From assembly GCF_029961155.1 (NCBI RefSeq), contig NZ_JASBRH010000031.1:1-48370 (forward strand): 48,370 nucleotides of DNA, written 5' to 3'. The notes beneath the pieces are model-generated. The model did not search any database. It was given only the letters and a program-made list of their open reading frames with translations, and had not been told where the DNA came from. Positions 1-48,370 of this stretch are shown one piece after another. The stretch's first letter is position 1; each line of letters opens with the position of its first letter. Origin of the DNA: Pontibacterium granulatum. GTDB lineage: Bacteria > Pseudomonadota > Gammaproteobacteria > Pseudomonadales > Balneatricaceae. Position numbers and translations under genes: made by a program.

Positions 1-2
1 AG

Positions 3-93
3 CGTGATTTCTTCATTGTTAGCTCTCCGTATTGGCGTAGTGTACGCCGGAGAACTCTAAATGTGGATGCCGCTATTTTAGGGGAGGTTTACA
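3..93 (-). repeat. IS3-type insertion sequence end, left copy
   Basis: This 91-bp stretch is identical, in inverted orientation, to 48280-48370. Read on the minus strand it starts with TGTAAACC. It contains a GGCGTA-cac-TACGCC hairpin and ends with a GGAG ribosome site and an ATG at position 16 opening MKKSR. A TG-starting tip about 78 bp ahead of an MKKSR start fits the left end of an IS3-family element (IS407-like OrfA proteins often begin this way). The IS body lies outside the window, so the family is inferred from these few features. Confidence 0.55.
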
Positions 94-155
94 GTATCTG
101 TAGAGCAACCACTTTTTTCTGGCCTGCATAGGTAAAATATATAGTGATTAGGACA
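94..155 (-). repeat. Tn7-like transposon terminus facing left
   Basis: On the minus strand from position 155 the sequence reads TGTCCTAATCACTATATA. The proven-looking end beside tnsA at 43885 reads TGTCCCTTTCACTATATA, so 15 of 18 positions agree, starting with the TGT typical of Tn7-like ends. The 62 bp between this tip and the IS boundary include a CTGCATAGG similar to the TnsB-type repeats at the other end. The inside of the element lies towards position 1. The 5 bp outside (TCCCA on the plus strand) do not match the 5 bp outside the other end (ACTGG), so these are not two ends of one simple insertion. Confidence 0.55.
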
Positions 156-181
156 TCCCATATTTTTTAGATATGGGATGT
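153..181 (-). terminator. Hairpin downstream of the dioxygenase gene
   Basis: A perfect 11-bp stem (ACATCCCATAT / ATATGGGATGT) with a 7-base loop lies 34 bp after the stop codon at 215 on the minus strand. There is no clean T-run after it, so termination is only likely. Its 21-bp core recurs inverted at 1341-1361 on the other side of the gene. Its outer edge overlaps the TGT of the transposon terminus. Confidence 0.5.
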
Positions 182-214
182 TGAGCATGAAGTGATAGTT
201 AGGGGAGCCGTTTT

Positions 215-1186
215 TTAGCGTTTGGAAATACCATTGCGCCCAGGGAAATCTGGAGCCAACTCCCTGGCATTGGGCATCTTCAGCCATAGTCGATAAAGAT
301 GGCGTCTGCGGTCAAGTTCCTCGTAATCTTCGAAACCCGTGCGGGAATGGAAAATGGCATAGTTATTCGCGAACTGGATATCGCCGGGTTCCATCATCAT
401 ATCCAAACGAATACCTGGATCACTTAGAATCGAATCAACGAGGTCTAAGGCTTCAACTTCTACATTCGATAATGGCAAGCCCGCATTTTCCTGAGCTATC
501 TCTATATACTGGCGCAAATACATACCGCTTAATTTGCCCTTGTGATAACTAAAGATTGGCGTTTGGCCAACATCACCGTCATTAAGATGCTCTAACAGGA
601 AGTGGCGGTGAAGAAGCCCAAGATACTCAGGGTGTTTTTCTAGAATTTCATTGTAGAGTGTCATCGCGCTTGACAGACTACTCATGCCGCCTGATTTAGC
701 TTTGCGTAGACAAAGCAATCCAACAACATCTGACAGATCGGCGTGATAAGGCAGATATTCATTCGTCTCATACACTCGCACTTGCTTTGGATCTATTGCG
801 CCAATGTTTTTTACATGCCCTAGCATGTCGCCGTTCATATTTTGAGAAACCGGAGTGCCCATATGGAGGCCTAGACCGTAGTAAATGATGGCTGCTTCAT
901 CATTGGTATATCGTTCAATTGGCAAGCCGCGAATGACTATGAAGCCCTTACCATTTTCCAGCTCCTCATTGAAGTAATTGATCTCTTCTGTGAGAGCTGT
1001 AATCGGGAAATCTTCTTTAGTAAAGTCGGGGACTTTTAGTCCTTTTTGTTTGACGTTTTGTAAGGCCTTTTCGAGAACGCTGATAGATTCATCAGACCAA
1101 TGATAAATCCATGAGTCGTCATCCTTTATATCTTTTCCTTTCCATGCTGATGGGCCTTCAATTTTTTCTTTATGAATGACGCTCAT
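215..1186 (-). CDS. TauD/TfdA-type Fe(II)/2-oxoglutarate dioxygenase
   Basis: This 323-residue protein looks like a clavaminate synthase/TauD-like non-heme iron oxygenase. Residues around 85-150 contain FIVIRGLPIE, an N-terminal mark of this superfamily. YLPYHADLSD near residue 145 supplies the HxD iron ligands. PGDIQFANNYAIFHSRTGF near 270-285 supplies the distal histidine, and RRRHLYRLWLK near 300 supplies the oxoglutarate-binding arginine. The substrate cannot be read from sequence; relatives act on amino acids or small acids. It stands alone, with a LysR-type pseudogene pointing away upstream that was perhaps its former regulator. A matched hairpin lies on each side, and the gene is next to a transposon terminus, so it may have been acquired. 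Confidence 0.8.
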   Translation of the reverse strand: MSVIHKEKIEGPSAWKGKDIKDDDSWIYHWSDESISVLEKALQNVKQKGLKVPDFTKEDFPITALTEEINYFNEELENGKGFIVIRGLPIERYTNDEAAIIYYGLGLHMGTPVSQNMNGDMLGHVKNIGAIDPKQVRVYETNEYLPYHADLSDVVGLLCLRKAKSGGMSSLSSAMTLYNEILEKHPEYLGLLHRHFLLEHLNDGDVGQTPIFSYHKGKLSGMYLRQYIEIAQENAGLPLSNVEVEALDLVDSILSDPGIRLDMMMEPGDIQFANNYAIFHSRTGFEDYEELDRRRHLYRLWLKMPNARELAPDFPGRNGISKR

Positions 1187-1340
1187 TATCTATTCCTCTA
1201 AGAAGCCAGATTGTTGTTATTTGATGCCGACTACAACGGCTGGTGGCTCAGCCAGCAGGGCCGTATCAAGCCAGATGGAAGCGATAGAAATCACTGTAAT
1301 CATGATTTAGTATAAAAAAAATACATAATGATTATGGTAC

Positions 1341-1361
1341 CCCATATGAAAAAAATATGGG
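1341..1361 (+). repeat. Hairpin matching the one at 157-177, inverted
   Basis: A 7-bp stem, CCCATAT / ATATGGG, encloses an A-rich loop. Compared with the reverse complement of 157-177 it agrees at 19 of 21 positions, differing only at the two bases after CCCATAT. The two copies bracket the dioxygenase gene as inverted repeats about 1.2 kb apart. The function could be paired terminators or the ends of a small cassette. Confidence 0.5.
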
Positions 1362-1394
1362 CAGGAGAGGGGATGATGGCTTGGAGGAATCTGC

Positions 1395-1481
1395 GTGAAA
1401 CTCAGTCAGTTAAAATGGTTTCTCAACATAGCAGAACTAAGCGGTGTTTCAGCAGCATCACGGCAGTTGTATATAGCTTAG
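1395..1481 (+). pseudogene. Remnant of a LysR-type regulator (N-terminal helix-turn-helix)
   Basis: A GTG at 1395, 8 bp after GGAGG, opens MKLSQLKWFLNIAELSGVSA, the classic start of a LysR-type DNA-binding domain (about 28 residues). The conserved continuation 'IAQPALS' here reads I-A-stop-stop-A-L, with TAG at 1479 and TGA at 1482 where Gln and Pro codons are expected. A later in-frame stretch to about 1590 may be the tail of the same gene after an internal deletion. The gene diverges from the dioxygenase, which is the usual layout for a LysR regulator and its target. The remnant call is good; the link to the dioxygenase is inference. Confidence 0.6.
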
Positions 1482-1659
1482 TGAGCACTGTGCCCGTAGT
1501 GCTTTGTACCGAATATGGATTTTATAGACGATGCTGTGGTGTGGGGGGATATAACGATATTGCCTAGGGTTGATCTGGCATCGTAATCTATATTTACTAC
1601 AATAAAGTATAGATCTTTCTGATCTCAAGCACTTTTCACGTGTGACGGAGTTTTACGTT

Positions 1660-1893
1660 ATGTCAGACCTGGATCACAGCCTGTATACAGACTTTCCCGA
1701 GTATCGTGAACGGATACATCAACTAAAACTGGAAGATCCGGTTTTTGCTTCAAAAGCAGCCGAATATCACAAGCTAGACCATAGTGTGCGTGGTCTGGAA
1801 ATGGCGCATACGTCTTTGACGAATGATCGTTTTAGAAACATGAAAATGCGTCGACTTCAGCTCAAAGATGAGCTGCTCCGTATGCTGCAATAG
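1660..1893 (+). CDS. YdcH-like DUF465 protein
   Basis: This 77-residue protein begins MSDLDHSLYTDFPEYRERIH and continues with a charged helix. It matches the small DUF465/YdcH family in length and pattern (LDHxIRGLE-like segment, then a Lys/Arg-rich LKDELL helix). The family has no firm function. The ATG at 1660 is preferred over a GTG at 1642 because GGAG lies about 10 bp before it and the family normally begins here. It is monocistronic, converging on yceH. Confidence 0.8.
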   Translation: MSDLDHSLYTDFPEYRERIHQLKLEDPVFASKAAEYHKLDHSVRGLEMAHTSLTNDRFRNMKMRRLQLKDELLRMLQ

Positions 1894-1959
1894 CAAGCAT
1901 ATAACAGACAGCACTGCTCTCTCGTTTGAGCGGTGCTGTCTGGCATCCTTCCTGATCGC

Positions 1960-2613
1960 TTAACGGCTCTTTAATGCTTCGATCTCTGCGCGCAGTTCAT
2001 CGATCAACTCTTGCTGGTTGGCCAGGGTGTCTTCCAGGGCGGAGATGCGATGACTTAGGCTGTTTGGCTCTGCTGTGGTGGTTTCAGGTGTTGCAGCTGA
2101 AACTTCGCCGCTAAACAAGTGTGCGTAACGCGCTTCTCTTTTTCCGGGCTCTTTTGCCAGGCGCACAACGAGTGGAGCGTCGTCTCGCTCCGCCAGGGCC
2201 TGCAGTGCGGATTCGACTTCCTGTACGTTGGCGAACTCGTGCAGGCGTTGGGTACGGGTACGCAGTTCGCCGGGGGTCTGTGGGCCACGAAGGAGAAGCA
2301 CACAAACTATCGCACGCTGCCCCGGTGTAAACTGCAGTTCGCTGAATTCGGTGTTACAGAAACGGTGTTTATATTTCACCACGCGGCTACCGAATCCGCT
2401 CTCTTCACGAACCAGACGTTTCTCGGCCAGAAGATCCAGGGTTTCCTGAACTTCGCTTTCTTCCAGATGCATCACGGGATCACGGTTGCTTTTCTGGTTG
2501 CACGCCAGCGTGAGTGCGTTCAGGGAAAGAGGGTACTGGTCGGGGGTGGTGCTTTCCTTCTCAAGCAAGCAGCCAATGACGCGGGTTTCATTTAGGCTCA
2601 GCTCTAAGTCCAT
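1960..2613 (-). CDS. yceH: YceH family protein (DUF480)
   Basis: This 217-residue protein has the DUF480/YceH signature near its start ([20 protein letters not shown]) and [23 protein letters not shown] residues near 25-45. Two winged-helix-like halves follow (about 1-90 and 95-175), then a coiled-coil tail at about 185-217 ([20 protein letters not shown]). Family members are conserved in proteobacteria; a nucleic-acid-binding role is suggested by the fold but not proven. Its length is normal for the family. It converges with the YdcH-like gene at 1660-1893, 66 bp away. Confidence 0.9.
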
Positions 2614-2868
2614 AGCGGTGTTCCTGATGTTTATTACGTCCTCTTAAGGTTAGTGTCCGGATGATTCCTGTAAAGATCAAGTATGCTTTTGACTGGAGTT
2701 CAGTGACTTTAAAGCATTTTTGTTCATAAGCTTGATATGGAACAGGGCGTTTTAATCTGTATGAAACGGTTTGGACATTTTGGTGTTGAAATGTTTGGCG
2801 CGATATATAGTATGAGTAGTGGATTCAAATGCGAGTTTTTTGGTTTTTACCATTTAGCGGTTGGTTGT

Positions 2869-3069
2869 ATGGAAAGTTCAAACACTGTACGCGCAGGTTT
2901 CGAGGGTGTTGCCTCTGTAGAGGAGAGTGGATTGCAAATGCCACAGGTGTCTTCAGACGGAGGGGAGACAAAAAGTGAAAAGGACGCGGTGACCGATGTC
3001 ACACCTCAATCCTCGGCCAAAGACCATACAGAAGCGTTTTACTCCACATGGGTTAGACGCAGTTATTAA
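2869..3069 (+). CDS. Small hypothetical protein
   Basis: A 66-codon reading frame begins MESSNTVRAGFEG and ends FYSTWVRRSY. The same frame is open from 2737, but the upstream part looks non-coding (many Phe and Cys residues). There is no clear ribosome site, no membrane segment and no recognised motif; the middle is polar and acidic. It may not be a gene. It lies in the 550-bp space between yceH and the cytochrome gene. Confidence 0.25.
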   Translation: MESSNTVRAGFEGVASVEESGLQMPQVSSDGGETKSEKDAVTDVTPQSSAKDHTEAFYSTWVRRSY

Positions 3070-3165
3070 TTTGGCAGGCCAATGCAGGCAATGAGTTTTA
3101 ATATAAAGCTTTGGCTTGAGGCTTAATGCTTATATCCGGCTATCTGACCATTCGTCTTTTGGAGT

Positions 3166-3489
3166 TCAGCTTTTCTTCAGATTAAACAGCAGGTAATCGG
3201 CAACTTTGCGTGCTTGCCGGGGGGATAGCTGGTCTCGAAATGTTGGCATCGCCGGCTGATCCTCGCGTCCATACAGTAGTAGGTTGACCACTTCCTGACG
3301 TGTAAGACGGGTTGCTGTATTGGAAGGGATGCCCTTCAGAAACTTGCCGTTGCCTGTGTCGCCGTGACACTCTTCACAATAGTGGACAAACAATGCCTTT
3401 CCGTCTGCTTTCTCATCCAGCTTCTCTTGTTGGCACCCTGACAAACCCAGAGAAAGACTGATCGCTATGCCATAACAGATAGACTTCAT
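3166..3489 (-). CDS. Small monohaem cytochrome c, lipoprotein-like
   Basis: This 107-residue protein has a signal segment ending LSLGLSGCQQ, a lipobox with Cys at about residue 18, so it should be anchored at the cell envelope. A class I cytochrome c fold follows: CEECH near residue 38 attaches the haem, and the Met in QPAMPTFRDQLS near residue 80 is the likely sixth ligand. The C-terminal helix is ARKVADYLL. The partner is unknown; such proteins shuttle electrons in the periplasm. The start at 3489 is chosen because GGAG lies 8 bp before it. A candidate small RNA or attenuator lies upstream on the same strand. Confidence 0.85.
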   Translation of the reverse strand: MKSICYGIAISLSLGLSGCQQEKLDEKADGKALFVHYCEECHGDTGNGKFLKGIPSNTATRLTRQEVVNLLLYGREDQPAMPTFRDQLSPRQARKVADYLLFNLKKS

Positions 3490-3598
3490 TGAAAGCACTC
3501 CATCTCACTCTATGTCCACATGGTAATTAGGTGATTTAATGATGCCGTTGGAATGAAGTTTTATCCAGTTTGAAGTGTGTATTTCATCAGAAAGTCAT

Positions 3599-3684
3599 AA
3601 AAAAGCCGTGAACACAACAGGTTGCGTCACGGCAAAAAAACAACGATGAAATCATTGAGAGAGTGGCCAGTCGAGACCAGCCAC
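3599..3684 (-). ncRNA. Candidate small RNA or leader with two terminators
   Basis: A TATAAT box on the minus strand (3696-3691) is followed about 7 bp later by three hairpins. The first is GTGGCTGGTC / GACTGGCCAC, right at the expected start. The second, CAATGAT-ttc-ATCGTTG, is followed by T7 (to 3634). The third, GCCGTGA...TCACGGC, is followed by T6 (to about 3599). No protein frame fits. The two stacked terminators have no gene in front of them, so a 50-85 nt RNA is the simplest reading. It could instead be an attenuator leader for the cytochrome gene 110 bp downstream. The -35 region is weak. Confidence 0.45.
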
Positions 3685-3897
3685 ATCGAAATTATACCCT
3701 ATTTTTCAATTTGTTATATCACCTCACTAATTTGTTGCGCTGCGAAGCCAGCATCGATTTTGTCTTAATTTATGTTTTTGTTTGAATATTCAATCAATTT
3801 TCACTTGCTGCCCGTTGCTGTTCCCCTTTCCAAAGGAAACCCGGTCGGAAAAATAGGTACAATAAAGGCGCTTGTTAAGCGAAAGGATCTGTTGCGT

Positions 3898-4872
3898 ATG
3901 CTGCACATTACAAATGGCGATAATGCCAACCAGGTGATTCAATCCATGGGTATCGAAGGCCGCTATCTGGCATGGGCTGATGTTTTGCACGATGGCCCCG
4001 TTCCGGCAGGGCTTAGATTGGACGAGATGTCTCAGGTGAGGGCCAACTTCATCCATCACTGCGGTTGGGCCAGTGAGTTTGAGGCGTTAACACATTTCCA
4101 ATCGCGGGATGCTCTGTTTGCCAGTGCCGCGCGAGAGGGTGGGGTTATTATCTGGAACTCTCCTGAGTTGTACGACCAACTGCACCTGATTCAATTGCTT
4201 GCCTGGTACCGTAGTGAGGGACGTCATTATGCGCCCCCTGAGCTGGTGCTTGTACCTTGTCTGCTGGGCTTAGCGACCGAAAGCGATGATTTGCCACAGT
4301 ACTTCAGTGCCCGCGCTCAAGTGACAGAGGAACAGCTCAATCTGGCTGAGGATGCGTGGCATGCCTTTACCTCTACCAATCCGCGTATGTTGTCTGCACT
4401 GCTTGCCGACAACATGGATGCCTTACCGTATCTGAAGGCCGGCCTACAGCGGCAGGTACAGGAATATCCAGACTGCTTTGGTATCAGTCGAACCCAACGA
4501 CAGGCACTTAAGGCTGTAGCAGAAGGGATTGCAGCGCCGGGCCGTATCTTTGCCGCATCACAACAGATGGAGTCGCCGCAATTTATGGGTGATTCCAGCT
4601 TCTGGCTATTTATTAAAGAGATGGTTCAAAGTGCCGCGCCGTTGCTGGCAGTTGACGGCGCAGATGAGTTCAAGGTGCCTGGGATGTTTGGTCCGGATGA
4701 GGCGTTCCTGTCCCAGCGACTTCAATTAACGCCGATGGGTGAGCAGGTACTGGCGGGTGAGGCCGATTGGCTGGTTAAGCATCGAATCGATCGTTGGGTC
4801 GGAGGTGTGCACCTTAATCCGCAGAATATCTGGCGCTGGGATAGCCAGAATGCGACATTTATTCGCGGATAA
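3898..4872 (+). CDS. DUF1835 domain protein
   Basis: This 324-residue cytoplasmic protein opens MLHITNGDNANQVIQSMGIE and continues with YLAWADVLHDGPVP. That is the N-terminal DUF1835 pattern (HITNGDS...WxDxLHxGPVP) over about residues 1-120. A DUF3658-like C-terminal region may follow (VGGVHLNPQNIWRWD near 305). The function is not established. The start at 3898 is chosen because the domain begins exactly there and AGGA lies about 10 bp upstream; the frame is open from 3772, but that extension looks non-coding. It is monocistronic, with slyD about 190 bp downstream. Confidence 0.85.
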   Translation: MLHITNGDNANQVIQSMGIEGRYLAWADVLHDGPVPAGLRLDEMSQVRANFIHHCGWASEFEALTHFQSRDALFASAAREGGVIIWNSPELYDQLHLIQLLAWYRSEGRHYAPPELVLVPCLLGLATESDDLPQYFSARAQVTEEQLNLAEDAWHAFTSTNPRMLSALLADNMDALPYLKAGLQRQVQEYPDCFGISRTQRQALKAVAEGIAAPGRIFAASQQMESPQFMGDSSFWLFIKEMVQSAAPLLAVDGADEFKVPGMFGPDEAFLSQRLQLTPMGEQVLAGEADWLVKHRIDRWVGGVHLNPQNIWRWDSQNATFIRG

Positions 4873-5061
4873 TAGGCATCTTGAACCATAAACCGACTTT
4901 TCCAGTGGTTAGGCTGGAAGATGGCGTAAAGCTTTGGGTATGATGGGGCTTCATACTTTAAAACCGGGAAGGTTCAGGGGTGTTTTTGCCTGTCTCACAG
5001 TCAGCCTGACTGGGGTTTGAGCAGTTTTGCGCTTTTCCTGTCTCAATGGAGAATTTCTCAC

Positions 5062-5544
5062 ATGCAGATCGCTGAAAAAACAGTCGTACAGATCCACTAC
5101 ACCCTGACTAACGAAGGTGGTGAAGTTATGGACTCTTCCGAAGGTCAGGAGCCACTGGCGTTTCTGTGCGGTGCGCAAAACATCATTCCTGGTCTGGAGA
5201 ACGCGCTGCTGGGTAAGCAGGCGGGCGATAAACTGGACGTACGTGTAGAGCCGTCTGAAGGTTATGGCGAAGTGCACGAAGAGATGATCCAGAAGGTACC
5301 TCAGGAAAACTTCGATGGTATCGACACTGTAGAAGTGGGCATGCAGTTCATGGCGCAGGCACCATGGGGTGAGCAGCCAGTAACTGTAATTAAAGTCGAA
5401 GAAGACGGTATTACCCTGGACGGTAACCACCCAATGGCAGGCCAGGTTCTGAACTTCAGCGTAGAAGTAGTTGAAGTGCGTGCTGCATCTGATGAAGAAG
5501 TGGAGCACGGTCACGCACACGGTGCTGGCGGTCACCACCACTAA
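5062..5544 (+). CDS. slyD: FKBP-type peptidyl-prolyl isomerase SlyD
   Basis: This 160-residue protein catalyses cis-trans isomerisation of proline bonds and acts as a folding helper and metal (nickel) carrier in the cytoplasm. FKBP residues flank an inserted chaperone flap (about 65-130): VQIHYTLTNEGGEVMDSS, IIPGLENALLGKQAGDK, then PSEGYGEVHEEMIQKVP. The metal-binding tail is short but histidine-rich (HGHAHGAGGHHH), whereas enterobacterial SlyD has a much longer Cys/His tail. The start at 5062 follows TGGAGAA. A strong terminator follows the gene. Confidence 0.95.
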   Translation: MQIAEKTVVQIHYTLTNEGGEVMDSSEGQEPLAFLCGAQNIIPGLENALLGKQAGDKLDVRVEPSEGYGEVHEEMIQKVPQENFDGIDTVEVGMQFMAQAPWGEQPVTVIKVEEDGITLDGNHPMAGQVLNFSVEVVEVRAASDEEVEHGHAHGAGGHHH

Positions 5545-5582
5545 GCCGTAGATACAGATGCCCGAAATACGGGGTGTAAAGC

Positions 5583-5618
5583 AAAAAGCCCGCATGGTTT
5601 AGGCCCAGCGGGCTTTTT
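5583..5618 (+). terminator. Intrinsic terminator of slyD
   Basis: AAAAAGCCCGC pairs with GCGGGCTTTTTT across a 14-base loop and is followed by a T-run, about 40 bp after the slyD stop codon. Confidence 0.9.
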
Positions 5619-5775
5619 TGTGGTGGTTTGTTCCCCATAATCGCAACCCTCAGCTAAGCTTAAGAGGTTGGGGCATCGTCGGTCCCGTCCGATTGATCGG
5701 GTGATCGATCCGCGCTTTTGATCCAATCAGCACACGGAACGTACAGCCTGTCAATCAACGAGAGGAGCCTGTGCT

Positions 5776-6081
5776 ATGAACATGTCTGAATTCATCACCC
5801 TCGCGGAACAACATCGTCTGCGCAATGTTAACTTTATCGAGTCCGGCTGCGGACCGATGGTGATACAGGTCGAGTACGGCAAAGATAAAGATCTGGCCAA
5901 GGATCTGATCAAAGACAATGACGGCGCTGTCATCACCTGTCGCAGCGTGACCGAAGCCTACGATATCTGTCATCGGGCGGGCGTGCATCGGGCTAATCTG
6001 GTGCAGGTTATTCCCCACGATGAAGCCAGTACCAACAGCTTTGCGGATTATCACAGCGAATCGATCCCGTTGAGATTCTGA
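5776..6081 (+). CDS. Small conserved protein, DUF6482-like
   Basis: This 101-residue acidic cytoplasmic protein has no signal or membrane segment. The pattern NVNFIESGCGPMVIQVEYGK near 15-35 and ANLVQVIPHDEAS near 75-88 resembles a small gammaproteobacterial family of unknown function (DUF6482); this assignment is from memory and tentative. GAGAGGAG lies before the ATG at 5776. It has its own transcription space, between the slyD terminator and moxR. Confidence 0.65.
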   Translation: MNMSEFITLAEQHRLRNVNFIESGCGPMVIQVEYGKDKDLAKDLIKDNDGAVITCRSVTEAYDICHRAGVHRANLVQVIPHDEASTNSFADYHSESIPLRF

Positions 6082-6174
6082 TCAGGCTCGGCTGGCGGGT
6101 ATGTTGACCACCTGCGGAACCAGATAGAGGCAATCGGCGTCTGAAGTACTCTTTTTAGGAACCATGGAAGTTGT

Positions 6175-7095
6175 ATGCAAGAGAAGATAGACCACGCCAT
6201 TGAAGTGATCGGAAGTGTCCTTTACGGCAAGGAGCGGCAGATCAGACAGTCTTTAACCTGTCTTTTTGCACATGGGCATCTGTTGATAGAAGACCTGCCG
6301 GGTATGGGCAAGACCACACTGGCTCATGCACTGGCCCAGGTTCTGGGGTTGAATTACCAGCGTGTGCAGTTTACCAGCGATATGCTGCCGGCTGACCTGC
6401 TAGGCGTAACTATATTTGATTCGGCCAGTAACGAATTCCACTTTCATCGCGGACCGGTGTTTACCCAGTTATTGCTGGCGGACGAGATCAACCGGACGAC
6501 TCCTAAAACTCAAAGCGCGCTGTTGGAGGCGATGGAGGAGCGACAGGTCTCCCTTGAGGGGAACACCTATCCCTTGCCTGATCCGTTTTTTGTGATCGCG
6601 ACACAAAACCCACTTAGCCAGTACGGCACCTTTCCGTTGCCCGAGTCCCAACTGGACCGTTTCCTGATGCGAATCGAGCTGGGTTATCCCACCGCAGAAG
6701 CTGAACGCGAGTTGTTGAAAGGCGGTGACGTACGTGATCGCATTGCCGATTTACCTGTGTGTATCGACCAGCAGGCGTTAAGAGAGATCTACTTAGCATG
6801 TGAGCAGGTGCAGGCATCCAACAGTTTGTTGGATTACCTGCAGCGGTTGGTGCGGTACAGCCGTGAAGCCAAGGGCTTTGCCTATGGCATATCCCCCCGC
6901 GGTGCATTGGCGTTGCTGCGCAGTGCCAAAACCTGGGCTTATATGCATGGTCGGCAGTACGTAGTGCCGGAAGACCTGCAGTCGCTTCTTAAACCCGTGT
7001 TTGGACACCGATTGCGCGCCGCCGAGGATTATGCCGAACACGGTGGTTTAGCACTGGTGCAACGTCTGCTCAGTGAAGTGGACGTTGTAGGCTGA
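6175..7095 (+). CDS. MoxR-family AAA+ ATPase
   Basis: This 306-residue ATPase of the MoxR type acts as a chaperone-like motor, usually with a DUF58 protein. Walker A is seen in DLPGMGKTTLAHAL near residues 40-50, Walker B in LLLADEINR near 100, sensor 1 in FVIATQNP near 145, and arginine fingers in PESQLDRFLMR near 160. It is first in a three-gene operon: DUF58 starts 4 bp after its stop, and the transglutaminase gene follows with overlapping codons. This trio is a common gammaproteobacterial set with a probable envelope or protein-maturation role, though the exact substrate is unknown. Confidence 0.93.
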   Translation: MQEKIDHAIEVIGSVLYGKERQIRQSLTCLFAHGHLLIEDLPGMGKTTLAHALAQVLGLNYQRVQFTSDMLPADLLGVTIFDSASNEFHFHRGPVFTQLLLADEINRTTPKTQSALLEAMEERQVSLEGNTYPLPDPFFVIATQNPLSQYGTFPLPESQLDRFLMRIELGYPTAEAERELLKGGDVRDRIADLPVCIDQQALREIYLACEQVQASNSLLDYLQRLVRYSREAKGFAYGISPRGALALLRSAKTWAYMHGRQYVVPEDLQSLLKPVFGHRLRAAEDYAEHGGLALVQRLLSEVDVVG

Positions 7096-7099
7096 GGGG

Positions 7100-8074
7100 A
7101 TGTCTGTACTGTCGTTTACTCTGCGCACAATCCGCGAGCCGTTTCAGCGATGGGCTGAAAGCCGCAGGCCCCGTGGTGATTCAATCGAACTGAACCAGAA
7201 GCGTATTTTTATCTTCCCCAGTGCCGCAGGCGGTGGTTTTTTGCTGGTTGCGCTTTTGTTGTTGCTGATCGGAACCAACTACGAAAACAACCTTGTTCAT
7301 GCAGTTGCATTCCTGCTGCTCAGTCTGTTCGTGCTGTCGATCATTCATACATACGGCAATCTGTCCGGTATTCGGGTGACCGCTAAGGAAAGCCATTCCT
7401 GTTTCGCGGGTGAGCGCGCTGAGTTTGAATTGCATCTGACTGCGAACGGAAAGCGGGTACGGGAGAATATACAACTCGCTTGGAAAGGTGGAACACCACA
7501 AACGGTAAAGGCGATAGACGGCGATGGATGTCGGGTACGTCTATACCACCCTGCACCGAAACGAGGCCGACTAAAACCAGAACCACTGTTGATCGAGAGT
7601 ACGTTTCCATTAGGGCTTTTGCGCGCCTGGAGCTGGCTTGAGATTGAATCCAGCGCCATTGTCTATCCCGCACCGTTGCAAGTGCAGATGGCCAAGTCAC
7701 AAGTCCTGGATGGCGCTGACGGGGGCCGGCAAGCGACCGATGGCGGGGAGGACTTTTCCGGCTTTACTCAATATCAACCAGGCATGCCGTTACGCCACGT
7801 AGCCTGGAAGGCCTACGCGCGAGGGCGGGGATTACACGCCAAAACTTACCACGCCCAGGTTGATGATCGGATCTGGCTGGATTGGGAAGCATTCTCCGGT
7901 CAACCCACCGAGATGCGTCTGTCCAGCTTGTGCTACCTGGTGATCCAGTTGGAAAAGCACGGTGATCACTACGGATTGAGGTTGCCGGGTAAAAGCTTTG
8001 AGCCCGATCGAGGTGAGCAGCACCGCAAGCGTGTGCTGACAGCGTTGGCTCTCCATCCCGGAGACCGGGTATGA
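7100..8074 (+). CDS. DUF58 (von Willebrand A-like) membrane protein
   Basis: This 324-residue protein has two close membrane helices near 36-75 (AAGGGFLLVALLLLLIGT, HAVAFLLLSLFVLSII). An extramembrane part carries the DUF58 signature near 215-245 (GGEDFSGFTQYQPGMPLRHV, then WKAYARG). It is the standard partner of MoxR, whose gene ends 4 bp upstream. Its stop overlaps the next start (ATGA at 8071), so the three are translationally coupled. It lacks a clear MIDAS site, as is usual for the short DUF58 form. Confidence 0.9.
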   Translation: MSVLSFTLRTIREPFQRWAESRRPRGDSIELNQKRIFIFPSAAGGGFLLVALLLLLIGTNYENNLVHAVAFLLLSLFVLSIIHTYGNLSGIRVTAKESHSCFAGERAEFELHLTANGKRVRENIQLAWKGGTPQTVKAIDGDGCRVRLYHPAPKRGRLKPEPLLIESTFPLGLLRAWSWLEIESSAIVYPAPLQVQMAKSQVLDGADGGRQATDGGEDFSGFTQYQPGMPLRHVAWKAYARGRGLHAKTYHAQVDDRIWLDWEAFSGQPTEMRLSSLCYLVIQLEKHGDHYGLRLPGKSFEPDRGEQHRKRVLTALALHPGDRV

Positions 8075-10044
8075 GTGAGCAGTACCGGCTAAGTCGCCCT
8101 GCGCTGTTGTGGCAGTTTATCGCCATTGCTGTAGTGGTGGTACCGCATTTGAGTCACCTGCCCAGCTGGTTGCTAGTGTTGATCGTAGCTGCTGTTGGCT
8201 GGCGTCTAATGGTGCATATGGGGCGCTGGTCCTTTCCGCATTGGAGCATCCGAACGCTATTCTCGTTGGCTGCGTGTGCCGGTGTTTTCCTGAGCTACGG
8301 TGGCATTGGTGGCGTCAATGGCATGGTCGCATTGCTCATCGCCGGATTCAGTCTCAAGTCATTGGAGATTCATAAGCGGCGCGATGCGCTGCTGGTGGTG
8401 TATGTCGCGTTTATCGTAGCCACCAGTGCGTTGCTGTTTGATCAAAGCGTCTGGATGGCGGCGTATGTGCTGATCGCTGTGCAGTTAACCACCGCCGCGT
8501 TACTAGCCATCTATCAAACCCATAATGTGGATATGGGACGCCCCTTTCGCACCAGTGCCGTCATGATGATGCAGGCGATTCCGTTGATGCTGGTATTGTT
8601 CATTGTCATTCCACGGATGGGGCCGATCTGGAACCTGAAGATGGATGTCGGGTCTGCACGTACAGGGTTGTCGGACACGATGAGCCCGGGTGAGATCACC
8701 AACCTGACCCGCTCTTCCGAGGTTGCTTTCAGGGTTCGGTTTGAAGGGAAGCGGCCGCCGCAAAATGCACTCTATTGGCGGGCTTTAACCTATCCGGACT
8801 TTGATGGTCGCAGTTGGTACCGGGATGAGGCACGAGAGCGGCAGCCTGTGCCAACGGAATCACTGATGATTCAGCGGCCGGTGTTGAAATACGATCTGAT
8901 GCTGGAAGCTACCGGCAGCCGATATATCCCGACACTGGATATGCCGCTTTCTGCGCCGGTCGGTGTGCGACTCAACCCGGATATGACACTCCGGCTTAAT
9001 TTACCGCTGCAAAAGCGGGAAGAGTATTCGCTTGAGTCGGCACTTCAGTATCGTCTGACCGCGCAAGGGGAGGCCTTAAATTACGTGCGTGAGTTGAGCC
9101 TTCCAATAGGCAACCGTCGCACACGGGAGCTGGCGCGAAGTTGGTATGCTGAAACCGGATCAGGGGACGCGTTCATAGCCCGGTTGATGGCGTTCTACAA
9201 AAGCAGCTTCACTTATACCCTCAAACCGCCCAAGCTGGGTCGCGACAGTATCGATAAATTTATGTTCGAAACGCAGCGTGGTTTCTGTGGGCACTTCTCC
9301 AGCTCGATGGTGTTTATGTTGCGCTCGGTGGGTATTCCGGCCCGTGTGGTTGCAGGGTATCAGGGCGGCGAGTGGAATCCGTATGAAAACTACCTAGTGG
9401 TAAGGCAGTACGATGCCCATGCATGGGTGGAGGCCTGGTTACCGCAAAAAGGCTGGATTCGAATTGACCCGACCGCCGCAGTTGCGCCACAACGAATCGA
9501 GCGGCCGTCCGAAGAGTTATTTTCCGAGGAAGAAGATTTCCTGCGCGATGCGCCGCTTGGCGGCCTGACCATTGGCCGGAATAGCCTGCTGGCTGACCTA
9601 TGGCTGCAATGGGATGCATTCTCCTATGGCTGGCAGCAATGGGTGGTGAACTACCACTCCCGTCAGACCGATGTGCTGAAGCGTTTGTTGGGGGAAATTA
9701 CACCGTTGCGTGTTGCACTGGCGTTGCTGATTCCGTTCGCCATTGTGATGTGTCTGGTTGCGCTGAAGTTATTCTGGCGCCATTGGCATCTAGTGCGTGA
9801 TCGACACGACCAGGCACTGGAGCGTTTGTCTCAGCGCCTGGCTCATAAATCGGGCTTGGGACGGCAACCGGGGGAGACGGTCAAAAACTACAGCGATCGT
9901 GTGGCGGAAATTCGTCCGGATCTGGCGTTGTACATGCAGGAGATCGCCTATTGCTATGAGCAGATGCGGTATGCCGGTGATGATACCGGTTCGTCGGCAA
10001 GACGTATGCTAAACATGATACGCCAGTGCCAGACGAAGGTGTAA
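8071..10044 (+). CDS. Transglutaminase-like membrane protein, TgpA type
   Basis: This 657-residue protein has about seven N-terminal membrane helices (residues 10-210, DUF3488 region) and then a periplasmic transglutaminase core. The Cys-His-Asp triad is visible in RGFCGHFSSSMVFML near 410, YDAHAWVEAW near 447 and IRIDPTAAV near 465. One more helix near 548-570 leads to a C-terminal cytoplasmic DUF4129-like tail. The homologue TgpA is essential in Pseudomonas aeruginosa; its reaction in vivo is not settled. It is the third gene of the moxR operon, overlapping the DUF58 stop. Confidence 0.92.
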   Translation: MSEQYRLSRPALLWQFIAIAVVVVPHLSHLPSWLLVLIVAAVGWRLMVHMGRWSFPHWSIRTLFSLAACAGVFLSYGGIGGVNGMVALLIAGFSLKSLEIHKRRDALLVVYVAFIVATSALLFDQSVWMAAYVLIAVQLTTAALLAIYQTHNVDMGRPFRTSAVMMMQAIPLMLVLFIVIPRMGPIWNLKMDVGSARTGLSDTMSPGEITNLTRSSEVAFRVRFEGKRPPQNALYWRALTYPDFDGRSWYRDEARERQPVPTESLMIQRPVLKYDLMLEATGSRYIPTLDMPLSAPVGVRLNPDMTLRLNLPLQKREEYSLESALQYRLTAQGEALNYVRELSLPIGNRRTRELARSWYAETGSGDAFIARLMAFYKSSFTYTLKPPKLGRDSIDKFMFETQRGFCGHFSSSMVFMLRSVGIPARVVAGYQGGEWNPYENYLVVRQYDAHAWVEAWLPQKGWIRIDPTAAVAPQRIERPSEELFSEEEDFLRDAPLGGLTIGRNSLLADLWLQWDAFSYGWQQWVVNYHSRQTDVLKRLLGEITPLRVALALLIPFAIVMCLVALKLFWRHWHLVRDRHDQALERLSQRLAHKSGLGRQPGETVKNYSDRVAEIRPDLALYMQEIAYCYEQMRYAGDDTGSSARRMLNMIRQCQTKV

Positions 10045-10073
10045 CGTTGCCAATGGACTATAGGTGAATCGGG

Positions 10074-10661
10074 TTAATCGGTCAGAAGTTCGGTGACCCG
10101 CTTCTGCAGCATCGGGACCACTTCCTCTTCAAACCAGGGATTGCGTCTGAGCCACAGTTGGTTGCGGGGGGATGGATGGGGTAGAGGGATCAGGCCTGAA
10201 GGGCATTCACGCCAGTTGCGAACCCGTTCGGTCAATGTCTTGTAGCTGTCGTTCAGATAATACCCCTGTGAATACTGCCCGATCAGCAACGTGAGCTGTA
10301 GGTCTGGCATCAGCTCCAGCAGGCGTTGATGCCAGAGAGGCGCACATTCCGGGCGCGGTGGCAGATCACCTGATTTACCTTTACCGGGATAACAGAATCC
10401 CATCGGCATAATCGCAATCAGGGATTCGTCGTAGAACTGCTCACGATCGAGATTCAGCCATCGGCGTAGACGGTCACCGCTGGGGTCGTTCCAGGGAATA
10501 CTGGTTTTGTGCACGTGGGTTCCGGGCGCCTGGCCGATAATCATCAGGCGCGCGGTGACGGATGCACGTACGACCGGATTGCTACCCAGAGGCAGAGCGT
10601 CTTTGCAGTGGGTGCAGGCGCGTATCTCGGCCAATAGATCCTGTAGTGGGATCTGGGACAT
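10074..10661 (-). CDS. Uracil-DNA glycosylase-superfamily protein
   Basis: This 195-residue protein has the uracil-DNA glycosylase fold marks LMIIGQAPGTHVH near 40-55 and LIPLPHPSPRN near 160-170, the latter in the place of the catalytic loop. Cysteines (CTHCK near 15, CYPGKGK near 95, PECAPLWH near 108) are spaced as possible iron-sulfur ligands. Its true activity is unknown; many members of this subgroup are called 'uracil-DNA glycosylase family' only. The start at 10661 gives the usual N-terminus, though the frame is open 81 bp further. It shares a 91-bp divergent promoter region with the YgjP-type gene. Confidence 0.85.
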   Translation of the reverse strand: MSQIPLQDLLAEIRACTHCKDALPLGSNPVVRASVTARLMIIGQAPGTHVHKTSIPWNDPSGDRLRRWLNLDREQFYDESLIAIMPMGFCYPGKGKSGDLPPRPECAPLWHQRLLELMPDLQLTLLIGQYSQGYYLNDSYKTLTERVRNWRECPSGLIPLPHPSPRNQLWLRRNPWFEEEVVPMLQKRVTELLTD

Positions 10662-10752
10662 ATCTTTAGTTACCCGTCTAAGTGAGCGGCTGTTATTTAC
10701 CATCAAGTTTACTATGATAGCGGCCATATCAAACCGGTTCACAGACAGTTGG

Positions 10753-11448
10753 ATGAACGCAAAGACACTCGCTTACGAGATTGTGCGCAGCAAGCGCCGT
10801 AAAACCGCTGCAATCAAAGTGGAACCGGGACAGGTGCGCGTGTTGGTGCCGCATTGGGTTGATGATGGCTGGGTAAAGAACTGGGTTAACGAAAAGCGAG
10901 CCTGGATCGAACGGCAGCAACAAGCGCTGAACAAGCATGCCGAGGCCTTTGAAGTCTCGATCTATCCCGGCGCGTTGCTGCCTTTTCTCGATCGAAAACT
11001 GATCCTTTCCTGGGATGCTGGCACCCGTAACGGCGTTGTACTGGAAGGTGACTGCTTACGCGTAACGTTGAGCCGTCGTGGCAGCCGCCCGGATGTGGAA
11101 CGTGTAACCGAACTGGTTAAGGCTTGGTATCAGCAGCGGGCTGAATCTTACCTCGCTGAACGCCTGGGGCATTGGCAGCAGGTCACGGGTTTGCAACCTG
11201 CGGGACTAACCGTAAAAAGCTTTCGACGTCGCTGGGGCAGCTGTGATAGCCGTGGCCGTATCTCCCTTAATTGGCGTTTGATTATGGCGCCGTCCGATCA
11301 GGTGGATTATGTCATCGTACACGAGCTTGCTCACCTGAAACACTTTGACCATAGCCGGCGCTTTTGGGCGCTCGTTGCTACTTTTGTCGTAGACTATATC
11401 CCCTTAAGGCAAGGCCTCCAGTGCCGATACCCTCTTTTGTACTTCTAA
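10753..11448 (+). CDS. YgjP/SprT-like zinc metallopeptidase
   Basis: This 231-residue protein of the YgjP (DUF45) family has the zinc site HELAHLKHFDHSRRFW near residues 192-207, preceded by SFRRRWGSCDSRGRISLNW. The ending DYIPLRQGLQCRYPLLYF departs from the usual 'PDYRxxRxWL' tail and may be a divergent or slightly frameshifted C-terminus. The ATG at 10753 follows GG and fits the family start. It is a probable cytoplasmic peptidase with unknown substrate. Confidence 0.88.
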   Translation: MNAKTLAYEIVRSKRRKTAAIKVEPGQVRVLVPHWVDDGWVKNWVNEKRAWIERQQQALNKHAEAFEVSIYPGALLPFLDRKLILSWDAGTRNGVVLEGDCLRVTLSRRGSRPDVERVTELVKAWYQQRAESYLAERLGHWQQVTGLQPAGLTVKSFRRRWGSCDSRGRISLNWRLIMAPSDQVDYVIVHELAHLKHFDHSRRFWALVATFVVDYIPLRQGLQCRYPLLYF

Positions 11449-11577
11449 AAGTATAATTGCAGCGCATCTCTGCTGTGTTAGATTTTCCAGTTACCTAGAA
11501 AAGTAACCTGCTGCGACGTTTTTGTTTGAAAACCGTGAGCAGCAGGGTTTCGACAATAATAAATACGGGCGAATCCT

Positions 11578-13347
11578 ATGAGTCTTTACAGCAGTATTGA
11601 AAAGACCTTCTTCAACTCCCTCACGAAAAAAATAGTAGGCAACGTTACGTTTCTATTGGGACCGAACCTGATCATTGCCGCTATCGGTTACTGGGTGTAT
11701 CTGGACCTGAGGTCTGCCCAGACAGCAGATGAGATTGTGCAGAGCGCGTCGACATTGTTTAACGCCAGCTGGGTTTTGTTGTTTTACACCTTGGTTGTGG
11801 GCGTCTTTACTGTGCTCTTCATGCGTCATCTGTTCCTGAGACCGATTGGTGGCATGACGGAGGTCCTCCGGGCAGTGAAAGAGCGTGACGGTGATATCTC
11901 GGCTACGTTGCCGCAGTATACCTACGACGAAATCTCCAGCATGGCCGAAAGCTATAACGATTTCTCGGACAGCCTGAAGAAGATGATTGCTTCAACCCGT
12001 CGACGCAGTGTGCAGGTGGCGCTGAGTGCGACGCAGCTGCAAAAGGTGATCAACGAAGCGCATACCTCTGCGGCACAGCAGGAATCACAAGCGTTGATGG
12101 TATTCCAGGCCAGCCAGGAAGCGACCAGCGCGATTGATGAGATTGCGGCACATACCCTGGAGATCTCCGAGCGTAACGGAAAGAACCTGGAAGAGGTGCG
12201 AAGTTCCAGCAGTGAGATGAACCGTGTGATGCAGCAGGTGCAAGCGGTGGGTCGCCAGATCGGCGAATTCCAGAGTACCGTGCATCAGCTGTCGGCCAAC
12301 TCTGAAAACATCATGCGTGTACTGGGCATGGTGAAAGACTTTTCCGATCAAACCAACCTGTTAGCCCTCAACGCGTCCATTGAGGCTGCACGTGCGGGTG
12401 AAGCGGGACGTGGCTTTTCGGTGGTGGCCGATGAAGTACGCTCCCTGTCACTGAAAGTGAGCAGTGCGACCTCCGAGATCGACAAGAACGTGAGCGAGAT
12501 GACCACGTTGGTGGGCAACACCCGTGAAGGCGCCGATACGATCAAAGAGTACATCACCGATACTGAAACCTTTATCGGCAACACCAATACCCAGTTCTCT
12601 AACATGGTGGTCGACTTCGAAGAGCTGAACGGTCAGCTTAGCAGCATCAGTGCTGCGATCGACGAGCTGGCGTACACCAACCGCAATACCCATGAATATG
12701 TGTCCGATATCACCAAGATCTCTGAGGAGATCAAGGATGAGATGGAAGTCTCCAAGGGCCATTCCGGTGAGTTGGAGAAAGCAACTGAAGAGACACAGGA
12801 GCTGCTGTCCCGCTTTATCATCGGCTACGGCGGTTTTGAGGAGATGATCCAGGCGGGCCGTGGCTGGGCGCAGGAAGCCACGACGATGCTGGAAGAACTG
12901 GAGAAACAGGGAACCAACGTCTTTGATACCCATTACCGCCGTACCAATGAGGGGCAGCTACCGGAGAAGTACGATACCTCGTACGTGGATCTGTACGAGT
13001 CGCGCATGCGGCCGCTGTTTGATCGCTTTATCAGCGAGCGTCCGGAGTTTATTTACGCCATAGCGGTGGATCGCAACGGTTACGCGCCGGCACACCACAC
13101 CAAAGTGTCGGAGCCGTTGACCGGGAACTTTGACGTGGACAACATGAAGAGCCGCAACCGCCGTATATACGCTGGCAGCCGTGCAGAGCAGCGTCGTGCG
13201 AGCCATACCTCACCGTTCCTGTTGCAGACCTTTATCCGGGATACCGGCGAGGTGCTGAACGACCTGTCAATTCCGCTCTATGTGAATGGCAAGCATTGGG
13301 GGGCGTTGATTATGGGCTTTGAACCAAAACACCTGTTGTCCGAATAA
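11578..13347 (+). CDS. Methyl-accepting chemotaxis protein with C-terminal sensor domain (copy 1)
   Basis: This 589-residue chemoreceptor has two membrane helices (about 22-45 and 62-86) joined by only some 20 periplasmic residues, so it cannot sense with a periplasmic domain. A HAMP-like part follows (87-140), then the signalling hairpin with the conserved tip [20 protein letters not shown] near 260-280. Beyond the coiled coil, residues 440-589 form an extra cytoplasmic domain ([44 protein letters not shown]), shared with the receptor at 17071. This C-terminal domain is the likely sensor, and the ligand is unknown. No CheR/CheB-docking pentapeptide is seen. Confidence 0.93.
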
Positions 13348-13366
13348 CAACATTGATAAGCAATGA

Positions 13367-13396
13367 AAAAGGGAAGGTCTGAGCCTTCCCTTTTTT
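13367..13396. terminator. Bidirectional intrinsic terminator
   Basis: AAAAGGGAAGG pairs with CCTTCCCTTTT around a 6-base loop, with A- and T-runs on both sides. It serves the chemoreceptor (plus) and the membrane protein gene 13415-13870 (minus). Confidence 0.9.
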
Positions 13397-13414
13397 GTGT
13401 CCGTCGAACGGCTT

Positions 13415-13870
13415 TTATTTGGCTGTTGCCGCGTTAGCGATCCCTTCCTGCAGCAGACGGCAGCACTCATCGGCGTTGATAAAACCCGGTAGCTCCAGTT
13501 CACGACCTTCTTTCAGTTTAAGGCTCAACGTGGTGTGTTTGCCTTTCGCTTTCTGCTCCAGCGAATTGATATCACGGTACTGAATACGTTCTTCGCTCTC
13601 TGCTATAGGCTTGCTCAGTAGCAGCGAGCGCGGCGATAGGGTGATGCTGGCATCCTCAAATTCGCTGCGTAGCTTGTCCACGATACGCTGATCGTTGCTG
13701 GCCCAAAAGAGGATCAGCACGAGAGGGGTCAGGGTGTACCAACGGGTAAGGTCCATCAGCATCAGGCCAACGGCGAGACCGATCAGGCCCAGCTGAATCT
13801 TCTGATTGCGTCCGTGGCGCGCTTCAAAATAGTCGTTATCCCAAGTGAAGTGTGGTTTTTCGATGGCCAT
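13415..13870 (-). CDS. Membrane protein of unknown function
   Basis: This 151-residue protein has two close membrane helices near 27-60 (LGLIGLAVGLMLMDL, LTPLVLILFWAS). A soluble part follows that reads like a small beta-rich (PH/YcxB-like) domain: ITLSPRSLLLSKPIAESEE, then LSLKLKEGRELELPGF. The YcxB likeness is a guess from pattern. It converges with the first chemoreceptor and diverges from bufA across a 567-bp gap. No functional link is visible. Confidence 0.7.
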   Translation of the reverse strand: MAIEKPHFTWDNDYFEARHGRNQKIQLGLIGLAVGLMLMDLTRWYTLTPLVLILFWASNDQRIVDKLRSEFEDASITLSPRSLLLSKPIAESEERIQYRDINSLEQKAKGKHTTLSLKLKEGRELELPGFINADECCRLLQEGIANAATAK

Positions 13871-14437
13871 GCTGCTTTTATCCTATAGATCTCTGGCATT
13901 TAATCGGTCGCGGAAAGCAGTGTGCAAGGAATGCTGTGTTAAGACAAGCGCTTGCGGTTGCGACCATGGTCCCGTATCGGGCGTTACGCTTTTGGCCGAT
14001 TTATGCCCTATCGTTAAGCGCTTATGTAATTTGAAATTATAAAAACCCGTCAGGAAGGGGACTATGTTTACCTTTTCTGCTGTGCGTTGTGCTCTCGTAG
14101 CAAGAGATAATGGAAAGAAGAGGGGCCATAATCCTAATCTCTGAAGCAGCTCCGGAAGAGGTCGACAAAAAGGGAGTGGCTGGCCTTGAAAATCTACCTG
14201 CCTGTCAAACGCCTCTCTGCACTCTTTTTGCACCCATTATTATGCAAATTTTATTCATCTGAACCATCCTGAATGTGCTGATTTACGCGAAGTTGCAGTC
14301 ACATGGCGCTTCCCTTAGGAGAATTTCTTTCAGCTTAGTTTCAGGTTTAGCGGCTAATTTGCTTCGTGCACGAACGTGCATTCAATTATTTCGCTCCGAA
14401 AATGAGTACAAAAACTCGATCCCTAGGGAGAAATCAG
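13871..14437. other. Long intergenic region upstream of bufA
   Basis: These 567 bp hold no convincing gene; the reading frames here lack ribosome sites and recognisable motifs. They should contain the promoters of the minus-strand membrane protein and of bufA. A TTCGTGCACGAA palindrome (14363-14374) is the only clear symmetric site. No metal-regulator box could be identified with confidence. Confidence 0.5.
14363..14374. promoter_or_regulatory. 12-bp palindrome upstream of bufA
   Basis: TTCGTGCACGAA is perfectly symmetric and is followed at once by CGTGCA, repeating the half-site. It lies about 63 bp before the bufA start codon, a plausible operator position. No regulator gene is adjacent. 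Confidence 0.35.
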
Positions 14438-14893
14438 ATGAATAAAAATACTAAGAACGTGATGAGCGGGATGGCCGTTGCATTTGCGGCGGCCGCGATT
14501 GCCGGTTGTTCAGCAACAGCCAGTACCAACGAAACTGCAGTTGCGGCTAATACAACCGATCTGGTTCATTGCGCCGGCGTGAACGTGTGCAAGGGCCACA
14601 ACGACTGCGGTGGTGCAAACAACGCATGTGCCGGCCAAGGCTCCTGTAAGGGTTCCGGATTTGTCGTAATGCCGTCCAAAGCCTGTGGCGATGTGGGCGG
14701 TAAAGTCCAGGACGACTGGCGGGGTGAAGTGGCGAAAGCAGATCTGGTGCAGTGTACGGGTGTGAACGTATGTAAAGGCCATAACGACTGTGCTGGTGCC
14801 AAGAACTCTTGTGCAGGCCAGGCATCCTGCAAAGGTACCGGTTTCGTACTGATGAGTGCGAAGGCATGTGGCGATATCGGCGGCAAATCTTAA
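14438..14893 (+). CDS. bufA: Bufferin precursor with tandem six-Cys units, lipoprotein-like
   Basis: This is a 151-residue RiPP precursor of the bufferin type (BufA2-like), a family of periplasmic copper-binding peptides whose cysteines are altered by the MNIO enzyme BufB. The signal segment (1-23) ends in a lipobox, IAGC at 21-24, so the product is probably lipidated. Two copies of the unit follow, residues 41-90 and 102-151. They have Cys at 45, 51, 57, 64, 70, 83 and at 106, 112, 118, 125, 131, 144, exactly 61 residues apart. Each carries CKGHNDC and KACGD(V/I)GGK. Known precursors have one unit and a cleavable signal, so the doubling and the lipobox are unusual. GGAG lies 7 bp before the ATG; bufB starts 198 bp downstream. 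Confidence 0.88.
14558..14890 (+). repeat. Internal duplication of the bufferin unit
   Basis: The two units (14558-14707 and 14741-14890) encode 50 residues each and are separated by a short linker ([11 protein letters not shown]). All six Cys and most Gly, Lys and Asn positions are conserved. The third bases differ often, so the duplication is not recent and has been kept by selection on the protein. Confidence 0.85.
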
Positions 14894-15091
14894 TGATGCG
14901 TTGATGACCTGAACTTTCAGGTTGATGCGAATATCCGATGGATTTACCCCTGTTGGGTATTTGCATCTATCTAAAGCAGTTTACTGTGCCTGCTAAGCAG
15001 GGAACACAATCTTGTAGCGGTGAGGTCTGAATGATCGATGGGGTAGGTTCATTCAGATGGACACCGAGGATGTGAGTAAAAGGTTCTTTTT

Positions 15092-15949
15092 ATGTCGCAA
15101 CATTTTCTTGGCTTCGGATTGGGGCTGCGCACTGATCATCTCCACGATGTGCTGGAACAGAAACCGGACCTTGACTGGTTTGAAGTGATCTCCGAGAACT
15201 TCATGGTTGATGGCGGCAAGCCTAAGTATTACCTACACAGTATTCGTGAGCATTACCCAATGGTGATGCACGGGGTGTCTATGTCACTGGGATCAACCGA
15301 TCCGCTGGACATGGATTACCTGAAACGTCTGAAGCAACTGCACTATGAGCTGCAGCCGGAGTGGTTCTCGGATCACCTGTGCTGGACCGGACTGAACGGT
15401 GTCAACGCCCATGATCTGCTACCGCTGCCGTATACCGAAGAGGCGATCAACCACTGCGTTGAGCGTATCCAGCGGGTTCAGGATTACATGGGGCGCCAGA
15501 TGCTGATCGAAAACGTTTCCAGTTATATCAGCTATGCCGAATCGCAGATCAACGAGTGGGAGTTCCTGCGTGAGGTGAGCGACCGGGCGGACTGCCATAT
15601 CCTGTTTGATGTGAACAACATCTATGTCAGTGCCCGTAACCATGATTTTGATCCGATGGAGTACATCAAGGGCACCAACCCGGATCGCGTGCGCCAGTTC
15701 CATCTGGCCGGTCACACCGACTACGGTGACTATGTGATCGATACCCACGATCACGATGTGCCCGACCCGGTCTGGCAGCTGTATAAACAAGCGTTGCTGC
15801 ACTTCGGTCCAGTGAGCACTATGATCGAGCGTGACGACAACATCCCATCCCTGGCGGATCTGATGGCCGAGCTGGATATCGCACGTCGTATCGCTGCAGA
15901 TACCCTGTCGGCGGAGGCGCTGACGCCACGGTGCAAGGAGGCGGTATGA
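15092..15949 (+). CDS. bufB: MNIO (DUF692) iron oxidase, BufB
   Basis: This 285-residue TIM-barrel enzyme of the multinuclear non-haem iron oxidase family modifies cysteines of the BufA precursor, using oxygen. Family motifs run in order: GLGLRTDH at the start, FEVISENFM near 30, VMHGVSMSLGS near 58, SDHLCW near 94, LIENVSSY near 142, FDVNNIYVSA near 174, FHLAGHTD near 208, DTHDHDVPDPVW near 218 and MIERDDNIPS near 246. These supply the His, Asp, Glu and Asn ligands for the iron cluster. It is the second gene of bufABC and overlaps bufC (ATGA). The leader between bufA and bufB has two hairpins and may tune expression. Confidence 0.93.
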   Translation: MSQHFLGFGLGLRTDHLHDVLEQKPDLDWFEVISENFMVDGGKPKYYLHSIREHYPMVMHGVSMSLGSTDPLDMDYLKRLKQLHYELQPEWFSDHLCWTGLNGVNAHDLLPLPYTEEAINHCVERIQRVQDYMGRQMLIENVSSYISYAESQINEWEFLREVSDRADCHILFDVNNIYVSARNHDFDPMEYIKGTNPDRVRQFHLAGHTDYGDYVIDTHDHDVPDPVWQLYKQALLHFGPVSTMIERDDNIPSLADLMAELDIARRIAADTLSAEALTPRCKEAV

Positions 15950-16734
15950 CCCTGAGAGACCGTCAGCAGCAGTTACTGGCCTACATGATGGGGCAGGAGT
16001 CCGGGATTGCAGAGCATATCTGCGATCATGGCAAGATCTCGGTGGAGCATCGCCTGCACATCTACCGCAATGCCTATCAGGTACGTTTCTGGGAAGTGAT
16101 CGATACGGACCATCCGGTGCTGGGTACTTACCTGGGGGATGAGCTTTTCAACAACATGGTACGTGACTATATCCACGCCTACCCATCCCACTTTCGCTCT
16201 TTGCGTCAGTTTGCCGATCAGTTGCCCAGGTTCCTGACTGAAGATGAAACCCTCAGCGCGTACCCCCATATCGCTGAGCTGGCACGGTTTGAACGCGAAC
16301 TGCTGAATGCCTTTGATGCGGCCGATACGGAACGGGTAGAAAGGCAGGATCTGGTCGACCTGCTACCGGAAAAATGGCCAGGGCTCAAGCTGGTGTTCCA
16401 TCCCAGTCTGATTGTGTTTACTACCACCTACAATGTGGTCGACATCTGGCAGCATATTAAAGCCGAGCGCGCACCGCCTGAGCCACTGCAGCAGGACGAG
16501 ACCTGGCTCATCTGGCGCAACCGTGAGCGGCTGACCGAGTTCTCCAGCATGGATAACTTCGAGTTCACCATGTTTATGGCATTTCGCGACGGTAGCACGC
16601 TTGAGCAGGTGGCGGAGTTACTGTTGGAGATCAGTCACAGTGATCCATCCCAGCATATGGTCGAGACGCTATTCGCTTGGTTGGACAGGGGCTGGATCAC
16701 CCAGTTGGATATCGGTCTGCACGCGATCAAATAA
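15946..16734 (+). CDS. bufC: BufC, DUF2063 partner of the MNIO enzyme
   Basis: This 262-residue protein has an N-terminal DUF2063 (putative DNA-binding) domain: LRDRQQQLLAYMMG, then HRLHIYRNAYQVRFWEVIDTD near 45, and YIHAYPSHFRSLRQFAD near 80. In characterised bufferin systems the BufC-type partner binds the precursor and presents it to the MNIO enzyme; it is not thought to act on DNA. The ATG at 15946 overlaps the bufB stop (ATGA) and follows AAGGAGG, so the pair is translationally coupled and probably forms a complex. Confidence 0.9.
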   Translation: MTLRDRQQQLLAYMMGQESGIAEHICDHGKISVEHRLHIYRNAYQVRFWEVIDTDHPVLGTYLGDELFNNMVRDYIHAYPSHFRSLRQFADQLPRFLTEDETLSAYPHIAELARFERELLNAFDAADTERVERQDLVDLLPEKWPGLKLVFHPSLIVFTTTYNVVDIWQHIKAERAPPEPLQQDETWLIWRNRERLTEFSSMDNFEFTMFMAFRDGSTLEQVAELLLEISHSDPSQHMVETLFAWLDRGWITQLDIGLHAIK

Positions 16735-17070
16735 CGCCTTAATCACGCAGGTGATCTCCTGATGCCTGCGGTTCCCGCCTTTCCTGTATCCGCCTGAAAA
16801 CCTGGCTTCTACGACCTTTGGCCAGTGATTTACTTATTCCTGTAAAGAACTTCTGTTTTTCCAAATCGGCATTGATTAATTGGTCTCCATGGACTTATTT
16901 GGCTTTGCGCCGAAGTGCCTATTTTGTGTGGGATTGTAACGGTTTGTGCAGGGCTGAAATGAGTTGTAAGGAGTTGTCTTGTTGGTTGAATGTTCAATTT
17001 AATTTTGCGATGTTCTTTGGCCACGAAAAAGGCTTGTAAGACCAAAGCATAATAAGAAACGGGACCTGGA
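16735..17070. other. Intergenic region between bufC and the second chemoreceptor
   Basis: These 336 bp hold no supported gene. A short mirrored ORF pair (about 70 codons) has no ribosome site or motif. The region should contain the bufC terminator and the promoter of the chemoreceptor; no strong terminator hairpin is evident. Confidence 0.45.
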
Positions 17071-18867
17071 ATGAGTCTTTACAGAGCGATCGAGCGCACT
17101 TTTTTTAACACCCTTACAAAAAAAATTATCGGTAACGTCGCCTTTTTGCTGACCCCCAACTTGGTGGTGATCGGCATCGGTTACTGGCTGTATAACAACC
17201 TGCTCTCCCTGCGTGATGCGCTAGGCAGCGAACACGCTCTCAGCGGTCAGATTATGGCAACCGCGGATAGCCTGTTTCAGGCCTCCGGCTGGATTCTGGC
17301 GTTCTCCGTCGTGGCCGCAGGTTTCACCATCGTCTTCATGCGCCACTTGTTCCTCACTCCGATCCGTAACATGACCGACGTTCTGCGGGCGGTGAAGGAC
17401 AAAGATGGCGATATCTCCGCCACACTGCCGGATGAGACTTTTGACGAGATCTCGGCAATGGCGGAGAGCTATAACGGTTTCTCGACCAGTCTGAAACAGA
17501 TGATCGCCGACACCCGCCAGCGCAGTGTGCGTGTCTCACTCAGTGCCAACCAGTTGCAGAAGGTCGTGCAGGCCTCGACCCAAGATGCCACGGCGCAGGA
17601 GTCCACCGCGCAGATGGTGTTCCAGGCCAGCCACGAAGCGACCCAGGCGATCGATGAGATCGCGGAAACCACCCAGACCATCTCCGCCAGCAATAACAGC
17701 AACCTGGAGGAGATCCGTAGTTCCAGTGAAGAGCTGACTCTGGTGCAAGAGAAAGTGCGTGCCATTGACGCCCAGGTTCACGACTTCCAGGCGGTGGTGC
17801 AGCAGCTCTCCAGCAACTCCGAAAACATTATCAAAGTCCTGTCGCTGGTACAGGACTTTTCCGACCAGACCAACCTGCTAGCGCTGAACGCCTCCATCGA
17901 AGCTGCGCGGGCCGGGGAAGCGGGGCGGGGCTTTGCTGTCGTGGCTGACGAGGTGCGTTCCCTGTCGCAGAAGGTCAACGGCGCCACCCAGGAGATTGAT
18001 GCCAACGTGCATGAGATGGTCTCGCTGGTGGATACCACCCGTAAAGGGGCAGCGAGTATTCTGGATTATGTATCGGATACCGATCAGTTTATCCGCCAGA
18101 CCAACGACAAGTTCACCGGCATGGTGGGCGACTTTGAAAGCCTGAACGGTCAGCTCACCGACATCAGCGCGGCGATCGAAGAGCTGTCCAGCACCAACAA
18201 GAACACCCACTCCCACGTGTCTGAAATTGCCGACCTCTCCGACAAGATCAAGTCGGAGATGGAGCAGTCCACAGAGTATGCCATGGAGCTGGAGGCGGCC
18301 ACCGAAGAGATGCAGGAGCTGCTGTCGCGCTTCACCATCGGTTACGGTGGCTTTGAAGGCATTATCCGCACGGCACAGGGGTGGGCGAAAGAGGTGGAGG
18401 CAGAAATACAGCGTCTGCATGACCAGGGGATGAACCTGTTTGATCAGAACTACGTGCGCACCAACGACGGTCAGTTGCCGGAGAAGTTTGATACTAGCTA
18501 CACCGATGCCTACGACAGCCGTATCCGCCCGCTGTATGATCGTTTTATCGAAGAGAAACCGGACTTCCTGATCGCGTCAGCGTTCGATGTGAATGGCTAT
18601 TGCCCGGCGCATAACACCAAGGTGTCGCATCCGATGACCGGTGATTTTGCCGTGGACAACGTACGCAGCCGTAACCGCCGGATCTACAACGCCAATCGGG
18701 CAGAGATGCGCCGTGCGGCTCAGACCTCACCGTTCCTCCTACAGACCTTTATCCGCGATACCGGCGAGATCCTTAACTCAGTATCGGTGCCGATGTATGT
18801 GGGCGGTCGTCACTGGGGCAACTTCTGTGTCGCCTTCCAGCCAGACCATCTGATGAGTGTGAGCTAA
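17071..18867 (+). CDS. Methyl-accepting chemotaxis protein with C-terminal sensor domain (copy 2)
   Basis: This 598-residue paralogue of the receptor at 11578 has the same start ([13 protein letters not shown]) and the same order of parts: helices near 22-45 and 70-93, HAMP-like region, signalling tip [20 protein letters not shown] near 270, and a C-terminal cytoplasmic domain (about 450-598) with [19 protein letters not shown] and [17 protein letters not shown]. The periplasmic loop is only slightly longer (about 30 residues). The pair encloses bufABC. Either one duplicated around the locus, or both sense something linked to bufferin action (metal or redox state); that link is inference. Confidence 0.93.
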
Positions 18868-18924
18868 GTAAGACCTGCAGGGCTGCATCGTCGTCATCGA
18901 AGATGATTGTGCTGCCCTGTTTGA

Positions 18925-20139
18925 TTACACCAACTTCGTACTGATCTCGATTTCGCCTGCCAGGGTGCGGTGAACCGGGCAGCGATCGGCAATCTCCAAT
19001 AAACGAGTGCGTTGTTCGTCGGCCAAATCACCCGTCAGGGTAATGCGACGTTCAAAGCGATCAATCTTGCCACCATTCTGGCCGCAGCTCTTACAGTCTT
19101 CGGCATGTACCTTGTTGTGGCTTACATCAACCTGCACATGCTCTAATGGCAGTTGCTTCTGGCGGGCATACATGCGGATGGTCATGGATGTGCATGCGCC
19201 AAGCCCTGCCGCCATCAGCTGGTAGGGGGTCGGGCCAAGATAGCTGCCGCCGTAACTGGCCGGTTCATCTGCAATCAAGTGATGGCCTGCAGCGCTGATA
19301 TCCTGGGTAAAACTGTCGGCATCCGCCTCGCTCACACGGGTGATCCCCTCTGGCGCATTCATCAATTTTGGCAGCAGCGTTACGTCGATATAACGTTGCA
19401 CCCAAGCAGATATCATCTCTGCGGCATATTCTGCGTCTTCTGTGCGGCTTAGCAGGTGGTCCGCCGAATCTAGGGTGATAAAGCTTTTGGGATGTTTGGC
19501 CATCTGGAACAGTTTCGCGGCGTTATCGAGTTCTACTGTTTCATCCAGCGGGGCATGCATCACCAGCAGTGCTTTCCTTAGGTTGGAAACGGCATCGGTA
19601 AGTGTGGCACCGCAGATATCCTCAATAAACTGTTCTTTGATGGTGAATGGTCTTCCTGCCAGCAACACCTCTGCTTCACCTTCAATATAAATCTCATCAA
19701 TATGGTCGGAGATGTTGTGCAATACATGTTCCGGCTCGGCCGGGGCGCCAATCGTGACCACGGCCTTAGCTTCCGGCACCGAGCCTGCGGCCGCCAGAAT
19801 TGCCGCGCCACCAAGCGAGTGGCCGATCAGCAATTGCGGCGCTTCATACTGGTCCCGCAGGAACGCCACCGCCTGCAACAGATCCTGGATATTGGAGCTG
19901 AAACCAGTATTGGCAAACTCACCACCGGAGTGTCCCAAACCGGTGAAATCGAAGCGCAGCACCGCGATACCCAGCGAGGCCAAGCGCTGGGCAATACGTC
20001 GTGCCGCCGGTATGTCCTTGGAACAGGTAAAACAGTGTGCGAACAGCGCATAAGCTGCAGGCTTACCCACCGGAAGATCAAGACGTGCAGCCAGGATTGA
20101 GCCATCAAAGCCGGTAAATTCTAGTCGTTCGGTTTTCAT
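18925..20139 (-). CDS. Alpha/beta hydrolase-OsmC fusion protein
   Basis: This 404-residue two-domain protein has an alpha/beta hydrolase at about 1-250, with nucleophile elbow IGHSLGGAA near 105 and a preceding FAHCFTCSKDI near 30. An OsmC/Ohr domain follows at about 260-404, with its peroxidatic cysteines in LGACTSMTIRMY near 320 and DRCPVHRTL near 385. OsmC domains reduce organic hydroperoxides; the joined hydrolase may act on lipid esters, but its substrate is unknown. The fusion is a known, widespread architecture. The start at 20139 is chosen because GAGGGA precedes it. It diverges from the P-type ATPase. Confidence 0.9.
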   Translation of the reverse strand: MKTERLEFTGFDGSILAARLDLPVGKPAAYALFAHCFTCSKDIPAARRIAQRLASLGIAVLRFDFTGLGHSGGEFANTGFSSNIQDLLQAVAFLRDQYEAPQLLIGHSLGGAAILAAAGSVPEAKAVVTIGAPAEPEHVLHNISDHIDEIYIEGEAEVLLAGRPFTIKEQFIEDICGATLTDAVSNLRKALLVMHAPLDETVELDNAAKLFQMAKHPKSFITLDSADHLLSRTEDAEYAAEMISAWVQRYIDVTLLPKLMNAPEGITRVSEADADSFTQDISAAGHHLIADEPASYGGSYLGPTPYQLMAAGLGACTSMTIRMYARQKQLPLEHVQVDVSHNKVHAEDCKSCGQNGGKIDRFERRITLTGDLADEQRTRLLEIADRCPVHRTLAGEIEISTKLV

Positions 20140-20449
20140 AGTAATCCCTCTGGTGGGGTTCGGGTCAGTATTTATCAATAAAGGATTATCAGCCACTCAG
20201 CTTATCCACCCGCTAAAGCGATTCGTCAGATCCATCGGGTGTTTTTGCATAACCCCCTTATCCTACCTAGTCTATATGGAAGACTGGTCACAGGGTGTAT
20301 CTCGTAATTTTAGCCTTGTCAGCAGTGATCGTTGGAAAGTTCCGTTTTCTATCGCTTTCTTCCGGCCGTGTCTCAATCATGCCCTTATGGATAGCCTGAG
20401 GCGAGCGAGGCTATATCGGTTTCAGGGAGACTTCAGAGGTATTGCGGAT

Positions 20450-23188
20450 ATGCATGATAGGACACGCCCAAACTCGGACCGTCCTGCAAGTTCACAGGGC
20501 TTGTCTTCTCAAGAAGCTAGACGGCGGTATGCCCTCTACGGGCCTAATCAATTACCGGAATCCACCGGTGAAAGCCCATTGTTGATCTTCCTGCACCAGT
20601 TCAATAGTCCTTTCATCTACGTATTGCTGGCAGCGGCGCTAGTTTCCTTAATACTCAACCAGCAGCTCAATGCTGTCTTTATTCTCTTTGTTTTGTTGAT
20701 TAATGCATCAATCGGCACGGTTCAGGAGTACTCGGCGCAACGGGCCGCAGTCGCCCTGAACAAGATGGTGCCCCAGTATGCTTCGGTACTCAGGGACGGT
20801 ATTACTCAAAAAGTGGAAGCAGCAGAGCTCGTGCCAGGTGATATTGTATTTCTGATCACCGGGGATCGGGTGGCGGCAGATCTGAGGCTCATTGAATGTC
20901 ATGATTTGCTCGTCGACGAGTCCTTACTAACGGGTGAATCACTTGCCGCATCAAAGCAGTCGGGTGTCTGTTCGGGTGATGACAGCCCTCTCGCGGAGCG
21001 TAAGGATTGTGCTTTTGCCGGTACTATCGTGACCCACGGGCGTGCTTTGGGGGAGGTGATTGCTACGGGAGTGCGTTCGGAGATTGGCCAGATTGCTGCA
21101 GAAGTGACCGAATCTGACCATATCAAACCTCCTCTCCTCAAGCGGATTGAGCGTTTTACGTTGCGTATCTCCTACGGCATTTTGGTGGTCATCGCTTTAT
21201 TGTTTGTCATTACGCTGTTGCGCGGTGCAGATCTACAGGAAGTGTTTCTGTTGGGGGTGGCTCTGGCTGTGTCCGCAATACCGGAAGGATTGCCTGCGGC
21301 GATTACGGTTGCATTGGCGATTGGGATGCGTCGGATGGCCCGGGCCAGTGTCATCGTGCGTCGACTGATTGCGGTGGAGTCGCTTGGCTCCTGTACATAT
21401 ATCGCGTCTGACAAGACCGGTACTCTCACGGTGAATGAGATGACGGTCAAGCTAATTATTTTACCGGATGAGCGTCGTTACAGCGTGAGTGGTGAAGGAT
21501 TGGATATGCATGGTGAACTCCACTGCTTGAGTGGCGGTGAGCGGGCCCTCCTGCCTCCTGATGCCGATAAGGATCTGGCCAACCTGGTGCGGTGTGGCAT
21601 GTTGGCTAACGAAGCAAGTCTGGTGCTGCATCAAGGAGAGTGGGTGGCCAGCGGTGATGGTGTGGATCTGGCTTTTCTTGTTTTGTCATCAAAACTTGGC
21701 TTTGATCACCAGCAGGTCGAGCATCTCTATCCGGAATTACAACGTATCCCGTATGAATCGGAAAACGCTTTCAGTGCCAGCCTGAATCGGGTTGAAGGCA
21801 AGTTGATCATTCACGTGAAGGGCAGTGCTGAGAAGGTATTGATGATGTGCCGTAGAGACCCGGTGCGACCAGAACCTTGGGAAGTGCGAATAGAACACCA
21901 GATGCTGGCGATGGCGCGCAAAGGTTTCCGGGTGTTGGCATGCGCTTCAGGTGAGGTCGATGTTGGGAACACAGACCTATTGGCGGTGCTGAAAGGACTG
22001 CATTTTCTGGGATTGATTGGAATGATCGATCCTTTGCGACCGGAGGCCTATGCCGCAGTTGAGCAGTGTCGTCTTTCCAATATAGATGTGGCAATGATTA
22101 CCGGTGACCATCCCCAAACCGCGCTCGCATTGGCACAGGAACTCAATATCGCTGATGCCGGGAGTGTACCTGTGACCGGTGATGATGTAAGGCGAGCAAT
22201 CGAGCGGGATGAAACGCTTCAGGAACAGGGAAAACCAAGTACAGCCATGCAGACGTTGGTGAACTCCTCTAGGGTGTTTGCGCGTATTGAACCTTCGCAG
22301 AAACTGCAGATCGTTCAGCAGCTTATTCGCAATGGTCACTTCGTGGCGGTTACTGGCGACGGTGTTAACGATGCACCGGCCTTACGCCATGCGCATGTAG
22401 GGATCGCAATGGGTAAACGTGGCACGGATGTGGCGCGGGAAAGCGCGGAATTGATCATCACGGATGATAACTTTGCTTCAATAGTGCAGGGGATCAAGCA
22501 AGGCAGGCTTGTCTACAGCAATATCCGTAAAGTGATTTTCCTGTTGATTTCTACCGGCGCGGCAGAGATCACCCTGTTTATTCTCAGTGTTGTCTTTATG
22601 CTGCCGATACCGCTGTTTCCGATACAGTTGTTGTGGTTGAACCTGGTCACAAATGGCATACAGGATGTGGCGTTGGCATTTGAGCCCGAGGAGGGTGACG
22701 AGTTACGTCGGCCACCGCGGCCACCAAAAGAGACGATATTCAACCGCTTGATGCTGGAGCGTGTTTTTGTAAATGCAGTTGTCATGGGTGGATTGGCATT
22801 TACGGTCTTTGCCTGGCAGCTCCACAACGGAGTGGCGGTGGAAACAGCACGAAATATGACCCTGCTTCTAATGGTGTTGTTTGAAAACGTACATGTGCTT
22901 AACAGTCGTTCGGAAACCAAATCGATTTTTAAACAGAATTTCTTTGGTAATCCCTTTCTACTGTTCGGAATGCTGGCTGCTCAATCAGTCCATATTGCTG
23001 CACTTTATACTCCGGGCTTGAGCGATGTGCTGCAAGTAGAACCGGTGACACTGGAAAGCTGGTCTACATCACTTTCAGTGGCGCTGGTACTGATTGTGGT
23101 GGATGAGTTGCACAAGCTTTACTGGGAGAAACGGAAGCCTCTGTTCACTCAGTGCCGTACAGGGGATGACCGCCCTCCCACTGGCTGA
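20450..23188 (+). CDS. P-type cation-transporting ATPase (P2 type)
   Basis: This 912-residue cation pump is of the SERCA/PMCA-like class. An N-terminal cation-ATPase domain (LSSQEARRRYALYGPNQLPE) is followed by the A-domain TGE in LLTGESLAA near 165, PEGLPAAITVALAIG near 280 in helix M4 (ion site), phosphorylation Asp in SDKTGTLTVNEM near 320, MITGDHPQTA near 550 and VTGDGVNDAPALRHA near 635, then six C-terminal helices. The PEGLP motif suits Ca, Mn, Na or K; the ion cannot be fixed from sequence. The start at 20450 (after AGAGGT) gives normal family length; the frame is open back to 20153, but that extension is poor. Confidence 0.9.
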   Translation: MHDRTRPNSDRPASSQGLSSQEARRRYALYGPNQLPESTGESPLLIFLHQFNSPFIYVLLAAALVSLILNQQLNAVFILFVLLINASIGTVQEYSAQRAAVALNKMVPQYASVLRDGITQKVEAAELVPGDIVFLITGDRVAADLRLIECHDLLVDESLLTGESLAASKQSGVCSGDDSPLAERKDCAFAGTIVTHGRALGEVIATGVRSEIGQIAAEVTESDHIKPPLLKRIERFTLRISYGILVVIALLFVITLLRGADLQEVFLLGVALAVSAIPEGLPAAITVALAIGMRRMARASVIVRRLIAVESLGSCTYIASDKTGTLTVNEMTVKLIILPDERRYSVSGEGLDMHGELHCLSGGERALLPPDADKDLANLVRCGMLANEASLVLHQGEWVASGDGVDLAFLVLSSKLGFDHQQVEHLYPELQRIPYESENAFSASLNRVEGKLIIHVKGSAEKVLMMCRRDPVRPEPWEVRIEHQMLAMARKGFRVLACASGEVDVGNTDLLAVLKGLHFLGLIGMIDPLRPEAYAAVEQCRLSNIDVAMITGDHPQTALALAQELNIADAGSVPVTGDDVRRAIERDETLQEQGKPSTAMQTLVNSSRVFARIEPSQKLQIVQQLIRNGHFVAVTGDGVNDAPALRHAHVGIAMGKRGTDVARESAELIITDDNFASIVQGIKQGRLVYSNIRKVIFLLISTGAAEITLFILSVVFMLPIPLFPIQLLWLNLVTNGIQDVALAFEPEEGDELRRPPRPPKETIFNRLMLERVFVNAVVMGGLAFTVFAWQLHNGVAVETARNMTLLLMVLFENVHVLNSRSETKSIFKQNFFGNPFLLFGMLAAQSVHIAALYTPGLSDVLQVEPVTLESWSTSLSVALVLIVVDELHKLYWEKRKPLFTQCRTGDDRPPTG

Positions 23189-23302
23189 TCTAAGACAGTG
23201 GGTAAGTCATATCCGTGGCGTGATTGCGTGGCGCAACTTCGCTTAATGCGTAGTTGGCGTCTATGGTTACCGTTAACTAAGTACACAGTGGGGGAAGCCG
23301 CG

Positions 23303-23550
23303 GTGCCTCAATACATGATCACTTACGTGGCGGTCAGTCCGGCGAATCCCCTAAAAGGCACACGTGTTGTGCATCCCGACGGTTCGGTGACGGACGGCGG
23401 TACAACCGCGATGTATGGCTTCACCATTGTCGAAACAGACTCGATGGAGTTGGCACCGGCCATGGCTAAGCGTTGTCCGTTCCTGGAGATCAACGGGGTG
23501 CTTGAGGTTTCTGAGTTAGTTGGGATGCCAGGGGGTAACCCGAATGATCA
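23303..23550 (+). pseudogene. Decayed YCII-related protein gene
   Basis: A GTG at 23303 after GGGGGAAG opens VPQYMITYV, the usual start of a YCII-related (DGPF-like) family. It jumps at once to AVSPANPLKGTRVVHPDGSV and GFTIVETDSM...KRCPFLEINGVLEVSELV, the second half of the fold. About 35 residues normally lie between these parts, so an in-frame internal deletion is likely. The frame then runs without a stop into the terminator and beyond, so the end is damaged as well. Frames upstream (from 23198) look non-coding. Confidence 0.55.
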
Positions 23551-23551
23551 A

Positions 23552-23581
23552 AAAAGGCCACTTCAGCTGAAGTGGCCTTTT
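23552..23581. terminator. Bidirectional intrinsic terminator
   Basis: A perfect 30-bp palindrome with half-site AAAAGGCCACTTCAG has flanking A- and T-runs. It lies between the YCII remnant (plus) and yceI (minus) and can stop both. Confidence 0.9.
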
Positions 23582-23625
23582 ACGTTCCGTCATGGACGAG
23601 GATTACTAACTGTTAGGTATGGGTA

Positions 23626-24204
23626 TTATTGGCGGATACCTTCTACGTGCAGGTCCATGTATACAGTTTCAGACAGTGGCCCCAAATTATAGTTGATGCC
23701 GAAGTCTTTCAGTTTTAGCTCGGTAGTACCTTCGAAACCAGCGCGGTAGCCGCCCCATGGATCTTTACCTTCGCCAACTTTGGAAACGTCGATAGTGATG
23801 GATTTGGTTACACCGTGCAGCGTCAGGTCACCGGTCAGCTCAGCAGTGCCGTTGCCATTGGACTTGAAACCTGTGGAAGCGAAAGATGCTGTCGGGTACT
23901 CCTTAACGTTCAGGAAGTCTTCGCCGCGCAGGTGCTTGTCACGCTCAGCGTGGTTGGAATCGATAGACTTAGTATCGATCTCTACGTTAACCACAGACGC
24001 GTCCGGGTTAGCGGAATCGTAAGAGAAATCACCTTTGAAATCGTTGAAACGACCCAGCAACCAGCTTGTACCCAGGTGATTGATGCGGAAGTTGATGGAC
24101 GCGTGTGCGCCTTTGGTGTCAATTACGTAGTCAGCTGCCTGAACAGAAGCGGTGGTTGCCAGCAGGCCTGCCAGCGCCAGGCCAGAGATCAGAGTCTTTT
24201 TCAT
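23626..24204 (-). CDS. yceI: YceI-family periplasmic lipocalin-like protein
   Basis: This 192-residue protein has a signal peptide ([20 protein letters not shown], cut after VQA near 23). The YceI beta-barrel follows: [20 protein letters not shown] near 26, [20 protein letters not shown] near 58, [18 protein letters not shown] near 88, and [16 protein letters not shown] near 120. The family binds isoprenoid (quinone-like) lipids in the periplasm and is induced by base or osmotic stress in E. coli. Its start overlaps the end of the cytochrome b561 gene (ATGA), and the two form the common cybB-yceI-type operon. Confidence 0.93.
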
Positions 24205-24770
24205 GGGGTTTCCTGCTTAATTCCAAAAATACGCGTTAAGGTGGTGTCTTTGTTTATGAAATGGTGTTTCAAGGCCGCCAGCGCATGTAGCCCTGCCAGC
24301 ACAATTAATGCGGTTGTGGAGTACCAGTGAATCGCACCGGCAATGTCTTCCTGGTTTTCGATACCAGTTGCAAATGCTGGCACGCTAAACCAACCAAATA
24401 CATCAATCGGACGACCGTCTGCGGTAGAGATCATATAACCCGATACCAATGATACGACCATCAATATATATAACAGCAGATGCACCACTTTGGTGGTTAG
24501 AGCCAGCGGTTTAGGCTGCGGAAGCTCGTCCGGTGTGCGGTTGGCGGTACGCCAAACCAGGCGTAAAGCCAGTGCAAACATCACCAGGATGCCGATACTT
24601 TTGTGTATATGCGGTACGGTGCGGTATTCGGGATCGTAATAGCTCAGACTTTCAATATAGAGGCCCAGGGGGTACAGGCCGATAATCGACAGCGCCATCA
24701 GCCAGTGGATTGCGATAAATCCCCAGCCGTAGTTGTGCTTGTCATTCAGGATGCGTTTGTTCAGTGCCAT
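24201..24770 (-). CDS. Cytochrome b561
   Basis: This 189-residue inner-membrane dihaem cytochrome has four helices. Haem-ligand histidines appear in [12 protein letters not shown] near 20, [13 protein letters not shown] near 55, [12 protein letters not shown] near 95 and [12 protein letters not shown] near 165. It probably moves electrons between quinols and periplasmic acceptors. The ATG at 24770 is taken, with GAGG upstream; the frame is open to 24812, but that extension is poor. It is first in the operon with yceI and diverges from the LysR gene at 25013. Confidence 0.9.
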
Positions 24771-24898
24771 CCAGGTTTCAAACCTCAGTTGGTTTATTTC
24801 GCTTTGTGACAAATTCGATCGGTTGAGGTGCCACTCAAACTTTCGAACGCACTGTTGCGAAATTATAAATAAATAAAAGCGATTATCACTTGCGTTAT

Positions 24899-24946
24899 AT
24901 TGATATGACTTTGTTTTTTAAAGCTTTCTTGCAGAAGCATATCAAT
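24899..24946. promoter_or_regulatory. Spaced inverted repeat in the LysR/b561 divergent promoter
   Basis: ATTGATATG (24899-24907) and CATATCAAT (24938-24946) form perfect 9-bp arms 39 bp apart centre to centre. They sit between the divergent cytochrome b561-yceI operon and the LysR gene. Two half-sites almost four helix turns apart suit a LysR-type tetramer, so this is probably the regulator's own operator. Confidence 0.4.
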
Positions 24947-25012
24947 TGGATTGTGAAACTTACTCTAATCACTCATCATTAATCAGTCTAATGCATGAGT
25001 TGTATTTTTATT

Positions 25013-25930
25013 ATGCGTGAAGTGAATCTTCGTTCGGTCGATCTTAATTTGCTGGTGGTACTGCAGGTGTTGCTGCAAGAGAAGCACGTGTCCCGAACGG
25101 CTGAAAGGTTAGCGATGAGCCAGCCTGCAGTCAGCCGGGCGCTGCAGCGATTGAGGGATATGTTTGATGATCAGTTGCTGGTCAGGACCCGTAACGGTTA
25201 CGACCTGAGCCAGCGGGCTGGGGAGATTCTGCCCCGGCTGAATGGCCTGTTGCAGGAAGCAGGTAGCCTGATTCAACCGCAGGTGTTTGATCCGTCGAGC
25301 GCAACCGACACCTTGCGCCTGACCGGATTGGATCTGGAGGTGGCGCTGTATATTCCCAAGCTAACCAAAGCGTTACACGCCGAGGCGCCCAACCTGAAGA
25401 TCGAGTTAGTCCCGCAAACGGCGGATCACTTTGGCATGTTGGATCAGGGGGATGTGCATTTCAGCCTGACCGGTCTGGCGCCGGACTTTGCTGTCGACCA
25501 GTTTCACCGCACGGTAATCGATCGGATGAATTCGGTCTGTGTCATGGACCAGAACAACCCACTCGCGAAGGACATGACGCTGGAGAGCTACGTGCACTCC
25601 CGGCATGGGATGGTGTCGATTACCGGCAAAGGGCCTGGCTGGATGGATGAGGTACTGAAATCCATGGGGCTTAGCCGTCGTTTGTCATTACGGCTTTCCA
25701 GTTTTATGTCCGTTGCGGATTTCTGTGAGGATACTGATCTGGTCTTTGCTCTACCGGAGCGCCTGGCCGAGCACGTTTGCAAAGACCGGCGGCTGGTGAG
25801 GCGACCGCTGCCGAAAGGGATACCAAAGTCCGACATTCGCTTTTATCTCTATTGGCATGAACGCCATCATCACGATCCGATGTGTATCTGGGTACGGCAG
25901 AAGATTTCCCAACTCTTTCCGTCTAACTAA
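25013..25930 (+). CDS. LysR-type transcriptional regulator
   Basis: This 305-residue regulator has an N-terminal winged helix-turn-helix: LRSVDLNLLVVLQVLLQEKH, then RTAERLAMSQPAVSRALQRL near 30-50, followed by the linker helix. An effector-binding domain spans about 95-300. It is of the NahR/NodD/SyrM-like kind (VDLNLL...FDDQLLVRTRNGYDLS). It is divergent from the cytochrome b561-yceI operon, which is its likely target. The ATG at 25013 is chosen to fit the family; another ATG lies at 24995 and neither has a strong ribosome site. Confidence 0.9.
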   Translation: MREVNLRSVDLNLLVVLQVLLQEKHVSRTAERLAMSQPAVSRALQRLRDMFDDQLLVRTRNGYDLSQRAGEILPRLNGLLQEAGSLIQPQVFDPSSATDTLRLTGLDLEVALYIPKLTKALHAEAPNLKIELVPQTADHFGMLDQGDVHFSLTGLAPDFAVDQFHRTVIDRMNSVCVMDQNNPLAKDMTLESYVHSRHGMVSITGKGPGWMDEVLKSMGLSRRLSLRLSSFMSVADFCEDTDLVFALPERLAEHVCKDRRLVRRPLPKGIPKSDIRFYLYWHERHHHDPMCIWVRQKISQLFPSN

Positions 25931-25995
25931 GAGTAAATGGCACTAAGGTGTCAGCACTAAAGTACTGATCGAATCATCGTTCCGGGCACTTACAG

Positions 25996-26048
25996 ACACC
26001 TTCTTTCTAACCCTTAATGGAACATAGGGTGAGAAAGAAGGTGTTTTT
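25996..26048 (+). terminator. Strong hairpin just before nosR start (terminator or attenuator)
   Basis: The arms ACACCTTCTTTCT and AGAAAGAAGGTGT (13 bp) are extended inward, after one A-G mismatch, by ACCCT / AGGGT. An 11-base loop is enclosed and T5 follows. It is an excellent intrinsic terminator for the LysR gene. However, its 3' arm contains GAAGG, the only ribosome site for the next gene, whose ATG is 5 bp further on. Expression of that gene must therefore pass or melt this hairpin. Confidence 0.8.
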
Positions 26049-26049
26049 G

Positions 26050-28197
26050 ATGTGTAATTGGGTCAGGCAGTTCCTGTTAACAACTGCATTTTGGGCCGCG
26101 GTTCTGCTGGTTATGATGTCCTCCCAGCCAGCAGCGGCAATGGAAAAACCGTTACCGGACAACATGAAGGCATCAATCCAAGCCATTTTCCCCAAGGTGA
26201 CCCGGCTTGGTGAGCCGGAGCAAAACCCGCCAGTCGTCCCCGTCTACCAGCTCAATGAGCTTTTAGGTTATGCCTTTCGCAGTACCGATCTGAGCAACCT
26301 GCCGGGTTTTTCCGGTGATCCCATTGATCTGCTGGTCGGTATCGATACCCAGGGCAAGTTTGTCGGCGTGCATGTGCTTAATCACCACGAACCGATCTTT
26401 ATGCACGGTCTGGGTGAAGGTCCGATGTTCGATTTTATTTACCAGTACACGGGGCGTTCTGTAAAGGAGCGCATCATAGTAGACAGCCGGCGTGCTGCCA
26501 GTGCCGACGAGAGCAGCAACGGTACGGTGTACATCGACGGCGTTACCAAGGCGACTGTATCGGTGCTGGTGATCAACGACATCCTGCTCTCCGTTGCGTT
26601 GAAGGTGGCGCGGGCCAAACTGGAGGGCTTTGAGCAGGCAGAGCCGTCCCGTGTAAGGCTGGACCTGTATGAGGCGCTGGACTGGCAACAGTTACATCAA
26701 CGAGATTGGGTTAGGCGTTGGTCCTTGGCGACAGAGGACGTAGAAAAGGGCCTGGGTGAATCCCTCGCGACCTACCCGGATCTGGAGATCACACCGGTTC
26801 GTGGTGAGGATGGGCGCCTGCTGTTCAGCGATCTGTATTATGCGTACCTCAACCCACCCTCCATCGGGCAGAACCTGCTGGGTGTAGACGAGTACACCCG
26901 TCTGATGGCCAGTCGTAAGCCCGGTGAACACCTGCTGCTGGTAGCCTCCAACGGGCCGTATCCCTACGTGGAGGAAGACTTCCGGCCGGGTACGGTACCG
27001 ACGCGCGTGGGGATGAGCCAGAACGGCTTGCCGGTGGATATTCGCGATACGGATTTTCTCGATGACAGCGGATTTCAGTCGGCGCAGGGTCCTTACCTTG
27101 AACATGCGCATATCTTCCGCATCAAAGAGCAGGCGGGCTTTGACCCGGCACAACCACTGAACCTGAACTTCAACCTGGATGTGAACCGTAACCACCTGAT
27201 CAGGGATCAGGCCAGCTTCAGCGACAGCTATGTGTTACCGGAGTATCTGTTTGAGAAGGTGGAAGTGGCTGAGGTCGCTGCACCTGATCCGCTGTGGTTG
27301 AGGATCTGGAAGGATCGGGTTGTTGATATTTCAGTGTTGATGATCGCGCTTGTTATCCTGACGGGGCTGTTTATCTGGCAACACCGAATGACCCGGCACA
27401 GCACCTGGTTCCACCGCTTCCGCTGGGGATTTCTGCTGTTCACCCTGGGTTTTGTGGGATTCTACACCCAGGGGCAGCTGTCGGTGGTTAACATCTACAC
27501 CTTACTGCTGGCGCTGGTTGATGGTTTTGATATCACCATCTTCCTGCTCGACCCGATCATCTTTTTGCTCTGGACCTATGTCTTTATCAGCTTGTTCCTC
27601 TGGGGGAGGGGATTGTTTTGCGGCTGGCTCTGCCCATTTGGTGTAATGCAAGAGTTGACCTCGAAGGCCGCCAAACTACTCAAGATCCGTCAGCTAAAGA
27701 TTGCTGAACAGCGCCACCAACTCCTGCAGAAAATCAAATATCTGGTGCTGGTTGTGCTCGTGGGCAGTGCGTTTTATTCACTCAGCGTGGCCGAGCAGTT
27801 GGCTGAGATTGAGCCCTTCAAAACAGCAGTGACAATGGCATTTGTGCGCAGCTGGCCCTTTGTTGTGTATACGGCGCTGTTGCTGGCGGCGGGGTTATAT
27901 ATCCATAAGTTCTTCTGTCGCTACCTCTGCCCGTTGGGGGCTGGCCTGGCAATTCTGGGACGCTTCAGCGTGTTTAAGTGGCTTCAACGAAGGAAGGAGT
28001 GCGGCGCACCGTGCAAGCTGTGCAAGGTGCGCTGTGAGATCGACTCGATCAATCGTGATGGCTCGATCGATTACGACGAGTGTGTCCAGTGTCTGGAGTG
28101 CATCGTGATTCTGAACAACGCGGATCAGTGTGCGATTGAGCTGTCCCAGCAGAAGCAACGGAAATCCAGACGGATCGCCGTAAAGCAGGTTGCGTAG
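26050..28197 (+). CDS. NosR/NirI-family membrane iron-sulfur flavoprotein
   Basis: This 715-residue protein has a signal segment (1-30) and a periplasmic FMN-binding domain near 60-190, with the flavinylation-like segment GTVYIDGVTKATVSV near 160. A long periplasmic part is followed by five or six helices from about 430. Two CxxxCP motifs (CGWLCPFGVMQE near 520, CRYLCPLGAGL near 625) and a ferredoxin-like end (CKLCKVRCEID, then CVQCLECIVI) follow. NosR supports nitrous oxide reductase with electrons, but no nosZ or nosDFY is present here; it may serve another periplasmic reductase. The start at 26050 is chosen for the signal peptide; an ATG at 26017 lies inside the hairpin loop. Confidence 0.88.
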   Translation: MCNWVRQFLLTTAFWAAVLLVMMSSQPAAAMEKPLPDNMKASIQAIFPKVTRLGEPEQNPPVVPVYQLNELLGYAFRSTDLSNLPGFSGDPIDLLVGIDTQGKFVGVHVLNHHEPIFMHGLGEGPMFDFIYQYTGRSVKERIIVDSRRAASADESSNGTVYIDGVTKATVSVLVINDILLSVALKVARAKLEGFEQAEPSRVRLDLYEALDWQQLHQRDWVRRWSLATEDVEKGLGESLATYPDLEITPVRGEDGRLLFSDLYYAYLNPPSIGQNLLGVDEYTRLMASRKPGEHLLLVASNGPYPYVEEDFRPGTVPTRVGMSQNGLPVDIRDTDFLDDSGFQSAQGPYLEHAHIFRIKEQAGFDPAQPLNLNFNLDVNRNHLIRDQASFSDSYVLPEYLFEKVEVAEVAAPDPLWLRIWKDRVVDISVLMIALVILTGLFIWQHRMTRHSTWFHRFRWGFLLFTLGFVGFYTQGQLSVVNIYTLLLALVDGFDITIFLLDPIIFLLWTYVFISLFLWGRGLFCGWLCPFGVMQELTSKAAKLLKIRQLKIAEQRHQLLQKIKYLVLVVLVGSAFYSLSVAEQLAEIEPFKTAVTMAFVRSWPFVVYTALLLAAGLYIHKFFCRYLCPLGAGLAILGRFSVFKWLQRRKECGAPCKLCKVRCEIDSINRDGSIDYDECVQCLECIVILNNADQCAIELSQQKQRKSRRIAVKQVA

Positions 28198-28583
28198 TCG
28201 CGGGCTTTTACGAAGCTCTTGTAGTGGCGCTCTGCGACTGCGACGGGTGAATACTCCGCGGAATTCACCGCTATGAATTTGCCCCTTTAATTGTGCTCTG
28301 GTGGAGCAGGGTGGTGGTCGGATACAGATTGGTCTCGCCGATCACCATCCGGTTCTGTTGTCACCCCGGATATCGTCTGTCGATGCGCGCATCGCTGTGT
28401 GATTGGCTATTGGCCGTCCTTTGGACGGCCTTTTTTGTGGTCAAATCCTGTACGAAAGGCACATTTAACGCAATGAAGTGCACAATCACCCCTATCTAAT
28501 TTATTTTCAACCCTGATATTTTTTTCTGATCCGATTAAAATCTATGGCATTCCACTTAACATCAGGTTTAAGAGTGATTCCGA
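28198..28583. other. Intergenic region after nosR
   Basis: These 386 bp hold no supported gene. They contain a GGTGAAT...ATTCACC hairpin near 28245-28270 and a strong terminator at 28412-28436. The stretch between could be the 3' end of the nosR transcript or a short RNA; short frames on the plus strand lack ribosome sites. Confidence 0.5.
28412..28436 (+). terminator. Intrinsic terminator
   Basis: GGCCGTCC pairs with GGACGGCC around TTT, followed by T6. It lies 215 bp after the nosR stop, which is further than usual. Confidence 0.88.
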
Positions 28584-29306
28584 ATGGGAAGAAGTTTTGA
28601 AGTCCGCAAGGCCAGCATGGCTAAAACCCAGGGTGCCCGTGTAAAGGTTAATTCCAAGTACGGTAAAGAGATCTACGTATGCGCTAAGAACGGCGGCGTT
28701 GATCCGGATGGCAACCTGGCACTGCGTCGTTTGATCGAAAAAGCCAAAAAAGATCAAGTACCGAGTCACGTTGTCGACCGTGCACTGGAAAAAGCGCAGG
28801 GTGGTGGTGGCGAAGACTACCACCCAGCACGTTACGAAGGCTTTGGTCCTGGCGGTTGCATGGTGATCGTGGACTGTCTGACCGACAACAACAACCGTAC
28901 CATCGGTGATGTGCGCATCTGCTTTAACAAAGCGAAAGCGAAGATGGGGACTCCGGGTTCCGTATCCCACATGTTCGACCACCAGGCGATCTTTGTCTTC
29001 AAGAGCGATGACGAAGAGGGCGTGTTGGAAGCACTGATGATGGCGGACGTGGACGTTGCAGATATCGAAAACGAAGACGGTATGCTGACTGTACTGGCGC
29101 CGCACACCGAGTTCTTCAAAGCAAAAACTGCACTGGCTGAAGCGTACCCGGATCTCGAGTACGAAATTGAAGAGATCACCTTCATCCCCCAGACTCACAC
29201 GCCACTGAGCGGTGACGATGTGCCAGTATTCGAGCGTTTCCTGGAGATGCTGAACGACTGTGACGATGTACAGCAGGTTTACCACAACGCTGAGATCGAA
29301 GCTTAA
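28584..29306 (+). CDS. YebC/PmpR-family protein (YeeN-like)
   Basis: This 240-residue protein has the YebC start [20 protein letters not shown] and [19 protein letters not shown], then [20 protein letters not shown] near 55 and [19 protein letters not shown] near 90. The second start-like segment and lack of 'AGHSKWxNI' place it nearer YeeN than YebC proper. Such proteins are described as transcription regulators; recent work on YebC links the family to translation of proline-rich stretches. It is monocistronic with its own terminator. A 247-codon antisense frame across it is a codon-bias shadow. Confidence 0.92.
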
Positions 29307-29330
29307 TCCATAACAGATTAACGCTTAAGA

Positions 29331-29377
29331 AAACCCGCCCGACGGACTCTGCAAGGAGTTGGTCCGGCGGGTTTTTT
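29331..29377 (+). terminator. Intrinsic terminator of the YebC-family gene
   Basis: AAACCCGCC pairs with GGCGGGTTT; the inner GGAC...GTCC also pairs; T6 follows. It begins 24 bp after the stop codon. Confidence 0.9.
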
Positions 29378-29471
29378 GTTTTCTTATCCTGTGTGTTCTA
29401 TTCGCCCCGAAGTAGTGTTGCATCTGAATGTTGGGCGTCCAATCTGATTGTCCGACGATTGCGTAACAGAG

Positions 29472-30731
29472 ATGTCCCACAACCAGGTGCACTCTGTGAT
29501 GAAGTCTGCCGATCTTTCAATCTGCAAAGAGGGTTTCTCCCCGGCTATCCACCGTATTCAGGAAGCCGGTGCGCTTGATATTTACAGTCAGCAGCTGAGC
29601 AGTATTGATCTGTTGACTGCCAAGGAAGAGCAGGTGTTGGGCCGCAAGATCAACCATCGACTGACTCAGATGCTGGTTTATCTGATTGATTCGGAGTGGG
29701 GATTGAACAGCCTGGAAGCAGTGTTGGAAGAGTATCTGGCATTGCATCAGGGACGGAACAGTCTGGCTGCGAAAAAATGGGGGCTGTCTGAAACACCGGA
29801 GTATGTAGAAAATCTGGTGGTTACCCTGATAGACACGTTGCGGGTAATGGAGCATTTGGATATGCGTGGGGCACCCGTGGCGGAAACTCTTGCATGGAAT
29901 CTGGCCGCGCTGGTTACAGCATTGTCGGTTGGCCGCCATAAGCTGGTGGCGTTAATTGAAAAGCCCGATGCCTACCCTCGGGCACCGTATCCGAAACGTG
30001 GCTTGCAGCGCTATTTTGATCTGCGAAACGAGTTGGTGCAGCGCAATCTGCGTTTGGTGTATCAGGTGGCGATGAAGTTTCGCCACACGGGAGTCACCTT
30101 TGATGACCTGATTCAGGAAGGCAATGTGGGGTTGATTACTGCGGTGGATCGCTTCAACTTCCACCGTGGTTTCCGTTTCTCGACTTATGCCATGCTCTGC
30201 ATCCAGAACGTGATCAAAGCGGCCTTGCAGAAGCGATACCATTTGATATCCCGGCCGAGCTATCTGCAAGAGAAGCTGGCGAAGATTTGCAGGGCGGAAA
30301 CGGTGCACATCAATCGCTTCAGAAAACAGGCAAGCTTGGCTTGGCTCAGCGAAGAAACCGGTATCGGTGTTGCTACATTGGAGCGTATCCGGGCGCTTCC
30401 CAGATCCAGCTTGTCCCTCAATCAGCCACTACAGAATGTGGAAAGTGACGATCTGGAATTTGATCTGCCGGATAACGGAGAAGATGTCTCTGCGTCAGCA
30501 CACCAGCAGCAGTTGCGCAGGTTGGTTGAGCGATGTGCTGAACGTTTAAGTAAAAAGGAGTTTCTGGTGTTACGATTGCGCTTTGGCATCGACTGTCGTC
30601 GCGAGCACACGTTGCAGGAGGTGGCGGATCAGCTGCGGGTGAGTGTAGAGCGAACCCGGCAACTGCAGAAGGCCGGACTCACCAAATTGCGTGAAGAGGT
30701 AGAAGGCTTGGTTAGCCCAAACCTACTTTGA
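29472..30731 (+). CDS. Atypical sigma-70 family RNA polymerase sigma factor
   Basis: This 419-residue sigma factor has region 2 near 190-265 (ELVQRNLRLVYQVAMKF, DDLIQEGNVGLITAVDRF, RGFRFSTYAMLCIQNVIKAA). Region 3 follows at about 275-330, and a region 4 helix-turn-helix near 355-415 (LRLRFGIDCRREHTLQEVAD, then SVERTRQLQKAGL). About 185 residues before region 2 carry a weakly RpoS/RpoD-like start (ALDIYSQQLSSIDLLTAKEE). TYAMLCIQN replaces the usual TYATWWIRQ, so promoter melting and -10 choice may differ. It resembles a divergent group 2 or 3 factor. The start at 29472 is uncertain. Its end overlaps the convergent lysE gene by 20 bp. Confidence 0.85.
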   Translation: MSHNQVHSVMKSADLSICKEGFSPAIHRIQEAGALDIYSQQLSSIDLLTAKEEQVLGRKINHRLTQMLVYLIDSEWGLNSLEAVLEEYLALHQGRNSLAAKKWGLSETPEYVENLVVTLIDTLRVMEHLDMRGAPVAETLAWNLAALVTALSVGRHKLVALIEKPDAYPRAPYPKRGLQRYFDLRNELVQRNLRLVYQVAMKFRHTGVTFDDLIQEGNVGLITAVDRFNFHRGFRFSTYAMLCIQNVIKAALQKRYHLISRPSYLQEKLAKICRAETVHINRFRKQASLAWLSEETGIGVATLERIRALPRSSLSLNQPLQNVESDDLEFDLPDNGEDVSASAHQQQLRRLVERCAERLSKKEFLVLRLRFGIDCRREHTLQEVADQLRVSVERTRQLQKAGLTKLREEVEGLVSPNLL

Positions 30732-31317
30732 TCCCCAGCAGTACCAGACCGCCACCAATCATCCGTTCCAACCCTTTGCGAATCTTGTTCATCCGGTTCT
30801 GAATAGTAGGGCGGGACAGCAACAGAATGATGAGGCTGAGCCACAGCGCTTCAGTCACAAGCGGTGTTGCGCCGTACAGGGTCATCATCTGCCAGCCGTG
30901 TGCGGCATCAATGATTTGACTGAACAGCGCGATAAACATCAGCAGCAGCTTCGGGTTCAGCAGGCTGACCATCAGGCCACTCAAAAACGGATTGCTCAGG
31001 GAAAGGTGGGTGTTACCCTCAGTTTTTGCGTCATTGCCGCCACGGGTGAGCAGGTAGGTGGCACCCATGTACACCAGGTAGGCGCTGCCCAACCAGCGGA
31101 TCGCATCATACAGTGCCGGTGTTTCGCTGATCAGCGCAGTGATGCCCAGCATGGAGGCAACGACGTGACTCGCCAGACCGAGGGAAAGGCCTGAGACGGT
31201 GATAAAGGCGCCTTTGCGGTCGCCTGCCAGTGTGCGACGCAGTACCAGAGCCGTATTGGCCCCCGGAACCATCGCGCCCACAAAACAGATACCCACCAAT
31301 AACAGCCATTCGCCCAT
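30712..31317 (-). CDS. LysE/RhtB-family exporter
   Basis: This 201-residue inner-membrane protein has five or six helices and the LysE-family start (LLLVGICFVGAMVPGANTALV), then GLSLGLASHVVASMLGI near 45 and LSNPFLSGLMVSLLNPKLLL near 105. The family exports amino acids such as threonine or homoserine; the substrate here is not known. The start at 31317 fits the family; the open frame up to 31380 does not. An operator-like palindrome lies 81-104 bp before the start. A second LysE gene lies at 32511. Confidence 0.9.
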   Translation of the reverse strand: MGEWLLLVGICFVGAMVPGANTALVLRRTLAGDRKGAFITVSGLSLGLASHVVASMLGITALISETPALYDAIRWLGSAYLVYMGATYLLTRGGNDAKTEGNTHLSLSNPFLSGLMVSLLNPKLLLMFIALFSQIIDAAHGWQMMTLYGATPLVTEALWLSLIILLLSRPTIQNRMNKIRKGLERMIGGGLVLLGIKVGLG

Positions 31318-31397
31318 CGTACTACGTCCAAACTTAAGTGATTTGCGGGCAGTGTAGGGCGCAGCGCTGATCAGCTCCAATGACTATTCGGGATAGG

Positions 31398-31434
31398 GGT
31401 TATATCAAATTTGATATAACCTGGTTTGATATAA
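31398..31434. promoter_or_regulatory. 24-bp perfect palindrome plus a third half-site upstream of lysE
   Basis: GGTTATATCAAA and its mirror form a perfect 24-bp palindrome (31398-31421). The half-site TTTGATATAA is repeated directly at 31425-31434, 15 bp on. It lies in the only space between the lysE gene (start 31317, minus) and the end of the lysR gene (31457, minus), so it should control lysE. The symmetry suits a dimeric repressor; the LysR neighbour is the obvious candidate but the site is not its usual T-N11-A form. Confidence 0.6.
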
Positions 31435-31456
31435 TCTCTTGATTTATTGCAGACAA

Positions 31457-32401
31457 TTAAATTCCGGTTTGATCGTTGTAGGGAATATGCGGGGCACCGG
31501 TGCGAATCACGCTGTACAGGGTCTCGCGCAGGTACCGGTGGGCGGGATCTGCCTTCATCCGGTGATGCCAGATCATGTAGTAGGCGCTGCGTCCCACCTC
31601 CAGTTCAGATGGCAACGAACGGTAGAGCAGGTTGTAACGGCTGCCCAGGTCGTTGGCGATATGTTGCGGCAGGGTGAGCAGGTAGTTGGACCGCGCCGTG
31701 ATGGCAAGTGCGGAGTTGATGAAGGGGACGGTGACCTTCAGCTCTCGCTGCAAATTCAGGCGAGAGAGGGCATTGTCCACCGCACGGATCTTATCGCCAC
31801 CGCCGGTCACGGCCAGATGTTCGGCGGCCATAAAGTCGTCCAGCGACAGGGTTTCCTTCCCTGCCAACGGGTGGTGCTGGCTCATCAGGCAGCAGAAACC
31901 GTCTGATCCGACCTGGCGGCCGTAGATGTCATCGGGAACCTCATCCAGATAGCAGCACGCCAGGTCCAGACGCCCCTGACGTAAACTGTCCATCATCGAG
32001 GGCTTCCACAGGTGGAAGTGGATACCGATGCCGGGGGCATTGGTTTGTAGCTCCGCCAGGAAGTCCGGCGCCAGTTCCTGAGTCACATAGTCGGTGGACG
32101 CCACGTTGAACTGGCCCTGATAGCCGGACGGCTCAAAGCTGTTGGGGATAAACAGCGTTTCCAGTTGGTTCAGCATCGGCGGCAGTTGCTGCCATACGTT
32201 TTCACCGCGGGGTGTCAGGTGCATTTCGTTGCCCACCCGCACCATCAGGGGATCGGCAAAGATATCGCGCAACTGCGCCAGGTTACGACTCATGGCAGGC
32301 TGGCTGATGTGGGCGCTTTCCGCCGCCTGGGTCACGCTGTGGGTGCGCAACAGGTGGTAAAGTGACAGCAGGAGGTTAAGATTTATCTGCGAAAGTTCCA
32401 T
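31457..32401 (-). CDS. LysR-type transcriptional regulator
   Basis: This 314-residue regulator has an N-terminal helix-turn-helix (LSQINLNLLLSLYHLLRTHS, then TQAAESAHISQPAMSRNLAQ) and an effector domain at about 95-300. It belongs to the NahR/LeuO-like subgroup judging by LNLLLSLYHLL. It lies between two LysE-type exporter genes, one downstream on its own strand and one divergent (32511). This is the usual context for an exporter regulator sensing the exported amino acid; that role is inference. Confidence 0.92.
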   Translation of the reverse strand: MELSQINLNLLLSLYHLLRTHSVTQAAESAHISQPAMSRNLAQLRDIFADPLMVRVGNEMHLTPRGENVWQQLPPMLNQLETLFIPNSFEPSGYQGQFNVASTDYVTQELAPDFLAELQTNAPGIGIHFHLWKPSMMDSLRQGRLDLACCYLDEVPDDIYGRQVGSDGFCCLMSQHHPLAGKETLSLDDFMAAEHLAVTGGGDKIRAVDNALSRLNLQRELKVTVPFINSALAITARSNYLLTLPQHIANDLGSRYNLLYRSLPSELEVGRSAYYMIWHHRMKADPAHRYLRETLYSVIRTGAPHIPYNDQTGI

Positions 32402-32510
32402 GCCGCAAGCGTATCAGCTTGGGTCATAACGATAAAGTATTACCCCGGTGTGGAGGTGGTCCTCATAATGGATCGCAGATTTATGAAGATCTCAAGAAAA
32501 GGACAGTGCT

Positions 32511-33125
32511 GTGACATTAGCAACCTGGCTCTCCATCGTAGCAATCTGCATTCTAGGCGCCTTAACTCCCGGCCCAAGTCTGGCGGTTGTATTGCGTCAT
32601 ACGGTGACCAACTCCCGTCAGCACGGTATTGCTGCAGCGATATGCCATGCCGCTGGTGTAGCGCTGTGGGCACTGCTGACGGTAATGGGCCTCGCAATCC
32701 TGATTGCGCAGTCGCCAATCCTGTTTAAGGTGATCACCTGGGGGGGCGCAGGGTATCTGGCATGGCTGGGATACAAGGCACTCACCGCGAAGGGTGACAG
32801 TGTATTGAACGTTGGTGAGACCGAGCACGTGTCTCGGTGGAAAGCGGGTCTAGATGGTTTGATGATCTCGCTGCTGAACCCAAAGCTGGCGCTGTTTTTT
32901 ATCGCACTGTTCTCTCAGTTTGTCTCTGCCGAGCAGACGCTCTCCGATCAGCTAATCATGATGATGACGGCAGGTGGTATTGATGGGTTGTGGTATCTGC
33001 TGGTGGCGTTGGTGTTCTCCCACTCCAAGGTCCTGACCTATCTGCAAAAACATACGCGGTGGATCGACCGGATTACCGGCGGCATTCTGATTGGCTTGTC
33101 GGCCCGCGTGGTGACGTTATCCTGA
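32511..33125 (+). CDS. LysE/RhtB-family exporter
   Basis: This 204-residue membrane transporter has family marks WLSIVAICILGALTPGPSLA at the start, AGVALWALLTVMGLAIL near 45, and GLDGLMISLLNPKLALFFIA near 110-130. The start is GTG at 32511, with AAGGACAG about 6 bp upstream. It is divergent from the LysR gene across 109 bp, the normal LysR-exporter layout. It is probably an amino acid or small metabolite exporter; the substrate is unknown. Confidence 0.92.
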   Translation: MTLATWLSIVAICILGALTPGPSLAVVLRHTVTNSRQHGIAAAICHAAGVALWALLTVMGLAILIAQSPILFKVITWGGAGYLAWLGYKALTAKGDSVLNVGETEHVSRWKAGLDGLMISLLNPKLALFFIALFSQFVSAEQTLSDQLIMMMTAGGIDGLWYLLVALVFSHSKVLTYLQKHTRWIDRITGGILIGLSARVVTLS

Positions 33126-33145
33126 TTTAGTTGTATGTGGTGTAT

Positions 33146-34369
33146 CTATTTGAGTCCTGACATCTGTTGCAGGCTTTCGGTCGCCTGAATTGCACCGCTT
33201 TCATATGCTTCGCGATAAAGTGACAGATCGATATTCTGCGAAAGTGTGTCCCACTCACCCGCCATGTAATGTTCTGCGTTAGCCAATACATGGCCGAGGA
33301 CACCGCTGCGATCGGTGAGGGCGGCAACGATTTCATCGCTCATCGGCAGTCGTTCCAGCAGTACCTCTTTGCTGATTCCCAGCATCGCATGCACCGTGGA
33401 AAGCATACCCACTAAAAATGCCGAGCTGGCATTGATGTCGGCGCTGCGCTGCGCAACCCGCTCACACATGTAAGCCGTGGTCAGGGTTTGCAGTGTCAGT
33501 TCAGATGGTTTGTTGCTGTTGCTCGACAGGGAAATCAGCGTTGCCCACTTCTTGATCTCGGCAAAACCGATCATCACAATTGCTTGGGCCAGACTTTCAA
33601 CCTTCTGCACCAGCGCATAACGGGACGAGTTGACGATGCGCAGCAGCTTCAGCGTCAGGCGTGGATCACGCGCGATGATCCCTTCAATATGCTGTGGTGA
33701 GGTGCCTGGATCATCCAGTGCGGCCAGCAGCTCAATCAGAACCAGTTCATTATCTGAGATCTTGCGGCCTTCAATCACCTGTGGGCGAGAGAGGAAATAG
33801 CCCTGGAACAGCTTGAAACCAAGGTCTACACAGGTCTGAAACTCCTCTTCGGTTTCGATCTTCTCGGCCAGCAGGGTCACCTTAAATGGCTGTAACTGCT
33901 TGACCAGTGTGGCCAGGTCATCACCGCGGGTAATGGTCAGGTCCACCTTGACGATATGCGCGAGGTGAAGCAGAGGGGCGTGGGCAGGGCTGTATTCGAA
34001 ATCGTCAAGGGCGATTCGGTAACCGGCAGATACCAGATGGCGAACTGCGGTGATTACCTCGTCGGTGACTGTAACATCCTCCAGTACCTCAAGTACGACC
34101 TGCTTATTGTCGAAGGCGGGCAGGCTATTGCCGCTCAACAAGTCTTCGGTCAGGTTGATAAATACCGGTACCTGACTTTGGTTTCCACGATCAAAAATAC
34201 TGGTGAAGTGATTGATCAGGACATCGCAGGTTGCCTGGTTACCGTCAAATACGTTAGCGGCTGTCCGGTTTCCCGACGAACGATAGAGGAGCTCATGCGC
34301 TACGACCCTCAGCTCGCGGTCGAAGATTGGCTGTCGCGCCATCAGGATATTGGTGGAAGCGTCTTCCAT
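33146..34369 (-). CDS. EAL-HDOD signalling protein
   Basis: This 407-residue cytoplasmic protein has an N-terminal EAL-like domain at about 1-200 and a HDOD domain at about 205-400. In the EAL domain the catalytic signature reads HELLYRS in place of E(A/V)LxR, and many metal-binding residues are missing, so c-di-GMP hydrolysis is unlikely. LAEKIETEEEF is kept. HDOD proteins of this YuxH-like type act as signalling or motility scaffolds (for example CdgJ-like regulators in Vibrio). It is monocistronic and convergent with lysE at 33125. Confidence 0.88.
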   Translation of the reverse strand: MEDASTNILMARQPIFDRELRVVAHELLYRSSGNRTAANVFDGNQATCDVLINHFTSIFDRGNQSQVPVFINLTEDLLSGNSLPAFDNKQVVLEVLEDVTVTDEVITAVRHLVSAGYRIALDDFEYSPAHAPLLHLAHIVKVDLTITRGDDLATLVKQLQPFKVTLLAEKIETEEEFQTCVDLGFKLFQGYFLSRPQVIEGRKISDNELVLIELLAALDDPGTSPQHIEGIIARDPRLTLKLLRIVNSSRYALVQKVESLAQAIVMIGFAEIKKWATLISLSSNSNKPSELTLQTLTTAYMCERVAQRSADINASSAFLVGMLSTVHAMLGISKEVLLERLPMSDEIVAALTDRSGVLGHVLANAEHYMAGEWDTLSQNIDLSLYREAYESGAIQATESLQQMSGLK

Positions 34370-34494
34370 GTGTCACTCGTCATGCCCTGGATTTAGGACA
34401 TTCAAGCATCGTTCCATATCCGGAGCAACCATTCGTTTTTGCAGCCCGTGCCTGTTGGCCGAAAACTTGATTTAAACAAACCAGAGGTTGTCTT

Positions 34495-35217
34495 TTACAC
34501 AGCCGAAGTACTGTTTTCTGGCGTTTTATGGCGACTTCCAACCGCCAGTATCAATCCGAGAATGATGCCGAGGAATGCTGCAAACAGCACACGGTACTCA
34601 CTGGGCAGCATAAAGGTGAGGGTGTGACAGGGGATCCAGAAAAGTGGAATGGTTTTCTTTAGTACGAAAGACCACAGGCGTTGCCAGTTCATCGCCGCCA
34701 GGATCTGACCGATCTGGATCGGATGGACCAGCGCTACCAGTTTGCCCTGATGTGCCGCGATATGCAGATCGGTTATTTTGTGCGCGGTCATCAACCACAC
34801 GCCGAAGGTTAGGTTCATCGACAGGCTGATGGCAAACGCTACGATCAGCATCTGTACAGACACGGGGCCCTGCAGGGCTGACGCAGCCTGGTCCATTCCC
34901 AGTAGGGCCAATGCCATCGGTACGCCGTTCACATAGATCACAAAACAGAGTTTGATAAAGATGCCGAATACGCCCCAGACCACTGCTTTAGGCAGGATGC
35001 CAAAGGTCGCCAGGGGGTAGTGGCCGCTGACGATACGTGCCCCCAACAGCTCGCCATAGGTCGCCAACACCGCGAACTTAATAAAGCTCGCTAGCAACGG
35101 GTAGCTGTGATTGGTGGCTTTCAATAGCTGTGCGGGGTTCTCGACCCAGATCAGAGGTGAAAACAACAGGACAGAGAACAGCAAAAAAAACAGATCAGAT
35201 CGCTTTAGCACAGGCAC
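34495..35217 (-). CDS. Multi-pass membrane protein of unknown function
   Basis: This 240-residue protein has about five or six membrane helices: LFFLLFSVLLFSPLIWV near 9, a glycine-rich segment near 55-75, GVFGIFIKLCFVIYV near 82, MLIVAFAISLSMNLTFGVWL near 123, and a C-terminal pair including RVLFAAFLGIILGLILAV. The segment FWIPCHTLTFMLPSEYRVLF near 195 is the most distinctive part and resembles conserved hypothetical proteins of marine gammaproteobacteria. No function can be named. The next gene upstream is a broken transporter. Confidence 0.75.
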   Translation of the reverse strand: MPVLKRSDLFFLLFSVLLFSPLIWVENPAQLLKATNHSYPLLASFIKFAVLATYGELLGARIVSGHYPLATFGILPKAVVWGVFGIFIKLCFVIYVNGVPMALALLGMDQAASALQGPVSVQMLIVAFAISLSMNLTFGVWLMTAHKITDLHIAAHQGKLVALVHPIQIGQILAAMNWQRLWSFVLKKTIPLFWIPCHTLTFMLPSEYRVLFAAFLGIILGLILAVGSRHKTPENSTSAV

Positions 35218-35267
35218 TCACATTCTAGAGGTTGGGTTTCAGGCGCTACGGGTTAAGCGCCATGTCC

Positions 35268-35782
35268 CTACGGCGATTCGGTTCGGGTGATTGCGAATTG
35301 GTGAGCTAACCATGATAGAACTGGGGCTATAAAGATAAAGGCGATCAGCAGCACAACACTTGTGTCCATAAGGAAAGGAATGCTCTGGGCCACGGCAGCA
35401 CCGGTAATCAGCTGGATAAATCCATCAGGCCCGATGCGGTTTCGGCGGTGCCGGAAGAGCTACTGATCGCCGCCAGTTGGGCATTGGGCTGACTCATACC
35501 ACGGCCAAAGGTGAGCAACGCCATCGGCAAAAACAGGGTGGTGTAGTACCAAAGGTCCAGCAGAGTGAAGGTCAGCTGGATGGTGCTGATTGGTTGATCC
35601 AGGCTCTGTGCCACATCGGGCATCGCGGGGATAAAGGCATTCAGTGCCAGTGGGCTTGCCATAGCAATGCCTGCTAGAAGCAGGGCTGAAGGAGTGGGGA
35701 GGCTCTTTGTTGTATTCAGCTGTGGGTACCCGTCCTGGCGCAAGCCGGAGTTATTTCGATGCGCTATTTTAACCCGTAGCAA
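35268..35782 (-). pseudogene. Broken Bcr/CflA-type MFS drug transporter
   Basis: The start (LLAGIAMASPLALNAFIPAM, then DVAQSLDQPISTIQLTFTL) is the first helix of a Bcr/CflA multidrug exporter. It joins directly to a late segment (LFLPMALLTFGRGMSQPNAQ), so about 220 residues are missing. The frame then shifts by one base near 35421. In the next frame the natural end continues (GFIQLITGAAVAQS, and a last helix FIFIAPVLSWLAHQF) to a stop at 35268. A full-length family member has about 390-400 residues. It is therefore inactive. Confidence 0.8.
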
Positions 35783-35822
35783 TCCAGGCCGGTTTGGCTA
35801 TTTGTATACGCGGTGGTCGATT

Positions 35823-37910
35823 TTAGTATGAGTTCACCGTGTGATGGCGCTCGGATTCGGCCAGTAACTGCGCCAACTCATCCAGAGGTACTGGACGACT
35901 GAATAGGTAACCCTGCACCATGTCGCAGTTATAGCGGCGGACAAATTCATGTTGCTCTTCTGTTTCGATGCCTTCGGCAACCACGCGTAGATTGAGGTTG
36001 TGCGCCATATCGATGATGGTGCGGATAATCACTTCATCACCGCTGTCCTGACCGATGTCATTTATAAACGAACGGTCAATCTTCAGGGTGTTGATCGGTA
36101 AGTTCTTCAGACGGCTCAATGACGAATAGCCGGTACCAAAATCATCGATGGAGACTTCCACGCCTAGTGGACGTAACTGATCCAGATCGTCTTGCAGATG
36201 CTCCACTTCCGCTGACAGCATCGCTTCGGTCACTTCCAGTTCCAGGCGATGCCCAGGGAAACCGGTCTCGGTGAGAATGGTGCTGATGCGGTTGTAGATA
36301 TCTTTATGCATCACCTGGGTCGGTGAAAGGTTCACCGACAGGCTGATGGTGGGGGCGCCCTGAGCAAACAGTGATTGAATCTGTAGGCAGGCATTTTTGC
36401 AAACCCAGTCGTCGATGGTGCTGACCAAACCGCAGTCTTCCGCCAGCGGGATAAATTCCTCCGGCGAGATAAAGCCTTCCTCGTCGTCAAACCAGCGAAC
36501 CAGTGCTTCCACGCCCACCATTTCGCCGTTGTGCACGTTCCACTTCGGTTGGTAATGGATGGTGAAACGGTTATCGCTGATTGCGCGGCGCAGTTTGTTT
36601 TCCAGAAGCAGCCGACGCTCGGTAATGGCGTTCATCTCCGGGCTGAAGAAGCTGAACTGGTTGCGTCCGGCTTCTTTCGAACTGTACATAGCCGTGTCGG
36701 CGTTTTTCAGTATGGTGGAAGCATCTGCGCCGTTATCAGGGAAGATGCTGATGCCAATACTGGTGGTCACCTGCAGATTGTAGCCCTTCACATGGATCGG
36801 ATGTTTTACCGCTTCAATCACCTTAGTGGCCACTTCGGCAGCGGCATTGGGTGAGCTGTCGGGCAGCAACAGGGCGAACTCGTCCCCACCCAGCCGCGCG
36901 AGGGTGTCACTTTGGCGCAGGCACTGACGCAGGCGGTCAGCCATCTCAATCAGCAGCTTGTCGCCGACTGCATGACCGAGGGTGTCGTTAATGCTTTTGA
37001 AACGGTCCAGGTCCAGAAACATGACCGTTAACTTCAGTTCCCTGCGGCTGGCATAGTTGATCGCCGCCTGCAAGTTAGTGTCGAAGGTCGCACGGTTAGC
37101 AAGGCCTGTAAGCGTGTCATGGAACGCCTGATGCTCCAGCTGTTCAGTTAGCGCCAGCAGTTCGGAGGTGCGCTCGTTTACCTTGTCTTCCAACTGGCAT
37201 TGGGCGTCACGTAATTCCTTCTCCGTCTGCTGGATCTGATCAAGCATCTGGTTGAAGTCGTCGGCCAGACTGCCTATTTCGTCATTGGAAAGCTTCTCCG
37301 CACGCAGGTCATAGTTCCGGGTATCGGTAATACGGCGTGCAGTGCGAGCCAGGCTCAGGATGGGGCGGGTAACGATCTGTTGTCCTACGTTTGAAAGGAC
37401 CATCGCGACCAGCAGTGAGAACAGGAACAGGCCAAATACGATGGTCATCCTGTGTAGCTGTTGTTGCTGCCAGTTACCCAATTCTGAGAGCAGAACAATG
37501 CTGCCGATCTGCTCACCGTCCAGCTCTATAGGTATTTGTACGAAAAGGGTGCCCGCCAGAGAGCCTTCGCTGGTTGCCTGCGGTGCGATCGGCAGCTTGG
37601 CATTGTCGCGGCGGTAGCTGGAGAAGGGTTGCTGATTGTTGTCAAAAAGAACCGCTCCGACTATGTCATGGGTGTTTCTTAACGTAATCAGGGTTCGTTC
37701 TGCCGCTTCCGGATCGGAGAATGTCAGTGCCGCGACACTGTTCTGACCAATAATGCTGGCTTGCGCACGCATGCGATCGTAGATGTCATCGCGGGAGCTG
37801 ATCCAGTCACTGATCGCAAAACCCAGGGTCACCAACGACAATACCGAGCAACTGACGATCATCAGGAGCAACATCAGCTTTTTGCGCAGTGATTGTCGGT
37901 TGATACTCAT
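35823..37910 (-). CDS. Membrane GGDEF-EAL protein with CHASE8-like sensor
   Basis: This 695-residue c-di-GMP enzyme has a helix at 12-32, a periplasmic CHASE8-like region (35-155, DIYDRMRAQASIIGQNSVAA), and a second helix near 157-178. HAMP lies at about 180-235, with a short coiled coil after it. The GGDEF domain (255-425) has an intact RLGGDEFALLLP, and the EAL domain (440-690) has an intact GVEALVRWF and VVAEGIETEE. Both synthesis and breakdown are possible. The order TonB receptor, YfiR, then this protein resembles the yfi/tpb (YfiR-YfiN) system. There YfiR restrains the cyclase in the periplasm, but YfiN itself lacks EAL. Confidence 0.93.
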   Translation of the reverse strand: MSINRQSLRKKLMLLLMIVSCSVLSLVTLGFAISDWISSRDDIYDRMRAQASIIGQNSVAALTFSDPEAAERTLITLRNTHDIVGAVLFDNNQQPFSSYRRDNAKLPIAPQATSEGSLAGTLFVQIPIELDGEQIGSIVLLSELGNWQQQQLHRMTIVFGLFLFSLLVAMVLSNVGQQIVTRPILSLARTARRITDTRNYDLRAEKLSNDEIGSLADDFNQMLDQIQQTEKELRDAQCQLEDKVNERTSELLALTEQLEHQAFHDTLTGLANRATFDTNLQAAINYASRRELKLTVMFLDLDRFKSINDTLGHAVGDKLLIEMADRLRQCLRQSDTLARLGGDEFALLLPDSSPNAAAEVATKVIEAVKHPIHVKGYNLQVTTSIGISIFPDNGADASTILKNADTAMYSSKEAGRNQFSFFSPEMNAITERRLLLENKLRRAISDNRFTIHYQPKWNVHNGEMVGVEALVRWFDDEEGFISPEEFIPLAEDCGLVSTIDDWVCKNACLQIQSLFAQGAPTISLSVNLSPTQVMHKDIYNRISTILTETGFPGHRLELEVTEAMLSAEVEHLQDDLDQLRPLGVEVSIDDFGTGYSSLSRLKNLPINTLKIDRSFINDIGQDSGDEVIIRTIIDMAHNLNLRVVAEGIETEEQHEFVRRYNCDMVQGYLFSRPVPLDELAQLLAESERHHTVNSY

Positions 37911-37914
37911 CTTT

Positions 37915-38529
37915 TCAATGCTCTGTGTTGATAATGCGAGCTAGCTTCAACAGCTCGGAACTCATGGATAAACCGCGTTGTTTCACGTCGCTCAGGTTGA
38001 CTTCGAAGCCGATCGATTTGCCCTGACGCACCAGGTTCATCGTGACACCCCGGAAAGCGCGGGGGCTGGTGCGCATCGAGGTCAGATCTGCGATCACCAG
38101 TGTCGGGTGCTCTGCCTGCGGGGCAGATTCATCTTCAAAGCGAGCGAGTTGAGATTGTGGGACCAGCACAACATCACAGGCCGCACTGTCATTCGCGTGC
38201 TCAATCGTCTGGCTCTCAACCAGACGTTTACGGACCCGCTTGCCTTCGATAGAGCTGAACGCCCGTTGCAGGAAGTCCTTACGATAGAAGCAGATACGCA
38301 GGGTTTGTGGCCTTAATACGTGTATATCATCGGGCCAGGTAACAAACTTGGCGATATTGAATACGAATGCGGTCTTGATCAGGTTTCGCTTGTAGCCATT
38401 AGAGGCTGCATGGCTGGTACCGGGCTGTAGTGCCAGCAGCAAAGTAGCAAACACCACAAGCATATAGCTGCTGTTAATGCGTGTATGTGGTCCCCTAACG
38501 CCGCCTTTCTGAGATAAGGTCAGTCTCAT
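37915..38529 (-). CDS. YfiR-family periplasmic inhibitor (DUF4154)
   Basis: This 204-residue secreted protein has a hydrophobic signal near 22-42 (SSYMLVVFATLLLALQPGTS, then HAAS). The YfiR/DUF4154 core follows: IKTAFVFNIAKFVTWPDDIH near 50, LRICFYRKDFLQRAF near 76, VVLVPQSQLARF near 122, and GKSIGFEVNLSDVKQRGLSM near 170. Its cysteines (near 80 and 118) could form the redox-sensitive disulfide of YfiR. In Pseudomonas, YfiR binds the periplasmic part of YfiN and keeps it inactive; the neighbour here probably plays that part. The start overlaps the receptor stop (ATGA), and the next gene begins 4 bp after its stop. Confidence 0.9.
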   Translation of the reverse strand: MRLTLSQKGGVRGPHTRINSSYMLVVFATLLLALQPGTSHAASNGYKRNLIKTAFVFNIAKFVTWPDDIHVLRPQTLRICFYRKDFLQRAFSSIEGKRVRKRLVESQTIEHANDSAACDVVLVPQSQLARFEDESAPQAEHPTLVIADLTSMRTSPRAFRGVTMNLVRQGKSIGFEVNLSDVKQRGLSMSSELLKLARIINTEH

Positions 38530-40514
38530 AAAGCGCTGCTTTCCCACTTGATGCGCAGCCAGATCTCCCGATCGCTTCGTTCGTTGTTGAACTGAGAGCC
38601 GAAGTCCGCAGCTGGATCAAAGACCTTTTCATCAAACAGGTTGTCGATGCCGAAGTAGTAACTTATCTCCGGTGTTATCTGACCAAAACCAAACAGGTTG
38701 GCGATAAAATAGGTTTTGGCTTTGTCTTCATCAAAGCTGTTGCTGTCGGGCCTCGCATCGTTATAGACGACGGAGAAGCCGACTGTATGATCCGAGCGGT
38801 AGTTGTAATCCAGTTTCAGGCTGCCGCTCCAGGTCGCGAGGTAAGGCAGTTCACCGTCTACGGTATCCGCCTGAAGGTAAGACAGCCCCAGGCGCAGGTT
38901 CAGATCATCGGCAGGACGTGCGTTAAACAACGCATCTGCGCCGCGTATTTTGTAGGTATCATCGCTGTTGGCGAAGTATTCGTCTGCATCGTCCGGTGTG
39001 GGCACTTCGTGAATAAAGTCGTGTAGATGACTGCGGAACAGGGTGAAACTGAGGTTGGCTTCATCCCATTGGTAGAGATAACCCAGTTCCAGCAGATGGA
39101 TCTCTTCCGCATCAACTTCGGGTGGCTGGAATGTTGTACCTTCCAGTACCTTCAGGTTTTCACGGAACGTGGGTGTACGGATCGCCGTTCCGTATTGTGC
39201 TTTCCAGGTTTGGTGGGCATCCGGCGTATGAACCAAGGCGGCACGGTAGTTAAAGTATCCGTCGAACTGATCGAAGTAGTCGTACCGTCCACCCAGTGTC
39301 AGGTTTAAGTCGGGATTGATCTCCCAAACATCCTGCAGAAACATTGCAAAGTTGTTGTTTGCGATACCAGGGGTGTTTAATAGGTTGCCCTTAACCGTTG
39401 GGTTTAGAAAGCCATCGCGGTAGTGGAAGAAGCGTTCGAAGTCCGTACGCTCGGCCTCTTCATATTGCCAGCTCACGCCAGCAGCGAAAACATGATCCTG
39501 CCAGCGTTTAAGTCCGGTTGCCGAAGCGCCTGCCATGGTGGCGTTTTGATATTCCTGATACCCCAAGGTGCGGGTATTCTGCTCGATCTCGTATTCGCGG
39601 GCTTTGTTGTCCCGGTAGTACAACGTGCTTTCCAGACGGCCGGTATCCAGCGAACCATGGTTATAAGAGGCTGACAGTGTCAGGTTACGTTCTTTAACAA
39701 ATGCATCCTGCGTAGGGGGAATAAACAGAAACGGTGTTTCGTTGCTGTTGTAACCCAGCGCCAGGGTCAGGCCCTCTATCGGCATCGCCTTAAGCTGAAG
39801 ATTGGTGTAATCCTCGTCCAGCGGTTGCAGTACATCGCCACCGATAAAACTTTTACGGTCTTTGCGAAATGGGGCGTCCTGATCAATATAACTGCCAAAT
39901 GCCTGGAAGGTTGGTGAGTTATAAAACAGGGTGCCTTTGCCGCGATGATTATCACCCGCTTCCAGGGTGGTTTCCCAGTTGGCCTGCTCGGCAAAGTCAC
40001 GTGTAGTGATGGAGATAATGCCACCAAAGGCGTTGGCGCCATAAAGACTTGAGGCCGGTCCAAGAATCACCTCAACCTTCTCGATATATTCCAGGGGCAG
40101 ATTGTCGCCCAGCGAGAAGTGGCCGTAATAGAGGTGCTGCATACGCACGCCATCGACCATCAGCACCATCTTGTCGTTGTAACGATCCAAGAGCCCCCGG
40201 GACCAGACAGAGCGGTGACGCTTGCGGTACTGGTTGAGCTGCAAGCCGGGCACAAAAGCCATCAGGTCTTCCAGGCGACGTACGCCAAAACGTTTAAAGT
40301 CGTTTCGACTGAACGTGTATAGGGTGCCCGGCGCTTTGCTGGTTTGCGTAGGGACTAAGGATGCTGATTTAAACACATCCATCGCAACCAGCTCTTTGAG
40401 CGACATCGTAGAGAAGTCGTCGCTGTCGACTGAAGTCGCTACTACCGGAAATGAGATAGCCAGCAAAGTGCCGGCCAAAGCTAACGTACTGATGGGTGAC
40501 GTTTGGTACTGCAA
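38526..40514 (-). CDS. TonB-dependent outer-membrane receptor
   Basis: This 662-residue protein has a signal peptide (about 1-26, ending VVATS). The plug domain spans 45-165 (FGVRRLEDLMAFVPGLQLNQ, MVDGVRMQHLYYGHFSLGDN, VEVILGPASSLYGANAFGGI). A beta-barrel follows, ending IWLRIKWESSAL, whose alternating end is slightly unusual (no terminal Phe). It probably takes up a siderophore, vitamin or carbohydrate; the ligand is unknown. It is first in an operon with YfiR and a GGDEF-EAL protein, so it may also signal the presence of its ligand to the c-di-GMP network. A 427-bp upstream gap holds the promoter. Confidence 0.92.
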   Translation of the reverse strand: MQYQTSPISTLALAGTLLAISFPVVATSVDSDDFSTMSLKELVAMDVFKSASLVPTQTSKAPGTLYTFSRNDFKRFGVRRLEDLMAFVPGLQLNQYRKRHRSVWSRGLLDRYNDKMVLMVDGVRMQHLYYGHFSLGDNLPLEYIEKVEVILGPASSLYGANAFGGIISITTRDFAEQANWETTLEAGDNHRGKGTLFYNSPTFQAFGSYIDQDAPFRKDRKSFIGGDVLQPLDEDYTNLQLKAMPIEGLTLALGYNSNETPFLFIPPTQDAFVKERNLTLSASYNHGSLDTGRLESTLYYRDNKAREYEIEQNTRTLGYQEYQNATMAGASATGLKRWQDHVFAAGVSWQYEEAERTDFERFFHYRDGFLNPTVKGNLLNTPGIANNNFAMFLQDVWEINPDLNLTLGGRYDYFDQFDGYFNYRAALVHTPDAHQTWKAQYGTAIRTPTFRENLKVLEGTTFQPPEVDAEEIHLLELGYLYQWDEANLSFTLFRSHLHDFIHEVPTPDDADEYFANSDDTYKIRGADALFNARPADDLNLRLGLSYLQADTVDGELPYLATWSGSLKLDYNYRSDHTVGFSVVYNDARPDSNSFDEDKAKTYFIANLFGFGQITPEISYYFGIDNLFDEKVFDPAADFGSQFNNERSDREIWLRIKWESSAL

Positions 40515-40940
40515 GTGTTCACCTTTGGCATTTTTTATTATTTAAGTTGCCTGACGGTATCGAGTATTTCTTAGAAAAGTGAATTAGCGGTTGTTCGCGA
40601 AATCTGACTTTTCTATATGTGAACCTAAACAAGCCGGTGCTCGTTAACAGGTTTTAATTACTGTGAGTTTTAGATCCTGTTCGGGCTTATAGCTACCGCA
40701 AATTATGGCGATTTGGGCGTAAAATTATAATTAACCGTCGTCGAACATCATTATATTTTTTGTGGATTAAAACAAGAGTTAGCGGGTGATTTTGATGCTT
40801 CCAGCTGCGGGAGGGCAGAAAACAGCGCCATCCAGTATGTTTTTTGATCAGGGTGTTCTCTGTTTCAGGGGAAGGGGCTAAACCTGAAACGTATAACGAG
40901 ACTGCTACCGGGTTGATAGCAGTCCCGAGGTTTGGGGTGA
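40515..40940. other. Intergenic region upstream of the TonB receptor
   Basis: There is no gene in these 426 bp. AT-rich sequence (40515-40790) should carry the receptor promoter. Two hairpins near the right edge, GTTTCAGG / CCTGAAAC (40862-40890) and GACTGCTA / TAGCAGTC (40900-40924), lie just past the minus-strand end of the aldehyde dehydrogenase remnant. They are probably its terminator region, although no T-run follows. Confidence 0.5.
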
Positions 40941-41369
40941 TCAGGATGGATCGCGAACGACCAGCAAACGGATCTCGGTCATATCTTCAATCGCATAGCG
41001 GATCCCTTCACGGCCCAGGCCGCTGTCTTTCACGCCGCCGTATGGCATATGGTCCACACGCCAGGATGGTACATCGCCAATTACCACGCCGCCCACATCC
41101 AGCTCATCCCAGGCCTTCTGGGCTTTGTAGATATCGCGGGTGAAGATACCGGCCTGCAGCCCGAAGTCGGAGTTGTTCACCTCCTTCAGTGCCGCATCAA
41201 AATCGGAGAAGCGGGAGAGGATCGCAACCGGACCAAAGGCTTCCTGAGTGTTTACGTCCAGTTCGATTGCCTGCTTACGGCAGCCGCGCAGTGGCGCCTC
41301 GTTTGCGGACTCCGACAGAATCATCGTTGGTACGTGGGGGATTTTTGCTGCCAGTACGATTTCGCCCAT
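40941..41369 (-). pseudogene. Deletion fusion: hpaD start joined to an aldehyde dehydrogenase end
   Basis: This 142-codon frame is made of two genes. Residues 1-37 ([20 protein letters not shown], then GCRKQAIEL) match the start of HpaD-type class III extradiol dioxygenase, complete with a GAGG ribosome site. From about residue 38 it becomes the last 105 residues of an aldehyde dehydrogenase ([55 protein letters not shown]). The dehydrogenase catalytic Cys and cofactor domain are missing, as is the dioxygenase active site. An in-frame deletion of more than 1.5 kb is the simplest origin. The product should be inactive. Confidence 0.75.
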
Positions 41370-41682
41370 CTCTCTTTCACCTCATCAGGTTTTTGTCCCA
41401 CATCTCTATGATGGCTCAGTCCACGGTTCGCTGCCTGAATCAGATGCCGGTGAGACATGCATATTTAATATATTAAATTAATGAAGATGTTATCTAATGT
41501 CAAAAGGTCGAAAGCACACACTGTGTTGCTGATTTCGTAACCTTTAGCCTTTAGTCTATGGCCAATGATGCCGATAGGAATTCAGTACCGGTGTTAAAAA
41601 GAAGGATTATGGATGGGGGCATTTGATGTCGAGTGCGATCGACCCGACATCAACGGGCGTATTTGGGAAAGGAAGAGAGCGT
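41370..41682. promoter_or_regulatory. Promoter region of the former hpa operon with operator-like sites
   Basis: The region contains a perfect 16-bp palindrome ATTTAATATATTAAAT at 41463-41478. The 12-mer AAGATGTTATCT at 41484-41495 includes the inverted repeat AGAT-gtt-ATCT, and the same 12-mer recurs just upstream of hpaR (42124-42135). Shared sites ahead of a MarR-type regulator and its neighbour operon are the expected pattern for HpaR operators. No gene lies in these 313 bp. Confidence 0.55.
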
Positions 41683-42105
41683 TTAGGGTTTGAGCTTGCA
41701 CAACTCGCCGAGTAACTCGTTCAGCAGTTCTAGCTTTTCCTCGGAGATCTGTTCGGCCATCGCTTTATAGCGGGCATCCAGGCGAGGGCTGACGTCCTCA
41801 AACATTTGTTTGGCTTCATCGGTCAGACTCAGTAGTACGCGGCGCTGATCGTCTGGTGACTTGCGACGCTGGATCAGGCCCTGTTGTTCGAGGCGATTGA
41901 TGATACCGGTCAGACTTGGGCTGAGGATGCAGCAACGCTCTGCCAGTTGTTTGGATTCCAGCTCGGTGTACTCGTTGAGGGCTTGGATTACGCGCCACTG
42001 CTGTTCGGTTAGTGAGATCTCCTGCAGAATCGGACGGAAAAAACTCATGGTCGCTTCACGGGCCTTGAGCAGTTGCAGGGGAATAGAGTCTTCGAACTTG
42101 CGCAT
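41683..42105 (-). CDS. hpaR: MarR-family regulator HpaR
   Basis: This 140-residue repressor is of the HpaR type, which controls homoprotocatechuate degradation. It shows LLKAREATMSFFRPILQEIS, LTEQQWRVIQALNEYTELE, CCILSPSLTGIINRLEQQGL and RRKSPDDQRRVLLSLTDEA, in the order and spacing of E. coli HpaR (winged helix at about 35-105). The Cys pair near 60 replaces the single Cys of that helix. Its natural targets next door are reduced to a scar, so it may now be an orphan or act elsewhere. A probable operator lies 19-30 bp before its start, suggesting self-control. Confidence 0.87.
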   Translation of the reverse strand: MRKFEDSIPLQLLKAREATMSFFRPILQEISLTEQQWRVIQALNEYTELESKQLAERCCILSPSLTGIINRLEQQGLIQRRKSPDDQRRVLLSLTDEAKQMFEDVSPRLDARYKAMAEQISEEKLELLNELLGELCKLKP

Positions 42106-42123
42106 AGAGGTTGGGTAATCCTT

Positions 42124-42135
42124 AAGATGTTATCT
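42124..42135. promoter_or_regulatory. Probable HpaR operator upstream of hpaR
   Basis: The 12-mer AAGATGTTATCT is identical to 41484-41495 and contains AGAT-gtt-ATCT. It lies 19-30 bp before the hpaR start codon. Confidence 0.5.
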
Positions 42136-42303
42136 GTTGTATTGTCCGGTGATGGTCCGGTTATTTCAAGTGGGGACTTTGGATAACCTAGGCACAGATA
42201 ATGCTTCAGAAAAAAGTATTAGCAACAACCAAAGAAAGATATTTAGGATGGATCACTTCAAAAGCATGATCTGTCGAGAAGGGGAGGATAAGTACCTTAA
42301 GTG

Positions 42304-43602
42304 ATGATGCAGACCCACACGTTGTATGAGCGGATTACCAACGAAGTCCATGCCCGGCCGTTTCAGAAGGTTCAGGCGCCGCTCTATATGGTGCATCTGG
42401 CGATAATGTTGCCTAGTGATCAGATGAAACAGGCCGTAGACGCTGCACTGGATATGGCCGTCCGACTGGGTATTGATGCGAAAACATCTGATTCCGGTTT
42501 CTTTTTTGTCAGCTCCGCAGAGATGGGGCTGAGGTTTGAACGACACAATGAGTTTTATAGCCTGACGTTGTACCACTTTGGTGCAGAATCTGAAGACGTG
42601 CTGGGCGAACGCTGGTTGCCGTTGATCTCGGGTGACCTGTTACCCGGTGAAATGCTGGTGGGGGCCGAAATTCTGTTCCGCCGCCGACGGGAAGATCCAC
42701 TGGCTTGGTGTCGCAAGTATTTCGGTAAGCGGGACTTCGCCGCCGAGCAGTTTGGTGACCGCCAGTTGGCGGGATCAGACGTGATGAGTGGTGGTGCTAC
42801 TCTTTGGACTGATTTTGCCGTACGCGAAAAGACCGGGCTTGTTAGGGTCTTGGTAGAGGACCGTGCCTTGCAGCCGTTCCAGGCGGGGCGTTTGTTGCAA
42901 CGTATCTGTGAGATTGAAACCTACCGCCACATGGCGCTGCTGGCGCTGCCGTTTGCCCAGCGAGCGATGCCACTGATCACCGAATTGGACAAACAGCTTT
43001 CAGATATCACCCATCGGATGACCGGGGATCATCAGGAACAGTCATCGGAAGTATTGCAGGAGCTGATGACCCTCGCCGCTCGGGTGGAAGAGTTATCTGC
43101 AGACACGGCCAACCGGTTCTCTGCCAGTGATGCCTACTTTGCGTTGCTGGATACCCGGTTAAATGAGCTGCGTCAGGAGCGTATCGAAGGTCTGCAAACT
43201 ATTACCCAGTTTATGGAGCGACGTCTGGAACCTGCACGCCGCACCTGTCAGGCGGCTGGAAAGCGTATTGAGCACTTGTCCAAACGTATTGCACGGGTGA
43301 GTGAGTTGATCCGGTCCCAGGTAGATCTGTCGATCGAACAGCAGAACCGTGATCTGTTGGAAGCGCTGAACGGTCGCGCTCGTCGTCAGCTGCGGCTACA
43401 GGCAAAGCTGGAGAGCTTCACTATCATTGTTGTGACGTATTACGCTTTCGACCTGATTGAGCGAACTATACGAAATACAGTACCGGGGAATAGCCTACGT
43501 GATGATGTGTTGATGGGGCTGAGCTTTTCCGTACCACTTATTGCCGGCGTCCTCTGGCTCTATGTACGCCAGCTACTGAAGGGGTATGACGAGGAAGACT
43601 GA
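42304..43602 (+). CDS. DUF3422 membrane-anchored protein
   Basis: This 432-residue protein starts with the DUF3422 mark (LYERITNEVHARPFQKVQAP) and contains WTDFAVREKTGLVRVLVED near 170 and RLLQRICEIETYRHMALLAL near 195. A long helical region follows, then two C-terminal helices (FTIIVVTYYAFDLIE near 375, LSFSVPLIAGVLWLYV near 410). The family is widespread in proteobacteria and of unknown function. Of several adjacent start codons (42301-42307), 42304 is taken. It reads towards ffs, which has its own promoter just after the stop. Confidence 0.9.
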   Translation: MMQTHTLYERITNEVHARPFQKVQAPLYMVHLAIMLPSDQMKQAVDAALDMAVRLGIDAKTSDSGFFFVSSAEMGLRFERHNEFYSLTLYHFGAESEDVLGERWLPLISGDLLPGEMLVGAEILFRRRREDPLAWCRKYFGKRDFAAEQFGDRQLAGSDVMSGGATLWTDFAVREKTGLVRVLVEDRALQPFQAGRLLQRICEIETYRHMALLALPFAQRAMPLITELDKQLSDITHRMTGDHQEQSSEVLQELMTLAARVEELSADTANRFSASDAYFALLDTRLNELRQERIEGLQTITQFMERRLEPARRTCQAAGKRIEHLSKRIARVSELIRSQVDLSIEQQNRDLLEALNGRARRQLRLQAKLESFTIIVVTYYAFDLIERTIRNTVPGNSLRDDVLMGLSFSVPLIAGVLWLYVRQLLKGYDEED

Positions 43603-43672
43603 GTTAAATCAGCCTCAAACGTATCGAGATTGGCATCGTAAATTATTTCGTGATCTGCTCATCAGAAACTCC

Positions 43673-43700
43673 TTGATAATCAAGATCATGTTGGTATACT
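43673..43700 (+). promoter_or_regulatory. Promoter of ffs
   Basis: TTGATA and TATACT are 16 bp apart, and a GCGCGCC discriminator follows at once. GC-rich discriminators are typical of stable-RNA promoters under stringent control. Transcription should start near 43707, leaving a leader of about 45 nt before the mature RNA. Confidence 0.75.
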
Positions 43701-43754
43701 GCGCGCCTATCTTGAGTTGTCCAACTCTGGATGAGGCTTTTTCTAAGCCGTGTT

Positions 43755-43868
43755 GTGGTGGCCCTGCTGGTCCTCCCGCAACGATAAACCGTGAATCTGG
43801 TCAGGCCCGGAAGGGAGCAGCCACAGCGGTGGATTCGTGTGCCGGGATGTGGCTGGTGGGGTCACCCC
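43755..43868 (+). ncRNA. ffs: 4.5S signal recognition particle RNA
   Basis: The conserved SRP RNA core is plain: CTCCCGCAACG on the 5' side, then GGTCAGGCCCGGAAGGGAGC (GGAA tetraloop and symmetric loop) and GTGTGCCGGGATGTGGCTGG. The ends pair (GGTGGCCCTGCTGG with CTGGTGGGGTCACC), giving about 114 nt. It binds Ffh to target membrane proteins. The usual T-rich terminator right after the stem is absent; a transposon end begins about 17 bp further, so the 3' flank has been replaced. Ends are estimated from pairing. Confidence 0.95.
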
Positions 43869-43884
43869 CAGTTTATCTAACTGG

Positions 43885-43994
43885 TGTCCCTTTCACTATA
43901 TACCTGCATAAATTGCGAATAAGCTTGCACAATTTGCAGTATAAGGCTGCATAGACTATTTTTTGTAGTAAAGCTACAGATAGGGCCGCAGTCT
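43885..43994 (+). repeat. Transposon terminus with TnsB-type binding repeats
   Basis: The TGT tip is at 43885. Three direct repeats begin TGCATAAATTGC (43905), TGCACAATTTGC (43926) and TGCATAGACTAT (43948), 21 and 22 bp apart, which is the spacing of TnsB sites in Tn7-like ends. ATAAG precedes the second and third. A small TGTAG / CTACA hairpin (near 43962-43977) follows. The last 5 bp outside are ACTGG, the expected target duplication on this side. Confidence 0.75.
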
Positions 43995-44615
43995 ATGTAT
44001 CGGCGCAATCTCAAGTATTCCCGCGTAAAAAACCTCTTCAAATTCGCTAGTCCTAAAATGGATAACGTGTTGGTCGTTGAGTCTGCGCTTGAATATGACG
44101 CTTGCTTTCACTTTGAGTACTCTCCAGATATTGTTGCTTTTGAAGCGCAGCCAGAGGGCTTCTACTATTCATTTTGTGGTAAGCGATTGCCTTACACTCC
44201 GGACTTTCGCGTCTATGACCGAGTAAATGGTGTCCGCTACATTGAGGTCAAGCCTGCGTCGAAAACACTTAAACAGGTATTTAGAGATAAGTTTTCAGCT
44301 CTGCAGTCGACGGCAAATGAACTGGGGGTGCCTCTAATTCTTGTCACCGAGAGACAGATTCGAGTAAGTCCTATACTGAATAATCTCAAACTACTACACC
44401 GCTATTCAGGGATCCAAAGCCTAACTCCTCTTCATTTCAAGCTATTGGATCTGGTTAAGTCATCAGGAATGGTTCGAGTACGCAATCTTATTGAGGCTAC
44501 CAACGAATCAGAAGGAGTTGTGCTAGCCTCGACTCTTACGTGGCTATCAATCGGCAAGTTGAAAGCCGATCTGTCAAGTGAAGCTTTGAGCCGAGATTCT
44601 CTCGTTTGGTGCTAA
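43995..44615 (+). CDS. tnsA: TnsA endonuclease of a Tn7-like transposon
   Basis: This 206-residue restriction-like nuclease cuts the 5' ends of the transposon, so that with TnsB it moves by cut-and-paste. The N-terminal half shows RRNLKYSRVKNLFKFASPKM, VVESALEYDACFHFEYSPDI and FEAQPEGFYY. The PD-(D/E)xK core follows with YTPDFRVYD near 75 and YIEVKPASK near 90. A C-terminal winged-helix part (about 130-206) contacts TnsC in Tn7. It is the first gene inside the terminus; its stop overlaps the tnsB start (TAATG). Confidence 0.9.
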   Translation: MYRRNLKYSRVKNLFKFASPKMDNVLVVESALEYDACFHFEYSPDIVAFEAQPEGFYYSFCGKRLPYTPDFRVYDRVNGVRYIEVKPASKTLKQVFRDKFSALQSTANELGVPLILVTERQIRVSPILNNLKLLHRYSGIQSLTPLHFKLLDLVKSSGMVRVRNLIEATNESEGVVLASTLTWLSIGKLKADLSSEALSRDSLVWC

Positions 44616-46354
44616 TGATGGCCGACCAGAAACCTCCATCACAAGGGCTATTCGAGGACGAGTTTGTCCGCGAAATAGCTTCAGACAGCGTATTGAGAAA
44701 TGAAATATCGGACGTACCATCGCCTCCACCTTCAGAGTGTATTAACAGGAGGAAAATTGAAGGTTCCCTAGATACATACTCACAAGAAGAACTTGATGAA
44801 GCTTTTAGGCGTTTGAGTTATATAAAATGGATTCAGAAGAGTAACAAAGCTGGCTGGACTGAAAAGAACCTTAATCCTCTTCTTGCTAAGGTACCTGAGC
44901 ATCTCAAGGGGCCCGTTCCTAAGTGGAGGACAATCGCCGAATGGCGAAGTAGTTATGAAAAAGCAGGTCGATCTGTGGAAGCATTGGTTCCACAGCATAG
45001 GAAAAAAGGGAATAGGAACCAGAAGGTAGTTAACGATAGCGTTTATTATTGGAAAGCAGTAGAAGAAAAATACATGCGCAAAGAACGTATGTCTATAGCG
45101 AGGGTTTATAGGTACTACGTTGACTTGATAACGATCACGAATAAAAATTTGGTTGAAGGGCGAATTAAGCCTATTAGTAAGCGGGCATTTTATGACCGAA
45201 TTAATAAGCTCCCACCTTATAAAGTAGCTGTTGCCCGATATGGGAAAAACTATGCTGACCGACACTTTAGAGAAGTGGGAGTCCATGTTCCAAGCACTAG
45301 GGTTCTTGAGCGAGTCGAAATTGACCATACGCCATTAAACCTGATCCTCTTGGATGATGAGCTACATATTCCTTTAGGCAGGCCATATTTAACAGCGCTG
45401 ATTGATTCGTATAGTCGTTGTATTGTTGGTTTTTACATTGGATATAGAGAGCCAAGTTATGACGCTGTCCGTAAAGCTCTACTAAACGCTATGCTGAGGA
45501 AGGAGTGGGTTAAAAACAAGTACCCGGCGATTAAGAAAGATTGGCCATGTTCTGGGAAGATAGAGGTTCTGGTTGTTGATAATGGAGCGGAATTTTGGAG
45601 TAAAGATCTAGAAGATGCTTGTAACGCTGTCGTTGGAGACGTTCAATACAATCCAGTTGCTCGCCCATGGCTTAAACCACTTATCGAACGTTTTTTTTCG
45701 ACAGTCAATCAAAAGCTACTAAATTCTATTCCTGGAAAAACATTTTCTAATGTTGTTCAGCTCAAAGACTATAAACCAGAGCAAGATGCGGTGATGCGGG
45801 TGTCAACGTTTATGGAAGTTTTTCATAAATGGATAATTGATGAATATCACTTCGAGCCGGATGAACGAGAGACACGAATACCAATCTGGACGTGGAATGA
45901 CGGTGTCGCTATGTATCCGCCTATTCAGTATGATGGATTAATGTCGGATAGGTTAATAATAGAATTAGGAATGGTTCGTGAACGAACGCTGAGGAAAACA
46001 GGAGTACAATTTTTAGGAATATACTACTCAAGTCCGGAGCTTTCAGAGTATAGGAAGAATGCTCCATCCAGTGGTGGAAAGGAAAATCTTAAGGTTAAAG
46101 TTAAAATAAATCCGTCCAATTTGTCTTGTGTCTATGTATACCTTGATAAGGAGGGCCGTTATATTCGGGTTCCAAGTGTTGACTCTACCGGCTACACAGA
46201 AGGACTGACTCTGTTCCAGCATCAGACGAACCGGCGTGTTGCGCGTCTACTTACTCGATCTAGATTAGAATTAGAGCACTTAGCAGAAACGCGAGCATTC
46301 ATTGATAAGCGTATTAAAGATGATGATTTCTGGGGCAGGAAAACAAAAGCGTAA
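44615..46354 (+). CDS. tnsB: TnsB DDE transposase, C-terminal tail out of frame
   Basis: This 579-residue transposase has an RNase H fold. The catalytic triad is D237 (VEIDHTPL), D322 (VVDNGAEFW) and E358 (PLIERFF), with the exact D-35-E spacing of the integrase superfamily. DNA-binding helices lie at about 50-220 and a Mu-type beta-barrel at about 430-530. It ends FWGRKTKA and a stop. Skipping one A in AGGAAAACAAAAG (46337-46349) would continue as KQKRKKLKGAKAVARRQ for about 70 more residues, so the natural C-terminus appears to be displaced by one base. The ATG at 44615 overlaps the tnsA stop. Confidence 0.9.
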   Translation: MMADQKPPSQGLFEDEFVREIASDSVLRNEISDVPSPPPSECINRRKIEGSLDTYSQEELDEAFRRLSYIKWIQKSNKAGWTEKNLNPLLAKVPEHLKGPVPKWRTIAEWRSSYEKAGRSVEALVPQHRKKGNRNQKVVNDSVYYWKAVEEKYMRKERMSIARVYRYYVDLITITNKNLVEGRIKPISKRAFYDRINKLPPYKVAVARYGKNYADRHFREVGVHVPSTRVLERVEIDHTPLNLILLDDELHIPLGRPYLTALIDSYSRCIVGFYIGYREPSYDAVRKALLNAMLRKEWVKNKYPAIKKDWPCSGKIEVLVVDNGAEFWSKDLEDACNAVVGDVQYNPVARPWLKPLIERFFSTVNQKLLNSIPGKTFSNVVQLKDYKPEQDAVMRVSTFMEVFHKWIIDEYHFEPDERETRIPIWTWNDGVAMYPPIQYDGLMSDRLIIELGMVRERTLRKTGVQFLGIYYSSPELSEYRKNAPSSGGKENLKVKVKINPSNLSCVYVYLDKEGRYIRVPSVDSTGYTEGLTLFQHQTNRRVARLLTRSRLELEHLAETRAFIDKRIKDDDFWGRKTKA

Positions 46355-46559
46355 GAAGCTCAAAGGGGCAAAGGCTGTTGCTAGGCGTCAAAATATCGGT
46401 AGTGATGGTCCGTACACCATAGTACCCCAGGTAAATGAGCCTGTAGGTGATTCACAGGTATTTGGCGAAGAGACTCCTTCAAGTAAGCGTGGTGGAAAAG
46501 ATATTGATGAGATATTGGAAGAATGGGACTCGTATGTATCTAAGTTGGATGCATACTGA
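46341..46559 (+). CDS. Out-of-frame C-terminal tail of TnsB
   Basis: This frame, +1 to tnsB, encodes a basic start (KQKRKKLKGAKAVARRQNIG), a polar linker and an acidic end (DIDEILEEWDSYVSKLDAY). It has no good ribosome site of its own; ATGs at 46323 and 46326 lie inside tnsB. The TnsB C-terminal tail is what recruits TnsC in Tn7 and relatives. The stop TGA overlaps the tnsC start. It may be made by frameshifting or slippage at the A-runs, by coupled re-initiation as a separate peptide, or not at all if the break is a mutation or a base-calling error. Confidence 0.55.
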   Translation, partial: KQKRKKLKGAKAVARRQNIGSDGPYTIVPQVNEPVGDSQVFGEETPSSKRGGKDIDEILEEWDSYVSKLDAY

Positions 46560-47566
46560 TGTTACGCCTCAGTGCAGAGCAGCTAGCTGATCTTAGTGCT
46601 TTTAAGAGCTGTTTTGTTGAGCGTCCGATAATCACACAGATTCTGAGTGATTTCGATCGTCTGCGTACATATCGCGAGCTCGGAGGAGATCAGCAGTGCA
46701 TGTTATTAACCGGGGACACTGGGTCCGGAAAGTCCCATCTCATCAATTACTATAAAGAACGTTTTCATAAACATCAGATAGGAAATGTGTTGACATGCCC
46801 TATCTTGGTTAGTCGTATTCCTAGTAGGCTCGATCTTGAGCAAACCATGATCCAACTGTTATATGATTTGGGGCAGTTTGGGAGCGATTATCGTAAGCGT
46901 CGAAGCAATGATATTGGATTAACAGAATCATTAGTGGCGTTACTGAAACAGTGCCAGACTGAGCTCATAATTATCAATGAATTCCAGGAGTTGATTGAAT
47001 TTAAGAATGCAAAATCAAGGCAAGCTATAGCTAACCGTTTTAAGTACATCAGTGAGGAGGCCTGTGTTCCGATCGTTTTTGTTGGAATGCCATGGGCGGA
47101 ATGCATAACTGAAGAACCGCAGTGGGCATCGCGATTGATCTTTCGACGCCAATTACCATATTTTAAGCTTTCAGAGGATTTGGAAGAGTTTGTACGCTTC
47201 CTTAAAGGTTTAGCTCTAAGGATGCCGTTTGAGGTGACGCCACGGATAGAGGATAAGCGGATTGTGTTTCCTTTGTTCTACGTAAGTAGAGGAGAGATCC
47301 GAAAGCTCAAGCATTTGCTAAACGAAGCAGTAGCCATTGCTCTTGAATTGCGGGCTGAAACCTTGCTGCCTGAGCATCTTTTCTGTGCGTTTTCTCTTTT
47401 TTATCCCGGCGAACAAAATCCATTCGGGCAAGACCCTTCCAAATTGAAATTCTCAGAAGTGAAGTGTTACTCAACTTATAATGCAAATGCTGTTGCGGAA
47501 GCAGAAGCTTTAGTCGCGACAAGGTTTACAGAGGGGATGTCGTTGACTCAACTACTGAAGAAGTGA
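46559..47566 (+). CDS. tnsC: TnsC AAA+ regulator of a Tn7-like transposon
   Basis: This 335-residue ATPase links target selection to transposition. Walker A is TGDTGSGKSH at 51-60 and Walker B is LIIINEFQEL near 138. The sensor region shows PIVFVGMPWAE near 180, and the arginine segment SRLIFRRQLPYF follows near 195. Length and layout match TnsC of compact Tn7-like elements (about 330-350 residues), shorter than Tn7's own 555. Its start overlaps the stop of the TnsB tail frame. The next gene is expected to be tniQ or tnsD, but only a short frame follows. Confidence 0.9.
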   Translation: MLRLSAEQLADLSAFKSCFVERPIITQILSDFDRLRTYRELGGDQQCMLLTGDTGSGKSHLINYYKERFHKHQIGNVLTCPILVSRIPSRLDLEQTMIQLLYDLGQFGSDYRKRRSNDIGLTESLVALLKQCQTELIIINEFQELIEFKNAKSRQAIANRFKYISEEACVPIVFVGMPWAECITEEPQWASRLIFRRQLPYFKLSEDLEEFVRFLKGLALRMPFEVTPRIEDKRIVFPLFYVSRGEIRKLKHLLNEAVAIALELRAETLLPEHLFCAFSLFYPGEQNPFGQDPSKLKFSEVKCYSTYNANAVAEAEALVATRFTEGMSLTQLLKK

Positions 47567-47579
47567 ACGGTTAGATCTA

Positions 47580-47681
47580 TTGAATCGCCATCAGTTATTA
47601 CCGGTGGAGTATGAAAATCGCAACGAGGAGCGGCTGGTGAGTGTCTACAGTGAATTATTCCGACTTAAGCAATCCACATAA
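47580..47681 (+). CDS. 33-codon ORF in the place of tniQ
   Basis: A TTG start 14 bp after tnsC opens MNRHQLLPVEYENRNEERLV and stops after LFRLKQST. The LLPxxYExxxEERLxS pattern is faintly like the start of TniQ/TnsD proteins (LPxPYxxESLxS), which normally follow tnsC. If so, it is a truncated target selector and the element may no longer choose a site by itself. The similarity is weak, and it may be unrelated or non-coding. Confidence 0.3.
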   Translation: MNRHQLLPVEYENRNEERLVSVYSELFRLKQST

Positions 47682-47710
47682 GCGAGGACCCGAGCACGTT
47701 TCTCATAACA

Positions 47711-48279
47711 TTATGAAACCATATCAAATAACTGCCCCGCACTAAGGATCGTAAACCGCCCGCTTTTCCTTTGGGTGTCTATCCAAATCTGATTGCCACC
47801 AATGATTATCTGCTTAACAGCAAGGTGTCCGCTTACCACCACATCAATATCACAGATATGATCAATGGCCTGTCCCATCTTGGCCTTTGATGCATGGGCA
47901 AAATTCCAGACGACGTATTCAATGCCAGCATCGTCTCGAATTAATGTCGTCTCTTTCCAGGTATCCAAAGCGGTACTATGTACAACACCGATTTGTCGAG
48001 AGTGATCGATTTGTGCAGTTATCGTTAACGGCATTGCCCGCGTAATAAGATCGCTTAATAGCTGTAGTACAGGTTCAGAATAATCATCAACCCACTCTCC
48101 ACCGTTTGCCATATGTAGATGTTTGACTGAGTCATTGTGCTGAGCAGCCTGAAACATCAATTCATGGTTGCCCAAGGTAGAGTGGAACCAGGATTGATTG
48201 AGGAGGTTCAAACATTCAATCACTTCTGGGCCACGGTCGATCAGATCCCCTACGCAGATCAGGCGGTCATGACTGTAAT
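47711..48279 (-). pseudogene. Metallophosphatase (PrpA/lambda-phosphatase type) cut by an IS end
   Basis: About 189 residues of a Ser/Thr-type phosphoprotein phosphatase remain: NYSHDRLICVGDLIDRGPE (metal-binding GDxxDRG), STLGNHELMF (GNHE), VVHSTALDT and VVSGHLAVKQ with the later histidines. The first metal motif GDxHG, normally about 20 residues earlier, is missing. The frame instead continues into the 91-bp IS-like sequence (48280 on), where a GTG could give a 199-residue product starting VDAAILGEV. Without GDxHG the enzyme should be dead. It may be cargo of the transposon or flanking DNA. Confidence 0.7.
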
Positions 48280-48370
48280 TGTAAACCTCCCCTAAAATAG
48301 CGGCATCCACATTTAGAGTTCTCCGGCGTACACTACGCCAATACGGAGAGCTAACAATGAAGAAATCACG
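48280..48370 (+). repeat. IS3-type insertion sequence end, right copy
   Basis: This is identical to 3-93 in inverted orientation. It begins TGTAAACC next to the broken phosphatase and ends with an ATG at 48358 (AACAATGAAGAAATCACG) that opens MKKSR on the plus strand. The boundary with unique DNA is sharp on both sides (48279/48280 and 93/94), as expected for two insertions of one multicopy element. The window probably stops here because the sequence was assembled up to this repeat. Confidence 0.55.

What the first reader, a model, noticed from the sequence alone, without database searches (positions are those of the whole stretch)
14438..16734. Tandem-duplicated, apparently lipidated bufferin with its MNIO enzyme
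The precursor carries two six-Cys units whose cysteines are all exactly 61 residues apart, behind an IAGC lipobox instead of a plain signal peptide. BufB and BufC follow, overlapping each other. Known bufferins are single-unit and exported as soluble periplasmic peptides. A two-domain, membrane-tethered form with up to twelve modifiable cysteines would be a new variant, perhaps a higher-capacity or surface-fixed copper trap.
Basis: partly seen in the sequence, partly recalled or inferred. Interest (0 to 1): 0.8.

Follow-up and report, generated by a model that had tools for sequence, protein, structure and literature searches.

The report
Two-unit, probably lipid-anchored copper-binding bufferin
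A marine bacterium carries a gene set for a probable copper-binding peptide with two repeated cysteine units and a likely lipid anchor; both features were already reported for this peptide family, so it is a good example of a known kind rather than a new system.

Summary
BufA (14438-14893) has an IAGC lipobox (C24) and two six-Cys units, C45-C83 and C106-C144, each Cys pair 61 residues apart; an MNIO maturase (BufB) and a DUF2063 partner (BufC) follow, overlapping by ATGA. NCBIfam names BufA and BufB as the BufA2 bufferin and its maturase. The novelty claim fails: a 2025 survey reports 12-Cys, duplicated-domain Buf2 precursors (about 10%) and lipoprotein signals (about 16%), and two related MNIO peptides were shown to be lipidated. 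Here I found 95 distinct two-unit precursors, 70 with a lipobox. On a BufB tree the two-unit form changes once, the lipobox about 11 times: one lineage with an optional anchor. 'Twelve modifiable cysteines' is probably an overcount. New leads: a response-regulator-type box 110 nt upstream of bufA recurs before a second MNIO metallophore cluster, msrPQ and a two-component operon, a set resembling Caulobacter's copper-induced SigF regulon (buf1, buf2, msrPQ) with another kind of control element; and a hairpin after bufA is common in the family. Most likely function: a periplasmic copper buffer on the inner face of the outer membrane. Copper binding, lipidation and regulation are inferred, not shown.

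The parts
14328..14344 (+). 11-bp direct repeat TTTCAG-N5-TTTCAG, probable response-regulator box
   Evidence: Present in the 4 aligned same-genus upstream regions (the fifth genus member, G001, has no exact copy before bufA); 6 exact copies in the genome, reversed-pattern control 0
14355..14360 (+). TAATTT, -10-like hexamer exactly 10 nt after the box
   Evidence: TAnnnT at this spacing in 6 of 6 copies in the genome; not found by the sigma-70 scan; inferred promoter
14438..14893 (+). bufA: two-unit BufA2 precursor, 151 aa
   Evidence: NF050166, 125.3 bits, two stretches
14438..14506 (+). signal peptide of BufA, ending in lipobox IAG|C24
   Evidence: Sequence; lipobox at this place in 5 of 5 genus members; lipidation inferred
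14507..14509 (+). Cys24, predicted lipid attachment; Ser25 at +2
   Evidence: Sequence; sorting by the +2 rule is recalled knowledge
14570..14686 (+). unit 1, C45-C83
14687..14752 (+). linker between units with conserved DxW
   Evidence: DxW in 94 of 95 distinct two-unit proteins
14753..14869 (+). unit 2, C106-C144
14894..15091 (+). bufA-bufB intergenic region with an 18-bp stem hairpin (about 14924-14967)
   Evidence: MFE -69.6 kcal/mol, z -3.89; stem sequence changes between the window, L035 and L037 and still folds in their counterparts L016 and L017
15092..15949 (+). bufB: MNIO bufferin maturase
   Evidence: NF050167 385 bits; PF05114 376.9 bits
15946..16734 (+). bufC: DUF2063 partner protein (PME1 type)
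   Evidence: PF09836 65.1 bits

Best explanation
bufABC makes a BufA2-type copper metallophore. BufC presents the precursor to BufB in the cytoplasm, and BufB oxidises inner cysteines of each unit, most likely to thiooxazoles; the Cys-Lys sites C51, C70, C112 and C131 are the best candidates and the outer pairs C45/C83 and C106/C144 are likely disulphides. The precursor then leaves by Sec, Lgt lipidates C24, signal peptidase II cleaves before it, and the two-unit domain hangs on a 20-residue tether, probably from the inner face of the outer membrane, where it buffers excess copper near periplasmic proteins. The hairpin after bufA lets more precursor than enzyme be made, and an OmpR-type response regulator switches the operon on together with a second metallophore cluster and msrPQ. 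Shown here by sequence: gene identities, duplication, lipobox, hairpin, shared box. Inferred: chemistry, sites, lipidation, location, copper binding, role of the hairpin, regulator and signal.
For: BufA2, BufB and DUF2063 matches. In the two-unit scan a BufB match lies 68-271 nt after BufA in 78 of 80 loci, and a BufC match is present in 75 of 80; some loci are cut short. BufB has ERDD at the active-site motif; Gadgil et al. (PMC13097082 section 14) tie Asp at the residue after the catalytic base to Cys-Lys substrates, and the same genome's EGKCG maturase has ERDF, Phe being what they describe for Lys-Cys enzymes. Lipobox in 5 of 5 genus members and 70 of 95 distinct two-unit proteins; no Asp at +2 in any of 98 lipobox rows (41 family-sample, 57 scan, some shared). 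Hairpin z below -2 after bufA in 49 of 70 two-unit lipobox, 18 of 25 two-unit without, 14 of 18 single lipobox and 64 of 110 single without, against 27 of 234 control stretches. Box: 6 copies in the genome, control 0; copies precede bufA, the EGKCG cluster, msrP and a two-component operon. In Caulobacter buf1, a buf2-type cluster and msrPQ belong to the copper-induced SigF regulon (PMC8224329 passages); E. coli MsrPQ is copper-induced through CusSR (PMC9302797 abstract).
Against: No metal, lipid or transcription data exist here for this protein. Eight of the 12 unit cysteines are not followed by Lys, and Asp at the BufB position is Ala or Gly in many two-unit rows (13 of 70 lipobox rows, 21 of 26 without, rows not deduplicated), so that specificity rule is loose. 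The lipobox comes and goes on the BufB tree, so tethering cannot be essential in the lineage. The exact box is absent before bufA in Marinobacterium jannaschii (G001) and was found in only 9 of 83 two-unit lipobox rows (these 9 are four genomes, some counted more than once), with one mismatch in 6 more, and in 0 of 26 two-unit rows without lipobox and 0 of 126 single-unit rows. The box before the EGKCG cluster is about 450 nt upstream inside a SLAC1-family gene. The regulator is under all 25 curated models shown, copper ones included. No DoxX gene lies next to this operon.
Confidence: 0.75

Rival explanations
1. Same peptide, but it is cleaved by ordinary signal peptidase I and released as a soluble periplasmic bufferin; C24 is incidental.
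For: 25 of 95 distinct two-unit relatives have no lipobox by my rule, and those look like ordinary signal peptides by eye; the lipobox changes about 11 times on the BufB tree.
Against: A lipobox (IAGC in four, LAAC in one) sits at the end of the hydrophobic segment in 5 of 5 genus members, followed by a Ser/Thr/Ala-rich tether; two MNIO peptides with such signals were shown to be lipidated (PMC12636315).
Confidence: 0.12
2. The main target is not copper: the peptide protects against an oxidant such as hypochlorite, or another metal, the box regulon being an oxidative envelope-stress response.
For: The box precedes msrP, a periplasmic methionine-sulfoxide reductase, whose E. coli homologue is triggered by reactive chlorine as well as copper (abstract); small secreted proteins of unknown role share the box; the two-component pair is under every curated cut-off shown, copper ones included.
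Against: The Buf1 bufferin of Caulobacter chelates copper and its Buf2 is reported to behave alike; buf1, a buf2-type cluster and msrPQ are jointly copper-induced there.
Confidence: 0.15
3. The two units differ in role, one being modified and the other a structural or docking domain.
For: The linker is conserved (DxW in 94 of 95), and the units are 77% identical in the window, so they have had room to diverge.
Against: Both units keep all six Cys and the same Cys-Lys pattern in the window.
Confidence: 0.1

Closest known systems
Buf2 / BufA2 bufferins, 12-Cys subgroup (Antoine et al. 2025; NF050166)
   Same: BufA2 profile, two six-Cys domains, Sec signal, bufABC gene order, BufB and DUF2063 partner; lipoprotein signals reported in part of Buf2
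   Different: Nothing outside the published range; the sections read (4, 13, 14, 21) do not describe the two traits together, nor the linker, hairpin or box
DAG-RiPPs: lipidated DybA and NedA (Chen et al. 2025)
   Same: MNIO-modified precursor with a lipobox
   Different: Those are chryseobasin-like and EGKCG precursors; lipidation shown for them, only predicted here
Captophorins: fontiphorin, oxazolin, bulbicupramide
   Same: MNIO plus DUF2063 partner, copper-related
   Different: EGKCG repeat (Lys-Cys) substrates; the same genome has one of these too (L262)
Caulobacter SigF regulon
   Same: Gene set: two MNIO metallophore clusters plus msrPQ
   Different: Controlled by an ECF sigma factor; here a direct-repeat box of response-regulator type, and further small genes

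Membership tests
BufA2 bufferin (Buf2) | Match to the curated BufA2 profile over its cut-off | tested here: met
   125.3 bits vs 60
BufA2 bufferin (Buf2) | Six conserved Cys per unit | tested here: met
   Two full units
BufA2 bufferin (Buf2) | Sec-type N-terminal signal | tested here: met
   By inspection and my script's hydrophobicity rule; SignalP not available
BufA2 bufferin (Buf2) | bufABC order with MNIO maturase and DUF2063 partner | tested here: met
BufA2 bufferin (Buf2) | Cys-derived thiooxazoles / 4-Da loss per Cys | not testable with these tools
   Needs mass spectrometry
BufA2 bufferin (Buf2) | Copper binding and copper protection | not testable with these tools
   Needs bench work
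Bacterial lipoprotein (DAG-RiPP) | Lipobox at the end of the signal hydrophobic segment | tested here: met
   IAGC, C24
Bacterial lipoprotein (DAG-RiPP) | Diacylglycerol on the Cys | not testable with these tools
   Needs labelling or mass spectrometry
HvfC family (EGKCG partner) | BufC over the HvfC cut-off | tested here: not met
   59.2 vs 142 bits
PME1 (DUF2063) partner | DUF2063 domain | tested here: met
   65.1 vs 27.2 bits
Copper-type response regulator (CusR/CopR) | Candidate regulator (L261:12496-13161) over the cztR_silR_copR or copper/silver regulator cut-off | tested here: not met
   163.2 vs 279.2 and 143.7 vs 420 bits

The most novel reading that the evidence does not exclude
Two MNIO metallophore systems, periplasmic methionine repair (msrPQ) and a two-component system form one envelope copper-stress regulon in this marine lineage under a response-regulator box, the counterpart of Caulobacter's SigF regulon with an unrelated switch. 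Within it, a once-evolved duplicated BufA with an optional lipid anchor acts as a membrane-fixed copper buffer.
Probability: 0.45. Interest if true: 0.55.

Novelty: new member of a known kind. Interest (0 to 1): 0.35.

Why it matters
It puts numbers on a form that the survey read here mentions only briefly: by the BufB tree the duplicated BufA has one origin, with a nearly fixed 61-residue spacing, while the lipid anchor is gained or lost repeatedly. That makes paired tests possible: lipidated and soluble natural versions of the same two-unit peptide. The shared box gives a testable prediction that copper capture and methionine repair are switched on together, as in Caulobacter, by a different regulator.

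Tried and rejected
Chance or artefact: rejected. 'Two-unit and lipobox are functionally linked': looks strong in raw counts (23 of 26 two-unit vs 17 of 122 single-unit, Fisher p 2.9e-13, after leaving out 6 long-leader single-unit proteins), but on the BufB tree the two-unit trait changes once, leaving one independent pair and no test. Local re-duplication in this genus: unit 2 of the window's lineage groups near unit 1 in a 71-row tree (28 two-unit proteins that I picked, 15 single units drawn at random), but with only 48 columns and weak support; undecided. Against a single origin: in that same weak tree two single units (L153, L220) fall among the two-unit ones. Intrinsic terminator after bufA: no T run after the stem in the window, and the scan of 13900-17100 found 2 terminator-like sites against 2.8 expected, neither of them there. 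Sigma-70 promoter for the operon: one site in that stretch, on the other strand, against 2.9 expected. The box as a general BufA feature: no excess over shuffles in single-unit or non-lipobox rows. Copper genes behind one-mismatch boxes: the two extra sites showed none, by reading the ORFs only. Solved relatives of BufA: none at E up to 1; of BufC: none at E up to 0.1. AlphaFold2 of BufA: mean pLDDT 67.4, pTM 0.59, residues 1-35 under 50; two similar strand-helix patterns, too weak to place disulphides, so no fold search was made. Rows dropped: matches under the family cut-off were not classified, and the match list was cut short among weak ones; fetched loci L219, L232 and L241 gave no protein passing my spacing pattern; one spurious frame in L036 (still among the 110 single-unit rows) and identical proteins were removed. 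For the BufB tree, loci with mixed BufA classes, with too little BufB or with membrane-leader fusions were left out; 157 usable rows were thinned to 123 (55 single without, 52 two-unit with, 15 two-unit without, 1 single with lipobox). The hairpin controls are not deduplicated and used 10 shuffles each against 20. The lipobox rule is my own script rule; it flags 18 of 128 single-unit proteins (14%) and 41 of 154 in all (27%, in a sample rich in the window's relatives), against a published 16% for Buf2 as a whole.

Full report
What is there. The window lies in a 4.66-Mb genome (75 contigs; window is contig C24). BufA is 151 residues: signal peptide, lipobox IAGC (C24), a 20-residue tether rich in Ser, Thr, Ala and Asn, unit 1 (C45, 51, 57, 64, 70, 83), a linker with DDW, and unit 2 (C106, 112, 118, 125, 131, 144). 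The NCBIfam BufA2 model matches with 125.3 bits in two stretches. BufB matches the bufferin-maturase model with 385 bits, and BufC carries DUF2063. BufC starts inside the BufB stop codon (ATGA). No DoxX gene is adjacent; two chemoreceptor genes lie on either side.

How common it is. I searched four overlapping genome samples with the BufA2 family (77, 390, 369 and 398 genomes; matches in 32, 57, 97 and 62, over the cut-off in 16, 29, 67 and 26), fetched the matches over the cut-off that had no locus, and classified 154 distinct proteins: single-unit 128 (18 with lipobox), two-unit 26 (23 with lipobox). A scan of the genome collection (84,980 species by the tool's description) with the two-unit alignment gave 281 relatives, best 80 kept; these 80 were two-unit, 57 with lipobox. 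That scan favours two-unit forms by design. Together there are 95 distinct two-unit proteins, 70 with lipobox; the spacing is 61 in 93 and 62 in 2, and the linker DxW is in 94. Named carriers include Pontibacterium, Marinobacterium, Amphritea, Neptuniibacter, Shewanella, Pseudoalteromonas, Microbulbifer, Endozoicomonas and Marinicella; one MAG labelled Verrucomicrobia (L088) may be contamination.

One origin, optional anchor. On a tree of 123 BufB sequences (quick method) the two-unit label needs one change and the lipobox label eleven; well-supported branches alone force at least four changes of the two-unit-with-lipobox label. So the duplicated precursor and its maturase look like one lineage, with the lipid anchor gained or lost repeatedly inside it; many Shewanella and Motilimonas members lack it. 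A much weaker tree of the units themselves places two single units among the two-unit ones. The raw association of the two traits is not independent evidence that they work together.

How many cysteines are modified. Published Buf1 data put the modification on the central Cys and a disulphide between first and last (figure legend). [quoted passage not shown] Gadgil et al. describe a Cys-Lys substrate group with BufA2 as its example. In single-unit proteins Lys follows the second to fifth Cys in 122, 79, 104 and 117 of 128. In two-unit proteins the figures are 56, 69, 18 and 88 of 95 for unit 1 and 70, 77, 13 and 90 of 95 for unit 2, so Lys after the fourth Cys is mostly lost. In the window only the second and fifth Cys of each unit are followed by Lys. 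I therefore expect four to eight modified cysteines, not twelve. The BufB residue after the presumed catalytic base is Asp in the window (ERDD) and in 55 of 59 single-unit rows, as described for Cys-Lys enzymes, but Ala or Gly in 13 of 70 two-unit lipobox rows and 21 of 26 two-unit rows without lipobox, so the rule is not strict. Equating this motif with the published FonB positions is my inference.

Where it sits. None of 98 lipobox rows has Asp after the lipid Cys. By the +2 rule, which I recall and did not test, that favours the outer membrane, facing the periplasm by default. I saw nothing that points to the cell surface, and made no dedicated search for it.

Expression. The bufA-bufB gap folds into an 18-bp stem (z -3.89). 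The stem sequence differs in L035 and L037, and the same regions, read as L016 and L017, still fold into it, in L017 with two mismatched positions. Across the family the 85 nt after bufA fold with z below -2 in 145 of 223 cases (49 of 70, 18 of 25, 14 of 18, 64 of 110 by class) against 27 of 234 control stretches taken 400 nt further on. I read this as a processing, stabilising or leaky-termination element that favours the precursor; such arrangements are familiar in RiPP operons (recalled).

Shared control box. Four of the five genus genomes keep TTTCAG-N5-TTTCAG about 110 nt before bufA; M. jannaschii has no exact copy there. The genome has six exact copies, the reversed control none, and all six have TAnnnT exactly 10 nt on. 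The five genus genomes have 6, 10, 9, 6 and 6 such sites (G000 to G004), control 0; in the family 42 of 116 genomes have sites, while one has a control match. What lies downstream in the other genera was not examined. In the window's genome the boxes precede bufA; an EGKCG precursor with its own MNIO, DUF2063 and DoxX genes (box about 450 nt away, inside a SLAC1-family gene, but the same or one base different in G002, G003 and G004, which the coding sequence alone might explain); msrP (also in G003 and G004); small secreted proteins followed by an OmpR-type regulator and a sensor kinase (the small proteins also in G003 and G004); another pair of small secreted proteins; and a hypothetical protein. 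Two sites with one mismatch added no recognisable copper gene. The regulator resembles RppA, PmrA, QseB and PhoP and is under all 25 curated cut-offs shown of 90 matching models, copper regulators included; that it binds the box is inferred from the box lying before its own operon. In Caulobacter, buf1, the cluster CCNA_02999-03001 and msrPQ belong to the SigF regulon and are induced by copper in all four conditions, and a sigF mutant grows poorly with copper (PMC8224329, passages and Table 2; that CCNA_02999-03001 is buf2 is my reading). E. coli MsrPQ is copper-induced by CusSR (PMC9302797, abstract). The same functional set under a different kind of switch is the most interesting lead here, and it is untested.

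What is known and what is not. Seen: PMC12452194 abstract and sections 4, 13, 14, 21; PMC13097082 abstract, sections 7, 13, 14 and passages; PMC12636315 section 12 and passages; PMC12538549 abstract and section 9 part 1; PMC8224329 passages; PMC9302797 abstract and outline; PMC12509749 one passage. The original bufferin paper (PNAS 2024) is not held and was not read. Five library searches listed no paper whose title, abstract start or passages seen describe two-unit and lipidated bufferins together or this box; that is no proof of absence from print.

Verdict. A real and well-conserved gene set, correctly described, but a member of a published subgroup. Interest is modest for the peptide itself, higher for the regulon lead.

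Noticed in passing
L262 (G000:C11:50000-60500), precursor 5994-6422 (-): Second MNIO cluster in the same genome: EGKCG precursor with ten EGKCG motifs, HvfB-type maturase (442.2 bits, cut-off 360), DUF2063 partner and DoxX; its MNIO has ERDF where BufB has ERDD.
   Followed up: partly
window 14328-14360; G000:C3, C11, C55, C74: Direct-repeat box plus TAnnnT at six places including before bufA, msrP and a two-component operon; exact sites in 42 of 116 genomes of the family.
   Followed up: partly
window 11578-13347 and 17071-18867: Two chemoreceptor genes, 62.5% identical, flank bufABC; relatives flank it on both sides in L037, upstream in L034 and downstream in L035 (both short loci), and not in L036 or L038.
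   Followed up: partly
L265 (G001:C3), L288 (G002:C5), L259/L284 (G000:C74): Secreted proteins of about 75-80 residues ending in YDPxLY-like motifs, several in tandem and behind their own copies of the box; the two from G000 that I tested had no Pfam or NCBIfam match over a cut-off.
   Followed up: no
L054, L056, L057, L085, L090, L096 (Shewanella) and others: Two-unit BufA without lipobox whose BufB has Ala instead of Asp after the presumed catalytic base.
   Followed up: partly
L227, L228, L230, L233, L237: Single-unit BufA2 domains behind a long leader with a probable membrane segment, perhaps the published MerC-Buf2 fusions; not checked against a MerC model.
   Followed up: no
85 nt after bufA in 223 cases: A strong hairpin after the precursor gene is common across BufA2 clusters, single- and two-unit alike.
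   Followed up: partly
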